From: Pseudomonadota bacterium
GTDB lineage: Bacteria; Pseudomonadota; Alphaproteobacteria; Rhizobiales; Aestuariivirgaceae
Assembly: GCA_963205315.1 (NCBI GenBank)
Contig: CAUJIO010000081.1
Coordinates: 1-52,344 of the forward strand
Direction of reading: 5' to 3'
DNA length: 52,344 nucleotides
Shown: positions 1 to 52,344 of the stretch, piece after piece
Layout of the letters: each line of letters begins with the position of its first letter
How positions within the stretch are numbered: position 1 is the stretch's first letter
Made by a program: the position numbers and the translations under genes
Notes under the pieces: model-generated
What the model saw: only the letters and a program-made list of their open reading frames with translations
Database searches by the model: none
What the model was told of the DNA's origin: nothing

Positions 1-109
1 GGATCTCAACCTGCAACCGGTAAAGCTCAAGGCGCTTCTCAACCCCAATGTCGTCATTGGAAGCCGCACCCGCCACCCCCGCAACTCCAGACCCGCCAGA
101 CGACGCCAT
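1..109 (-). CDS. N-terminal fragment of an unrecognised protein, cut by the left window edge
   Basis: Reading leftward from an ATG at 107-109, the frame stays open to the window edge and gives 36 residues: an Ala/Gly/Ser-rich start followed by a charged stretch (KRLELYRLQVEI) that looks like the beginning of a helix. A purine-rich GGATGGGA lies just upstream of the ATG and could serve as ribosome binding site. The rest of the gene is outside the window, so no function can be given. The 165 bases between it and the next gene hold no further gene that I can see and would contain the divergent promoters. Being so short, it could also be a chance open frame. Confidence 0.4.
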   Translation of the reverse strand, partial: MASSGGSGVAGVAGAASNDDIGVEKRLELYRLQVEI

Positions 110-274
110 CGCATTCCCATCCAAACAACAAAATCAACCCAAACCCAACCTGCCAAACCCAAACTCACTTTAACCCATTAAAGATTCTCAAAATGGCTAA
201 ATGCTGCTTGAAGGCTTTCCATCAATACCAATAGCATTTGAAAAAACATCGACGCAGCAGCGCAGTATGAAGCA

Positions 275-1390
275 ATGACCGACGAAATCGAAACACTGGT
301 GATTGGAGCGGGCGCCGTCGGCCTGGCGATCGCACGGACCCTGGCGCGCCGGGGTCACGAGGTCATGATCGTCGATGCAGCCACAGCCATCGGCACGGAA
401 ACATCATCGCGCAATTCCGAGGTCATCCACGCTGGTATCTACTATCCCGCAGGCACGTTGAAGACAAAGCTCTGTGTCGAGGGACGCCAATTGCTCTATG
501 CGTTCTGCCGCACCTTCGGAGTCGAGGCGCGTGCCATCGGCAAACTCATCGTCGCCACGACCGATGGCGAAATTCCCAAGCTCACGGCTTTGCGAGAAGC
601 CGCCCTTGCCAATGGCGTGACCGATCTCATGTGGCTCGGTCAAGGCGATGCGCTGAAGATCGAGCCCGAGGTGTCGTGCCGCGCAGCCTTGCTGTCGCCA
701 TCGACGGGAATCATCGACAGCCATGGCTATATGCAGGCGCTTCTTGGTGATGCCGAATCGCACGGTGCGGCACTGGCTCTGGGCACGCGCTTTATCTCGG
801 CCGCGAGGGCAGGCGCCGGATTTGAAGCCAGCTTCAGCGACCACAGCGGTGACACGTTCGGGCTCTCCTGCCGCCGCATTGTCAACAGTGCCGGCCACGG
901 CGCACATGCAGCGGCAATGGCCATCGAGGGCGTCGATGCAACACGGCTTCCGCCGCGGTTCCTTGCCAAGGGGAGCTATTGTTCGGTATCGGGCCGCTCA
1001 GCCTTCAAGCACCTGATCTACCCCATCCCCGTGCCGGGTGCGCTTGGCACACACGTCACGCTCGATCTCGAGGGGCGAATCCGTCTTGGCCCCAATATCG
1101 AGTGGGTCGATGATCTCGACTATTCGGTGCCGCAAACCATCGTGCCGCAGTTCGCAGAGGCCTGCCTGCAATTCTGGCCCGGAGTCGCCGGCCGTGAGCT
1201 CACGCCATCCTATTGCGGCATCCGCCCGAAGGTGCATGGACCGGGCAGCAGCTTTGCGGATTTCGTGATCGAGGGGCCGCGCCAGCACGGTGTCTCCGGC
1301 CTGGTCAACCTTTTCGGCATCGAATCGCCCGGGCTCACGTCATCGCTGGCAATCGGCCGCCTGGTGAGCGAGCTGCTTGACGAACGGTGA
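275..1390 (+). CDS. FAD-dependent oxidoreductase, L-2-hydroxyglutarate oxidase-like
   Basis: A flavoprotein of the DAO superfamily, 371 residues. The dinucleotide-binding motif GAGAVG is at residues 11-16. The stretch RNSEVIHAGIYY at 46-57 is the hallmark of the L-2-hydroxyglutarate dehydrogenase/oxidase (LhgO, human L2HGDH) branch, which oxidises L-2-hydroxyglutarate to 2-oxoglutarate. There is no signal peptide, so it is probably cytoplasmic or membrane-peripheral. It is the first gene of a rightward operon; the next gene starts 43 bases after its stop and encodes a shikimate-dehydrogenase-like protein. That company suggests a catabolic role on a hydroxy-acid that need not be 2-hydroxyglutarate. 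Family assignment is firm, exact substrate is not. Confidence 0.85.
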   Translation: MTDEIETLVIGAGAVGLAIARTLARRGHEVMIVDAATAIGTETSSRNSEVIHAGIYYPAGTLKTKLCVEGRQLLYAFCRTFGVEARAIGKLIVATTDGEIPKLTALREAALANGVTDLMWLGQGDALKIEPEVSCRAALLSPSTGIIDSHGYMQALLGDAESHGAALALGTRFISAARAGAGFEASFSDHSGDTFGLSCRRIVNSAGHGAHAAAMAIEGVDATRLPPRFLAKGSYCSVSGRSAFKHLIYPIPVPGALGTHVTLDLEGRIRLGPNIEWVDDLDYSVPQTIVPQFAEACLQFWPGVAGRELTPSYCGIRPKVHGPGSSFADFVIEGPRQHGVSGLVNLFGIESPGLTSSLAIGRLVSELLDER

Positions 1391-1433
1391 GCCCGGTTGC
1401 CAATTGGCTCCTCACGTAACGGAATCAAGCGTC

Positions 1434-2387
1434 ATGCCTGCCTATCTGCCCGCTGCCCGGCCAACGATGTATTTCATTGGCGTGACGACCACGCAATCTT
1501 CGATCATGAAGGTGTTTCCCGCCTGGGCCGGGGCGCTCGGAATTGAGGCTGTCATCTCGGGCATCGACTTCGTTCCGGACGACCGCCCGGAACGCTATCG
1601 CGAGGCCGTCAGCTTCATCAAGTCGGATCCGCTGTCACTTGGCGCACTCGTCACCACGCACAAGATGAACCTGCTCAAGGCCAGCCGGGATCTGTTCGAT
1701 TATCTCGATCCTTTTGCCGTGACACTCGGCGAGGTCAGCAGCATCTCGAAGCGAGGCAAGGACCTTCGCGGTCATGCCAAGGATCCGATCACGGTGGGTT
1801 CTGCGCTCGAGGCCATCGTCGACGCGGACTACTGGAGGGACAGCGGAGCTGAAATGCTCATCCTCGGGTCCGGCGGATCGTCATTGGCGCTGACGCTCTA
1901 CCTGCATGAAAAAGCAAAGGGTGGCGGCGATGTCCCAGCCCACATTTCGGTCACGGCGATCAATCCACGCAGCCTCGTTGAAATGCGGCACATACACCAA
2001 GCGATAGGCTTTGCCATTCCGGTCAGCTATCTGCAGACGGCTCATGTCACGGAGGCCGATGCCGCCGTTGCCCGATTGCCGCCGGGCTCCATGGTCATAA
2101 ACGCCACCGGTCTCGGCAAGGATGCTCCCGGCTCTCCGCTTTCCGATGCCGTGCGTTTCCCGGAGCGTGGCATCGCCTGGGAATTCAACTATCGTGGCGA
2201 TCTGGTTTTCCTTGCGCAGGCCAAAGCGCAGGCCGCCTCACGGCAGCTTCGTGCCGAAGATGGCTGGGTGTATTTCGTTCACGGCTGGACACGGGTCATC
2301 GCCGAGGTCTTCAACATCGACATTCCGGCGCACGGCCCCACCTTTGACAGATTGAGCCAGATCGCCGCCGTTGCATCAGGGAGATAG
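1434..2387 (+). CDS. Shikimate dehydrogenase-like NAD(P)-binding protein
   Basis: A protein of 317 residues that resembles the AroE fold. Near residues 73-79 it has VTTHKMN, corresponding to the substrate-site lysine motif of shikimate dehydrogenases (Lys77 here). A Rossmann nucleotide-binding turn, GSGGSS, is at about 145-150, and the late INATGLG segment matches the family's NATxxG stretch. The frame is open from 1377, but I chose the ATG at 1434 because it follows a GGAA and the N-terminal core begins just after it. It diverges from housekeeping AroE and sits among sugar or acid catabolic genes. An oxidoreductase on a polyol or hydroxy-acid is therefore more likely than aromatic biosynthesis (inference). 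Confidence 0.7.
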   Translation: MPAYLPAARPTMYFIGVTTTQSSIMKVFPAWAGALGIEAVISGIDFVPDDRPERYREAVSFIKSDPLSLGALVTTHKMNLLKASRDLFDYLDPFAVTLGEVSSISKRGKDLRGHAKDPITVGSALEAIVDADYWRDSGAEMLILGSGGSSLALTLYLHEKAKGGGDVPAHISVTAINPRSLVEMRHIHQAIGFAIPVSYLQTAHVTEADAAVARLPPGSMVINATGLGKDAPGSPLSDAVRFPERGIAWEFNYRGDLVFLAQAKAQAASRQLRAEDGWVYFVHGWTRVIAEVFNIDIPAHGPTFDRLSQIAAVASGR

Positions 2388-2391
2388 CTTC

Positions 2392-2970
2392 ATGTCCATG
2401 CTCTTCAATTCGGTGATCACTGACTTCGACCTTCACAGCGGATTGTCGCAAGCCAAGGCGAGCATAAGGCGCCGATTGTCCGACATGCGGGGCATGTTTG
2501 CCGACCAGACTGCTTTCGAGGAGGAGCTGCGTACGGACGACAGGCTTGTCTACGAATATTACGACATGGGTGTTCCGCATACGGAGAAAGACGTCGCCTA
2601 CGGTACGTCGATCGTCTACCCGGGCAAGGTCGGGGCCGAGTATCACATGACCAAGGGCCATTTCCACACGGTGCTGGATACGACGGAAGTCTATTTCTGT
2701 CTGCGCGGCCACGGTTACCTGATGATGGAGAATCCGGAAGGCGACGTCGAGGCGCGCGAGCTGAAGCCCGGCCTCGCGCTGTATGTGCCGAAGCGCTACG
2801 CTCATCGTAGCATCAACGTGTCCGCCACCGAACCGCTGATCACCTTCTTTGCCTTCCCGGGCCACGCCGGACATGACCACGGAACGATCGAGACCAAGGG
2901 TTTCCGAAAAGTCATCGCAGAGAAGCACGGCGCAGCGGAGATCGTCGACAATCCCCGCTGGTCCACATGA
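2392..2970 (+). CDS. Cupin-type glucose-6-phosphate isomerase-like protein
   Basis: A 192-residue single-domain cupin of the archaeal-type phosphoglucose isomerase family (PF06560). The metal ligands of that family are visible: His90 and His92 in GHFH, Glu99, and His138 after the VPKRYAH turn. Archaeal members interconvert glucose 6-phosphate and fructose 6-phosphate with a bound metal. Bacterial relatives inside catabolic operons may act on other sugar phosphates or ketoses. The ATG at 2392 follows GGGAGA at a good distance and lies 4 bases after the previous stop, so the gene is co-transcribed with it. The family call rests on residues seen; the substrate is unknown. Confidence 0.75.
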   Translation: MSMLFNSVITDFDLHSGLSQAKASIRRRLSDMRGMFADQTAFEEELRTDDRLVYEYYDMGVPHTEKDVAYGTSIVYPGKVGAEYHMTKGHFHTVLDTTEVYFCLRGHGYLMMENPEGDVEARELKPGLALYVPKRYAHRSINVSATEPLITFFAFPGHAGHDHGTIETKGFRKVIAEKHGAAEIVDNPRWST

Positions 2971-2992
2971 TCAGCGACGACCGGATTTTTCC

Positions 2993-3844
2993 ATGAGCGA
3001 CATCGAGGTACTGCCGTCCATCCTCACGGACGACTGGCGTTCCACTGAATCCGGCCCGGGTGTGTCGTTGTGGTGGCTGGGGCAGGCGGGCTTCCTGCTG
3101 AAGTCTGGAACTCTCAGGCTCGCCATCGATCCCTATCTGTCCGATTCGCTCGCGAGAAAATACGCTGGAGCGGCGTTTCCTCACCAGCGCATGATGGCGC
3201 CGCCGGTTGCTGCCAGTGATCTCGGTGATCTCGACGTCGTGCTCTGCACGCACCGGCACGGCGATCACATGGACCCCGATACATTGCGGGACATTCGCGA
3301 TGCGAGCACGCGCTGCCGCTTCGTGGTTCCTGCTGCGGAGCACCGGCGCGCTCTCGACATCGGGCTGCCCGAGTGGCGGGTTCTCGGCATCGATGCGGGC
3401 CAGCGACTGGCATTGGACGGCGGCGTCTCCGTGTCAGCAATTCCCGCGGCGCATGAGGATCTGTCGCGCGACGCGCAGGGGCAACACCATTTTCTTGGCT
3501 ACATGCTCTCCATCGGCAGCCGCGTCATCTACCACTCCGGTGACTGCGTTCCCTACGCGGGACTTTTGCAACAGGTAAGACCTCACAGGCCCGATCTGGC
3601 ACTTCTGCCGATCAATGGCCGGGATGCCGCGCGGCACGGCAATGGCGTGCCCGGCAACTTCACGCTGGCCGAGGCACTTGAACTTGCGGCGCAAGCGGAG
3701 ATTCCCGCAGTCATCGCCCATCATTTCGGCATGTTCGATTTCAACACGGTGGATATTTCCGATGCCTCGGCCGAAATTTCCCGCCTGCGGCCCCGCCTTC
3801 GCGTCATGCTGGCGGAAACCGGATCGCGCTACGTATTGCGCTGA
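2993..3844 (+). CDS. Metallo-beta-lactamase-fold hydrolase, UlaG-like
   Basis: A 283-residue MBL-fold hydrolase. The zinc motif THRHGDHMD is at residues 86-94, matching the HxHxDH signature. Other histidines in HEDLSRD, YHSGDC and AHHFGMFD can complete the binuclear site. The N-terminal WLGQAGFLLK and IDPYLSD segments are typical of the UlaG group (L-ascorbate-6-phosphate lactonase and relatives). The ATG at 2993 is preferred over upstream in-frame starts because the conserved fold begins soon after it, and it lies 22 bases past the previous stop. As last gene of the operon it may open a lactone made by the oxidoreductases upstream (inference). Its stop is 3 bases from the end of the convergent sulfotransferase gene. 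Confidence 0.8.
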   Translation: MSDIEVLPSILTDDWRSTESGPGVSLWWLGQAGFLLKSGTLRLAIDPYLSDSLARKYAGAAFPHQRMMAPPVAASDLGDLDVVLCTHRHGDHMDPDTLRDIRDASTRCRFVVPAAEHRRALDIGLPEWRVLGIDAGQRLALDGGVSVSAIPAAHEDLSRDAQGQHHFLGYMLSIGSRVIYHSGDCVPYAGLLQQVRPHRPDLALLPINGRDAARHGNGVPGNFTLAEALELAAQAEIPAVIAHHFGMFDFNTVDISDASAEISRLRPRLRVMLAETGSRYVLR

Positions 3845-3847
3845 TCA

Positions 3848-4603
3848 TCAGATTGCGAAGGCCAGCAATTTCCGTTGAAAGGCGTCATGGTGATAATGCC
3901 AGAGCTGAAAATGCGGGCGTTCGGCGATCAGCCTGTCGAAATTCGCCTCAGTCTCAAGCTCCTGTTCGGCGGTGATCGGCCTGATGGTCTTGCTCGACAT
4001 CACATCCTGATGCCAGCCTGACACCTGCTGCCAATCCTTGGGCGCGTTGTCATCCCAATTGAGGGCCTCTGGCCTGTCGGCAAGGCCAACCGCATTCCAA
4101 TAGGCCCGCATTTGACCATGCGGATCGACGCGGATCCTTTCGCTCTGGACGACGACGGGCCCACTGCCATTCTGTTTCATGAGGAATTCCGCAAGGCGCC
4201 ATTGCGCCTCGATACCAATTTCTTCCTGCGTGAGGTCCGGATCGAGCTTGGCATAGGAGACGATGGACGCCTTGAGATCGCGCAGCAGAAAGCTGTGGGT
4301 GATGCGGTTGAGAAAAACCGGATCGTCGAAGATATGCGGCACGACATAGTAGCTCATGTCCTTGAAGAACACCGGCCCACGCTCGGCCTTCTCCAGGATC
4401 ATGTCGCGAATGGCCTCGTAATTGCGCGGATGCTGGTCCTCGGCATCGAAGTGCGGCATCGTCCGCTTCGAGCGGTTGATGTAATAGTCATACATGAAGG
4501 GTTCATGCAGGCACTCAAGGTCGCCACGGGCGCGCATGACACGCTCGAAGGCAGTCGACATCGAGCGCGGGTGCGACCACAGCGCAATGACCGGATAGTT
4601 CAT
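3848..4603 (-). CDS. Sulfotransferase family protein
   Basis: A 251-residue soluble protein. Its N-terminus carries SHPRSMSTAF at residues 10-19, the P-loop-like 5'-phosphosulfate-binding motif of sulfotransferases. A second region (SFLLRDLKASIVSYAKL) resembles the 3'-phosphate-binding segment. Such enzymes move sulfate from PAPS to an alcohol or amine, but bacterial members with this short form are mostly uncharacterised. The ATG at 4601-4603 overlaps the stop of the upstream aminotransferase gene by 4 bases (ATGA). This strongly suggests translational coupling, and that both proteins act on one substrate or are needed in fixed ratio. Substrate unknown. Confidence 0.75.
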   Translation of the reverse strand: MNYPVIALWSHPRSMSTAFERVMRARGDLECLHEPFMYDYYINRSKRTMPHFDAEDQHPRNYEAIRDMILEKAERGPVFFKDMSYYVVPHIFDDPVFLNRITHSFLLRDLKASIVSYAKLDPDLTQEEIGIEAQWRLAEFLMKQNGSGPVVVQSERIRVDPHGQMRAYWNAVGLADRPEALNWDDNAPKDWQQVSGWHQDVMSSKTIRPITAEQELETEANFDRLIAERPHFQLWHYHHDAFQRKLLAFAI

Positions 4604-5910
4604 CGCGCAACCTCGGTGAAAGCGCGGTCGAGGCCATCCGCAACTTTTTCGACGTCCGTGAGCGTCAGGCACATGGGCGGTACCATGCGCAGCACCGAAC
4701 GGTCCGGTCCGGACTTCGACAGGATCAGGCCTTGCGCCCGGCACTTCTCGAACACGGCGGCGGTCACGGCGGCATCTGGCTCCTTGGTCTTGCGGTCCTT
4801 CACCATCTCGATCGCCAGCATCAGCCCGCGTCCGCGCACGTCGCCGATGGACTGGTGACGCTGCTGCAAATCCTGGAGGCGCTGCAGCAAGGCAGCCCCG
4901 ACAAGGCGCGCATTGTCCTGCGTGCGCTCCTCGCGGATGACCTTCAAGACGGCGCGGCCTGCGGCGCAACTGGTGGGATTGGCGCCATAGGTGTGGAACA
5001 TAAACTTGTCGGCCATGGTGTCGGCGATGGCCTTTTTCGCAACCACTGCGCCCAGCGGGAAGCCGTTGCCGATGCCCTTGGCCATGACGACGATGTCAGG
5101 CACCACGCCATCCGCTTCGAAGCCCCACATATGGTCGCCGGTGCGGCCGAAACCCGATTGCACTTCGTCGGCAACGTAAAGCCCGCCAGCGGCACGCACG
5201 CGCTCGGCCGCACCTTTCATATAACCTTGCGGCATTTCCACGATGCCGCCGTAACCCTGCACGCTTTCAACGAAGATGGCGCCGACCCGTCCTGACGTCG
5301 ATGTGGCAATGACGCGGTCGATCTCGTCGAGATAGGGTTCCGTTCCGGCGCCGAAGATGCCGCGATACTGGTTCGGCTCGGCGACGAAGGCGACGTTGCC
5401 GGGCATGCCGGGATGGCGGAAGGCAGCGATGCCGGTGATCGATTGCGCCGCCGATGTTGGCCCGTGATAGGCAGTGCGGAGCGCCAGCAAGTCCATGTTG
5501 CCAGTGTAAGTTCGGGCCATCACCATGGCGAGATCGATGGCTTCCGATCCTGAGTTGGTGAAATGCACCACCCAGTCTTCGCCCTTTGGCATGGTGGCCG
5601 CGAGTTCCTCGGCGAAGTGTGCCGGGGTCGGATGGTAGAACATGGTGGTGCAGTGGGTGAGTTCTTGCGCCTGCGCCATGGCAGCTCCGACCACGACAGG
5701 ATGAGAGTGACCCACGGAAATGCAGACATTCATGCCCAGAAGATCGATATACTTCTTGCCCTCGACGTCCCACAGGTACTGCATGGAGCCGCGCCGGAAT
5801 ACCATCGGGTCCTTGAATGGCACGAACTTGCGCTGCGAGGCGGCATAGAACTGGTTGCGGCGGGCGGCGGTGGCTTGTTCCGACCAATCGGTGTCGAGAG
5901 CATCATTCAT
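4600..5910 (-). CDS. Class III PLP-dependent aminotransferase (AGXT2-like)
   Basis: A full-length class III aminotransferase of 436 residues. The PLP lysine is Lys278 in VMAKGIGNGFPLG, and DEVQSGFGRTG at 248-258 contains the PLP-nitrogen-binding aspartate. The phosphate-binding TNSGSEA is near 118-124. The overall pattern resembles alanine-glyoxylate aminotransferase 2 and 4-aminobutyrate-type enzymes that use omega-amino groups. A clear AGGAG precedes the ATG at 5908-5910. It heads a two-gene leftward operon with the sulfotransferase. The 126 bases to its right, before the LysR gene, would hold its promoter; no regulatory site was recognised there. The amino donor and acceptor are not evident from sequence. 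Confidence 0.85.
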   Translation of the reverse strand: MNDALDTDWSEQATAARRNQFYAASQRKFVPFKDPMVFRRGSMQYLWDVEGKKYIDLLGMNVCISVGHSHPVVVGAAMAQAQELTHCTTMFYHPTPAHFAEELAATMPKGEDWVVHFTNSGSEAIDLAMVMARTYTGNMDLLALRTAYHGPTSAAQSITGIAAFRHPGMPGNVAFVAEPNQYRGIFGAGTEPYLDEIDRVIATSTSGRVGAIFVESVQGYGGIVEMPQGYMKGAAERVRAAGGLYVADEVQSGFGRTGDHMWGFEADGVVPDIVVMAKGIGNGFPLGAVVAKKAIADTMADKFMFHTYGANPTSCAAGRAVLKVIREERTQDNARLVGAALLQRLQDLQQRHQSIGDVRGRGLMLAIEMVKDRKTKEPDAAVTAAVFEKCRAQGLILSKSGPDRSVLRMVPPMCLTLTDVEKVADGLDRAFTEVAR

Positions 5911-6036
5911 GGCAATCTCCTGGGCATGGCACGCGAGGCCTTCGAACGCGATAAAATCACCGCTGGGCAGTGCCTTGCATCTCGAAAACGCATCATCACA
6001 ATAACTGATGGCACGAATTAGCGCCGCTTCGGAGGA

Positions 6037-7023
6037 TCACAGGTCAACGCTGTAGTAGTCCTGCGACAGGCGTGGCAACCGGGTGGCGATCGCCTGCGAC
6101 AGGACTTCGGCGGATCGCTTGGCAAAGGCTTCGGTAATATTGCCCAGTTCGCCCTGGCGGGCGACAAGCTTGATGCTGCGCGAGAAGCCGGCGAAGGGCA
6201 GCGGATGAACGTCCACTTCCATGCCTTCGGCGAGTCCATCGATCAGCAGGGTGGGCGTCAGGATGGTGAACCCCATGCCCGAGGCAACAGGCGCCATCAC
6301 CACGCTGGAGCGATCGCCGTCGAGCGTGCGCGGAACTTCGAGACGCAGGCGGCTCAGGTGCTGGTCGATGCGCATGCCCACGGGAGTCTCGCGCGAGAAG
6401 CAGATGAAGGGCAGTTTGCGCGCCAGTTTCGCGATATCGGAAACGCTTCCGGCATAGCCCTTGGGGGTCACCAGCAGGAATTTTTCGGTGATGACAGGAA
6501 GCCTAATCAGGCCTTCTACTTCAAAGAGATCGCCCGAGGTCACGGCGATATCCGCCTTGCGGGCGCGCAACAGATTGATGTGATCGGTGGCGAGGCCGGC
6601 ATAGAGACTGAGTTCGGGTACGGCATAGGTGTCGCGCGCCAACACCGACAGGGCCGGCGCCAGGGTCGTGGCAATCGATGCCAACATGGCGATGCGAAGG
6701 AAAGGCAGGGGAGCAGAATTGAGACGGCGTACATCGGTGCGCAGGCCATCGACTTCCGCGAGGATCGCAACGGACCGGCGATGCAATGCGAGACCAGCGC
6801 TGGTGAGTTCAAGCGGCCGCAAATTGCGGTCGAACAGGGTGACGCCAAGCGCCGTCTCGAGCTTCTTCAGATGTTGCGAGGCGGCCGATTGCGTCATGCT
6901 CAGCATCTGAGCGGCTTGCGTGACATTGCGCACCTCGACCACTGCCGCGAACACCTCGATGGCGCGGAAAAGGTTAAAGTCGAAGCTGCTTTTCAGCGAT
7001 GTCCGTCGTCTGTTTGCTACCAT
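6037..7023 (-). CDS. LysR-family transcriptional regulator
   Basis: A 328-residue LysR regulator. The winged helix-turn-helix covers roughly residues 17-76 and includes AAQMLSMTQSAASQHLKKLE. The remainder is a two-lobed effector-binding domain of usual length. The ATG at 7021-7023 follows AAGGAAAA. The gene diverges from the FAD-GcvT dehydrogenase starting at 7115, with only 91 bases between, the classic layout in which a LysR protein controls the divergent operon and itself. Its effector would then be a methylated amine or a demethylation product (inference). Confidence 0.88.
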   Translation of the reverse strand: MVANRRRTSLKSSFDFNLFRAIEVFAAVVEVRNVTQAAQMLSMTQSAASQHLKKLETALGVTLFDRNLRPLELTSAGLALHRRSVAILAEVDGLRTDVRRLNSAPLPFLRIAMLASIATTLAPALSVLARDTYAVPELSLYAGLATDHINLLRARKADIAVTSGDLFEVEGLIRLPVITEKFLLVTPKGYAGSVSDIAKLARKLPFICFSRETPVGMRIDQHLSRLRLEVPRTLDGDRSSVVMAPVASGMGFTILTPTLLIDGLAEGMEVDVHPLPFAGFSRSIKLVARQGELGNITEAFAKRSAEVLSQAIATRLPRLSQDYYSVDL

Positions 7024-7027
7024 CAGT

Positions 7028-7047
7028 TTTCCTTATGATACGGGAAA
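7028..7047. promoter_or_regulatory. Candidate LysR operator between divergent genes
   Basis: In the 91-base gap between the LysR gene and the first FAD-GcvT gene there is an imperfect inverted repeat, TTTCC at 7028-7032 and GGAAA at 7043-7047 with 10 bases between. LysR sites are typically interrupted dyads of this size close to the regulator's own start. It overlaps the ribosome binding site of the LysR gene, which fits autoregulation. This is pattern-based only. Confidence 0.3.
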
Positions 7048-7114
7048 GCGGTTGAAGGCAAGGCCGCTTTTGCTGATCCTGCCAGCGGCATCATCAGACA
7101 AGGAATTTCTTCGA

Positions 7115-9553
7115 GTGACGGACAGCGCGCGGATCGTCATCATTGGTGGCGGCGTCATCGGACTGGGCATTGCCTATCATCTGGCCGAGATGGGTATCAC
7201 CGACGTTGTGCTGTTGGAGCGCCACCAGCTGACCAGCGGAACATCATGGCACGCGGCTGGAATCGTCGGGCCGTTGCGCGCCAGCCTCAACCTCACACAT
7301 CTCGCCAGCTACGCGACAGAACTGTTCCCGCAGTTGGAGGCGAAGACAGGACAGTCATCCGGATACATGCGCACAGGCGGCCTGTGGCTGGCCCGCAACG
7401 CCGACCGGATGACAGAGCTCCGGCGCATCGCCCACATGGGAGACGTGACGGGGCTGCATGTCGATATTCTCGGTCCTTCGTCCATTGCCGGCCGCGTGCC
7501 CGGGCTCAACACGACGGGCCTGGCCGGGGCCTTGTGGGTTGAAGAGGACGGGCAGGCCAATCCCGTCGATATTTGCGCGGCCTATGCCAGGCGCGCGAAG
7601 TCGGCTGGCATCATCATTCGCGAGAACACGGCCTGTGCCGGATTCGACATCGAGAAGGGCCGTGTTGCCGGTGTCAGGCTCGCCACGGGTGAGTCGATCC
7701 GGTGTGGAACAGTGATCAATTGCGCGGGCGCGTGGGCGCGGGACATCGGGGCAATGGCCGGGGTTCCGGTGCCCCTGCAAGCGGTCGAGCATATGTATGT
7801 GGTGACCGAACCCATCGCCGGATTGCAGCAGCCGTTCCCGATTCTCCGCGATCTGGATGAAGGCATCTACATCAAGGGCGATTCCGGCAAGCTGGTGCTG
7901 GGTGGATTCGAACCTCATGCCAAGCCCTTCGATACGCGCTCGATGCAGGGCCAGCAGCCCTTCCTGGAATTGCCCGAGGATTGGGAGCAGTTCGAGCCCT
8001 TCATGGCTGCCGGCCTCAATCTCGTGCCGCAACTGGGCGAGGCCGGCATCCGGCATTTCATGAACGGGCCGGAGAGCTTCACCCCTGATACGCGGCCGTT
8101 GATGGGCGAGTCGCCCTATCTGCGCGGATTCTTCATCGCAGCAGGGTTCAATTCAACCGGCATGATGTCGTCGGCCGGAGCCGGCAAGGCCATGGCGGAA
8201 TGGGTCGTCGACGGAGAGCCGTCGCTCGATCTGTGGGCGCTCGATGTGTCGCGCTTCGATCGCGCGGCTTCGGCCAGATCCTTTGTCGTCAGCCGCACCG
8301 ATGAGACAGTGGCCGACCTGTTCCGCATGCACTGGCCTTACAAGCAGGCGAAGGCGGGGCGCGACGTCAGGCGTTCGGCTTTCCATCATGTCTTTGCCAA
8401 AGCGGGGGCCGTGTTCGGCGCACCTACGGGATGGGAGCGGCCCCTGTGGTTTGCGCAAAACGAGGAGGAGCGCGCGTTCCGTTATTCCTATGGCCAGCAG
8501 CACTGGTGGGCGGCAGCAGAGCGCGAGGCCAAGGCGATGGCCGAGGGCGTGGGCCTGTTCGAGCTCTCGCCGTTTACCAAGATCGACGTACAGGGTCCGG
8601 ACGCGCTGGCGCTGCTGCAATATCTGTGCGCCAACGACATCGATCATGAGGTGGGCCGCGCGGTCTACACGCAGATGCTCAATGCGCGCGGCGGTATCGA
8701 GGCCGACATCACGGTGACGCGTTATAGCGACACACATTTCCGCGTTATCAGCGGCGCGGCAACGCGCCAGAAGGACGTCGCCTGGATCTCCCGGCACGCC
8801 GCAGATCGCAGGTTCAACGCCGTCATCTCGGATGTCACGTCCTCGGAGGCCGTGCTTGCGGTCATGGGGCCTGGTTCACGCGCGTTGCTGCAAAGCCTGT
8901 CTGACGCCGATCTGTCGGACGCGGCGTTTGCATTTTCGACGTCCCATCTCATCGATATCGGCATGGTGACGGTGCGCGCCACGCGGGTCAGCTTTGTCGG
9001 CGAACTCGGCTTCGAACTCTATGTGCCATGCGAGTTTGCGGAGCGCCTCCTGCACGAGATCACCGAGGCAGGCAAGAATCATGATCTGGTTTTCTGCGGG
9101 CACTATGCGCTCGATGGCTGCCGTCTGGAGAAAGCCTATCGCCACTGGGGCCACGACATGGGGCCAAAGGAAACACCGCTGGAAGCAGGGCTGTCGCATG
9201 CCGTCGCCTGGAACAAATCTGGCTTTCTGGGCGAAGAGGCTCTGCGCTTGCGAAAAGCTTCGGGCATCTCCGCGCGGCTCCTGCATTTCGCGGTCGACGG
9301 CGGGAGGCCGCTGCTGCTCCACGACGAGCCGATCTATCGGGATGGCAAGCTTGCGGGGCTCACCACATCGGGCGGCCAGGGGTTCCGCACCGGCATGTCC
9401 CTGTGTTTCGGATACGTGCGCCAACAGCAAGGTGAAGATCGCGCCGACTTGTTCGCCTCCACATATGAAATTTCGGTCGCCGGCGAGCGCTATGCGCTCA
9501 TGCCGCTGGCCAAGCCACCCTATGACCCGGCCAGCCGCCGGTTGAGGAGTTAA
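7115..9553 (+). CDS. FAD-dependent dehydrogenase with C-terminal GcvT domain (dimethylglycine/sarcosine dehydrogenase-like), copy 1
   Basis: A two-domain enzyme of 812 residues. The N-terminal DAO-type FAD domain starts with GGGVIG at 11-16. It carries WHAAG at 45-49; in dimethylglycine and sarcosine dehydrogenases the histidine of this motif (His46 here) binds FAD covalently. From about residue 425 follows a GcvT-like aminomethyltransferase domain, which in the family passes the released one-carbon unit to tetrahydrofolate. I chose the GTG at 7115, preceded by AAGGA, because it gives the same N-terminal layout as the adjacent paralogue; the frame itself is open further upstream. Three bases separate it from copy 2. 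The substrate is probably an N-methylated glycine or related amine, but is unproven. Confidence 0.85.
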   Translation: MTDSARIVIIGGGVIGLGIAYHLAEMGITDVVLLERHQLTSGTSWHAAGIVGPLRASLNLTHLASYATELFPQLEAKTGQSSGYMRTGGLWLARNADRMTELRRIAHMGDVTGLHVDILGPSSIAGRVPGLNTTGLAGALWVEEDGQANPVDICAAYARRAKSAGIIIRENTACAGFDIEKGRVAGVRLATGESIRCGTVINCAGAWARDIGAMAGVPVPLQAVEHMYVVTEPIAGLQQPFPILRDLDEGIYIKGDSGKLVLGGFEPHAKPFDTRSMQGQQPFLELPEDWEQFEPFMAAGLNLVPQLGEAGIRHFMNGPESFTPDTRPLMGESPYLRGFFIAAGFNSTGMMSSAGAGKAMAEWVVDGEPSLDLWALDVSRFDRAASARSFVVSRTDETVADLFRMHWPYKQAKAGRDVRRSAFHHVFAKAGAVFGAPTGWERPLWFAQNEEERAFRYSYGQQHWWAAAEREAKAMAEGVGLFELSPFTKIDVQGPDALALLQYLCANDIDHEVGRAVYTQMLNARGGIEADITVTRYSDTHFRVISGAATRQKDVAWISRHAADRRFNAVISDVTSSEAVLAVMGPGSRALLQSLSDADLSDAAFAFSTSHLIDIGMVTVRATRVSFVGELGFELYVPCEFAERLLHEITEAGKNHDLVFCGHYALDGCRLEKAYRHWGHDMGPKETPLEAGLSHAVAWNKSGFLGEEALRLRKASGISARLLHFAVDGGRPLLLHDEPIYRDGKLAGLTTSGGQGFRTGMSLCFGYVRQQQGEDRADLFASTYEISVAGERYALMPLAKPPYDPASRRLRS

Positions 9554-9556
9554 GTC

Positions 9557-11998
9557 ATGAAGCCACACGCTCGCGTCGCCATCATCGGCGGCGGCGCCAT
9601 GGGAGTCTCGCTGTTGTATCATCTGGCCAAGCGCGGCTGGACGGACACGGTGTTGATCGAGAAGAACGAGCTGACCGCGGGTTCGACCTGGCATGCAGCG
9701 GGCCTGTGCACGCACTTCGCCCATAGCGCGACGGTCATGCTGATGCGGGCGCACTCCATAAAGCTCTACCGCGAGGGATTGACCGCCGAGACAGGCCTGC
9801 CCACTGGCTTCCATGCCAGCGGCGCATTGCGCATCACGCGTTCGCATGAGCGGATGAACGAGTTCCGTCATGTGCAGGGTATCGGGGAATTTCTCGGGCA
9901 CGAGTTTCGTATCCTGTCGCCGAAGCAGCTGAAGGACATCTATCCGCTCTGTCATACCGATGGCATTGTCGGTGCGGTTTATGAACCCCATGACGGCCAC
10001 GTCGATCCGACGCTGGCGACGAATGCGATGGCGGCTGCGGCGCGGAAACTCGGAGCCGAGATCGTCCGCCACAATGCCGTTCAGTCGATGGCGCGCAATG
10101 CGGGCGGAGAGTGGGTGGTGGAAACGCTGCAGGGCAGGCTCATCGCCGAGCATGTCGTGAATGCGGCGGGCACGTGGTGCCGCGAGATCGGCGCGATGAT
10201 GGGGATCGACCTGCCTGTCGTCCCGATGCTGCATCAATATGTGGTGACAGCCGAAGTGCCCGAGATCGAACAACGCATTGCAGATGGCGCTCCCGAGTTG
10301 CCAATCATTCGCGACCCGGAAGAAAGCTGGTATCTGCGCCAGGAGCGCAACGGCTATATCGTCGGTCCCTACGAGACGGCGGGCCATCCGTGGTCCGTCG
10401 ACGGTGTGCCGCCGGCTTTCGGCATGGAGTTGTTGCCGCCCGATCTCGATCGGGTCGAGCATATTATCGCCATGGCGATGGATCGCGTGCCCGCTCTGGG
10501 CACCGCTGGCATCAAGACGGTGGTGAACGGACCGATCACGTTCACGCCGGATGCCAACCCCATGGTGGGTCCGGCCTTCGGCGTCGCCAACGGCTGGCTG
10601 CTGACCGGTTCCAGCATGGGGGTGATGGAAGGCGGGGGTGCCGGAGCGTTCCTCGCAGACTGGATGGTTGACGGACGGCCGCCGCGTGATGCGCTGGCCA
10701 TCGACGGGCGGCGCTTCGGCAATTTTGCCGACCGCGATTATCGCGTCGACAAGGCCGTCGAATGTTTCGGCCTGCAGTTCGGCATTCACTATCCGTTCGA
10801 AGAGCGTGAGGCCGGACGCCCGCGGCGGGTGACCCCCGCCTATGATCAGCAGAAGGCGCAAGGGGCCGTTTTCGGGGCGGCCTATGGCTGGGAGCGGCCG
10901 AACTGGTTCAGTGCGGATGGTGCGAAGGATGTTTCGCTGACTTTCAGGCGGCCGGGTTGGCTGGATGCAGTCCGGCGCGAGTGCCTTCACGTCCGAGATC
11001 ATGTTGGCAGCGTTGATCTGTCTTCGTTCTCGAAGTTCGAGGTCAGTGGGCCGGAGGCAGATGCGTTCATGGCCACATTGGGATCGAACCGTCCGCCGCA
11101 ACGCGATGGCCGCATCGGACTGAACCACGCGTTGACGAACAATGGCGGCGTCGCATCCGAGTTCACGGTCACGCGTCTTGCCGCCAACAGCTATTGTCTC
11201 ACAAGTGCCGCCGTGGCGGAGCGGCATGACGAAGACCTTTTGCGGAACCGGGCGCCGGCCGGTGTCACGATTACAAATGTCACCGAGCGCCGCGGAATTC
11301 TCGGCGTCATGGGACCGAAGTCGCGGAAATTGCTGCAATCGCTTAGCAAGGCGGATCTTTCGAACGCCGCATTCCCATGGCTTTCGGCGCAGCGCATTGA
11401 GATCGCCGGCATTCCGGTGTTGGCGCTGCGGCTTTCCTACGTCGGTGAACTCGGCTGGGAATTGCATGCCGATCTAGGCCGCATCGGCGATCTCTACCGG
11501 GCGATCTGCAAGGCGGGTGCAGCTTTCAATCATGCGCCATTCGGTATCTATGCGGTCAATTCGATGCGCCTTGAGAAAGGCTATCGCGGATGGGGTGCGG
11601 ATCTCACGACCGAGCGGACGCCGCTCGAGTCCGGCCTTGATCCGCTGGTCCGTCACGCGGGCCGGGCCTTCACCGGACGCGAGGCGATGCTGGAGCGCGC
11701 AGGCAACGGCAAGGCCTGGCGAATGACGCTCCTGCAGCTCAAGGATGATGGCGTATCGTTGCCATTCTACAATCATACGGTCTGGCAGAAGGGTCAGGCG
11801 GTGGGTGTCGTCACGTCTGGTGGCTATGGCTTCCGTTGTGGTTTCCCGCTGGCGCTGGCCTATCTCACACCGCAGGCAAGCGACGGTCCGATGACAATCA
11901 AGATCATCGACCGGCACGTCGACGCGACAGAACTGCTCGATGCGCCTTACGATCCACAGAACCTCAGGCCGCGCGGCCTTGATCCGGGTACGGAGTAA
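9557..11998 (+). CDS. FAD-dependent dehydrogenase with C-terminal GcvT domain, copy 2
   Basis: An 813-residue paralogue of the preceding gene with the same architecture: GGGAMG at 11-16, WHAAG with His46 as the likely covalent FAD ligand, and a C-terminal GcvT/folate-binding half. The two differ throughout, so this is an old duplication or co-assembly rather than a recent copy. An AGGAG precedes the ATG at 9557, and the MttB-family gene follows with 2 bases between. Successive demethylations, such as dimethylglycine to sarcosine to glycine, would explain two similar enzymes in one operon. Alternatively they form a hetero-oligomer. Neither can be decided from sequence. Confidence 0.85.
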   Translation: MKPHARVAIIGGGAMGVSLLYHLAKRGWTDTVLIEKNELTAGSTWHAAGLCTHFAHSATVMLMRAHSIKLYREGLTAETGLPTGFHASGALRITRSHERMNEFRHVQGIGEFLGHEFRILSPKQLKDIYPLCHTDGIVGAVYEPHDGHVDPTLATNAMAAAARKLGAEIVRHNAVQSMARNAGGEWVVETLQGRLIAEHVVNAAGTWCREIGAMMGIDLPVVPMLHQYVVTAEVPEIEQRIADGAPELPIIRDPEESWYLRQERNGYIVGPYETAGHPWSVDGVPPAFGMELLPPDLDRVEHIIAMAMDRVPALGTAGIKTVVNGPITFTPDANPMVGPAFGVANGWLLTGSSMGVMEGGGAGAFLADWMVDGRPPRDALAIDGRRFGNFADRDYRVDKAVECFGLQFGIHYPFEEREAGRPRRVTPAYDQQKAQGAVFGAAYGWERPNWFSADGAKDVSLTFRRPGWLDAVRRECLHVRDHVGSVDLSSFSKFEVSGPEADAFMATLGSNRPPQRDGRIGLNHALTNNGGVASEFTVTRLAANSYCLTSAAVAERHDEDLLRNRAPAGVTITNVTERRGILGVMGPKSRKLLQSLSKADLSNAAFPWLSAQRIEIAGIPVLALRLSYVGELGWELHADLGRIGDLYRAICKAGAAFNHAPFGIYAVNSMRLEKGYRGWGADLTTERTPLESGLDPLVRHAGRAFTGREAMLERAGNGKAWRMTLLQLKDDGVSLPFYNHTVWQKGQAVGVVTSGGYGFRCGFPLALAYLTPQASDGPMTIKIIDRHVDATELLDAPYDPQNLRPRGLDPGTE

Positions 11999-12000
11999 TC

Positions 12001-13566
12001 ATGTCAGAAGCAGATCACCAAGCCTCCGTCAGTTTCTCCAGAGCGAGAAGCGGGGGACGTGCCGGACGGGCCGGGCAACGGCTCAGCTCCGCGCCACTGC
12101 GCAAGCCATTCATCAACCGCAAGCTGGCGCCATATGAAATTCTGACAGAGGAAGGCCTCTGCCTGATTGAGGCAAATGCCGACCGGATCCTCAAAGAGAT
12201 CGGCATGGAATTCCATGGCGATCCCGAGATCCTCGAGATATTCCAAGCCGCCGGTGCGGACGTGCAGGGCCTTCGCGTCCGCTTCGAGCCCGGCATGTGC
12301 CGCGCCATCATCAGAGCCTCGGCCCCGCGTGAATACCAGCAGCATGCGCGCAATCCCGCCAATACGGTAACGCTTGGCGGCAACAACACCGTGCTCTGTC
12401 CCTCCTGGGGACCGCCCTTCGTGCATGATCTTGATCGTGGCCGGCGTTATGCGACCTATGGCGATTTTCAGGATCTGGTGAAGATCCACCAGATGATCCC
12501 CTACCTGCACCATTCGGGCGGCGTGGTGTGCGAGCCTGTCGATCTTCCCGCCAACAAGCGGCATCTCGACATGCTGTATGCCCACATCCGCTATTCTGAC
12601 CGGGCATTCATGGGCGCCTTCATCGGTGGCGAACGGGCGCAGGATGCCGTCGACATGGCAAAGATCGTGTTTGGTGATGAGTTCGTCGCCAACAATGCCG
12701 TGCTCTACAACGTCAGCAATACCAATGCGCCGCTGGTGCTCGATGCCAACATGTCGGGCTCGCTCAAGGTCTATGCCCGCAACAACCAGCCTGTCGCCTG
12801 CACACCGTGGACGCTGGCGGGCGCCATGAGTCCCTGCACGGTTGCCGGAACGCTCGCGCAGGTTCTGGCGGAGGCACTGGCGTGCCTGGCGCTGGTGCAG
12901 CTGATCAATCCCGGTGCGCCGTGCCTGATGGGGAGCTTCGCCAGCACCATGTCGATGCAGAGCGGTGCGCCGACATTCGGTACGCCCGAGGCCGGCAAGA
13001 TGGTGCTGGCGGCTGGGCAATTGGCCCGGCGGCTAGGTGTCCCGTTCCACACGGTCGGCACGCTTTCGGCTTCGAAACTTCCCGACGCGCAGGCTGAACA
13101 GGAGGCGACCTGGGGCCTGATGATGTCAATGCTGGCCGGTGCCAACCTCATCAATCATGCGACAGGCTGGCTGGAGGGCGGGCTGGTGACGGGCTACGAG
13201 AAGACGATTATTGACGCGGATCTCTGCGGCAAGCTGTCGAGTTTCTTCGACGGGATCGATCTCTCGGACAATGCGCAAGCACTGGATGCGATTGCAGCTG
13301 TTGGCCCCGGCTCGCATTACCTCGGCAGCGCGCATACCCAGTCGAATTTCCTCTCGGCGTTCTACCGCTCGCCGATTGCCGACAACAATTCCTATGAGCA
13401 ATGGAAAGCCGAGGGTGGGCTCGATGCGGCGGCGCGGGCCAATGGCGAATGGAAGCGCCTGTTGCGCGACTACGAAGATCCCGGGCTCGATCCGGCAATC
13501 GACGAGGCGCTGCAGGCGTTCATTGCCAGGCGCAAGGCAAGCATGCCGGACCAGAACTATTACTGA
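12001..13566 (+). CDS. MttB-superfamily methyltransferase lacking pyrrolysine
   Basis: A 521-residue member of the trimethylamine methyltransferase (MttB) superfamily, recognised from its overall TIM-barrel pattern, including the N-terminal LTEEGLCLIEANADRIL region and glycine-rich strands such as NHATGWLEGG. The frame is not interrupted by an amber codon, so the pyrrolysine of archaeal MttB is absent. It belongs with non-pyrrolysine relatives, some of which demethylate glycine betaine or similar quaternary amines (family knowledge). It is the third gene of the operon, right behind two GcvT-type dehydrogenases. No corrinoid protein gene is seen nearby. A GGAG precedes the ATG. Expected role: removing the first methyl group from a quaternary amine (inference). 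Confidence 0.82.
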   Translation: MSEADHQASVSFSRARSGGRAGRAGQRLSSAPLRKPFINRKLAPYEILTEEGLCLIEANADRILKEIGMEFHGDPEILEIFQAAGADVQGLRVRFEPGMCRAIIRASAPREYQQHARNPANTVTLGGNNTVLCPSWGPPFVHDLDRGRRYATYGDFQDLVKIHQMIPYLHHSGGVVCEPVDLPANKRHLDMLYAHIRYSDRAFMGAFIGGERAQDAVDMAKIVFGDEFVANNAVLYNVSNTNAPLVLDANMSGSLKVYARNNQPVACTPWTLAGAMSPCTVAGTLAQVLAEALACLALVQLINPGAPCLMGSFASTMSMQSGAPTFGTPEAGKMVLAAGQLARRLGVPFHTVGTLSASKLPDAQAEQEATWGLMMSMLAGANLINHATGWLEGGLVTGYEKTIIDADLCGKLSSFFDGIDLSDNAQALDAIAAVGPGSHYLGSAHTQSNFLSAFYRSPIADNNSYEQWKAEGGLDAAARANGEWKRLLRDYEDPGLDPAIDEALQAFIARRKASMPDQNYY

Positions 13567-13758
13567 CGCGCGACGCCGAAGGCAGAATGACCGGCCAGTT
13601 TTGCGCGATGGCGGATCTGATCTTGTGCGGAAGCATCATTTCATAGCGTATCGGCAATGCTCCCGGTTCCTGTCCAAGCCCTCTCGACGGCATGAAATTG
13701 TTAGCCTAGTCTCCGCCGCCGAAAGCAATCGATTAGTGTTGCAGGTGGGGGAGTTCTC

Positions 13759-14820
13759 TTGGCTTCAGTCGACATTGTGAACGCACGCAAATCCTATGGT
13801 GACCAGGAGGTCATACATGGTGTGTCGATCGGCATCTCGGATGGCGAATTCGTGGCGCTTGTCGGGCCATCAGGCTGCGGCAAGTCGACGTTGCTGCGGA
13901 TGATCGCCGGGCTAGAGGAGATCACCGGCGGCGACATACGGATCGGCGACATGATCGTCAATGGCCTGCCGCCGAAGGATCGAGACATCGCAATGGTGTT
14001 TCAGAACTACGCGCTCTATCCCCACAAGACGGTGGCGCAGAACATGGGCTTCGCGCTGAAGCTGCGCAAGGTGTCCAAGTCCGAGATCGATGCGCGGGTG
14101 CAGAAGGCGGCCGAGATTCTGGGGCTCATTCCCTATCTCAATCGCTATCCACGGCAATTGTCCGGCGGTCAGCGCCAGCGCGTCGCCATGGGCCGCGCCA
14201 TCGTCAGAGATCCCAAGGTGTTCCTGTTCGACGAACCGCTGTCCAATCTCGATGCGAAGCTGCGCGTGCAGATGCGGGCCGAGATCAAGGAATTGCATCA
14301 GAGGCTGAAGACCACCACCGTTTACGTGACGCACGATCAGGTCGAGGCTATGACCATGGCCGACAAGATCGTGGTTCTGCATGACGGTATTGTCGAACAG
14401 ATCGGGTCACCGCTCGAACTCTACGACCGGCCTGCGAATCTGTTCGTCGCCGGGTTCATTGGCTCGCCGTCGATGAACATGTTCAACGGCAAGATACGCG
14501 CCGGGGCAAAGCCGTTCTTCGAAACGGCAAGCGGCGCCCGGCTGCCGCTGGCGAAGGCGCCAGAGTCGAGCGATGGCCGCGACGCTGTATATGGCATCCG
14601 CCCCGAGCATCTCTCTCTTGGCGGCGACCTCAACATCAAGGTGACGGTGATCGAGCCGACGGGTGCCGAGACACAAGTGCTCGGCAAGGTCGGTGAAGAC
14701 AAGATCAACGGTGTGTTCCGAGAACGTGTCACCACCAAGCCCGGTGACTTGCTTGCCGTTTCGCCAGACTTGTCGCTCGTGCATCTGTTCGATCTGAAAA
14801 CGGGGAACCGCATCGGCTGA
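13759..14820 (+). CDS. ABC transporter ATP-binding protein, MalK/UgpC type
   Basis: A 353-residue ATPase of the CUT1 carbohydrate importer class. Walker A GPSGCGKST is at 36-44, the signature LSGGQ at 134-138, Walker B VFLFDEP at 154-160 and the switch histidine at 192. After about residue 235 comes the TOBE-containing regulatory domain usual for MalK/UgpC proteins. The start is TTG at 13759, preceded by GGGGGAG at correct distance; no ATG gives a complete N-terminus. It is the first of four genes forming a complete importer. The 192 bases upstream separate it from the methyltransferase operon, so it probably has its own promoter, although I cannot point to a convincing one. Confidence 0.92.
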   Translation: MASVDIVNARKSYGDQEVIHGVSIGISDGEFVALVGPSGCGKSTLLRMIAGLEEITGGDIRIGDMIVNGLPPKDRDIAMVFQNYALYPHKTVAQNMGFALKLRKVSKSEIDARVQKAAEILGLIPYLNRYPRQLSGGQRQRVAMGRAIVRDPKVFLFDEPLSNLDAKLRVQMRAEIKELHQRLKTTTVYVTHDQVEAMTMADKIVVLHDGIVEQIGSPLELYDRPANLFVAGFIGSPSMNMFNGKIRAGAKPFFETASGARLPLAKAPESSDGRDAVYGIRPEHLSLGGDLNIKVTVIEPTGAETQVLGKVGEDKINGVFRERVTTKPGDLLAVSPDLSLVHLFDLKTGNRIG

Positions 14821-15035
14821 GTGCGGCGATTGTTGCGCCGCACATGCTGCGGTGCATGTCGAGTTGCCGTTGACGTTGCGATTCAACGGTTTGCTCACAT
14901 TGACTTTGGCTCCGCATCTTGCATAGTCGATGACAGCGTCGAACACGAAACAAGGTCACGATCGAAGGAGCCGGAGCACGGCCGCCAGCATGGTTGAACC
15001 GCATCGCGGGACGCACACAGGGAGGACTCAACGTC

Positions 15036-16682
15036 ATGAAGCTCGAACTCTACAATATGCTGAGCCGCCGCACGGTGCTGAAGGGCGCTGCCGCTGCTTC
15101 GGCACTCGCCGCCACCGGTACGATCGGCATGCCGCCGGTGCGCACGGCTTTCGCCGCGAGTGACCTGCGCGCCGCTATTCTGCAGGTTCCCGGCGTGGGC
15201 AAGGGAGAGCCGACCGATGCCGAATGGCAGAAGGTTGGTGAAATGTGCCTTGGCCCCACCAAGGAGAACGTGAAGGAAGGCGAGTTCAAGGGCGTCGAGC
15301 TGTCGTTCATGGGCCTCAACAACCAGAACGTCCACAACGTGCTGTTCCGCGGCTTGTCGAAGGCCTGGGCCGATTACACAGGCGCCACCATCAACTGGAT
15401 CGATCTCGCGCAGGCCGACTACAATGCCCGCCTGCAGCAGTCGATCGCGACCGGAACGGTGGACTTTGACGTCATCGAAATGGGCGCACCCTTCGAAGGC
15501 GATGTCTGCGGCAAGGGTCTGGCCTCGGTGATGCCGGACTGGGTCGCCAAGCAGATCGACATGGACGACTACGTGGGTTACCTCAAGGCGCCGGTCGGCA
15601 CCTGGGATGGCAAGACCTATCGCATTTCCTGCGATGGCGACTGCCATAACTTCAACTACCGCTCGGATGTGTTCGCCGATGCGGGCCTTGCCGGTGAATG
15701 GAAGGCCGCCGGTGGTGCGGGTGAGTGGGGTCCGCCAAAAACCTGGCAGCAGGTCAACGCCTATACGAAATTCCTCAAAGGCAAGCAGCTCGACGGGCAA
15801 GATCTCTATGGCTATCTCGATCCATGCAAGGGTTGGGGCGGCTTCGGCTTCTACTTCCTCGGCAGCCGCGCCACGGCCTATGCCAAGCATCCGGACGACA
15901 AGGCTTTCCTGTTCGATCCCGACACCATGAAGCCGCGCGTCAACAATCCGGCCTGGGTTCGCGCCATTCAGGACGTGCTCGACTCGCTGCCGTCCGAACC
16001 AGCCGACCAGCTCAATGCCGACCCAGGCACGACCGGCTTCCAGCAGTTCCTTGCCGGCACCGGAACCATGCTGTCGTGGTGGGGCGACATCGGCTCGAAC
16101 GTCAACACCAGCGACTCGTCGGTCATTCAGGGCAAGACGGCATTCGACATCCTGCCGGGTTCGGATGACGTCTACAACTCCAAGACTGGCGCCTGGGACA
16201 AGCTTGCCTCTGGGCCGAACTATGCACCGAACATGGCCTATATCGGCTGGGGCATCTATGTGATGGCCCGCGTCGATGCCGACCCGGTCAAGCAGAAGGC
16301 TGCATGGTCTCTGGCGGCTCACTTGGGCGGCAAGGACATCTCGCTGTGGATGGCGGCATATCCGTCGGGCTTCCAGCCCTATCGCCAGAGCCACTTTGAT
16401 GTGAAGGAATGGGTGGGTGCAGGCTATGATGAAACCTTCATCGCCTCGTATCTCAAGTCGGAAGCCGATTCCTACAATCATCCGAACGCCGCGATCGAAC
16501 CGCGCATCCCCGGCATCTTCCAATACTACTCGGAAGCCGAGGACATCCTTGCCAATATCTACGCCGGCAAGATGAAGGCGCAGGAAGGGGCCGACGCCAT
16601 CGCCGCCGCCTGGGAAAAACGCACAGACCAGCTCGGACGCGAGACCCAGATCAAACTCTACAAGGCATCGCTGGGACTTTAA
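15036..16682 (+). CDS. ABC transporter substrate-binding protein, Tat-exported
   Basis: A 548-residue periplasmic solute-binding protein of the CUT1 type. The N-terminus has the twin-arginine motif SRRTVLK (Arg11-Arg12), a hydrophobic stretch and a likely cleavage after AFA near residue 40. Export is thus probably by Tat in folded form. It is longer than the usual 400-450 residues of sugar binders, a size also seen among some rhizobial carbohydrate binding proteins. GGAGGA precedes the ATG at 15036. It lies between the ATPase and the two permeases and is followed by a hairpin that could lower downstream expression. Ligand unknown; the neighbouring kinases suggest a sugar, polyol or derivative. 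Confidence 0.88.
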   Translation: MKLELYNMLSRRTVLKGAAAASALAATGTIGMPPVRTAFAASDLRAAILQVPGVGKGEPTDAEWQKVGEMCLGPTKENVKEGEFKGVELSFMGLNNQNVHNVLFRGLSKAWADYTGATINWIDLAQADYNARLQQSIATGTVDFDVIEMGAPFEGDVCGKGLASVMPDWVAKQIDMDDYVGYLKAPVGTWDGKTYRISCDGDCHNFNYRSDVFADAGLAGEWKAAGGAGEWGPPKTWQQVNAYTKFLKGKQLDGQDLYGYLDPCKGWGGFGFYFLGSRATAYAKHPDDKAFLFDPDTMKPRVNNPAWVRAIQDVLDSLPSEPADQLNADPGTTGFQQFLAGTGTMLSWWGDIGSNVNTSDSSVIQGKTAFDILPGSDDVYNSKTGAWDKLASGPNYAPNMAYIGWGIYVMARVDADPVKQKAAWSLAAHLGGKDISLWMAAYPSGFQPYRQSHFDVKEWVGAGYDETFIASYLKSEADSYNHPNAAIEPRIPGIFQYYSEAEDILANIYAGKMKAQEGADAIAAAWEKRTDQLGRETQIKLYKASLGL

Positions 16683-16691
16683 TGTCACTTC

Positions 16692-16729
16692 GGGCCGGCA
16701 GTCTGATGCTGCCGGCCCTTCTCTTTTTC
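16692..16729 (+). terminator. Intra-operon hairpin (attenuator) after the binding-protein gene
   Basis: A perfect 10-base-pair stem, GGGCCGGCAG at 16692-16701 and CTGCCGGCCC at 16709-16718, is followed by TTCTCTTTTT. It sits 10 bases after the stop of the binding-protein gene and before the first permease gene. Such partial terminators or 3'-stabilising hairpins commonly raise the binding protein above the permeases. Confidence 0.8.
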
Positions 16730-16748
16730 GGAATGAAACGCGGCCCTG

Positions 16749-17861
16749 ATGACAACCCAAGCAATTGACGGCACCGGCCATGACGCCGTCTCCGCCGTTG
16801 TCTCGCCTGAACGGCGCAGGCTCGGAAGCCTGTTGATCCGGTCTGCTACACTCCTTCTTGCTCTGATCACCATCGGCCAGACGCTCTACGCATACGGTAT
16901 CACGTCGATTGGCTTTGCCAATTGGATGCCGATCCTTGTCGCCTATGTGCTGTGGAGTGCCGCGCTGTGCGTGGGCCTCATCCTGCGTGATGGCGAAGCA
17001 GGCTGGCGCGCGCTGTTCGTGCTGCCGGCTATCCTGTTCACTGTGGCGCTGGTAATCTTTCCCACCTTCTTCGGATTGTTCATCGCCTTCAGCGACTGGA
17101 ATTTGCAGTCTGCGGGCGGGCGGTCGTTCAATGGTCTTGACAATTTCTACCAGCTCATTGCGGACGAATATTTCTGGAACGCGCTGCTCAACATGGTGTT
17201 CTACGTCGCAACGGTGCTTGTGCAATATGCCATTGCCTTTGGCCTGGCGCTGCTGCTCAACGCCGATATCAAGGCCCAGAAGTTCTTTCGCGTTGCCTTT
17301 CTGCTTCCCTTCATGCTGTCGCCGGTCGCGGTCAGCTGGATGATCGGCAAATCGATGCTGGAGTTCCGCTTTGGCCCGGTCACCAATTTGTTGCGCTTCT
17401 TCGGCTGGGAAAATCCGTCGCTGCTGACGACGCCGTGGCTGGCCAAGTCCACCATCGCGCTGATGGATGCCTGGGTGTGGATTCCGTTCATGATGATCCT
17501 CATTCTCGCCGGGCTGCAGGCCTTGTCGAAGGAAGTGCAGGAAGCCGCGAAGGTGGACGGTGCAACAGGCTGGCAGGGCTTCTGGGAAATTACCTTCCCG
17601 CTGATGCTGCCGGTGAGCGTCACCACGGTCGTTCTGCGGATCATCTTCCAATTGAAGCTGGCGGATATCGTCATCAACACCACGGCAGGCGGGCCGGGCG
17701 GTGCTACCGACACGATCTCGAGCTATATCTTCCGCGTCTACAAGGACCGCTCGAATGTGGGCTACGGTACGATGATCGCGGAAGTCTATCTCATTCTCAT
17801 CATCATCTTTGTGGCGCTGCTGCTCAAGTTCACATCGAAATACATGCAGAGGGATGCGTGA
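16749..17861 (+). CDS. ABC sugar transporter permease, MalF type
   Basis: A 370-residue inner-membrane permease. It has two extra hydrophobic segments near residues 35-80, then a core of about six membrane helices. The cytoplasmic EAA loop that docks on the ATPase is visible near residues 260-285 (EAAKVDGATGWQGFWEITFP). Length and extra N-terminal helices mark it as the MalF-like partner. The ATG at 16749 has only a weak upstream purine stretch; this and the preceding hairpin predict modest translation. Its stop is followed after one base by the second permease start. Confidence 0.88.
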   Translation: MTTQAIDGTGHDAVSAVVSPERRRLGSLLIRSATLLLALITIGQTLYAYGITSIGFANWMPILVAYVLWSAALCVGLILRDGEAGWRALFVLPAILFTVALVIFPTFFGLFIAFSDWNLQSAGGRSFNGLDNFYQLIADEYFWNALLNMVFYVATVLVQYAIAFGLALLLNADIKAQKFFRVAFLLPFMLSPVAVSWMIGKSMLEFRFGPVTNLLRFFGWENPSLLTTPWLAKSTIALMDAWVWIPFMMILILAGLQALSKEVQEAAKVDGATGWQGFWEITFPLMLPVSVTTVVLRIIFQLKLADIVINTTAGGPGGATDTISSYIFRVYKDRSNVGYGTMIAEVYLILIIIFVALLLKFTSKYMQRDA

Positions 17862-17862
17862 C

Positions 17863-18732
17863 ATGCCGCATGCCCTCAAGCGATCGCTGATCTACGGTGC
17901 ATTGATCATCTGGACGGTCATCGCGCTGTTTCCGATTTTCTGGACCTTCTCGACCACATTCAAAGTGGCGAAGGACGTGCAGCTCGGCCACATCATTCCC
18001 TGGGTGGATTTCAAGCCGGCATGGCTCGGATTGCGCGCCATCGGACTTTCGCCGGACACGATCTTTACCGAGTCGACGCCGCGGGCCGAATTCGTCAAGC
18101 GGTTCTGGAATTCCATCCAGGCCTCGTTCGGCGCCTCGTTCCTGGCGCTGATCGTCGGCTCGATGGCCGCCTATGGCCTCAGCCGATTCCAATACCGCTG
18201 GAAGATCTGGAAGAACAACGACATCTCGTTTTTCTTCCTGTCGCAGCTCATTCTTCCACCCGTCGTTCTCGCCATGCCCTTCCTCGTTCTCTACAAGGAA
18301 CTGGCGCTGCTCGACTCGATGCTGGGCCTGATCCTGATCTATGCGCTGTCGGTTCTGCCGATTGTGATCTGGATCATGAAGGACCAGTTCGACACCATCC
18401 CGCAGGAGCTCGAGCAGGCGGCGATGGTTGACGGTTGCTCGGTGTGGGGGGCATTCCTGCTCATCATCCTTCCGATCGCGCTGCCTGGCATGGTGGCAGC
18501 GTTCATCCTGTCCGTCATCCTGTGCTGGAACGAGTATTTCTTCGCAGCCTTGCTCACCAGTACCAATGCCAAGACATTGCCTGTCATGGTCGCCAGCCAA
18601 ACCGGCTCTCAGGGCATCTCGTGGTGGTCGATGGCCGCACTGTCTTCGGCTGCGATCCTGCCGCTGATCATCATCGGCGTGTTCCTCGAGCGCTACATCG
18701 TCAAGGGACTGACAACGGGCTCGGTGAAGTAA
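17863..18732 (+). CDS. ABC sugar transporter permease, MalG type
   Basis: A 289-residue permease with six predicted membrane helices and the EAA loop EQAAMVDGCSVWGAFLLIIL near residues 185-205. It forms the second half of the channel. The ATG at 17863 is preferred over in-frame starts further upstream because GAGGGA lies 9 bases before it and the first hydrophobic helix follows at residues 10-30. It ends the importer operon; a palindromic repeat lies between it and the convergent FGGY kinase gene. Confidence 0.88.
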   Translation: MPHALKRSLIYGALIIWTVIALFPIFWTFSTTFKVAKDVQLGHIIPWVDFKPAWLGLRAIGLSPDTIFTESTPRAEFVKRFWNSIQASFGASFLALIVGSMAAYGLSRFQYRWKIWKNNDISFFFLSQLILPPVVLAMPFLVLYKELALLDSMLGLILIYALSVLPIVIWIMKDQFDTIPQELEQAAMVDGCSVWGAFLLIILPIALPGMVAAFILSVILCWNEYFFAALLTSTNAKTLPVMVASQTGSQGISWWSMAALSSAAILPLIIIGVFLERYIVKGLTTGSVK

Positions 18733-18735
18733 GAG

Positions 18736-18847
18736 CCCTCATCCGGCTTGACGGCCACCTTCTCCCATGGCTGCGCGACAGGAGAGGGCAGAATGGCAAC
18801 CGCCTTCTCCCGCCGCAGGTGGGAGAAGGTCCCGACAGGGGGATGAG
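18736..18847. repeat. Palindromic intergenic element (rhizobial mosaic-element-like), probable bidirectional terminator
   Basis: The gap between two convergent genes is filled by nested inverted repeats. The outer arms are CTCATCC (18738-18744) and GGATGAG (18841-18847); the inner stem is CCTTCTCCC (18803-18811) and GGGAGAAGG (18821-18829). A further CACCTTCTCCC at about 18766-18776 repeats the inner arm. This CCCTCATCC...CTTCTCCC layout is what I know from dispersed intergenic mosaic elements (RIME-type) of Rhizobiales. It probably ends transcription from both sides. Confidence 0.65.
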
Positions 18848-18851
18848 CGCA

Positions 18852-20336
18852 CTATCCGAGCAGCGGCCTCGTGGCCTCATAGAGCGCGCGGAATCTCCTG
18901 TATTGCGCATCATAGAGACCGCGCGTGGCAGGGTCAGGCTTGATTTCGGCAACGGCCGGATTCCACTGCGCCATGTCGCCCGGCTTGACGTCGCCGACAG
19001 CGAGTGCGGCGAGGAAGGCATCGCCGAAGGATGCGCCCCAGGATTTTTCGCGCAGGACCTGGGAGACGTTGCAGGCGTTGGATGTCGCCTCGCGCCACAC
19101 CGTGCTCTTGGTGCCGCCGCCCACCGCATGGATGCTGCGCGGAGATTGGCCGGCCTCGGCGTAGGTCTCGAGGATGTGCCGTGTCGCCAACGCGATGCCC
19201 TCAAGCGCTGCGCGGAACATATCGCCGCGCGTGTGCGTGAGGTCGAGGCCAAAAATCAATCCCTTGGCTTTGGCATCAAACAACGGCGTCAACGCGCCGG
19301 AGAAATAGGGCAGCAGCACAAGTCCGTTGGCGCCGGGTGGCGAGGCTTGCGCCTCTTCGTTCAGAATGCGGATCGCGTCTGCTGGTTCGAGGTCCTGCGC
19401 GGCCACGCGGCGGAACCAGTGCGTGAGGGTGCCAGTGGTGGAAATCCCAGCCATCGCCGCATGCTGGCCGGGGAACAGCCACGGCGCATACCAGAGGTTC
19501 TTGTCGCTGATCGGTTCAGCGGTAATCTCGATGATGAAGATGGTCGAGCCATACATCATCATCATCTGGCTAGGCTCGGTGACGCCGACGCTGACCGCCT
19601 CAGCCGCCGCATCAATGGTTCCGGCGATTACCGGCGTTCCGGCTGCGAGGCCCGTTGCGTCTGCGGCCACCTTGGTGACATGGCCAATGATGTCAGTCGA
19701 CCAGTGCAATTCCGGCATCAGGTTGAGGTCGATCACGCCGGGCGCCAGTTCGTCGCTCCAGCCGAGCTTGCCGGGCAAATAGAAGGGTGTGGAATTGCCG
19801 GCGGAGTAATGGTCGATGGTGAATTTGCCGGTGAGGCGGTGGGTCACGAAGGAGGTCGAGTTCAACACCTTGTAAGCGCGCGCATATATCTCCGGGCGGT
19901 TGCGCTTGAGCCAGAGGATCTTGGGGCCTGCAGCCTGAGTCGACAGCGCATTGCGGCAACGGTCGAGGATCACCTCCTCGCCAATCATCGCATTGAGATC
20001 GGCAATTTCCAGTGTGGCGCGAGTGTCCACACCATAGAGCACGCCGTTCATCAGCGGGTTGCCGTCGCGGTCCACGGGCAACATGCACGGGCCGATGGCG
20101 CTGCAGCCGATGCTGGCGATGGTTTCTGGCTTGATGCGCGAGACCGCCAGCATCTGTTGCGTGACGCTGACGAAATCGCCCCACCAGTCTTCTTCCGGAC
20201 GATGCTCGGCCCAGCCCGGCTGGGGTACCAACATCTGATGGGCCCTTGAGGCTTGAGCAACGATGCGGCCCAAGCCGTCGGTGATGACGCCCTTGGTTTC
20301 ATAGGTCCCGATATCGACGCCCAGATAGTGCTTCAT
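18852..20336 (-). CDS. FGGY-family carbohydrate kinase
   Basis: A 494-residue sugar kinase. The N-terminal phosphate-binding strand GVDIGTYETKG is at about 6-16, and the C-terminal adenosine-binding GGGTKSTVW lies in the last quarter. FGGY kinases phosphorylate xylulose, ribulose, glycerol, erythritol and similar substrates; specificity cannot be read here. The gene is the last of a leftward three-gene operon (BtpA-like, M42, kinase) and overlaps the M42 stop by 4 bases (ATGA). Its convergent neighbour is the ABC importer, which suggests the imported compound is phosphorylated by this enzyme. Confidence 0.88.
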   Translation of the reverse strand: MKHYLGVDIGTYETKGVITDGLGRIVAQASRAHQMLVPQPGWAEHRPEEDWWGDFVSVTQQMLAVSRIKPETIASIGCSAIGPCMLPVDRDGNPLMNGVLYGVDTRATLEIADLNAMIGEEVILDRCRNALSTQAAGPKILWLKRNRPEIYARAYKVLNSTSFVTHRLTGKFTIDHYSAGNSTPFYLPGKLGWSDELAPGVIDLNLMPELHWSTDIIGHVTKVAADATGLAAGTPVIAGTIDAAAEAVSVGVTEPSQMMMMYGSTIFIIEITAEPISDKNLWYAPWLFPGQHAAMAGISTTGTLTHWFRRVAAQDLEPADAIRILNEEAQASPPGANGLVLLPYFSGALTPLFDAKAKGLIFGLDLTHTRGDMFRAALEGIALATRHILETYAEAGQSPRSIHAVGGGTKSTVWREATSNACNVSQVLREKSWGASFGDAFLAALAVGDVKPGDMAQWNPAVAEIKPDPATRGLYDAQYRRFRALYEATRPLLG

Positions 20337-21436
20337 TCGAAATAATCGTCGCGGTCGAGCGAGAAGTTCGAATCGATGCGGCCGAGAGCGGCCAGCAGCA
20401 AGTCGGTGAGAGCGGCGAGGTCGGCGAGGTCGCAGACCTCGAGCGCCGAGTGCGTGTAGCGGCAGGGGAAGGCCACGTCGATGCAGGCGACCCCTTGCCC
20501 GACAAGCTGCACGTAGGACGTCTCCGTCAATGCACCGATATGCGCGCTGCGCTGCAGATTGATGCCGGAGGCACTGGCCGCCTCATCCATCAGTTTCACC
20601 ATGGCGGGATGCGGGAGGCAGCCATTGAGCGTGCCGCGGCCGTGAAACGAATACATGCCCATGACGGGACCCGCACCCAATCTCACATCGCCGCGATGGC
20701 CCATGTCCGGCGTATCGGTGGCGAGCGCCAGATCGAGCTGAATGCAGATGTCTGGCTGCAGCACCTGTGCGGCGGTGATGGCGCCGCGCAAGTTGAACTC
20801 CTCCTGGACCGAGAAGACAAGATATACGGTCGGCCCGGCCTTTCTGGCTTTGAGCGCCTGCGCCAGCTCGAGCTGGATGGCGCAGGCGGCGCGGTCATCG
20901 ACAGACGTTCCGGCGATACGCGTACCCGCCATCTCGACGATGTTCGGCGCATAGACGATGGGTGTTCCGATATTCACACCTGCCGCAAGAGCTTCTGCCG
21001 CCGAGGTAAAGCCGCAATCGATGTAAAGGTCCTGATAGGGCACGACCTTGTATTTTTCTTCAGGCGTCGTAGCATGGTGGCTCTTGTTGGCAATCACGCC
21101 GGACAGTGTGCGGCCATTGCCCACCGACAGCAGAACCTCCTGCGCCGCCAGGGCGCGCTCCGGAACACCCCCGAGACGTTCGACGCGGAGCATGCCCGAG
21201 GCCTCGATCTTGCGGACGATCAATCCCAACTGATCCATGTGGGCGATGAACATCACGGACGGCAGTGACTCATCGCCCGCGATGGTGGTCATCAGGTTTC
21301 CGAGACGGTCGGTCTTCGTGGCCAGCCCCATGGCGTGCAATTCCGCCTTGATGTAGCGGCGGACATTGCCCTCGAACCCTGAAAGGCCGGGGATCATCAT
21401 CAGGGCCTTGGTCCAGGCATTCAATCGATTGTGCAT
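20333..21436 (-). CDS. M42-family metallohydrolase (SgcX/FrvX-like)
   Basis: A 367-residue M42-family protein (glutamyl aminopeptidase/putative endoglucanase family). Metal and catalytic positions are recognisable: AHMDQLG, SVDDRAAC, the SVQEE glutamate pair, and the C-terminal RYTHS histidine. Proven M42 members are aminopeptidases, but homologues in carbohydrate operons, such as SgcX and FrvX of Escherichia coli, have no established substrate. It sits directly after a BtpA/SgcQ-like gene and overlaps the FGGY kinase gene by 4 bases. That conserved association points to hydrolysis of an amide or glycosyl conjugate before sugar breakdown (inference). Confidence 0.82.
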   Translation of the reverse strand: MHNRLNAWTKALMMIPGLSGFEGNVRRYIKAELHAMGLATKTDRLGNLMTTIAGDESLPSVMFIAHMDQLGLIVRKIEASGMLRVERLGGVPERALAAQEVLLSVGNGRTLSGVIANKSHHATTPEEKYKVVPYQDLYIDCGFTSAAEALAAGVNIGTPIVYAPNIVEMAGTRIAGTSVDDRAACAIQLELAQALKARKAGPTVYLVFSVQEEFNLRGAITAAQVLQPDICIQLDLALATDTPDMGHRGDVRLGAGPVMGMYSFHGRGTLNGCLPHPAMVKLMDEAASASGINLQRSAHIGALTETSYVQLVGQGVACIDVAFPCRYTHSALEVCDLADLAALTDLLLAALGRIDSNFSLDRDDYFE

Positions 21437-21440
21437 GGCC

Positions 21441-22253
21441 TCAGTCCTTCCGCGCGGCGCGGGCCTGGTCCATGAAGTCCTTGGCCCGTGCAGGGTCCAC
21501 CGCGTTCCAGGTGTTGCCGTCGACTTTCAGCGAGGAGCCAACGACGCAGCCGTCGGAAATCCTCAGCACGTCGGCAACGGTCGCATGCTTGACGCCCGTA
21601 TTGGCCAGAACCGGCACGTCCGGCACCACGCGCTTCACCGCTTCGAGATCGGACAGGGCCGCCGCCTCGCCGGTGATCACGCCGGAGACCAGAATGGCAT
21701 CCGGGATCGAGGAGAAGACGGCGCTGCGGGCGCGGTCGGGCAGGCTGCGCTGATCCAGCGACCAGGCGAATTCGGCGGAAATATTGTACATCAGCGCCAG
21801 ATCCTTGCGGCCCAACCGGTCGCGATAGCGCATGGCAGCCCCGGCATCCGGCAGCCACATTCCCATGTCGGAGGCATGGGTCCCGGTGAAAATCTCGCGG
21901 GCGAATGATGCCCCGGTTGCCGCCGCCAACGCCATGGTCGCCATCGGATCCCACAACACATTCACGCCGAAGGGCACCGTGATCTCGTGCCGCACCTGAC
22001 CAATGATGTAGGCCATCGTGGCAGTCGAAGCGGTGTCGACCTTGAATTCATAGGGACGGTCGTTCTCGTTGCCGAACATCACGGCGTCGACACCAGCGTC
22101 CTGCAAGGCTTTCAGATCCTTGCGGATGCCCGCCAGCAGGCCTGCGAGTCCAGCCTCGGCGTCATAGAGCGGCGCGCCGGGCAAGGCACCAAAATGCACC
22201 ATGGCGATGACCGGTTTTTTCGTCTTGAACAATGCGTTGAATTTGCCGGCCAT
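21441..22253 (-). CDS. BtpA/SgcQ-family protein
   Basis: A 270-residue TIM-barrel protein of the BtpA family; AMVHFGALPGAPLY near residues 17-30 and the final GSSLKVDG turn are typical. BtpA was linked to photosystem I assembly in cyanobacteria, but bacterial members such as SgcQ lie in sugar operons and may be lyases or aldolases of unknown substrate. The frame is open far upstream; I chose the ATG at 22251-22253, preceded by GGAA, because the conserved region begins right after it. It is the first gene of the leftward operon, diverging from the isomerase gene with 84 bases between. Confidence 0.82.
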   Translation of the reverse strand: MAGKFNALFKTKKPVIAMVHFGALPGAPLYDAEAGLAGLLAGIRKDLKALQDAGVDAVMFGNENDRPYEFKVDTASTATMAYIIGQVRHEITVPFGVNVLWDPMATMALAAATGASFAREIFTGTHASDMGMWLPDAGAAMRYRDRLGRKDLALMYNISAEFAWSLDQRSLPDRARSAVFSSIPDAILVSGVITGEAAALSDLEAVKRVVPDVPVLANTGVKHATVADVLRISDGCVVGSSLKVDGNTWNAVDPARAKDFMDQARAARKD

Positions 22254-22301
22254 CTGCGTTCCATTCTTTGAAAGTGCTTTTTGTCTGGCAAATTGGTAAC
22301 G

Positions 22302-22317
22302 GAACCTATCAGAACCT
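22302..22317. promoter_or_regulatory. Direct hexamer repeat in divergent promoter region
   Basis: In the 84-base gap between the two divergent sugar operons, GAACCT occurs at 22302-22307 and again at 22312-22317, one helical turn apart. It is preceded by the loosely symmetric GGTAACGGAACC. A regulator controlling both operons could bind here. No regulator gene lies in the locus itself. Confidence 0.25.
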
Positions 22318-22337
22318 GCAAGCCGCGAGGACATGAC

Positions 22338-23339
22338 TTGACCGCGATCCAGACCCGCTTTGATTATGCGACCCGTCTTAACGGCTTCAAGGCCGACGCT
22401 GCAAAAGTCTGGCCTGGCCGCAACCGCATCACAGCCCTCGACCTGATCGAGCGGGCCGCCACGGTCCCCGGTCTTTCGGCTGTCGATTTCAATTTTCCGG
22501 ACCATCTCGAAGGCACGGCGCCGAAGGATATTCGCGCCAAACTGGATCGTCTCGGCATCAGCCTCAATGGCTTTGCAATGCGCTACTATTCCGATCCGGG
22601 TTTCAAGAAGGGTGCGCTGGCGCATCCCGATCAAGGCATCCGCGCCAAGGCGCTGGATCTGACATTGCGCGGGATTGATGCGCTGGCGGAAGCAGGCGGC
22701 AACCTCATGACCCTCTGGCTGGGCCAGGACGGCTTCGACTACGCGTTTCAGGCAGATTATCTGCGGATGTGGGATGATGTTGTTGCGGCGCTCCAAGTCA
22801 TCACCGCGCACAATCCGCAAGTCGACATCTCGATCGAATACAAGCCCAACGAGCCACGCGCCTTCAGCCTGCTGCCCGACGTCTCGACGACACTGCTGAT
22901 GGTCGGCGACGTCGCAGCGAAGAACCTCGGCGTGACGCTCGACTTCGCGCATGTTCTGTATGCGGATGAAATGCCGGCTTATGCGGCGGCGCTCATCGCG
23001 CGGCGTTCGCGCCTGCTCGGCGTTCATCTGAACGACGGCTACGCCAAACGCGACGATGGGCTCGTCGCCGGCAGCGTACATGTGATCCAGACGCTGGAGT
23101 TGCTCTATGTGCTGGACAAGATCGGTTATCGGAACGCTATCTATTTCGACACGTTCCCGGATGCGGTGGGGCTCGATCCGGTACAGGAATGCTCGGCCAA
23201 TATTTCAGCGGTCGAGGGCATGGCGCGGGTGCTCGACAAGCTCAAGGCCAATTCACAACAGCTCGATGCGGCGATCGCTGCGCAGGATGCGGTCGCTAGC
23301 CAACGCATCTTGCAAACCGCACTCTACGGTGGCGCATGA
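22338..23339 (+). CDS. Sugar phosphate isomerase/epimerase (TIM barrel)
   Basis: A protein of about 333 residues of the AP-endonuclease-2-like sugar isomerase family. Acidic and histidine residues expected to bind the divalent metal appear in SIEYKPNEP, TLDFAHVLYAD and GVHLNDGYAK. I place the start at the TTG at 22338, which has GAGGACA a few bases upstream; an overlapping ATG at 22333 meets a stop after two codons, and the longer upstream frame lacks conserved features. It overlaps the next gene by 4 bases (ATGA). It would interconvert a ketose and an aldose in the pathway fed by the ABC importer (inference). Confidence 0.82.
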   Translation: MTAIQTRFDYATRLNGFKADAAKVWPGRNRITALDLIERAATVPGLSAVDFNFPDHLEGTAPKDIRAKLDRLGISLNGFAMRYYSDPGFKKGALAHPDQGIRAKALDLTLRGIDALAEAGGNLMTLWLGQDGFDYAFQADYLRMWDDVVAALQVITAHNPQVDISIEYKPNEPRAFSLLPDVSTTLLMVGDVAAKNLGVTLDFAHVLYADEMPAYAAALIARRSRLLGVHLNDGYAKRDDGLVAGSVHVIQTLELLYVLDKIGYRNAIYFDTFPDAVGLDPVQECSANISAVEGMARVLDKLKANSQQLDAAIAAQDAVASQRILQTALYGGA

Positions 23340-24232
23340 TCGATGTTGCTGTTGTCGGCTCGCTGCATCTCGACATCATGGTGGCGGCGCCGCGGCTGCC
23401 CGGCCTTGACGAGACGCTGATCGGCTCCTCCTGGGGCACGAAATGTGGCGGCAAGGGCGGCAATCAAGCTGTGGCGGCAGCGCGCTTTGGTGCGCGCGTG
23501 CAGCTTGGTGGCCGGACCGGCGCGGATGATTTCGGTGAGCAGTTGCGGCGCAATCTGGTTGAAGCCGGCGTCGACGTCACATACGTTGGCATTGATGATG
23601 CGCATGGCAGCGGCATGAGCGTTGCAATTACAGAGACGCATGGGGAGTACGGCGCAGTCGTGGTCTCAGGCGCCAATCTGACAATCGACGCCGATGCGAT
23701 CGAACGGGAATGGGCGCCCCTCTGGGACTGCAAGGTTCTCTTGTTGCAAAATGAAATTCCCGAGGCAGTGAGTCTGGCGGCGGCGCGCGCCGCGAAACGC
23801 CGCGGTGCGATGATCGTTCTCAATGCAGCCCCTGCGCGGCCATCGGACCCGGCGTTTCTTGAGCTTGTCGACGTGCTGGTGGTCAATCGTGTCGAGGCCG
23901 CCATGCTTGGTGGTTCGGATGATGCCAGCATCGCGCTCAAGGCATTGCATCGGCCGGCTCGTGATGTGGTTTTGACCCGGGGCGGGGATGGATTAACGAT
24001 CATGGGGCGCGATGGCGGGGTTTTCGCCCTTCCGGCGCTGCCGGTAAAAATGATTTCGAGCCATGGAGCAGGTGATTGTTTCTGCGGGGCGCTGGCTGCA
24101 CGGCTGGCGGCCGGCGATAATCTCGGTGAAGCCTGCGCCTATGCGCGGACGGCAGCGGGGCTGTTTGTTTCGCTGGATGAAACTGGCAAACGCGGGCTTT
24201 CAGACGAGATGGTCCGTCAACGGATGATATGA
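23336..24232 (+). CDS. PfkB-family carbohydrate kinase (ribokinase-like)
   Basis: A 298-residue kinase with the two family signatures: GGKGGNQAVAAARFG near residues 38-52, and SSHGAGDCFCGAL near 241-253, which keeps the GAGD catalytic aspartate although the usual preceding Asp-Thr is replaced. Members phosphorylate sugars such as ribose, fructose or 2-keto-3-deoxygluconate. It is the second kinase in this locus besides the FGGY enzyme, so the pathway probably has two phosphorylation steps, or two related substrates enter. Start and stop overlap its neighbours closely, indicating one operon. Confidence 0.87.
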   Translation: MIDVAVVGSLHLDIMVAAPRLPGLDETLIGSSWGTKCGGKGGNQAVAAARFGARVQLGGRTGADDFGEQLRRNLVEAGVDVTYVGIDDAHGSGMSVAITETHGEYGAVVVSGANLTIDADAIEREWAPLWDCKVLLLQNEIPEAVSLAAARAAKRRGAMIVLNAAPARPSDPAFLELVDVLVVNRVEAAMLGGSDDASIALKALHRPARDVVLTRGGDGLTIMGRDGGVFALPALPVKMISSHGAGDCFCGALAARLAAGDNLGEACAYARTAAGLFVSLDETGKRGLSDEMVRQRMI

Positions 24233-24244
24233 AAGGAGACTACA

Positions 24245-24796
24245 ATGTCCGACCTCTATGAGAGAAGCCTTGATGAGCTGAAGACGGTGTTTAGCAGGCT
24301 TGATGACGCGCAGGTCGATGCCGCGGTCCGCGAGATCGGCGACGCCAAGCGCATCGCGCTTTACGCCTGCGGCCGCGAGAAACTGCAGATCATGGGATTC
24401 TGCATGCGGCTTCACCACATGGGCTTCAATGTCGCGATGGTGGGCGATATGACGACGCCGCCCGTTGGTCCGGGCGACCTGTTTGTCGCTGTGTGTGGAC
24501 CAGGCTACGTGTCGACGACATCGGCACTGATGGGTGTTGCGAAGGATGCTGGCGCGAGGGCGCTGGTGGTTACAGCTCAACCTGATGGCAAGACGATCAA
24601 GCTGGCTGACCGCGTTCTGCATCTTCCGGCCCAGACGATGGCCAATGATCAAGGTTCGAAGGCATCTGTTCTGCCGATGGGCTCGCTGTTCGAGGGTGCA
24701 CTGTTTGTGCTGTTCGAAGTCATGGTGCTGAAGCTCATGGCGCTGAAGTCAATCACCTATTCAGACATGCGGGCACGCCACACCAACCTGGAGTAG
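24245..24796 (+). CDS. SIS-domain sugar isomerase (6-phospho-3-hexuloisomerase-like)
   Basis: A 183-residue single SIS domain. Its length and the LYACGREKLQIMGFCMRLHH pattern match 6-phospho-3-hexuloisomerase (HxlB) and related phosphosugar isomerases rather than larger SIS proteins. AAAGGAGA precedes the ATG, and the gene follows the PfkB gene by 12 bases. No hexulose-phosphate synthase is nearby, so formaldehyde fixation is not supported. An isomerisation of the sugar phosphate made by the upstream kinase is the simplest reading. It is the last gene of this rightward operon. Confidence 0.8.
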   Translation: MSDLYERSLDELKTVFSRLDDAQVDAAVREIGDAKRIALYACGREKLQIMGFCMRLHHMGFNVAMVGDMTTPPVGPGDLFVAVCGPGYVSTTSALMGVAKDAGARALVVTAQPDGKTIKLADRVLHLPAQTMANDQGSKASVLPMGSLFEGALFVLFEVMVLKLMALKSITYSDMRARHTNLE

Positions 24797-24899
24797 GCCT
24801 GGCCCGATTGGCCATGGACCGGACGCCGCTCAGGTTGTAAGCTTTCCCCGTGGGCAGATTGCTCCATCATGGCGCAGCGCCTAAACATGGGGGACCATC

Positions 24900-25196
24900 A
24901 TGGATATCATGTCGATCATCATTCAACTCATCGCTGGTGCGGTGGGCGGCAACGCGGCGGGCGCCGCGATGAAGGACAAGAGCCTTGGCGGGGCGGGCAA
25001 TTCCATCGTCGGTGCGATCGGCGGCCTCATTCTCGGACAGATCGTCCAGAGGGTCACCGGCGGAGCGATTTCGGCTGATGCGGCAGCAGCAGTCGCCTCG
25101 AACCTGGATATAGCCTCCATCATCAAGAACCTGGCCGGCGGTGGAATCGGCGGTGCCGTATTGGCTGCCGTCGCAGGCATGATCAAGAATCGCTGA
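24900..25196 (+). CDS. Small glycine-zipper membrane protein, unknown function
   Basis: A 98-residue hydrophobic protein of unknown function. Two glycine/alanine-rich hydrophobic stretches contain regular small-residue spacing (GAVGGNAAGAA and GAIGGLILGQ), plus a third near the C-terminus (GGGIGGAVLAAVAG). Such glycine zippers pack helices tightly and can form oligomers or pores. GGGGGA precedes the ATG at 24900. It stands alone between the sugar locus and a convergent gene, with a hairpin downstream. It resembles small uncharacterised proteins I know from other Proteobacteria, but no function can be assigned. Confidence 0.7.
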   Translation: MDIMSIIIQLIAGAVGGNAAGAAMKDKSLGGAGNSIVGAIGGLILGQIVQRVTGGAISADAAAAVASNLDIASIIKNLAGGGIGGAVLAAVAGMIKNR

Positions 25197-25200
25197 CCTA

Positions 25201-25234
25201 AGAAAATCCCCGCCATGCACGCTGCATGGCGGGG
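25201..25234 (-). terminator. Terminator between convergent genes
   Basis: A perfect 12-base-pair stem (CCCCGCCATGCA at 25208-25219, TGCATGGCGGGG at 25223-25234) with a 3-base loop. On the minus strand it is followed by ATTTTCT, so it is a rho-independent terminator for the leftward Asp-rich protein gene. It may also end the rightward glycine-zipper transcript. Confidence 0.85.
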
Positions 25235-25254
25235 TCTGACATCGTGACGGTTGA

Positions 25255-25818
25255 TTACTTGTTCTTGCCTTTGCTCTTGCCGGAGTTGCTGCCCTTGCCG
25301 GCATCCTTGGCTGCCTTCTCGGCATCCTTGTTTGCTTCCTTCAGGTCCTTGAGGTTCTGCTTGGCGGCTTTCTCCGCAGCCTTGTTGGCCTCCTTCAGAG
25401 CCTTCAGCGCATCCTTGGCGGCGCGGTCGTCGGCCGCTTTCTGCACTGCCTTTTCAGCAGCCTGATTGGCCTTCTTGAGATCCTTCAGCGCGTCCTTGGC
25501 GGCTTCTTCCGCAGCCTTGTTCGCTTCCTTCAGTGCCTTCACGGAATCGTCCGAGCTTCCGGAGTCATCATCCGAGTCATCGTCGCCTGAATCGTCGTCG
25601 TTGCCGCCGCCTTGATCGTCGGTGCCATCGTCGTCGCCCGAATCCGGCGAGTCGTCATCGTTGCCGCCGCCCTGATCTGGCGTGCCGTCGTCGTCGCTGG
25701 ATGAGTCGCCGGCTACGGCAGCAGTGGCGGCGAAGGGTTGGAATTTTCCCGCGACGGGGCCAATGCCGTAGATGCCAAGGCCAAGGATGAGGGCCATGAG
25801 GGATGTGGAATAGCGCAT
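25255..25818 (-). CDS. Exported low-complexity protein with Asp-rich and Lys/Ala-rich halves
   Basis: A 187-residue protein I do not recognise. Residues 1-36 look like a signal peptide (hydrophobic 5-22, possible cleavage after AVA at 34-36). Residues 37-91 are an acidic tract of Asp/Gly/Ser with a near-duplicated GTPDQGGGNDDDS / GTDDQGGGNDDDS unit. Residues 92-187 are helical repeats of the type KALKEANKAAE, which should form an extended coiled coil, and end in a Lys/Gly/Ser tail. AGAGGAA lies upstream of the ATG at 25816-25818. The acidic part could bind calcium or other cations, and the basic part nucleic acid, polysaccharide or the acidic part itself (inference). It has its own terminator. 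Confidence 0.75.
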   Translation of the reverse strand: MRYSTSLMALILGLGIYGIGPVAGKFQPFAATAAVAGDSSSDDDGTPDQGGGNDDDSPDSGDDDGTDDQGGGNDDDSGDDDSDDDSGSSDDSVKALKEANKAAEEAAKDALKDLKKANQAAEKAVQKAADDRAAKDALKALKEANKAAEKAAKQNLKDLKEANKDAEKAAKDAGKGSNSGKSKGKNK

Positions 25819-25948
25819 GTCTTCGTTCCTCTCTTTGAATGTCTGCTTCGCTTCGTAAAGCGTGTGCACCATACGTGAGAGGCGCTGACAGCTTGGTGAG
25901 ACGGTCTGTCAGTCAAATGTCAGAATTTGAAAGAATGGGTAACCGGCA

Positions 25949-27451
25949 TCAATCCGATTTTTGGAACAGATTTGCGTGACGCTTTCGCAGTTCTGCCTTT
26001 TGCACTTTGCCCATGGCATTGCGCGGCAGTTCATCAACCGTGATGATCCGCTTGGGGACCTTGAATTTCGCAAGTTTTTCACTCAGGCAGGCGATCAACT
26101 CGCGCTCCGGCGGCAAGGGGGCGCGTGCGGTCACGACAGCGACGACACCCTCTCCGAAATCGGGATGCGGGATTCCGATAACTGCTGATTCACCAATCTC
26201 CGGAAATGCGTCGAGCACGTCTTCGATTTCTTTCGGATAGACGTTGAAGCCGCCGGTGATGATCAGATCCTTGGCGCGGCCAACGATGGAGATGCGGCCC
26301 TCTGCATCGATGGTCCCAATATCTCCGGTGATGAAGTAACCGTCATCGGTGAACTCCTCTTTGGTCTTGTCCGGCATTCGCCAATAGCCCTTGAAAACAT
26401 TTGGGCCGCGGACTTCGATGACGTCCGGCCCATTGCCCCGGATGCGCACAGAGACGTCTGGAAGTGCGAAACCCACGGTGCCGGGCACACGTGCGCCATC
26501 GTAGGGGTTCGAGGTGATCATGCCGGTCTCGGTCATGCCATAGCGTTCGAGTATGGCGTGGCCGGTGCGCGCCTCGAAGTCGCGGTGGGTCTCGGCCAGG
26601 AGGGGGGCGGATCCGGAAATGAACAGGCGCATGTTGCGCGCGGTCTCGGCGGTAAATTCCCTAGCCGCCAGAAGCCGCGTGTAGAATGTCGGTACGCCCA
26701 TCATCAAGGTTGCCTGCGGCATCGCCTTGATGAGCACCGGAACATCAAGCTGGTTGAACCACACGAGTTCGGCTGCCGCGAGAAAGGCGGTGTTGAGAGC
26801 GACATAGAGTCCGTGGACGTGGAAGATCGGCAGGGCATGCAATAGCCGGTCGGCGTTGGTGATACGCCATAGCCTGACCAGTGTTGCGGCGTTGGATCGC
26901 AGATTGCCATGGGTGATCATCGCGCCCTTTGAGCGGCCAGTGGTGCCCGATGTATAGAGAAGCCCTGCGAGATCATCGCTGCCGCAGTCTGCTGTATCAT
27001 GACGGTCATCCATCTGCGCTGCCATTGCGCTGAGCGAGCCCTCGCCCCTGGCATCGAGATTGACGACGGCAAAGATCTTGTGGCGGTCGGCAAGCTTCCG
27101 CATCGATTGCTGACGGGCGGGATCGCAGACGATGAGTTTAGGCTCGGCATCGCCGATGAAATAGTCGACCTCCGACTCGGTATAGGCGGTGTTGAGCGGC
27201 TGATAGACGCCGCCAGCCTTCATCACGCCGAGATAGAGCAGCACATTGGCAATGGATTTCTCGATTTGCACCGTCACGCGGTCGCCGGGCTGGACGCCCA
27301 GCGCAGCGAGCGCATTGGCATAGCGGGCGGCACCGGACAGCAGGTCGTGATAGCTCAGGCGCTGGTTGCCGTCCGCCGAAGCGATGGCGGTCCGGTCACC
27401 GGCGGCGCGAAAGCTTGCCTCAAAATCACAAAAGAGATTGTGGTTCGACAT
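25949..27451 (-). CDS. matB: Malonyl-CoA synthetase-like acyl-CoA ligase
   Basis: A 500-residue ANL-superfamily ligase. The ATP-binding loop YTSGTTGRSKG is at about 166-176, followed by GYFITGD, the hinge region GGFNVYPKEIE, and the C-terminal PRNAMGKVQK lysine. The size and NPYDGARVPGTVG segment fit MatB, which makes malonyl-CoA from malonate, CoA and ATP. The ATG at 27451 is preferred to a GTG two codons earlier. No malonyl-CoA decarboxylase or malonate transporter is adjacent, so the gene symbol is tentative; a related carboxylate could be the substrate. Confidence 0.8.
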   Translation of the reverse strand: MSNHNLFCDFEASFRAAGDRTAIASADGNQRLSYHDLLSGAARYANALAALGVQPGDRVTVQIEKSIANVLLYLGVMKAGGVYQPLNTAYTESEVDYFIGDAEPKLIVCDPARQQSMRKLADRHKIFAVVNLDARGEGSLSAMAAQMDDRHDTADCGSDDLAGLLYTSGTTGRSKGAMITHGNLRSNAATLVRLWRITNADRLLHALPIFHVHGLYVALNTAFLAAAELVWFNQLDVPVLIKAMPQATLMMGVPTFYTRLLAAREFTAETARNMRLFISGSAPLLAETHRDFEARTGHAILERYGMTETGMITSNPYDGARVPGTVGFALPDVSVRIRGNGPDVIEVRGPNVFKGYWRMPDKTKEEFTDDGYFITGDIGTIDAEGRISIVGRAKDLIITGGFNVYPKEIEDVLDAFPEIGESAVIGIPHPDFGEGVVAVVTARAPLPPERELIACLSEKLAKFKVPKRIITVDELPRNAMGKVQKAELRKRHANLFQKSD

Positions 27452-27556
27452 GTGCACCGGTCTTTCGTCAACGTGCCTTCATCGGGCTGTCATCTTGAAT
27501 TGGCACAGTCGAATCTGCGGGAACGGTTCTTCTGCCCCGCAGCACCCCAACTGCCG

Positions 27557-27618
27557 CCATGCCGCGGTGCTCCGGTCTACGGCCCCTCCAGACCTCAAAG
27601 CACCCGGCATGGTTTTTT
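27557..27618 (+). terminator. Long stem-loop with T-tract reading rightward into the aminotransferase 3' end
   Basis: Arms CCATGCCG-C-GGTGCT (27557-27571) and AGCACC-CGGCATGG (27599-27612) pair with one bulged base, and GGTCT/AGACC adds an inner stem. TTTTTT follows at 27613-27618 on the plus strand. It lies two bases from the stop of the leftward aminotransferase gene, so it may terminate that transcript too, although the U-tract favours plus-strand RNA. Confidence 0.65.
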
Positions 27619-27619
27619 C

Positions 27620-28789
27620 TTAAGCTTCGAGGAAGGCCTTCATCCGCTTCAAGGCCTCGACAATGTCGGCTTCGCTCGCGGCATAGGAGAGCCGCATGTA
27701 GCCCTTGCCATTGGCGCCGAAGCTTTCACCGAAGATCAGCGCCACATAGGCCTTGTCGAGCAGTTCGCGGGCAAGATCGCGCGAGGCCCAGCCGGTGCCG
27801 GCGATATTCGGGAAGGCATAGAATGCGCCGCCCGGCACGCGGCAGCGCACGCCCTTGATGTCATTGAGGCCGGCGACAACGATGTCGCGCCGCCTCTGGA
27901 AGCTCTTGCGGAAGGCCTCAATCTCATCCATCGGCCCGGTGATGGCGGCAAGGCCCGCCATCTGCGTTGCAACGGATGTGCAGGAATGATCGACGGTGAT
28001 GAGCTTCTTCACATATTCGATCAGGTGCTTCGGCCAGATGCCGAAGCCGAGGCGCCAGCCCGTCATGGCGAAGGTCTTGGACCAGCCGTCGAGGATGATG
28101 GTGCGGTCGCGCAGTTCCGGGAAACTCAGGAAGCTGACGAAATCGACGCCGTCATAGACCTGATGGCTGTAAATCTCGTCGGAGAGGATGGCGACATTCG
28201 GGAAGCGCGCCAGGCCGTGTGCCAGCTTGGTGATTTCCTCGCGCGAGACCACACCCCCCGTCGGGTTGGCAGGCGAGTTGATGATGATGAGGCGCGTGGC
28301 TGGCGTGATGAGGGAGAGTACCTCCTCGGCATCGAAGCCGAAGTCCTTCTCCTCGCGGATGGGATAGGGCACGGGTTTCGCACCACTGGAGCGCGCGGCG
28401 TCGCGATAGGGCGGGAAGCCCGGATCGGGATAGAGGATTTCGGCGCCCGGGCCGCCAAACATCTGGCAGGCGAAATAGAAGGTCACCTTACCGCCCGGAA
28501 CGATCACCACCTCATCGCCCGAAACCGGCGCGTTGAAGCGCTTGCCAACATATTGCGCCACCGCATCGCGCAGCACCGGCAAGCCTTGCGGACTGGTGTA
28601 GCCATGCGGGCCGTCGCGCACCGCTTTCTCGGCGGCGGCGAGAATGTGTTTCGGCGGCAGAAAGTCCGGCTGGCCGATCCCCAGATTGATGACCGGATGG
28701 CCCTTGGCCTTCAGCGCATTGGCGCGGTCCAAGACGGTGAAGGCGGTTTCTTCCTCGATGGCGGCGACGGCAGGATTTATGTTCAGCAT
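27620..28789 (-). CDS. Class I/II PLP-dependent aminotransferase
   Basis: A 389-residue fold-type I aminotransferase. The PLP lysine is Lys238 in DGWSKTFAMTGWRLG. NPTGG at 175-179 and the downstream SDEIYSHQVYDG segment are typical of the aspartate/aromatic aminotransferase group. The C-terminal substrate-binding arginine lies in GYMRLSYA. Its ATG shares one base with the stop of the preceding dehydrogenase gene (TGATG), so the two are co-translated. The pairing suggests breakdown or synthesis of an amino acid through a hydroxy- or oxo-acid, but the specific substrate is not visible. Confidence 0.87.
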   Translation of the reverse strand: MLNINPAVAAIEEETAFTVLDRANALKAKGHPVINLGIGQPDFLPPKHILAAAEKAVRDGPHGYTSPQGLPVLRDAVAQYVGKRFNAPVSGDEVVIVPGGKVTFYFACQMFGGPGAEILYPDPGFPPYRDAARSSGAKPVPYPIREEKDFGFDAEEVLSLITPATRLIIINSPANPTGGVVSREEITKLAHGLARFPNVAILSDEIYSHQVYDGVDFVSFLSFPELRDRTIILDGWSKTFAMTGWRLGFGIWPKHLIEYVKKLITVDHSCTSVATQMAGLAAITGPMDEIEAFRKSFQRRRDIVVAGLNDIKGVRCRVPGGAFYAFPNIAGTGWASRDLARELLDKAYVALIFGESFGANGKGYMRLSYAASEADIVEALKRMKAFLEA

Positions 28790-29652
28790 CAGGTCACATC
28801 ATCTATTGCGGGATCAAGAAGGTGGCTGACATTGCGTCCGCCGTGGCCTGTTTCTACGGCCTTCGCGAAGATTTCTGCAACGGAATCCGTCAGGTGCGAG
28901 CTGCAACCCAGCTTCGCGGCCAGTTCGGCGTAGTAGCCGATGTCCTTGTTGGCATTGCCAAGTGCGAAGCGGTAGCCGTCAAAATCACCTTTGAGTGCCG
29001 GTTCCACCATCTTGCGCAGCACGCCGGAATTGCCGGAGCCGTTGAGCATCACCTCATAGAGGGCCTTCCAGTCGATCTGCGCCTTGCGGGCGGCGCCAAA
29101 GGCTTCCGAGACCAGCGCCACCATGCCGGTGACGAGATAGTTGGAGATGAGTTTCGCCGTGTGGCCCGATCCCGGCGGCCCGAAATGCTTGATCGTCGTG
29201 GCAAAGGCGCTGAGCAGCGGATGGATGCGGGCAAAGGTCTGGTCATCGGCACCACAGAGCACGCCGAGTATGCCCTGTTCGGCCTGTTCGGGCCCGCCGG
29301 TGAGCGGGATATCGGCGTACGCCACCCCCAACGATTTGAGGTCCGAGGCGAGGCGTCGGGTGGCATCGGGTGCCGAGGTTCCCGAATCCAGGATGATCTG
29401 GCCCGGCCGCAGATGCGGCTTCAGTCCGGCAACGGTCTCCGCCACCACCTTCGATGTCGTGACACAGAGCAGGATGACGTCAGCGCTGGCGATGGCGGCC
29501 AGATCCCTGGCTTCGGTGGCGCCCCTTGCCACAAGGTCGTCGACCGGCGCGCGATTGCGGTGGGCAATGACGCTCAAGGCATGGCCATGCTTCAGGAGAT
29601 TGACTGCCATGCCGTGGCCCATCATGCCTGCGCCGATCAGTCCGATGTGCAT
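28789..29652 (-). CDS. NAD(P)-dependent beta-hydroxyacid dehydrogenase (3-hydroxyisobutyrate dehydrogenase family)
   Basis: A 287-residue dehydrogenase. The nucleotide-binding GLIGAGMMGHGMA is at 4-16, the substrate-binding DIPLTGGPEQAEQG is near 114-127, and the catalytic lysine is Lys167 in GSGHTAKLISNYLV. These features place it with 3-hydroxyisobutyrate, tartronate semialdehyde and 6-phosphogluconate-like dehydrogenases. GGAGG lies just before the ATG. It is divergent from the aldehyde dehydrogenase gene, and the two start codons are 60 bases apart. A semialdehyde intermediate could be shared by these two enzymes (inference). Confidence 0.86.
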   Translation of the reverse strand: MHIGLIGAGMMGHGMAVNLLKHGHALSVIAHRNRAPVDDLVARGATEARDLAAIASADVILLCVTTSKVVAETVAGLKPHLRPGQIILDSGTSAPDATRRLASDLKSLGVAYADIPLTGGPEQAEQGILGVLCGADDQTFARIHPLLSAFATTIKHFGPPGSGHTAKLISNYLVTGMVALVSEAFGAARKAQIDWKALYEVMLNGSGNSGVLRKMVEPALKGDFDGYRFALGNANKDIGYYAELAAKLGCSSHLTDSVAEIFAKAVETGHGGRNVSHLLDPAIDDVT

Positions 29653-29712
29653 GCTTGCCTCCGCTTTGCGCCGCCGCTAGGGTCCGCCCCGAAAAATCAG
29701 GAGCATTTCATC

Positions 29713-31149
29713 ATGGCGCTGCATCGCAATTTCATCAATGGCGAATGGCTCGAGGGCAAGTCGGTCCGCGAGAACATCAACCCGTCCGACATGAGCGACA
29801 TCGTCGGCGAATATGCGCAGGCCGACAAGGCGCAGACGGAAGCGGCCATTGCCGCCGCCAAGGCCGCCCAGCCCGCATGGGCCGCCTCGACGCCGCAGCA
29901 GCGCGCCGACGCGCTGGAGTTCATCGGCACCGAGTTGCTGGCCCGCAAGGACGAAATCGGCCGCTTGCTCGCCCGCGAGGAAGGCAAGCCGCTGTCCAAT
30001 GGCATCGCCGAGACGACGCGCGCCGCGCAGATCTTCAAGTTCTTCGCACAGGAAACCCTGCGCACTGAAGGTGTTGCCGTCGCCTCGGTGCGTCCGGGCG
30101 TCGATATTCTGGTGACGCGCGAGCCGGTCGGCGTCGTCGGCTTGATCTGCCCGTGGAATTTCCCGATCGCCATTCCGGCCTGGAAAATGGCCCCGGCCAT
30201 CGCGTTCGGCAACACGGTGGTGTTCAAGCCCGCCGACCTGGTACCGGGCTCCGCCTGGGCGCTGGCCGAAATCGTCTCGCGCTCGGGGCTGCCCAAGGGC
30301 GTGCTCAACCTGGTCATGGGCCGCGGCTCCGTGGTCGGCCAGACCATGCTCGAATCGCGCGACGTCAACGCCATCTCGTTCACCGGATCGGTCGAAACCG
30401 GAGCCCGGGTTGCCATGGCCTGCGCCACGCGCGGTGCCAAGTACCAGCTGGAAATGGGTGGCAAGAACCCGCTCGTCGTTCTGGATGACGCCAACCTCGA
30501 TATCGCTGTGAACTGCGCGCTCGACGGCGCCTTCTACCAGACCGGCCAGCGCTGCACGGCATCTTCACGCCTCGTCGTTGGTTCCAAGATCCATGATGCC
30601 TTTGTCGAGCGCATGGTCGAAGGCATGAAGAAGCTCAAGGTCGATCACGCGCTGAAGGACGGCACGGTGATCGGTCCGGTCGTCGATGAAGCGCAAATGG
30701 CACAGGACGAGAAATACATCCAGATCGCCCGCGACGAAGGCGGCGAACTGGCCTGGGGCGGCGAGCGGCTGAACCGCGACACGAAGGGCAACTATCTTTC
30801 TCCCGCCCTGTTCATTGGTACGAACAACAACCAGCGCATCAACCGCGAGGAAGTCTTCGGTCCCGTCGCCTCGGTCATCAAGGTCGAGAGCTATGACGAG
30901 GCGCTCGCCGTCGCCAATGACACGTCCTTTGGCCTGTCGTCTGGCATCGTCACCACCTCGCTCAAATACGCCACCGACTTCCGCAAGAAGTCGGCAGCCG
31001 GCATGGTGATGGTCAATCTGCCGACGGCGGGTGTGGATTATCATGTGCCATTCGGCGGCCGGAAGGGCTCCAGCTACGGTGCGCGTGAGCAGGGCCGTCA
31101 CGCGGTGGAGTTCTACACATCCGTGAAGACCGCCTACACGCTGGCCTGA
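29713..31149 (+). CDS. NAD(P)-dependent aldehyde dehydrogenase (semialdehyde dehydrogenase-like)
   Basis: A complete 478-residue aldehyde dehydrogenase. Catalytic Cys281 lies in GQRCTAS, general base Glu247 in LEMGG, and Asn149 in PWNF. It resembles 2-oxoglutarate semialdehyde (2,5-dioxovalerate) and succinate semialdehyde dehydrogenases. The frame is open for about 890 bases upstream, but that part is antisense to the dehydrogenase gene. The ATG at 29713 has AGGAG 9 bases before it and gives a normal N-terminus. It is monocistronic, ending at a hairpin shared with the convergent DMT transporter gene. Confidence 0.9.
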   Translation: MALHRNFINGEWLEGKSVRENINPSDMSDIVGEYAQADKAQTEAAIAAAKAAQPAWAASTPQQRADALEFIGTELLARKDEIGRLLAREEGKPLSNGIAETTRAAQIFKFFAQETLRTEGVAVASVRPGVDILVTREPVGVVGLICPWNFPIAIPAWKMAPAIAFGNTVVFKPADLVPGSAWALAEIVSRSGLPKGVLNLVMGRGSVVGQTMLESRDVNAISFTGSVETGARVAMACATRGAKYQLEMGGKNPLVVLDDANLDIAVNCALDGAFYQTGQRCTASSRLVVGSKIHDAFVERMVEGMKKLKVDHALKDGTVIGPVVDEAQMAQDEKYIQIARDEGGELAWGGERLNRDTKGNYLSPALFIGTNNNQRINREEVFGPVASVIKVESYDEALAVANDTSFGLSSGIVTTSLKYATDFRKKSAAGMVMVNLPTAGVDYHVPFGGRKGSSYGAREQGRHAVEFYTSVKTAYTLA

Positions 31150-31155
31150 TGATCC

Positions 31156-31188
31156 GCCTCTCCTGCGTGCCGCGCGGGAGAGGCCTTT
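31156..31188. terminator. Hairpin between convergent genes
   Basis: GCCTCTCC (31156-31163) pairs with GGAGAGGC (31177-31184), and CTTT follows on the plus strand. It begins 6 bases after the aldehyde dehydrogenase stop and ends just before the stop of the convergent transporter gene. The short T run makes it a moderate terminator; the stem could serve both strands. Confidence 0.6.
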
Positions 31189-32071
31189 AATCGGCAGGTA
31201 CCGGAACTTCGCTTTCCTTCCCGGCCAGCTTCTCGCGGGCGAAAACAAAAAGTCCGCAGGCGACAACGATGGCCGCGCCGATCAGCGTCCAGTGATCGGG
31301 GAAGTCGCCGAAGGCGAGGTATCCCACCAGAATCATCCAGACGATCTGTGTGTAGACGAAGGGTGCCAGCGCACTGGCGGGTGCCATCCTGTGGGCCTGT
31401 ATGAGCATGTAGTGGCCGATGCCACCGGCGATCCCCATGAAGACAAGAAGCGGCCAGGCCAGCCCTTGTGGCATTTCCCAGACCCATGGCAATGGCACGA
31501 TTGCCGCGGCGGCGCCGATGACGCTGACATAGAACAGCGATGTCTCGGCCCTGTCACGGCCGCCAACCTTGCGGGTTGCAATGTTGTAGAATGCGCCACA
31601 GATCGAAGAGGCGACCGATAACAGCATTGCCCAATGGAAGCTTGCCGATCCGGGCCGCATGATCACGAGCACGCCAAGAAATCCTACAAGCACCGCGATC
31701 CAGCGCTTCATGCCGACGTGCTCGCCCAGCAGCGGCACGGAGAGGGCACAGACCCACAGCGGGATGGTGAAGAAGATCGCGGCTGTCTGCGCCAGCTGGA
31801 GGTAACTGATGGCCGTGAAGTTGAGGATTGTCGAAATCATCAGCAGCACACCGCGCAGCACCTGCAACCCCGGATGCCTGGTTATTGCGAGCGCCGGTCC
31901 GCCCGCCCGCAACATGATGGCAACTGACAGTATTGAGGCCACAAGATAGCGGAAGAACACGGCAACCGGGGCCGGAAGCGTGTGCGTCACGTATTTCGCC
32001 GAGGCGTCGAGCAGCGTGAAAACGACCATGGAGGCCATCATCAGCAGAATGCCCTGGATGCGGGGAGTCAT
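31187..32071 (-). CDS. DMT-superfamily (EamA) transporter
   Basis: A 294-residue inner-membrane protein with about ten hydrophobic helices in two EamA repeats, the standard form of drug/metabolite transporters. Members export or import amino acids, nucleosides and other metabolites; specificity cannot be read. The C-terminal tail is short and polar. The gene lies 27 bases downstream of the FAH-family gene on the same strand, so it may be the last gene of the leftward glk-pncA-FAH operon. Confidence 0.85.
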   Translation of the reverse strand: MTPRIQGILLMMASMVVFTLLDASAKYVTHTLPAPVAVFFRYLVASILSVAIMLRAGGPALAITRHPGLQVLRGVLLMISTILNFTAISYLQLAQTAAIFFTIPLWVCALSVPLLGEHVGMKRWIAVLVGFLGVLVIMRPGSASFHWAMLLSVASSICGAFYNIATRKVGGRDRAETSLFYVSVIGAAAAIVPLPWVWEMPQGLAWPLLVFMGIAGGIGHYMLIQAHRMAPASALAPFVYTQIVWMILVGYLAFGDFPDHWTLIGAAIVVACGLFVFAREKLAGKESEVPVPAD

Positions 32072-32098
32072 GCGGTCAGGTGATAGCGGACCGCGCCG

Positions 32099-32746
32099 TC
32101 AGATGACATCCACGTCGAGAGACCCCACCCCTGCGATTTGCGCATGGAGATGGTCGCCGCGTTGGATCGGGGAAACGCCCGAAGGTGTTCCGGTGAAAAT
32201 CAGGTCGCCGGCCTTTAGCGCAAAGAGTTTACCGAGTTCGGCGATGATCTCGTCGATATTCCAGATCATGTCGGCAACATCACCGGTCTGGCGGCGCTGG
32301 CCATTGACGTCGAGCGTGATGGCGCCCGACGTGAGGGCGGAGCCGTGCCGGACAATCGGGCCGATTGGCGCTGAATGGTCAAAGCCCTTGGCGGTTTCCC
32401 AGGGACGGCCGAGTTTCTTGGCCGCCGCCTGCAAATCTCGCCTGGTGATGTCGAGGCCCACGGCATGGCCGAAAACCCTGGCGTCCGGCCCCAGAGCCAC
32501 GACGAGTTCGATTTCGTGGTGCACGTCGTTCGACATGGTAGGGTAGGGCAGGCGGCCATCGGTCACCAGCGCATCCGGCGGCTTGGCGAAAAAGAAAGGC
32601 GGATCGCGTCCCACTTCGCCTCCCATCTCCTTCACGTGCTCGGCATAGTTCCGGCCGACGCAATAGACGCGGTGCACTGGAAAGCGCTCGTCGCTTCCGG
32701 CGATCGGCAACATCATCTGGGGGGCTGCGGGAAATGCGAGGCTCAT
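32099..32746 (-). CDS. Fumarylacetoacetate hydrolase-family protein
   Basis: A 215-residue FAH-fold hydrolase or decarboxylase. VYCVGRNYAEHVKEMG near residues 27-42 and HHEIELVVALG near 75-86 carry the acidic metal-binding residues of the family. The C-terminal GDLIFTGTPSGV is the characteristic closing motif. Short single-domain members act on acylpyruvates, oxaloacetate or aromatic ring-cleavage products. The start overlaps the stop of the nicotinamidase gene by 4 bases. No aromatic pathway is nearby, so acylpyruvase or oxaloacetate decarboxylase activity is the more neutral guess. Confidence 0.85.
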   Translation of the reverse strand: MSLAFPAAPQMMLPIAGSDERFPVHRVYCVGRNYAEHVKEMGGEVGRDPPFFFAKPPDALVTDGRLPYPTMSNDVHHEIELVVALGPDARVFGHAVGLDITRRDLQAAAKKLGRPWETAKGFDHSAPIGPIVRHGSALTSGAITLDVNGQRRQTGDVADMIWNIDEIIAELGKLFALKAGDLIFTGTPSGVSPIQRGDHLHAQIAGVGSLDVDVI

Positions 32747-33348
32747 GCCAGCACCACGCCGCGTTCGGCGAAGGACGACCTGGTTTTATCGGCGGAGCCA
32801 TTCATGTCGATGGCGCGGCAGGCGGCTTCAATCACTTCGGTATCAAACTCCAGGGTGCGGGCGTCCTCGGCGGAATAGCGCACGCAGAAATCGAATGCGA
32901 GGCCGACAAGCGTGACATGGGTGAAGCCACGTTCCTTGAGATAGCCGCCTAAACCAGTCGGGGTCTTGTGGTCGTTCTCGAAGAAGGCGGAGTAGCTGTC
33001 GATGGCCTTGCGATAGCCCTTGCGGATGATCAGTTCGGCATGGGGAATGTCGAGGCCCTTGTGAAATGCGGCGCCCGCCGTGCCCTGCACGCAATGATCC
33101 GGCCAGAGGGTCTGCGGACCATAGGGCATGGTGATCATCTCGAAGGGCTGCTTGCCGGAATGGGTGGAGGCGAAGGACGAATGTCCCGCCGGATGCCAGT
33201 CCTGTGTCAGCACCACATGCTGGAAGCCGTGGGCCAGGCGGTTGATCTTCGGCACGATCTCGTCGCCGCCGGTGACGGCCAGCGAGCCGCCCGGGCAGAA
33301 ATCATTCTGCATGTCGATGACCAGAAGAACGTCTGTGTCATGTCGCAT
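32743..33348 (-). CDS. pncA: Nicotinamidase
   Basis: A 201-residue isochorismatase-fold amidase that converts nicotinamide to nicotinate in NAD salvage. The catalytic triad is Asp12 (VIDMQNDF), Lys110 (IIRKGY) and Cys155 (AFDFCVRY). Metal ligands are Asp50, His52 and His85. Length and the LTQDWHPAGHSSFAS motif are those of bacterial PncA. It follows glk by a few bases and overlaps the FAH-family gene, so it belongs to the leftward operon. Confidence 0.93.
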   Translation of the reverse strand: MRHDTDVLLVIDMQNDFCPGGSLAVTGGDEIVPKINRLAHGFQHVVLTQDWHPAGHSSFASTHSGKQPFEMITMPYGPQTLWPDHCVQGTAGAAFHKGLDIPHAELIIRKGYRKAIDSYSAFFENDHKTPTGLGGYLKERGFTHVTLVGLAFDFCVRYSAEDARTLEFDTEVIEAACRAIDMNGSADKTRSSFAERGVVLA

Positions 33349-33352
33349 GATG

Positions 33353-34300
33353 TCACCTCAGATCGGCGATGGCCGCGGCGCAACCCTTGAAGGCCGGGAA
33401 CTTGTCGACAATAACATAAACCGGGATCGGCCGCATGACATGCGCCAACCGGCCTTTCTCCTGGAACACGGTGCGGAACGATCCGGTCTTGAGTTTCTCG
33501 ACGATCGAGGGCGCAATCCCGCCGGCCAAATAGACGCCGCCGCGCGCCTGCATGGTCATGGCGGCATCGCCTGCAATGCGGGCGAGCCAGGTGATGAACT
33601 GGTCGAGGGTTTTCACCGCTGCCGCATCGGTTCCGGCGAGCGCCGCCTGCAGCACCTCTTCCGGTGTCTGCTGGGCCGGCTTGTCGGCGATTGTGCGGTA
33701 CATCAGCAGCAGGCCGCCGCCGGTGATGGCGTCTTCCGATTCAAAGGGAACGCCGGGTTTCGTCATGTTGCTGCGCCAGTCGAACTCTTCGCGGGTTGCC
33801 ACCGGGAGCGTGATGTGGCCGACTTCACCAGGCAGGGCCATCCAGCCGCCCGTGGGAAGCGGAGCCAGCGTCGCCATGCCGAGCCCGGTGCCGGGGCCCA
33901 TCACAATCTTGACGGCTGGCCTCGCCGGCGTCTCGCCGCCGATCTGGACGACGTCGTCACCTTCCAGGTGTGGCAGCGACAGGGCCAGCGCCTCGAAATC
34001 ATTGAGCAGCCGGAATTTGTGGGCGAGAGCCGCCTTGCGCAGCGACTCGCGGGTGAAGGTCCAGTCGCGGTTGGTCAGGCCCACGGTCTCGCCCTCGATG
34101 GGGCCTGCCACGGCAATCGCGGCTGCCGTCAGATCCGAGACGCCCTGCATTTTCACATAGGCGCCGATCGACTCTTCCAGCGAACCGAAATTGTTGTTCT
34201 TGAGGACCTCGACGCGGCGGATCCGGGTGGAACCGGGTTCCACCAGGCCAAAGCGCGAATTGGTGCCTCCGATGTCGCCGACAAGTGCAAGTTCTGTCAT
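33353..34300 (-). CDS. glk: Glucokinase
   Basis: A 315-residue ROK-unrelated bacterial glucokinase. DIGGTNSRFGLV near residues 9-20 binds the ATP phosphates, LNDFEALALSLP contains the catalytic aspartate, and GPGTGLGMATL and PGEVGHITLP are further family motifs. It phosphorylates glucose to glucose 6-phosphate, which the zwf-pgl-edd-eda enzymes encoded 6-10 kb away would take to pyruvate. GAGGCAGAAC precedes the ATG. It heads the leftward operon and diverges from prfC, with 119 bases between; the promoters must lie in that gap. Confidence 0.92.
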   Translation of the reverse strand: MTELALVGDIGGTNSRFGLVEPGSTRIRRVEVLKNNNFGSLEESIGAYVKMQGVSDLTAAAIAVAGPIEGETVGLTNRDWTFTRESLRKAALAHKFRLLNDFEALALSLPHLEGDDVVQIGGETPARPAVKIVMGPGTGLGMATLAPLPTGGWMALPGEVGHITLPVATREEFDWRSNMTKPGVPFESEDAITGGGLLLMYRTIADKPAQQTPEEVLQAALAGTDAAAVKTLDQFITWLARIAGDAAMTMQARGGVYLAGGIAPSIVEKLKTGSFRTVFQEKGRLAHVMRPIPVYVIVDKFPAFKGCAAAIADLR

Positions 34301-34419
34301 GTTCTGCCTCGTGTGCCTTCAAGTGCCACGGCACGGGATTTTGGGCAACAGCGAAAGCTTTGACCCTTCCCGAAAAGCCGTCTAAATCGCCCAAACCCAA
34401 TTTTTATCTGGATCTTACG

Positions 34420-36003
34420 TTGACCAACCCGCTCGAACAGGAAGTGGCGCGCCGGCGCACCTTCGCCATCATCTCGCACCCCGACGCCGGCAAGACCACG
34501 CTGACGGAAAAACTTCTGCTGTTCGGCGGCGCCATTCAGCTGGCCGGACAAGTGCGCGCCAAGGGCGACCGCCGCCGCACCCGCTCCGACTGGATGTCGA
34601 TCGAGCGGGCGCGCGGCATTTCGGTCGTCACCTCGGTGATGACTTTCGAGTACGAGGGCGTGGTCTTCAATCTGCTCGACACGCCGGGCCACGAGGACTT
34701 TTCCGAAGATACCTACCGGACGCTGACGGCGGTCGATGCCGCCGTGATGGTGATCGACGCCGCCAAGGGCATCGAAGCCCGCACCCGCAAGCTGTTCGAA
34801 ATCTGCCGCCTGCGCGACATTCCGATCATCACCTTCGTCAACAAGATGGACCGCGAGTCGCGCGATCCCCTGGACCTGCTCGACGAAATCGAGAAGGGAC
34901 TGGCACTGACCGTGGCGCCGATGGTCTGGCCGATCGGCCAGGGCAAGGAGTTTGCTGGCACCTACGATCTCAACAGCCCCCGTGTGCGCCAACTGGAGCA
35001 GGATCCGGCGGGTGTTGCGGTCTCGGGCCCCGATGATCCGCTGATCGGCACGCTGATCAAGGGCGATGTGCTGGCGAAGTGGCGCGATGAAATCGAACTG
35101 GTGAAGGACCTCTGCCACAGCTTCGACCGCGCGGCCTTCCTCGAGGGGCATCTGTCGCCGGTCTATTTCGGTTCGGCGATCAAGAATTTCGGCGTGCGCG
35201 ATTTGCTCGAAGCGCTAACGACCTATGCGCCACCGCCACGCGACCAGCAGGCTTCGGGCCGCGTCGTGCATGCGACCGAGCCGAAGATGACCGGCATCGT
35301 CTTCAAGATCCAGGCGAACATGGATCCCAACCACCGCGACCGCATTGCCTTCATGCGGCTGGCTTCAGGCAAACTGACGCGCGGCATGAAGGTGAAGCTG
35401 GTGCGCACGGGGAAGATGGTGGCGCTCAACGCGCCGCAGTTCTTCTTCGCCCAGGACCGGTCGATTGCCGATGAAGCGTTCGCTGGGGACGTGGTCGGCA
35501 TTCCCAATCACGGCCTGCTGCGTATCGGTGATACTCTGACCGAGGGCGAGGACATCGTGTTCACCGGCGTGCCGAGTTTCGCGCCGGAAATCCTCAGGCG
35601 CGTCAAGCTCGGTGATCCAATGAAGGCCAAGAAGCTTCGCGAGGCGCTGGAACAACTGGCGGAAGAGGGTGTGGTGCAGCTGTTCATCCCGGTCGACGGC
35701 TCGCCCGCCATCGTCGGGGTGGTGGGCGCGCTGCAGCTTGACGTGCTGGCTGACCGGCTGGCGAATGAATATGGCGTGCCGGTCACCTTTGAACCGTCGC
35801 GCTATGAGGTGATGCGCTGGATTGCCTGCGACGATCCGAAGAAGCTCGATGAATTCCTCACCGCAAACCGCTTCTCGATTGCCCATGACCTTGACGGCGA
35901 CCCGGTGTTCATGGCGCAATCGGCCTTCAGCCTGAACTACACTCTCGAACGCTCGCCGGGCATCACCACCACCGAGATCAAGGAAATGCACAAGGCCGCA
36001 TAG
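34420..36003 (+). CDS. prfC: Peptide chain release factor 3
   Basis: A 527-residue translational GTPase, the usual length for RF3, which recycles RF1 and RF2 after termination. G1 is SHPDAGKTT at 19-27, G3 is DTPGHEDFSEDTYR, and G4 is NKMDRESRDP; the AGK form of G1 and the EDTYR stretch separate it from EF-G. The start is TTG at 34420, which gives the standard N-terminus; GGAT lies 6 bases upstream. The frame runs further upstream without conserved residues. A DUF599 gene follows after two bases. Confidence 0.94.
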   Translation: MTNPLEQEVARRRTFAIISHPDAGKTTLTEKLLLFGGAIQLAGQVRAKGDRRRTRSDWMSIERARGISVVTSVMTFEYEGVVFNLLDTPGHEDFSEDTYRTLTAVDAAVMVIDAAKGIEARTRKLFEICRLRDIPIITFVNKMDRESRDPLDLLDEIEKGLALTVAPMVWPIGQGKEFAGTYDLNSPRVRQLEQDPAGVAVSGPDDPLIGTLIKGDVLAKWRDEIELVKDLCHSFDRAAFLEGHLSPVYFGSAIKNFGVRDLLEALTTYAPPPRDQQASGRVVHATEPKMTGIVFKIQANMDPNHRDRIAFMRLASGKLTRGMKVKLVRTGKMVALNAPQFFFAQDRSIADEAFAGDVVGIPNHGLLRIGDTLTEGEDIVFTGVPSFAPEILRRVKLGDPMKAKKLREALEQLAEEGVVQLFIPVDGSPAIVGVVGALQLDVLADRLANEYGVPVTFEPSRYEVMRWIACDDPKKLDEFLTANRFSIAHDLDGDPVFMAQSAFSLNYTLERSPGITTTEIKEMHKAA

Positions 36004-36005
36004 AC

Positions 36006-36731
36006 ATGAGTGTGCCCTTTCTTCCTTCTGACTTTACCTGGTTGCATGCATTTGCGGTCGGTCTGATCTTTGCGTTGTGGAGTTTCTACACGCAGATCCT
36101 CGGCATCATCGGCAAGGGTTCACTCAACACGCAGCTGCATGCGGTGCGGTTGCGCTGGCTGCACATGCACCAGAGCGTCGCCCGCGACCAGCGGGTGATC
36201 GATGCGCTGATGCTGGGCCACATCTCGAGCTCGATTTCATATTTCGGATCGGCGACGCTGATCATCCTCGCCGCGCTGGTCGGTACGCTGGTGAACATCA
36301 ACCGCGTTTACATCGTCACGCGCGAGCTGGCCTTCCTGGCGCCGATGAGTGCCGATCTGTTCGCGCTCAATTTCGCTTTGGTGGCACTGGTACTGGTGCT
36401 GTCGCTGTTTGCCTTCACCTATGCGCTGCGCAAGATGGCCTATGTCTTTGCCATGCTCGGCGGCCTCGACATCGACGCTGCCCCGACGCCGGACGTGAGC
36501 GCCATGGCCGACCAGACGGCCCGGGTGCTGACCGAGGCGGTGAAGTCGATCAACAACGGCATTCGCGGCTTCTACTACGCCATTGCGGTGATCTTCCTGT
36601 TCGCGGGGCCTGTTGCCTGTATCGTGGCAACGGTGTTGATCACGGCGCTGCTCTACTATCGCCAACTCTATTCGCCTACGGCCATCGCCATCGCGCGTTA
36701 TGTCGAGGCGCTGAATAAGGTCAAGCCGTGA
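36006..36731 (+). CDS. DUF599 integral membrane protein
   Basis: A 241-residue membrane protein of the DUF599 family, with hydrophobic helices near residues 12-34, 78-100, 115-138 and 190-222. The amphipathic segment between the first two, with RLRWLHMHQSVARDQRVIDALM, is the family's conserved part. Function is unknown. It starts 2 bases after the prfC stop and is probably co-transcribed with it. Its last 11 bases overlap the end of the convergent lipocalin-like gene. Confidence 0.82.
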   Translation: MSVPFLPSDFTWLHAFAVGLIFALWSFYTQILGIIGKGSLNTQLHAVRLRWLHMHQSVARDQRVIDALMLGHISSSISYFGSATLIILAALVGTLVNINRVYIVTRELAFLAPMSADLFALNFALVALVLVLSLFAFTYALRKMAYVFAMLGGLDIDAAPTPDVSAMADQTARVLTEAVKSINNGIRGFYYAIAVIFLFAGPVACIVATVLITALLYYRQLYSPTAIAIARYVEALNKVKP

Positions 36732-37149
36732 CCTCCCGCTTCTGCCACTCGACGACGTAAGTGTTGATCGAACTGTCGAACGGATCGACTGTTGGCGCCG
36801 TTATGATGCGAAGATTTTTGCCATCAATCTCGAAGAAGCGGACAAGGTCTGTCCGGGTCCAGACTTCGTTCCACGACACGTCAACACAGTGTGTCACCTT
36901 CGTTCCCTCGACCACATAGGTTCCGGAATAGGCAACCATAGTCTGGAACAGCTGCGCCTTGTCACCGTCAGGCATATCCATGGAGCTATGTCGTGGCCTG
37001 TCATCGCCAACCAGGATGGCGTGAACGATGCCATCCGCGGTATAGGTCAGCCGGCCGTGCGGGTTCTCGCCATATAACATGTTCCGGCTACCATCGTGGC
37101 CCTGGCGATAAATGGCGACAAGCTCCCAGCTTCCGACGACGGAGTTCAT
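36721..37149 (-). CDS. Lipocalin-like domain protein
   Basis: A 142-residue soluble protein. It begins with VVGSWELVAIYRQ, followed by alternating strands such as GRLTYTADGIVHAIL and GTYVVEGTKVTHCVDVSW. This is the pattern of the lipocalin-like family PF13924, small beta-barrels thought to bind hydrophobic ligands, and no signal peptide is seen. A G-rich stretch precedes the ATG. Ligand and role are unknown. Its 3' end overlaps the convergent DUF599 gene by 11 bases. The 147 bases to its right, up to the next stop, hold nothing I recognise. Confidence 0.72.
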   Translation of the reverse strand: MNSVVGSWELVAIYRQGHDGSRNMLYGENPHGRLTYTADGIVHAILVGDDRPRHSSMDMPDGDKAQLFQTMVAYSGTYVVEGTKVTHCVDVSWNEVWTRTDLVRFFEIDGKNLRIITAPTVDPFDSSINTYVVEWQKREVTA

Positions 37150-37296
37150 GATGCCCCCTGCTTCTATCCAGAAATTGTGAGGTTATCATGTACTCTTGCT
37201 GATGGCTATTCACCGCCGCGTGCCGCCGGGCAATAGGTTGCTCGTGCAAGTTAGCCCGCGAGCGGTTTGGTCGCTGCGCTGCCAGCGTGACGGCCG

Positions 37297-37563
37297 CTAG
37301 TTACCAGGGTCACTGCCGTGGAGACAGGCGGCGGGGGCGACGGTCTCGGGGTAAGTTGAAGCGAAATCCTCCCAGTCAATCCTGACATAGTCGCGGGAAT
37401 AGCCGATATCGGCGCGAGTCGCCGGGTCGACGGAACGGAGGAGGACGGCCTGCCAGTGGTCATGCCAGGCTTTCGCAAGATGCCGCAAAGCAATCCTGAG
37501 AGACCAGGAGAGAGCGAGGAGCGGCGAAGTGGAATATCTGTGGTCATCGAGTGCGATGGTCAT
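37297..37563 (-). CDS. Small DUF1127-like protein
   Basis: An 88-residue basic protein. A hydrophobic/basic helix (LRIALRHLAKAWHDHW) is followed by VDPATRADIGYSRDYVRIDW, which resembles the DUF1127 core with its ADIGxSR motif. Small DUF1127 proteins of Alphaproteobacteria are involved in RNA turnover, phosphate metabolism and stress responses; whether this longer, C-terminally extended version does so is unknown. AGAAGGAGAAA before the ATG at 37561-37563 is a strong ribosome binding site. It diverges from the LysR gene at 37689. Confidence 0.6.
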   Translation of the reverse strand: MTIALDDHRYSTSPLLALSWSLRIALRHLAKAWHDHWQAVLLRSVDPATRADIGYSRDYVRIDWEDFASTYPETVAPAACLHGSDPGN

Positions 37564-37688
37564 GGCGTTTCTCCTTCTCTGGTTGATGAAAATTACCATG
37601 AGGAGCGGCAACGCGGAGCCCACCAAACTAGAAAGAGCTTATGCGTATCTATTTGCATCGACGCTTTGAGTAGACTAACTTCGCTAAC

Positions 37689-38576
37689 ATGGACTGGGAC
37701 GACATCCGGGTGTTTGTCGAGGTCGCGGAGGCGCGAAGCCTGACTCTGGCGGCACGGCATACCGGGCTTAGCCAGCCAACAATTAGCCGCCGCCTGAAAT
37801 CGATGGAGGATGCGGTCGGCGGGTCCCTGTTCGAACGATATCCGAACCGGATAGAACTGACGCCACTCGGCAAGGATCTGATGGAGCCGGCGCTGGGCAT
37901 GAAGTCCGCGGCACTCAGCCTGCGGCGGCGGGCCGAGGTTTCGACGCGAGCGCGGCCGCAGACGGTAAGGGTAAGTACCACCATGTCTGTGTCGCAGTTC
38001 CTGTGCCAGCACCTGACCGAGCTTTCACAACTGGCGGTCCGGCATGGCGGCGAACTGCATATCGAGCCGACTCGCGAATTGCTGAACTTCGCCTTCCGCC
38101 AGGCTGACCTTGCAGTGCGCCTGAGGAGCATCCCCGAACATGGACCTGCCAAGGTTAGACGGATTGGCCGAATTTCGACCGCGGTTTACGGGCGCCGCGA
38201 TCTCGGGGCACAATGTGGTGTCATCGGCCTCACCCATAACCGGCCCCCGCCCCAACCCGAATGGCTTGACCGCTATGCCGAGGCACGAAAACTAAGAGTG
38301 GTGGCGCGGCTTGGCGAATTCTTCCAGCGCTATGCAGCGATCAAGAGTGGACTAGGCGTCAGCCTGCTGCCCTGCTTCCTCGGAGATGCCGATCAGAGCC
38401 TCGAAAGGCTTGGGGAGGTGCCGCGCGAACTCGACGAGGATGCGTTCTTGCTGTTTCACCCGGAGATGTCGGATCTTCCGCCCGTGCGGGCGGTGGCGGA
38501 TGGCATCGCGGCGCTTTTCAATCGCTTCGCTCCGGTACTCTGCGGCGATGTTCAGGCAGTCCAACCGCCAGCATAG
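37689..38576 (+). CDS. LysR-family transcriptional regulator
   Basis: A 295-residue LysR regulator with the helix-turn-helix in residues 5-60, including ARHTGLSQPTISRRLKSME. The effector domain is shorter and more divergent than that of the other LysR protein in this window. No clear ribosome binding site precedes the ATG, so translation may be weak or leaderless. Its 3' end overlaps the end of the convergent halohydrin dehalogenase-like gene by 25 bases, so transcription of the two would interfere. It may control that gene pair, although LysR targets are more often divergent (inference). Confidence 0.85.
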   Translation: MDWDDIRVFVEVAEARSLTLAARHTGLSQPTISRRLKSMEDAVGGSLFERYPNRIELTPLGKDLMEPALGMKSAALSLRRRAEVSTRARPQTVRVSTTMSVSQFLCQHLTELSQLAVRHGGELHIEPTRELLNFAFRQADLAVRLRSIPEHGPAKVRRIGRISTAVYGRRDLGAQCGVIGLTHNRPPPQPEWLDRYAEARKLRVVARLGEFFQRYAAIKSGLGVSLLPCFLGDADQSLERLGEVPRELDEDAFLLFHPEMSDLPPVRAVADGIAALFNRFAPVLCGDVQAVQPPA

Positions 38577-39226
38577 GGAAAGATCTGGCCGCACAAGAAG
38601 TCACTCTCATCGCTGGCGAGGAACAGCAGGAACGCTGCTGCTTCGCGGCCGGTGGACAGCCGTCCGGCCGGGACGTCGAGAAGCCGTGTTTGGAGTTCCG
38701 GACTGCCAACGACCTCAGGCGGAAAGTAAGTCGGATTTTCGACAAAGTTTTGTCCCGTGGCGTTGACCTGGACATTATGTGGTGCAACTTCGACACCCAG
38801 CGAACGGACATAGGCATGTTGCGCGCCGCGCGCTGCGCCATAGCAACTGCGCCGTGGCGTGCCCCGCAACGCGGCGGCGCTTCCGACAACGATGATCTTA
38901 CCGCCCCTCCGCTCGATCATCTGTGGAAGAACGGCACGGCAAAGCCGATGCAGGGGATGGACGAGCCGGTCGAAGACCTCCGCCCACTGAGCATCGGTGG
39001 TCTCGTGGGCAAGTGCCCGCGGATTTGGGATCGACAGATTGGCGACCAGCACGTCGATATGGCCCGCTTCGGCGATCAGCTCCGAGGCCGCCGCAAGAGG
39101 GCGCAGGTCACGCCGGTCGGCGATCACCTCTGCGCCTTCCTCAGTGAAAAGGTCCGTGACGGCGGGCCCCATGAAATCCCCAGCGTCGGTGACGACGATA
39201 CGTTTTCCGGAAAGCCTCTGTCCCAT
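38552..39226 (-). CDS. Halohydrin dehalogenase-like SDR-fold protein, copy 2
   Basis: A 224-residue short-chain-dehydrogenase-fold protein that departs from dehydrogenases at both functional sites. The usual GxxxGxG cofactor loop is replaced by TDAGDFMG (Thr13, Phe18, Gly20), matching T-x4-F/Y-x-G. The catalytic site reads Ser116, then 12 residues, Tyr129, then Arg133, matching S-x12-Y-x3-R. These two motifs define halohydrin dehalogenases, which release halide from vicinal halohydrins to give epoxides without NAD(P). The chosen ATG at 39224-39226 shares one base with the stop of copy 1 (TGATG); the frame is open further upstream but only across copy 1. Enzymatic activity is inferred from motifs only. 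Confidence 0.78.
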   Translation of the reverse strand: MGQRLSGKRIVVTDAGDFMGPAVTDLFTEEGAEVIADRRDLRPLAAASELIAEAGHIDVLVANLSIPNPRALAHETTDAQWAEVFDRLVHPLHRLCRAVLPQMIERRGGKIIVVGSAAALRGTPRRSCYGAARGAQHAYVRSLGVEVAPHNVQVNATGQNFVENPTYFPPEVVGSPELQTRLLDVPAGRLSTGREAAAFLLFLASDESDFLCGQIFPYAGGWTA

Positions 39227-39897
39227 CACACGGCCCATCCACCCGAAAATGCGAACGTCTGTCCGCTGACGAAGTCGCTTTCGGCACTTGCAAGATAAAG
39301 CGCCAGCGCCGCGCTCTCCCAACCTTGAGCAACTCGTCCGGCCGGAACCGCCTTCAGGCGTTCGGCGAAATCGGCCGCATTGATGATCTCCGGGCTGTAG
39401 GAGGTGGGGTTGGATACCCAGTTCTGGGCGATGGCATTGACATTGACGCCCTGGCCCGCAGTCTCAATTCCGACGTTCCTGACATAGGCGAGTTGGGCGC
39501 CTCGCGCCGCGCTGTAGGCCGCGCGGACAGGCGTGCCGCGCAAGGCGTTGGCGCTTCCCATCACCACGATTTTGCCGGACCGGCGCTCGAGCATTTGCGG
39601 CAACACCGCCCGCACCAACCTGTGCAGTGGGTGGACCATCGCGTCGAACATGGCCGCCCACTCCGCATCTCCCGTGTCGACAACCGCATGGCGTCGATTG
39701 CGTTCCATGAGGTTGACAACCAGAATATCGACACGGCCTGCGCGGCGTATCAAATCGTCGGCCGCTTGCGGCCGCGTCAGATCGGATTCATCTGCGGTGA
39801 CGGCCGCACCTTCTTCGGCAAACAGCTCGCAGACCGCCGGCCCCATAAAATCGCCAGCCTGGGTGACGAGGGCATTCCTGTTGGCAAACCGCTTCAT
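39226..39897 (-). CDS. Halohydrin dehalogenase-like SDR-fold protein, copy 1
   Basis: A 223-residue paralogue of the downstream gene. TQAGDFMG supplies Thr12, Phe17 and Gly19 of the halide-pocket motif T-x4-F-x-G. Ser115, Tyr128 and Arg132 form S-x12-Y-x3-R, so arginine stands where dehydrogenases have lysine. The end ASAESDFVSGQTFAFSGGWAV matches the family's C-terminal region and is nearly parallel in copy 2. It is shorter than the well-known HheC (about 254 residues). There is no ribosome binding site before the ATG at 39895-39897; instead a TATCAT lies 7 bases upstream, suggesting a leaderless message. The tandem pair could form hetero-oligomers or have split specificity. Confidence 0.8.
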   Translation of the reverse strand: MKRFANRNALVTQAGDFMGPAVCELFAEEGAAVTADESDLTRPQAADDLIRRAGRVDILVVNLMERNRRHAVVDTGDAEWAAMFDAMVHPLHRLVRAVLPQMLERRSGKIVVMGSANALRGTPVRAAYSAARGAQLAYVRNVGIETAGQGVNVNAIAQNWVSNPTSYSPEIINAADFAERLKAVPAGRVAQGWESAALALYLASAESDFVSGQTFAFSGGWAV

Positions 39898-39903
39898 ATC
39901 GAC

Positions 39904-39930
39904 ATGATAGCAAAGCTACCACGCTTGCAA
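39904..39930 (-). promoter_or_regulatory. Candidate promoter giving a leaderless message for the halohydrin dehalogenase-like pair
   Basis: On the minus strand TTGCAA (39930-39925) and TATCAT (39909-39904) are separated by 15 bases. Transcription starting 7 bases after the -10 box would begin exactly at the A of the ATG at 39897. Spacing is shorter than ideal, so this is tentative. Confidence 0.3.
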
Positions 39931-39989
39931 CCGCATCAATAGTGAATGAGCCTATTCGGCTTCGTTGGCCTCGACCAGTGTCTCAGGTG

Positions 39990-40640
39990 TCACGAACCGA
40001 GAGAAGCAAGCCCTGCGGCCTCTGCGGCAAGCTTCTCGATACCGGCCCAGTCCTTGGCCTCGATCAGTCTCTTCGGTGCCATCCACGAGCCGCCGATGGT
40101 GATGACGTTCGACAGCTTGAGATAGGCGGGAGCCTTTTCCGGCGTGATGCCGCCGGTCGGGCAGAAGCGTACCTGGGGCAGCGGCGAGGCAAGTGACGAA
40201 AGGTAGGCGGTGCCGCCGGCCGGTTCGGCTGGAAAGAATTTCTGGATGGCATAGCCCCATTCGAGCAGCGCCATGCATTCGGACGCGGTGACGCCGCCGG
40301 GCAGCAGCGCGATGTCGTAATCCTCGGCGGATTTCAGCAGCGTTTCGGTGGAGCCGGGCGAGACGGCGAACTTGCAGCCGAGCTTGTAGCTGTCCTGCAA
40401 TTGCGCCGGAGTCAGCACGGTGCCGGAGCCGACGATGGCGCCTTCGACTTCGGCGACAATGGCACGGATGCAGTCCATGGCCTTCGGCGTCCTGAGGGTT
40501 ATTTCGAGAACCGGCAGTCCGCCCTTCACCAGGGCCCGGGCCAGCGGCACAGCGTCTTCGACGTTGTCGATCACCATCACCGGCACCACAGGCGCTAGTT
40601 TCAGTGCGGCCTCGAGTCCGCCTTGTGTCTCACGTGTCAT
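39990..40640 (-). CDS. eda: 2-keto-3-deoxy-6-phosphogluconate aldolase
   Basis: A 216-residue class I aldolase that splits KDPG into pyruvate and glyceraldehyde 3-phosphate, the last step of the Entner-Doudoroff pathway. The Schiff-base lysine is Lys134 in AIQKFFPAE and the catalytic glutamate Glu46 in VLEITLRT. The phosphate-binding region CPTGGI is near 165-170. The ATG at 40638-40640 lies one base after the edd stop and has GAGGGTG upstream, so eda is translated with edd. The open frame extends upstream but only in antisense-like sequence inside edd. Confidence 0.93.
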
Positions 40641-40641
40641 G

Positions 40642-42465
<1,824 letters not shown>

Positions 42466-42496
42466 TGGAACCTCCTGCTCGGGCCACTCGCGCGGC

Positions 42497-43153
42497 CTAG
42501 GGACACCAGTATAGGGTGATCGGCGTGGCGCTGCGCAGTACGGCGCGCACCGGCATGTCTTCTTCGGGACCGTCAGCCAGCGCCTTGTCGAGCACATGCT
42601 TCTTGTCGTCACCTTCGATGTGAAGCGCCAGACGGCCCGAGGCTTCGAGCACCGGCAAGGTGAAAGTGAGGCGCGGCTCGCCGGCTCCGGGAGCGGTAAT
42701 GGCAATCAGGCGCTGCGATGTACCGCTGTCGATTGCCTCCTTCAGCCGGTCAGCTTCGGGAAAGAAAGAGGCCGTGTGGCCATCGCTGCCCATGCCGAGA
42801 ACAGCAACATCGAAGCGCAAGGCTTTGGCCGCTTCGACGTTTTCGAACAGCGGAACAAACTGAGCCGCCGCCGCCTTGTTCTGCAGGAGATGCTGGCGTA
42901 CGAGACGCGCGTTGGAGCGCTCGCTGGTCTCTGGAACCTGGCGCTCGTCAACCAGCGTCACCATCACGCGCTGCCACGGCAAATCGGCTTGTGACAGTCT
43001 CTCGAAAAACAGCTTCGGCGTGGACCCACCGGAAACGGCCAGAGTGGCGCGGCCCTTGGCGGCAATGGCGCGCCGGAGTTCGGCGGCGACATCATTGGCC
43101 AACGCGTCTGCCAGGGCGTCACGTGCGTCAAAGATTCGTTCGGCCTCGATCAT
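42497..43153 (-). CDS. pgl: 6-phosphogluconolactonase
   Basis: A 218-residue lactonase of the DevB/Pgl type that hydrolyses 6-phosphogluconolactone. SGGSTPK, the [13 protein letters not shown] segment and [13 protein letters not shown] are the three conserved blocks; the histidine in the last is the usual catalytic one. The ATG at 43151-43153 overlaps the zwf stop by 4 bases, giving translational coupling between the enzymes that make and open the lactone. The frame is open further upstream but only across zwf. Confidence 0.92.
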
Positions 43154-44625
43154 GCCTCGTCCTCGTACCAGGTCCGCCCGTCGCGCTCGATCAGTGCCAC
43201 GGCAGCAGAAGGGCCCCAGGTGCCGGAGGTGTATGGCTTCGGCAATTCGCTCGACCCCGACCAGGCCTCGAGGATCGGGTCGATCCAGGCCCATGCGGCT
43301 TCGACTTCGTCGCGGCGCATGAACAGTGTCTGGCTGCCGCGCACCACGTCCATGAGCAGGCGTTCATATGCGTCAGGGTTGCGGACGCCAAATGCATCGG
43401 CAAAACTCATGTCGAGAGGCACATGGCTCAGGCGCATGCCGCCGGGGCCGGGATCCTTGATCATCAGCCAGAGCTTGACGCCTTCATCGGGCTGCAGGCG
43501 GATCACCAGCCGGTTGGGAGCGATCGGTCCGGCAGAGGGCTCGAACACCGAATGCGGGATCGGCTTGAAGGTGACGATGATTTCCGACTCGCGTGATGGC
43601 AGGCGCTTTCCGGTGCGGAGATAGAAGGGCACGTTGCTCCAGCGCCAGTTGGCGATCTCGGCTTTGAGGGCCACGAAGGTTTCGGTCTTCGAGGTGCTGT
43701 CGCCCAGCTCGTCGAGGTAGCCTTTCACGGCGCCGCCTTCGCCCGCACCGGCGCGATATTGTCCGCGTACGGAGAGATTGGCCACGGCATCGCCGGTGAT
43801 CGGCTTCAGCGCCTTCAGCACTTTCAGCTTCTCGTCACGGAGCGCATCCGCTGCCGTCGAGGTCGGCGGTTCCATGGCGACAAGGCAGAGGAGCTGCAGC
43901 ATGTGGTTCTGCACCATGTCGCGGAGCGCGCCCGCTGTATCATAGTACCCGGCGCGGCCCTCGACGCCCAGGGTCTCGGCAACGGTGATCTGCACGTGAT
44001 CGATGTGGCCGGAATTCCATACGGGCTCGAACAGGGCGTTGGCGAAACGCAGCGCCATGAGGTTCTGCACCGTCTCTTTTCCGAGATAGTGATCGATGCG
44101 GTAGATCTGCGGTTCGGCGAAGACCTTGCCGATCGACTCGTTCAGGGCGCGGGCCGAGGCACCAGACTTGCCGAGCGGCTTTTCGATGACGACGCGGGTG
44201 CGTTCGGTGATCAGGTTGTGTGATCCCAGCCGGTCGCAGATCGGACCGAAGAGATCGGGGCCGACGGCCAGATAGAAGACGCGGACGCGGTCGCGATCCT
44301 TGAGTGCCTTCTCGAGGTCCAGCCAACCGGTCTCCTGCGAGGCCTCGGCGGCGACATAGGAGAGGCGCTCGAGGAAACGGGCCATGCAGTCGGCGGGGCG
44401 GTCGGCTTCCGGTACGTGGGCTTCAATCGCCGCTTGAGCAAACTTCCGGAATTCCGCATCTGACATGGCACGGCGGGAGGATCCGATGATGCGCGCTCCC
44501 GGCGGCAGCTGGCCTTGCAGGTCGCGGTGGAACAATGCCGGGAGCAGCTTGCGCTGGGCAAGATCTCCCGTGGCGCCGAAGACCACGAGGTCGAATAGGT
44601 CGACCGGAATGATGCGGGGGGTCAT
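43150..44625 (-). CDS. zwf: Glucose-6-phosphate 1-dehydrogenase
   Basis: A 491-residue enzyme that oxidises glucose 6-phosphate to 6-phosphogluconolactone with NAD(P). GATGDLAQRKL at 17-27 is the coenzyme-binding turn, EKPLGKS near 148-154 the family lysine site, and RIDHYLGKE at 176-184 the active-site signature with the catalytic histidine. The ATG at 44623-44625 has GGAAAG 8 bases upstream and gives the standard N-terminus. It is the first gene of zwf-pgl-edd-eda and diverges from a fructokinase-like gene. Confidence 0.95.
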   Translation of the reverse strand: MTPRIIPVDLFDLVVFGATGDLAQRKLLPALFHRDLQGQLPPGARIIGSSRRAMSDAEFRKFAQAAIEAHVPEADRPADCMARFLERLSYVAAEASQETGWLDLEKALKDRDRVRVFYLAVGPDLFGPICDRLGSHNLITERTRVVIEKPLGKSGASARALNESIGKVFAEPQIYRIDHYLGKETVQNLMALRFANALFEPVWNSGHIDHVQITVAETLGVEGRAGYYDTAGALRDMVQNHMLQLLCLVAMEPPTSTAADALRDEKLKVLKALKPITGDAVANLSVRGQYRAGAGEGGAVKGYLDELGDSTSKTETFVALKAEIANWRWSNVPFYLRTGKRLPSRESEIIVTFKPIPHSVFEPSAGPIAPNRLVIRLQPDEGVKLWLMIKDPGPGGMRLSHVPLDMSFADAFGVRNPDAYERLLMDVVRGSQTLFMRRDEVEAAWAWIDPILEAWSGSSELPKPYTSGTWGPSAAVALIERDGRTWYEDEA

Positions 44626-44655
44626 GATTGTCTTTCCGCTTATTTCTGATGTGCG

Positions 44656-44706
44656 CCGCTCAATTAGCGGATTTAGCGTCTCAGTCAAATAATACGACAA
44701 TATGTC
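44656..44706. promoter_or_regulatory. Inverted repeats in the zwf / fructokinase divergent promoter region
   Basis: Two short dyads lie in the 157-base gap. CCGCT-CAATT-AGCGG at 44656-44670 would fold in the zwf leader, and GACA-ATA-TGTC at 44696-44706 lies further upstream and includes, on the minus strand, TTGACA. They are candidate sites for a sugar-phosphate regulator coordinating both operons; none of its identity is visible here. Confidence 0.35.
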
Positions 44707-44782
44707 AACACAAGTGATTTATTGCCTTTTTCTTCGGAATGCCTCATAGTTGCTTATAAATCAGAGTGTTGGGGAGGCCCTT

Positions 44783-45706
44783 ATGATTGTTTGCTGCGGC
44801 GAGGCGCTGATCGACTTTTTGCCCAGAAAATCGGCAGATGGAGCTTCCGTGTACCAGCCGTTCTGCGGCGGGTCGGTATATAATACAGTGATCGCGTTGG
44901 GCCGTCTCGGCATCAAGACCGGGTTTTTCAACGGTATTTCCACGGATTTCTTTGGTGACATGCTGCGCGATGGCCTCAAAGCCAGCAATGTCGACATTTC
45001 CCATGCCAAGGTCTGGGACAAGCCATCGACGCTGGCCTTCGTCAAGCTGACCGATGGCCATGCGCGCTATTCCTTCTTCGACGACAATTCAGCCGGCCGC
45101 ATGCTGACGAAGAAGGATTGGCCGAAGCTGGCGGCAAAGGTTCAGGCTCTGCATTTCGGCTCGATCAGCCTCATTCCGGAACCCGGTGGTTCGACACTCG
45201 AGGCGCTGATGAAGCGCGAAGCGAAGACGCGCGTCGTGTCGCTCGATCCCAATATCCGCCCCGGCCAGATCAAGGACCGCCGCGCCCATCTGGCCCGCCT
45301 GACACGGATGATCGCCATGGCCGACATCGTGAAGATTTCGGATGAAGACGTTGCATGGATGACCGGCAAGTCCGAATTTGCCAAGACCGCGAAGAAGTGG
45401 CTCAAGTCAGGCGCGAGAATTGTCGTCGTCACGCGCGGCGGCGATGGCGTTGAAGCCTATACCGCGAATTTCGCCCTGCATCAGCCGGCGGTGTCGGTGA
45501 AGGTTGCCGATACGGTTGGTGCGGGCGACACGTTCACGGCCGGATTGCTGGCGGCGCTGTCGAAGGCGAAGCTGCTGACCAAGAAGAAGCTGGCCAGCAT
45601 CTCGCAGGCCGATCTCGAGGCGGCGCTTTCGTTCGCTGCCCGTGCGGCAGCCGTCACCGTGTCGCGTCCTGGTGCCGACCCCCCCTGGGCGCATGAGCTG
45701 GCTTGA
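44783..45706 (+). CDS. PfkB-family carbohydrate kinase, probable fructokinase
   Basis: A 307-residue kinase. GEALIDFLPR at the N-terminus, CGGSVYNTVIALGRLG and the C-terminal DTVGAGDTFTAGLLAAL are classic PfkB signatures, with the last Asp as catalytic base. Similarity to rhizobial fructokinases and its position divergent from zwf suggest phosphorylation of fructose to fructose 6-phosphate for the Entner-Doudoroff route. GGGGAGG precedes the ATG at 44783. Its stop shares one base with the next start (TGATG). Confidence 0.87.
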   Translation: MIVCCGEALIDFLPRKSADGASVYQPFCGGSVYNTVIALGRLGIKTGFFNGISTDFFGDMLRDGLKASNVDISHAKVWDKPSTLAFVKLTDGHARYSFFDDNSAGRMLTKKDWPKLAAKVQALHFGSISLIPEPGGSTLEALMKREAKTRVVSLDPNIRPGQIKDRRAHLARLTRMIAMADIVKISDEDVAWMTGKSEFAKTAKKWLKSGARIVVVTRGGDGVEAYTANFALHQPAVSVKVADTVGAGDTFTAGLLAALSKAKLLTKKKLASISQADLEAALSFAARAAAVTVSRPGADPPWAHELA

Positions 45707-46410
45707 TGGATCCGTCCAGGATACCGAGACTGACCGAAGCCCATATCCGGCTGGTGCACCGCGAAATTGCCGACAGTGGCGCATGGCCGGGTGCCGACCA
45801 CTTCACCGACGCACAATATGACGAGCATCTGGGCGACTTCCTGCGGGACCGGCCGGAAGGTCCGCTTGCTGTGTTCGCCTATGGGTCACTAATCTGGAAA
45901 CCGGTCTTCGAGCCGGCTCAACGCAGGCGCGGCACGGCGCTCGGCTGGGAGAGGAGATTCACGCTGCGGCTCAAGCGTTTCCGTGGAACGCCAGAGTGTC
46001 CCGGCCTGATGATGCAGATCGACCGCGGCGATACGTGTGACGGCGTGCTCCATACGGTTCCGCCTAGTACGGAGTGGGAAACGCTCAGCCTCGTGTGGCG
46101 GCGCGAGATGACCGTCAGGCCGCCCGGCAATTATCCGCGCTGGATCGAGGTCCGGACCGGGCAGGGCGTGGAACGGGCCATTGCATTTACCGCCAACCCT
46201 GAAAGCCCGAATTATGCTGGAAAACTTGCCTTCGACGAGGTGGCTGAATGCCTGTCGCAAGCCTGCGGGCATTGGGGTTCGGGCGCTGAGTACCTGCTCC
46301 AGACAGTCCTCGCGCTGGAGACGGAAGGAATACATGATCCATATCTCTGGGCATTGCAGGAGCGCGTGGCGGAACTGATCGACCAACGGGTCGGCAAGCC
46401 GCATCCCTGA
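45706..46410 (+). CDS. ChaC-like gamma-glutamylcyclotransferase
   Basis: A 234-residue protein of the ChaC family, which cleaves glutathione to 5-oxoproline and Cys-Gly. The substrate-binding loop FAYGSLIWKP is near residues 50-60, and the region RFRGTPECPGLMMQID follows as in family members. The extended N-terminus before the YGSL loop, about 50 residues, is common in proteobacterial ChaC. The ATG at 45706 overlaps the fructokinase stop by one base, so the gene is co-transcribed despite no metabolic link; it might serve glutathione turnover under sugar or osmotic stress (inference). Confidence 0.85.
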   Translation: MDPSRIPRLTEAHIRLVHREIADSGAWPGADHFTDAQYDEHLGDFLRDRPEGPLAVFAYGSLIWKPVFEPAQRRRGTALGWERRFTLRLKRFRGTPECPGLMMQIDRGDTCDGVLHTVPPSTEWETLSLVWRREMTVRPPGNYPRWIEVRTGQGVERAIAFTANPESPNYAGKLAFDEVAECLSQACGHWGSGAEYLLQTVLALETEGIHDPYLWALQERVAELIDQRVGKPHP

Positions 46411-46458
46411 CCAGCAGTGCAGCTTGACAACTGCAACCGCTCCGCCTTGTTGAGCGGC

Positions 46459-48891
46459 ATGGATTTTCCCGTCGACGCCGTCATCCCGCAATTGTCGGAG
46501 GCGCTCGCCCATGGTCCCGCCGCGCTGCTCGTGGCGGAACCGGGTGCGGGCAAGACGACACGCGTGCCGCTGAAGCTGCTCGATCAAGCCTGGCTCAAGG
46601 GCCAGAAGATCGTCATGCTCGAACCCCGCCGCCTGGCGGCCCGCAACGCGGCCCATCGCATGGCCGAAACGCTGGGTGACGAGATCGGCGGAACGGTCGG
46701 TTATGCCGTGCGGCTGGATCGCAAGGTGGGACCACGCACCCGCATCGAGGTGGTCACCGAGGGCATCCTGACGCGGCGCCTGCAGACCGATCCGGAGCTC
46801 ACCGGCGTCGGCCTCATCATCTTCGACGAATTCCACGAGCGCTCGCTTGACGCCGATCTGGGCCTTGCCATGACGCTGGATATCCAGCGTGGCCTTCGCG
46901 ATGATCTGAAAATCCTCGTGATGTCGGCCACGCTCGATGCGGCGCGGGTTTCGGCGCATCTGGGGCAGGCGCCGGTGATCGATGCGCCGGGCCGGGTCTT
47001 TCCGGTCGAGACCCGTTATCTGGACAAGGCACAGCGCCAGACGATTTCGGCGGATGCGATGCGCGCCGTGCATCGGGCGCTCACCGAAACCGACAAGAGC
47101 ATTCTGGTGTTCCTGCCGGGCGAAGCAGAGATCCGCCGCACCGAGGACCTGCTGAATTCCTCCGGCCTGCCGAAAGGGACGGTGGTGCGGCCGCTCTACG
47201 GTGCCATGAGTTTTGCCGAGCAGGACGCGGCGATCAGGCCGTCGCCTGCGGGCGAGCGCAAGATCGTGCTGGCGACGACGATTGCCGAGACCAGCTTGAC
47301 CATCGATGGCATCGGCGCCGTCATCGACACCGGTTTCAAGCGTGTGCCTCGTTTTGACCCCGCATCCGGCATGACGGCTTTGGATACAGTGCGGGTGTCA
47401 TTGGCATCGGCAGATCAACGGCGGGGCCGCGCCGGCCGCCTCGGTCCCGGCATCGGCTATCGCCTGTGGCCCGAAGCCGAGACGCGGGCGCTCAAACCCC
47501 ATGACGAACCCGAAATCTTCGTCGCCGATCTGGCGCCGCTGGTGCTGGAACTCAGCGCCTGGGGAGTAACAGATGCATCCGCGCTGCCGTGGCTCGATCC
47601 GCCGCCGCCGGCACCTTTCGCGCAGGCGCAGGATCTGCTGCGGCGGTTGGAGGCGGTCGATACCACGGGCAAGATCACGGCCATGGGCAAGCAGATGGTG
47701 CGCCTGCCGCTGCATCCGCGCCTTGCCCACATGGTGGTCAAGGGACAGAGTGCACTCGCCGCCGATCTCGCCGCCATGCTGTCGGAGCGTGACGGGCTGC
47801 CGCGCGACGTGGGCGCCGACATCACGGCGCGGCTGGCACAGGTGCGCGGCGGGGCGCGCGACCGCATCCGCCAGACCGCCAAGCAGATCCGGCAGATCGC
47901 CGGGTTCAAGGAGGGGGGATCGGACATGAGCGCCGGTGTGCTCGTCGCCCTGGCGTTTCCGGATCGCATCGCGCAGCGCCGCGGCGGTGACCGGCGCTAC
48001 CGCCTGTCAGGCGGCGGCGGTGCCATTCTGCCAGAGCATGACGCGCTGATGACAGAGGACTTCCTGGCAGTGGCGACGACCGATGGCGCCTCGGGCGACC
48101 AGAAGATCCATCTCGCGGCGCCCCTGTCGCTCAAGGAAATCGAGGAGCATTTCGGCGATCAGATCGAGTCGCGCGATGGCTGCTTCTGGGATGGCCGCGC
48201 GCGCGCCGTCAGCGCCACGAAATCCCGCCGGCTTGGCGCACTGGTGCTGGAGGAACGCCCGTCGGCGAATGCCGATCCGGAGATGATCGCGCAAGCCATG
48301 TCTGACGGTGTAGGTGAGATGGGGCTGACCTCCCTGCCGTGGAGCGAGGGCGCCATGAGCCTCAAGGCACGCGTCATGTTCATCCGACGCCTGTACCCGG
48401 ATGACGGCTGGCCTGACCTCTCGGACGCCACGCTGCTGGCCACACTCGATGACTGGCTGAAACCCTACCTCGCCGGCATCAGCCGCAAGGCGCATCTTGA
48501 CCGGCTGGACATGCACCAGATCATCCAGGGGCTGATTCCGCACGAGTTGCTGCGCAAGATGGACCGCCTGGCGCCGGTGCGGATCGAGGTGCCGTCAGGG
48601 GCCGACGTGCGCATCGATTACGAGACCGAGGGCGATCCGGTGTTGCGGGTGCGCCTGCAGGAGATGTTCGGCCTCGCCCGCACGCCGGCGATTGCCGAAG
48701 GCCGAAGCCCGCTTCGAATCGAATTGCTGTCGCCCGCCGGACGGCCGCTGGCCGTGACCCAGTCGCTGGAGACCTTCTGGACCAACGGTTATCCCTCCGT
48801 GCGCTCCGACATGCGCGGCCGCTACCCGAAACATGCCTGGCCCGAGGATCCACTCAACGCAGAGCCGGTGAAGCCGCGGCGGTTGAGGTGA
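46459..48891 (+). CDS. hrpB: ATP-dependent helicase HrpB
   Basis: An 810-residue DEAH-box helicase. Motif I is AEPGAGKTTRVPL near residues 25-37, motif II is DEFHERSLDADL, motif III is MSATLD, and motif VI is QRRGRAGRLGPG. The large C-terminal region, including the end segment QSLETFWTNGYPSVRSDMRGRYPKHAWPEDP, is specific to HrpB. The cellular role of HrpB is little understood; it is presumed to act on RNA. I prefer the ATG at 46459 over a GTG at 46417 because HrpB proteins start with this MDFPVD-type sequence. The downstream 118 bases, AT-richer, begin the accessory patch. Confidence 0.92.
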   Translation: MDFPVDAVIPQLSEALAHGPAALLVAEPGAGKTTRVPLKLLDQAWLKGQKIVMLEPRRLAARNAAHRMAETLGDEIGGTVGYAVRLDRKVGPRTRIEVVTEGILTRRLQTDPELTGVGLIIFDEFHERSLDADLGLAMTLDIQRGLRDDLKILVMSATLDAARVSAHLGQAPVIDAPGRVFPVETRYLDKAQRQTISADAMRAVHRALTETDKSILVFLPGEAEIRRTEDLLNSSGLPKGTVVRPLYGAMSFAEQDAAIRPSPAGERKIVLATTIAETSLTIDGIGAVIDTGFKRVPRFDPASGMTALDTVRVSLASADQRRGRAGRLGPGIGYRLWPEAETRALKPHDEPEIFVADLAPLVLELSAWGVTDASALPWLDPPPPAPFAQAQDLLRRLEAVDTTGKITAMGKQMVRLPLHPRLAHMVVKGQSALAADLAAMLSERDGLPRDVGADITARLAQVRGGARDRIRQTAKQIRQIAGFKEGGSDMSAGVLVALAFPDRIAQRRGGDRRYRLSGGGGAILPEHDALMTEDFLAVATTDGASGDQKIHLAAPLSLKEIEEHFGDQIESRDGCFWDGRARAVSATKSRRLGALVLEERPSANADPEMIAQAMSDGVGEMGLTSLPWSEGAMSLKARVMFIRRLYPDDGWPDLSDATLLATLDDWLKPYLAGISRKAHLDRLDMHQIIQGLIPHELLRKMDRLAPVRIEVPSGADVRIDYETEGDPVLRVRLQEMFGLARTPAIAEGRSPLRIELLSPAGRPLAVTQSLETFWTNGYPSVRSDMRGRYPKHAWPEDPLNAEPVKPRRLR

Positions 48892-49009
48892 AGAGGCTTG
48901 TGCGTATGAAGACTCGCCTGAATTGATTTGGACAGAGATTGAAGTGTTTGTTGCGTTTCAGCTGAATTCGCGACCGCCGGGACGTATGACAATAGTATGA
49001 TCCTAGCTG

Positions 49010-49501
49010 TTAATCAGGCAGTATGTAGCCGGGTACAAGGGCGATTAGCTTCTCGGTCTGCTCATTGACAGCTGCGTTGTGGTTCTTAACCGCGTTCTCA
49101 TGAACAATAGTCAACCTGTTGCCGGGCTGCTTGCGGTCATCGACAATTACTGTTCGTTTCGTACGCGCATGCTTTGCCCACAGACAATGGACCCAATCAT
49201 TCCTTGTTTTCGACAGCTTAGACAGCGAGCAAATGCACTGAACAATGTCTTCCTTATTGAGATTCTTTGGGTTGTCCCAAGCCTCAAGAAGTGAACTGAG
49301 CATCTTTATTTTCGACTCAAGATTTGGAACTCTTGAGAAGATTAGAATTGCTTTGTCGGGGTGGATAGCCATAACTTCAGCCATGCACATGCAGAGCATG
49401 GCTTCTGCTTTCGACCAGGATACGATCATATTGCCGAGTGCCGTAGCCGTTCCCGGATCATGATCGAGGTTAGAAATTTCATCATATCGGTCGTCATTCA
49501 T
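49010..49501 (-). CDS. HEPN-like protein of unknown function
   Basis: A 163-residue, mostly helical protein in AT-richer DNA than its neighbours. Near residues 100-105 it reads RNDWVH, matching the R-x4-6-H active-site motif of HEPN ribonucleases, preceded by a helix with SLSKLSKT. Such domains occur in toxins, abortive-infection systems and defence proteins, but also in harmless relatives. I start it at the ATG at 49499-49501 because of GAGG upstream; an upstream in-frame ATG at 49549 would add 16 residues. No antitoxin-like MNT gene is adjacent. The family call is based on one short motif and helical character only. Confidence 0.5.
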   Translation of the reverse strand: MNDDRYDEISNLDHDPGTATALGNMIVSWSKAEAMLCMCMAEVMAIHPDKAILIFSRVPNLESKIKMLSSLLEAWDNPKNLNKEDIVQCICSLSKLSKTRNDWVHCLWAKHARTKRTVIVDDRKQPGNRLTIVHENAVKNHNAAVNEQTEKLIALVPGYILPD

Positions 49502-49613
49502 GTCCAAATCCTCTGACGACAAGAATCCAGCAGAAACTCTGAAGCCCATGCTCTAGTAGCCACTTCATCTAAGTCGATAAGGTGGGCCAGAAAATCTCCA
49601 GATTCCACGAGCG

Positions 49614-50086
49614 CTAGACAAACCCGTCCGAATTTCGCACGTTCCGGGGCGGATTGAACTTTCCTGTGCGAAACTGAGCTCCACATTGCTTGCAATCGAA
49701 AGTTTCCACCCCACAGCTTTCATCAGAGCTATGCAAATGAGATTTCTTTCCGTTTACATAACAGTTCTGACAGATGTAATGAGGAGGTTCAGTTCCCGTT
49801 TCTTCCAGTTTCAGGGAGTAGACAGACACTCCAGGGGAAGTTGTTTAAGTTCATAACGCTCCTTCTCACCTTCCCACTCCGCCATGCGCCGCATTTCCGC
49901 TTCAAGTTGGCTTATTCGCCGAACCATTTCAGCTTGTGCAATCTGTGCTGAAAGGAGTCTCTCTTGTAGATCCATTACAGCCGCATTTCGCGCTGTTGCA
50001 TCACTCATATCCTTTATGTTCTTAGCAACATTCAGCATAGTCTTGAACGCACCAATACCAGCATATAGTTCACCGCCAGAAACCAT
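49614..50086 (-). pseudogene. Coiled-coil/zinc-ribbon protein gene interrupted by a frameshift
   Basis: Two leftward frames that overlap read as one protein. The first (50086 down to 49811) gives about 80 residues with a coiled coil (AQAEMVRRISQLEAEMRRMAE) and ends shortly after ERYELKQLP. The second (49829 down to 49614) gives YSLKLEETGTEPPHYICQNC and later CKQC, a zinc ribbon. Adding one C to the CCCC run (plus-strand GGGG at 49834-49837) joins them as ELKQLPPGVSVYSLKLEET, without a stop. I recall similar undescribed full-length proteins with this coiled coil plus zinc ribbon order. It is either a true pseudogene, a slipped homopolymer, or a sequencing error. Confidence 0.65.
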
Positions 50087-50326
50087 ACTTTATCTCCCAC
50101 TATGAAGTGACAATGGTCCGACTCACCTTGCGTAAATTTTTATCACTGACCGTGCGGCTTATCATCCCCTGAAAACCCTTTATCGAATATCTTTTGACTC
50201 GAGATTCCGTCATCTAGCCAACAAATCTCAAAGGTGCGTTCTGATATTCTGGTGGCCGTCAAATACGTTCATTGCAAAGATTAGCATCCCAGACTTCATG
50301 AATTTTCGGTGCCGCAGACACATGTA

Positions 50327-50354
50327 TTGACATTTATTCCTATTGGTGTATAGT
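50327..50354 (+). promoter_or_regulatory. Strong sigma-70-type promoter
   Basis: TTGACA at 50327-50332 and TATAGT at 50349-50354 are separated by 16 bases, close to consensus. Transcription would begin near 50361, and AAAGGAGGGG with an ATG at 50385 follows. It is the best-looking promoter in the window and reads toward the unassigned GC-rich stretch and lepA. Confidence 0.6.
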
Positions 50355-50384
50355 CCTATTCAGGCTGTTCCAAAGGAGGGGACG

Positions 50385-50711
50385 ATGTCGACAGCGTCTC
50401 GAGATTGCGGAATGGCCGGCGGCTCCTGCGGTGGTGGGCGTCACGCACCCGCCACTCCGGGCGTCCGGGCCTGGCCCCGGGGATACTACGATCCTCGCGC
50501 CGCATGGCAGTTAGGCAGCCGAAAGGCGTGGCCGAAGTGCGGGCCCCAAGACGATAACGCCGCGCCGCCGCGGAAGCGGGCGGACGGACAGGTGGCAAAC
50601 CTGACCTTCGCGAGACGGGCGCTTGCGCCATGTTTTTCTTCTATCTGCGCCATGCGCGAGCGCCGGAACCGGCACTCCCCTCCTTCTTCCTTTCCCCGGC
50701 CGCCGCCCTGA
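50385..50711 (+). CDS. Doubtful small open frame behind a strong promoter and ribosome binding site
   Basis: An ATG at 50385 with AAAGGAGGGG in front opens a 108-codon frame ending at 50711. The product is rich in Arg, Pro, Gly and Ala, contains several Cys near the N-terminus (DCGMAGGSCGGG), and has no domain I know. The composition resembles translated structured RNA or GC-rich spacer, and other frames on both strands are open as well. I list it because the expression signals are unusually good. It may instead mark a transcribed non-coding element. Confidence 0.22.
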   Translation: MSTASRDCGMAGGSCGGGRHAPATPGVRAWPRGYYDPRAAWQLGSRKAWPKCGPQDDNAAPPRKRADGQVANLTFARRALAPCFSSICAMRERRNRHSPPSSFPRPPP

Positions 50712-50853
50712 GCGCCGGGCGGCGCGACACCTGTCCATCGTCTCAAGCCATGCCTAAGTCCCATGGCCGGAAAAGCCGCGCCGGAGGGCCGCCATCGGCC
50801 CACTGCAGCGTGCTTGACCTCGCGGGGCTTGCCTGCCAAACACCGCGGCAATC

Positions 50854-52344
<1,491 letters not shown>

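Follow-up and report, generated by a model that had tools for sequence, protein, structure and literature searches.

A tandem pair of halohydrin dehalogenase-like genes with a candidate anion-site variant in an alphaproteobacterial genome

Halohydrin dehalogenases (HHDHs; EC 4.5.1.-) serve as catalysts, and their natural role is unsettled. A tandem pair of HHDH-like genes, lying on an apparently inserted segment in a genome of the family Aestuariivirgaceae (assembly GCA_963205315.1), raises the question of the purpose of these enzymes in nature. The window, by which we mean the whole analysed stretch of 52,344 nucleotides from contig CAUJIO010000081.1, carries both genes on the minus strand. 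We consider it probable that the two genes, A and B, encode cofactor-free lyases of the HHDH type from the HheB/HheD lineage, which were gained horizontally and duplicated, with B having a canonical pocket and A an altered anion pocket.

Gene A (39226..39897, minus strand) encodes a protein of 223 residues, and gene B (38552..39226, minus strand) encodes one of 224 residues when counted from the ATG at 39226, which is the start used for the numbering of B (a longer reading of the frame also exists). At the place of the glycine loop of short-chain dehydrogenases/reductases (SDRs), both proteins carry the first HHDH motif, T-x4-F/Y-x-G, in the form TQAGDFMG in A (T12-x4-F17-x-G19) and TDAGDFMG in B (T13-x4-F18-x-G20). 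The second motif, S-x12-Y-x3-R, is also present in both, with the triads Ser115/Tyr128/Arg132 in A and Ser116/Tyr129/Arg133 in B, and both proteins are without the two hallmarks of NAD(P)-dependent classical SDRs, namely the T-G-x3-G-x-G loop and Y-x3-K. The genes meet at TGATG, in which a single base is common to the TGA of A and the ATG of B. The original prediction of an SDR-fold gene pair at 38552..39897, with both HHDH motifs, these residue numbers and a one-base overlap, was confirmed in each of these points from the frames and sequences. The same prediction held the proteins to be shorter than classic members, which is right against the chains of HheC (254 residues) and HheA (244) but not against those of HheB (227), so the length of A and B is normal for the B/D branch. 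The two proteins are 57% identical, and the codon differences between the genes are 0.34, 0.27 and 0.63 at positions one, two and three, with which purifying selection fits.

Both motif definitions are taken from PMC4989007, where the two motifs picked out 37 new HHDHs and activity was confirmed in a selection of 19. As a control, the other SDRs of the same genome (4.67 Mb in 112 contigs) were used. This genome gave 49 matches to A, including A and B, and the other 47 were SDR-like; 40 of them were taken, three of which had no alignable frame, leaving 37 to be scored. The Lys form of the second motif, S-x12-Y-x3-K, was found in 28 of the 37, and neither the first HHDH motif (T-x4-[FY]-x-G) nor the Arg form of the second occurred in any of them, which in practice excludes chance matches to the motifs. 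Against PDB sequences, A scored 211.6 bits with 7b73, 200.8 with 8xxb and 197.7 with HheB (5b12), the next match shown being at 92, while B scored 254.5, 238 and 219.1 bits with the same three entries, followed among the matches shown by 6a41 at 116.4 bits, which is itself named a dehalogenase. According to the Foldseek entry names, 7b73 is HheD2 and 8xxb carries three mutations in HheD8; the top nine matches for the models of both A and B were chains of HheD2, HheD8 and HheB only. The AlphaFold2 models used here were moderate (mean pLDDT 78.8 and 77.5), with poor active-site loops. In trees of 38, 35 and 68 rows, A and B fell inside the HHDH clade, apart from the SDRs of their own genome, with support of 100/98. 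Taken together, the motifs, PDB matches, trees and predicted fold support the membership of A and B in the HHDH family. The HHDH-like identity proposed at the outset is thus upheld by motifs, PDB matches of 195-254 bits, tree position and best fold matches, and the trees do not show the placement among NAD-binding SDRs that had been named as evidence against it. It had also been anticipated that automatic annotation would call such proteins plain SDRs, and Pfam and NCBIfam indeed give generic SDR models alone for A and B, with NCBIfam scores far under the cut-off, and a plasmid-borne relative is annotated as 'SDR family oxidoreductase'.

Compared with known systems, A and B most resemble HheD2 (7b73) and HheD8 (8xxb), which are their best sequence and fold matches, carry both motifs and are of the same length class; identity with HheD2 is 50-51% for A and 54% for B. 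Unlike the D-type enzymes, they are paired in tandem and branch outside that type in the best trees, and A is without the pocket Tyr. HheB of Corynebacterium sp. N-1074 (4zd6, 5b12) shares 46-49% identity in the fold searches, both motifs and a 227-residue chain, but its first motif has Tyr instead of the Phe of A and B, and its pocket loop is different. HheC of Agrobacterium radiobacter AD1 follows the same motif logic, and its Ser132, Tyr145 and Arg149 map to Ser115, Tyr128 and Arg132 of A; it is nevertheless distant, with three extra residues inserted in its pocket loop, and it shows Phe186-Tyr187 in place of Ser166-Tyr167 of A. L-2-keto-3-deoxyfuconate 4-dehydrogenase and FabG have the Rossmann fold in common with A and B, to which the fold searches showed them to be about 24-31% identical, but these ordinary SDRs are NAD(P)H-binding enzymes that rely on Tyr-x3-Lys.

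The position of the pair within the family was examined with three main trees. The partial HheC sequence, L006 and L012 were included in the 38-row tree and dropped from the 35-row and 68-row trees, and the latter was additionally without L145 and L146, which are incomplete relatives; HheC is thus only partial in the first tree and absent from the later ones, and HheG-type references lie outside all of them. One protein appears in two rows (L004 and L120), 8xxb and 5b12 are each engineered at three positions, and the subtype labels of relatives (B/D-type, A/C-type) were assigned by their place in the tree. In the best trees, A and B stood outside a joint clade of HheB-type and HheD-type proteins, with support of 95/88 in the 35-row tree (9 and 13 members) and 97/90 in the 68-row tree (9 and 46 members). 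Other placements of the pair were not rejected with the 35-row set, including A and B with the D-type (p-AU 0.249), B alone with the D-type (p-AU 0.124) and A and B with the HheB-type rows (p-AU 0.0655). When the tree was restricted to B/D-type proteins (57 rows), the split of A and B together from all other rows had 100/91 support. When outgroups were included, the best trees did not pair A with B as sisters, and their sisterhood was not rejected (p-AU 0.165 with the 35-row set; 0.18 and 0.341 in other tests). The 68-row tree carried a long-branch warning that included gene A, whose terminal branch is the longer there (0.8 vs 0.39). A and B have eight rare residues in common, while across 225 control pairs with 50-60% identity the median was 1 and the highest value 7, a rough control since the rows differ in their number of close kin; B and L039 share seven and A and HheB share six, so the A-B value is not far above these. 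Taken together, the pair appears to be a deeply branching lineage next to the HheB and HheD types, with both their sisterhood and their exclusion from the D type supported rather than proven. An old tandem duplication in a lineage beside B and D would be the likeliest origin of the pair, though it is not proven.

Such a pair was seen only here among the loci compared. Matches were found in the own genome only among 37 members of the genus and 69 of the family (E 1e-35), and it was also the sole match among 397 sampled members of the order (E 1e-38), where no more than about seven candidates were scored per genome. Matches were present in 17 of the 385 genomes sampled from the class and in 4 of the 398 sampled from the phylum, the own genome being counted in both. 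Relatives were more frequent in a family of the phylum (f236), in which 38 of 299 members matched (E 1e-45), and in the small-genome order of G771, in which 10 of 28 did. Every matching genome besides the own genome had one match above threshold in these searches. A second HHDH copy was found in the fetched neighbourhood of none of 55 other HHDH loci, a count that is without L006 and the distant HHDH loci L025-L031 and that includes one locus twice, as L004 and L120; one flank could not be checked at several of the 55, such as L145, L147 and L148, because the contig end is close. A second copy was likewise absent from the fetched flanks, mostly of about 1.5 kb, of seven more distant and nine further loci, and no tandem pair was found around G535 (5 genomes), G582 (1 genome) or G771 (28 genomes). 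A search of genome contigs gave eight loci, none more than 53% identical to A, and a plasmid search gave one record.

The setting of the genes points to acquisition from outside. A stretch of 3258 bp with five genes (36732..39989) lies between DUF599 and eda, and it is missing in four of eight congeners (G014, G036, G035 and G026), in which DUF599 adjoins eda at a distance of about 40-210 bp, as judged from tblastn ends; among these is the nearest congener by eda score (G014). The other four (G034, G001, G013 and G012) gave no DUF599 match in the fetched stretch and are thus not comparable at this site. Besides A and B, the stretch contains a LysR-family regulator (37689..38576, plus strand), which is convergent with B with a tail-to-tail overlap of 25 bp; a small open frame (37297..37626, minus strand) of 109 residues from TTG or 88 residues from 37563, for which no match was found in Pfam at E 0.001 or in NCBIfam at E 1e-20; and a lipocalin-like domain protein (PF13924) of 142 residues (36721..37149, minus strand), the frame of which reaches 11 bp into the end of DUF599. 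Third-position G+C is 0.67-0.71 in A, B, the LysR gene and the lipocalin gene, as compared with 0.77-0.82 in eda, edd and prfC. No convincing terminal repeat that would mark mobile-element ends or the exact limits of the insertion was found. Judging from these comparisons, horizontal gain of the stretch with A and B would be the simplest account.

On the other side, eda (KDPG aldolase; 39990..40640, minus strand) lies 92 bp upstream of A and is read in the same direction. The minus strand of this gap showed neither a promoter-like nor a terminator-like site, so read-through transcription from eda into A is possible. The scanned genes of the window are mostly of sugar-catabolic, amino-acid or housekeeping types, and no halo-organic neighbourhood was found when 25 window proteins were compared with Pfam. 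According to PMC11976700, hheC shares an operon with a gene for an epoxide hydrolase; within the window, nothing resembling the Novosphingobium pSA2 epoxide hydrolase was found. Entner-Doudoroff genes occur in the fetched stretch of 4 of the 55 HHDH loci, as edd/eda at L046 and L047 and as zwf at L136 and L139, which are of one genus. A rough binomial for at least three such loci in 55 gives 0.001-0.018 under assumed background rates for a pattern noticed post hoc, and no Entner-Doudoroff neighbour is present at L128, which stands closest to L047 in the 68-row tree. A link of A and B to Entner-Doudoroff genes is therefore presented as a lead only.

The two proteins differ most tellingly in the anion pocket. 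According to PMC5292711, the rings of F12, Y186 and Y187 (HheC numbering) are believed to interact with anions, and positions 186 and 187 vary between Tyr and Phe only; Tyr or Phe at these two positions is a typical variability in that source and not a defining HHDH motif. By direct numbering, Ser166 of A falls at HheC Phe186, and the same count places HheC Ser132, Tyr145, Arg149, Pro175 and Leu178 as expected. In this column, Tyr is present in all 55 aligned B/D-type relatives and in eight of nine more distant HHDH rows (including PDB 6a41), the ninth being HheC, also a PDB reference, with Phe; among nine later relatives, Tyr is likewise present in all eight for which the site was covered. 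B retains all three aromatics, with Tyr167 and Phe168 at the 186 and 187 positions. A is not aromatic at 186 but retains Tyr167 at 187 and Phe17 at HheC position 12. Near Ser166, A also has Ser168 where 51 of the 55 relatives have Pro. Conservation reaches at least 93% of the 55 B/D-type rows in 60 columns, and of these A departs at nine and B at seven. The effect of Ser166 is not visible in the fold model, since the loop containing it (residues 159-167 of A) is under pLDDT 50. The best reading of the alignment is that A has a putatively remodelled anion pocket and B a canonical one. The inserted stretch and the loss of the pocket Tyr in A go beyond what the original prediction described. Separately, Arg125 of A and Arg126 of B occupy the HheC Leu142 position, where none of the 55 other rows has Arg. 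An anionic substrate suggested by these residues was weakened as an idea, because 45 of the 55 rows have Arg one position before this column and Leu142 was judged rather far from the ligand (PMC5292711).

From the roles assigned to the HHDH residues in PMC4989007, in which Ser positions the hydroxyl, Tyr serves as the base under the tuning influence of Arg, and a halide pocket replaces the nucleotide site, a mechanism can be proposed. In both A and B, Ser would hold the substrate hydroxyl and Tyr, with its pKa lowered by Arg, would take the proton; the resulting alkoxide would displace the neighbouring halide to close the epoxide, and the halide would depart into the pocket standing at the NAD(P) site of ordinary SDRs. 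In the reverse direction, small anions would open epoxides. With its canonical pocket, B would have everything needed for this chemistry. In A, where the triad is kept and the anion site is changed, a difference in leaving group, nucleophile or halide affinity is predicted as most likely. The tandem duplication would be old and would probably precede arrival in this genome, and A and B probably entered together within the 3.3-kb block alongside the LysR regulator.

How far A has departed can be read in several ways. It is possible, but doubtful, that A has moved off halides. With Ser166 it would then open or close epoxides using some other small anion, or accept a substrate that has another leaving group, and B would stay a dehalogenase. 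This would agree with A alone having Ser where the 55 B/D-type rows have Tyr and the nine distant rows Tyr or Phe, with Ser168 nearby and with the longer end branch, but the retention of Tyr167 and Phe17 leads us to expect some anion binding by A, and one pocket substitution is insufficient to define a new reaction. A broader form of this idea, which we regard as rather unlikely, makes A and B a specialised duplicate pair from a lineage apart from B and D, in which B would free halide and A would use another anion or mix with B in a tetramer. The original prediction had raised a hetero-oligomer, or action on successive substrates, as possibilities. An A2B2 hetero-tetramer, in which B would do the catalytic work and A, its halide site weakened, would have a structural or substrate-shaping part, we think unlikely. 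A one-base gene overlap would favour coupled translation. HHDHs are tetramers (PMC4989007), the halide site of A deviates from the family, and in helix alpha-E (A 89-105) A and B are 88% identical, compared with means of 67% for A and 66% for B with 55 relatives. However, the alpha-E value of 0.88 merely equals the best values of A and of B with other proteins (0.88 each), helix alpha-F shows no A-B excess (0.64 vs means of 0.68 and 0.66), and A, with its triad and first motif intact, is unlike a dead subunit; no paper joining halohydrin dehalogenase with a heterotetramer was found among the open-licence papers searched. It is quite improbable that A is a decaying duplicate and B alone matters, since the longer branch and the nine departed columns of A, including Ser166, are set against an open frame with intact triad and first motif, codon differences that are roughly doubled at the third position relative to the first and second, and departures of B at seven of the same 60 columns. 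Finally, the generic Pfam and NCBIfam models might suggest that A and B are plain NAD(P)-dependent dehydrogenases of the SDR family that match the motifs by chance. This can hardly be so, and the reading was rejected on the replacement of the glycine-rich loop and of Tyr-x3-Lys, the control of 37 SDRs, the lead of about 100 bits of HHDHs among the PDB matches, the trees and the fold matches.

In conclusion, the preferred reading of A and B as an old pair of HHDH-type enzymes, B canonical and A altered at the anion site, concerns a known kind of enzyme. What appears to be new relative to the relatives compared here is the tandem arrangement, the branch of their own and the lack of an aromatic residue at position 186 in A. 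HHDH relatives are not rare in some of the groups sampled, as in the family and the small-genome order mentioned above. PMC4989007 does not exclude further physiological functions of HHDHs, and according to PMC11976700 the compounds tested are probably not natural substrates of HheC. With a canonical B and an anion-site variant A on one segment, the pair offers a built-in comparison of whether this residue sets the leaving or attacking anion. If the rather unlikely reading as a specialised pair were true, A would be a natural HHDH whose nucleophile site changed class. Since A, B and the LysR gene all lie in one insert, they could then serve as a transferable module dedicated to one particular halohydrin or epoxide found in nature.

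Besides the halohydrin dehalogenase (HHDH) pair, the insert in the window contains a gene for a lipocalin-like protein and, next to it, a short open frame (36721-37626), both of which are oriented divergently relative to the LysR gene. The pair lies near Entner-Doudoroff genes, and a similar proximity was seen in 4 of the 55 other HHDH loci compared for neighbourhood (L046, L047, L136 and L139), where edd/eda or zwf, genes of the Entner-Doudoroff pathway and glucose metabolism, are close to the HHDH gene; L047 additionally carries a 2-keto-3-deoxy-galactonokinase gene and a second aldolase gene. The association is possibly due to chance.

Several loci of relatives showed individual features. 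On the Novosphingobium resinovorum plasmid pSA2, which was typed as conjugative, an epoxide hydrolase gene is located immediately upstream of an HheB-like gene (L035, 8805-10678), and the HheB-like protein, annotated as an SDR and nothing more specific, has Ser instead of Thr at the first position of the T-x4-F/Y-x-G motif. The HHDH of L044 (1435-2145) forms a deep branch separate from the lineages of HheB, HheD and the window pair; its version of this motif reads TCADIYMG, and it has a short C-terminal extension. A related SDR (L006, 2672-3469), encoded on a contig whose title names a Nitrososphaerales MAG, retains the pocket-loop stretch and is missing both this motif and S-x12-Y-x3-R; it may belong to a sister family, or the contig may have been misbinned.

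In one order with genomes of just 1.1-2.0 Mb, several of them incomplete, 10 of 28 genomes contain one HHDH copy each (L018 and L189-L197). The presence of HHDHs in such small genomes may indicate that these enzymes have a basic physiological role rather than one in pollutant breakdown.
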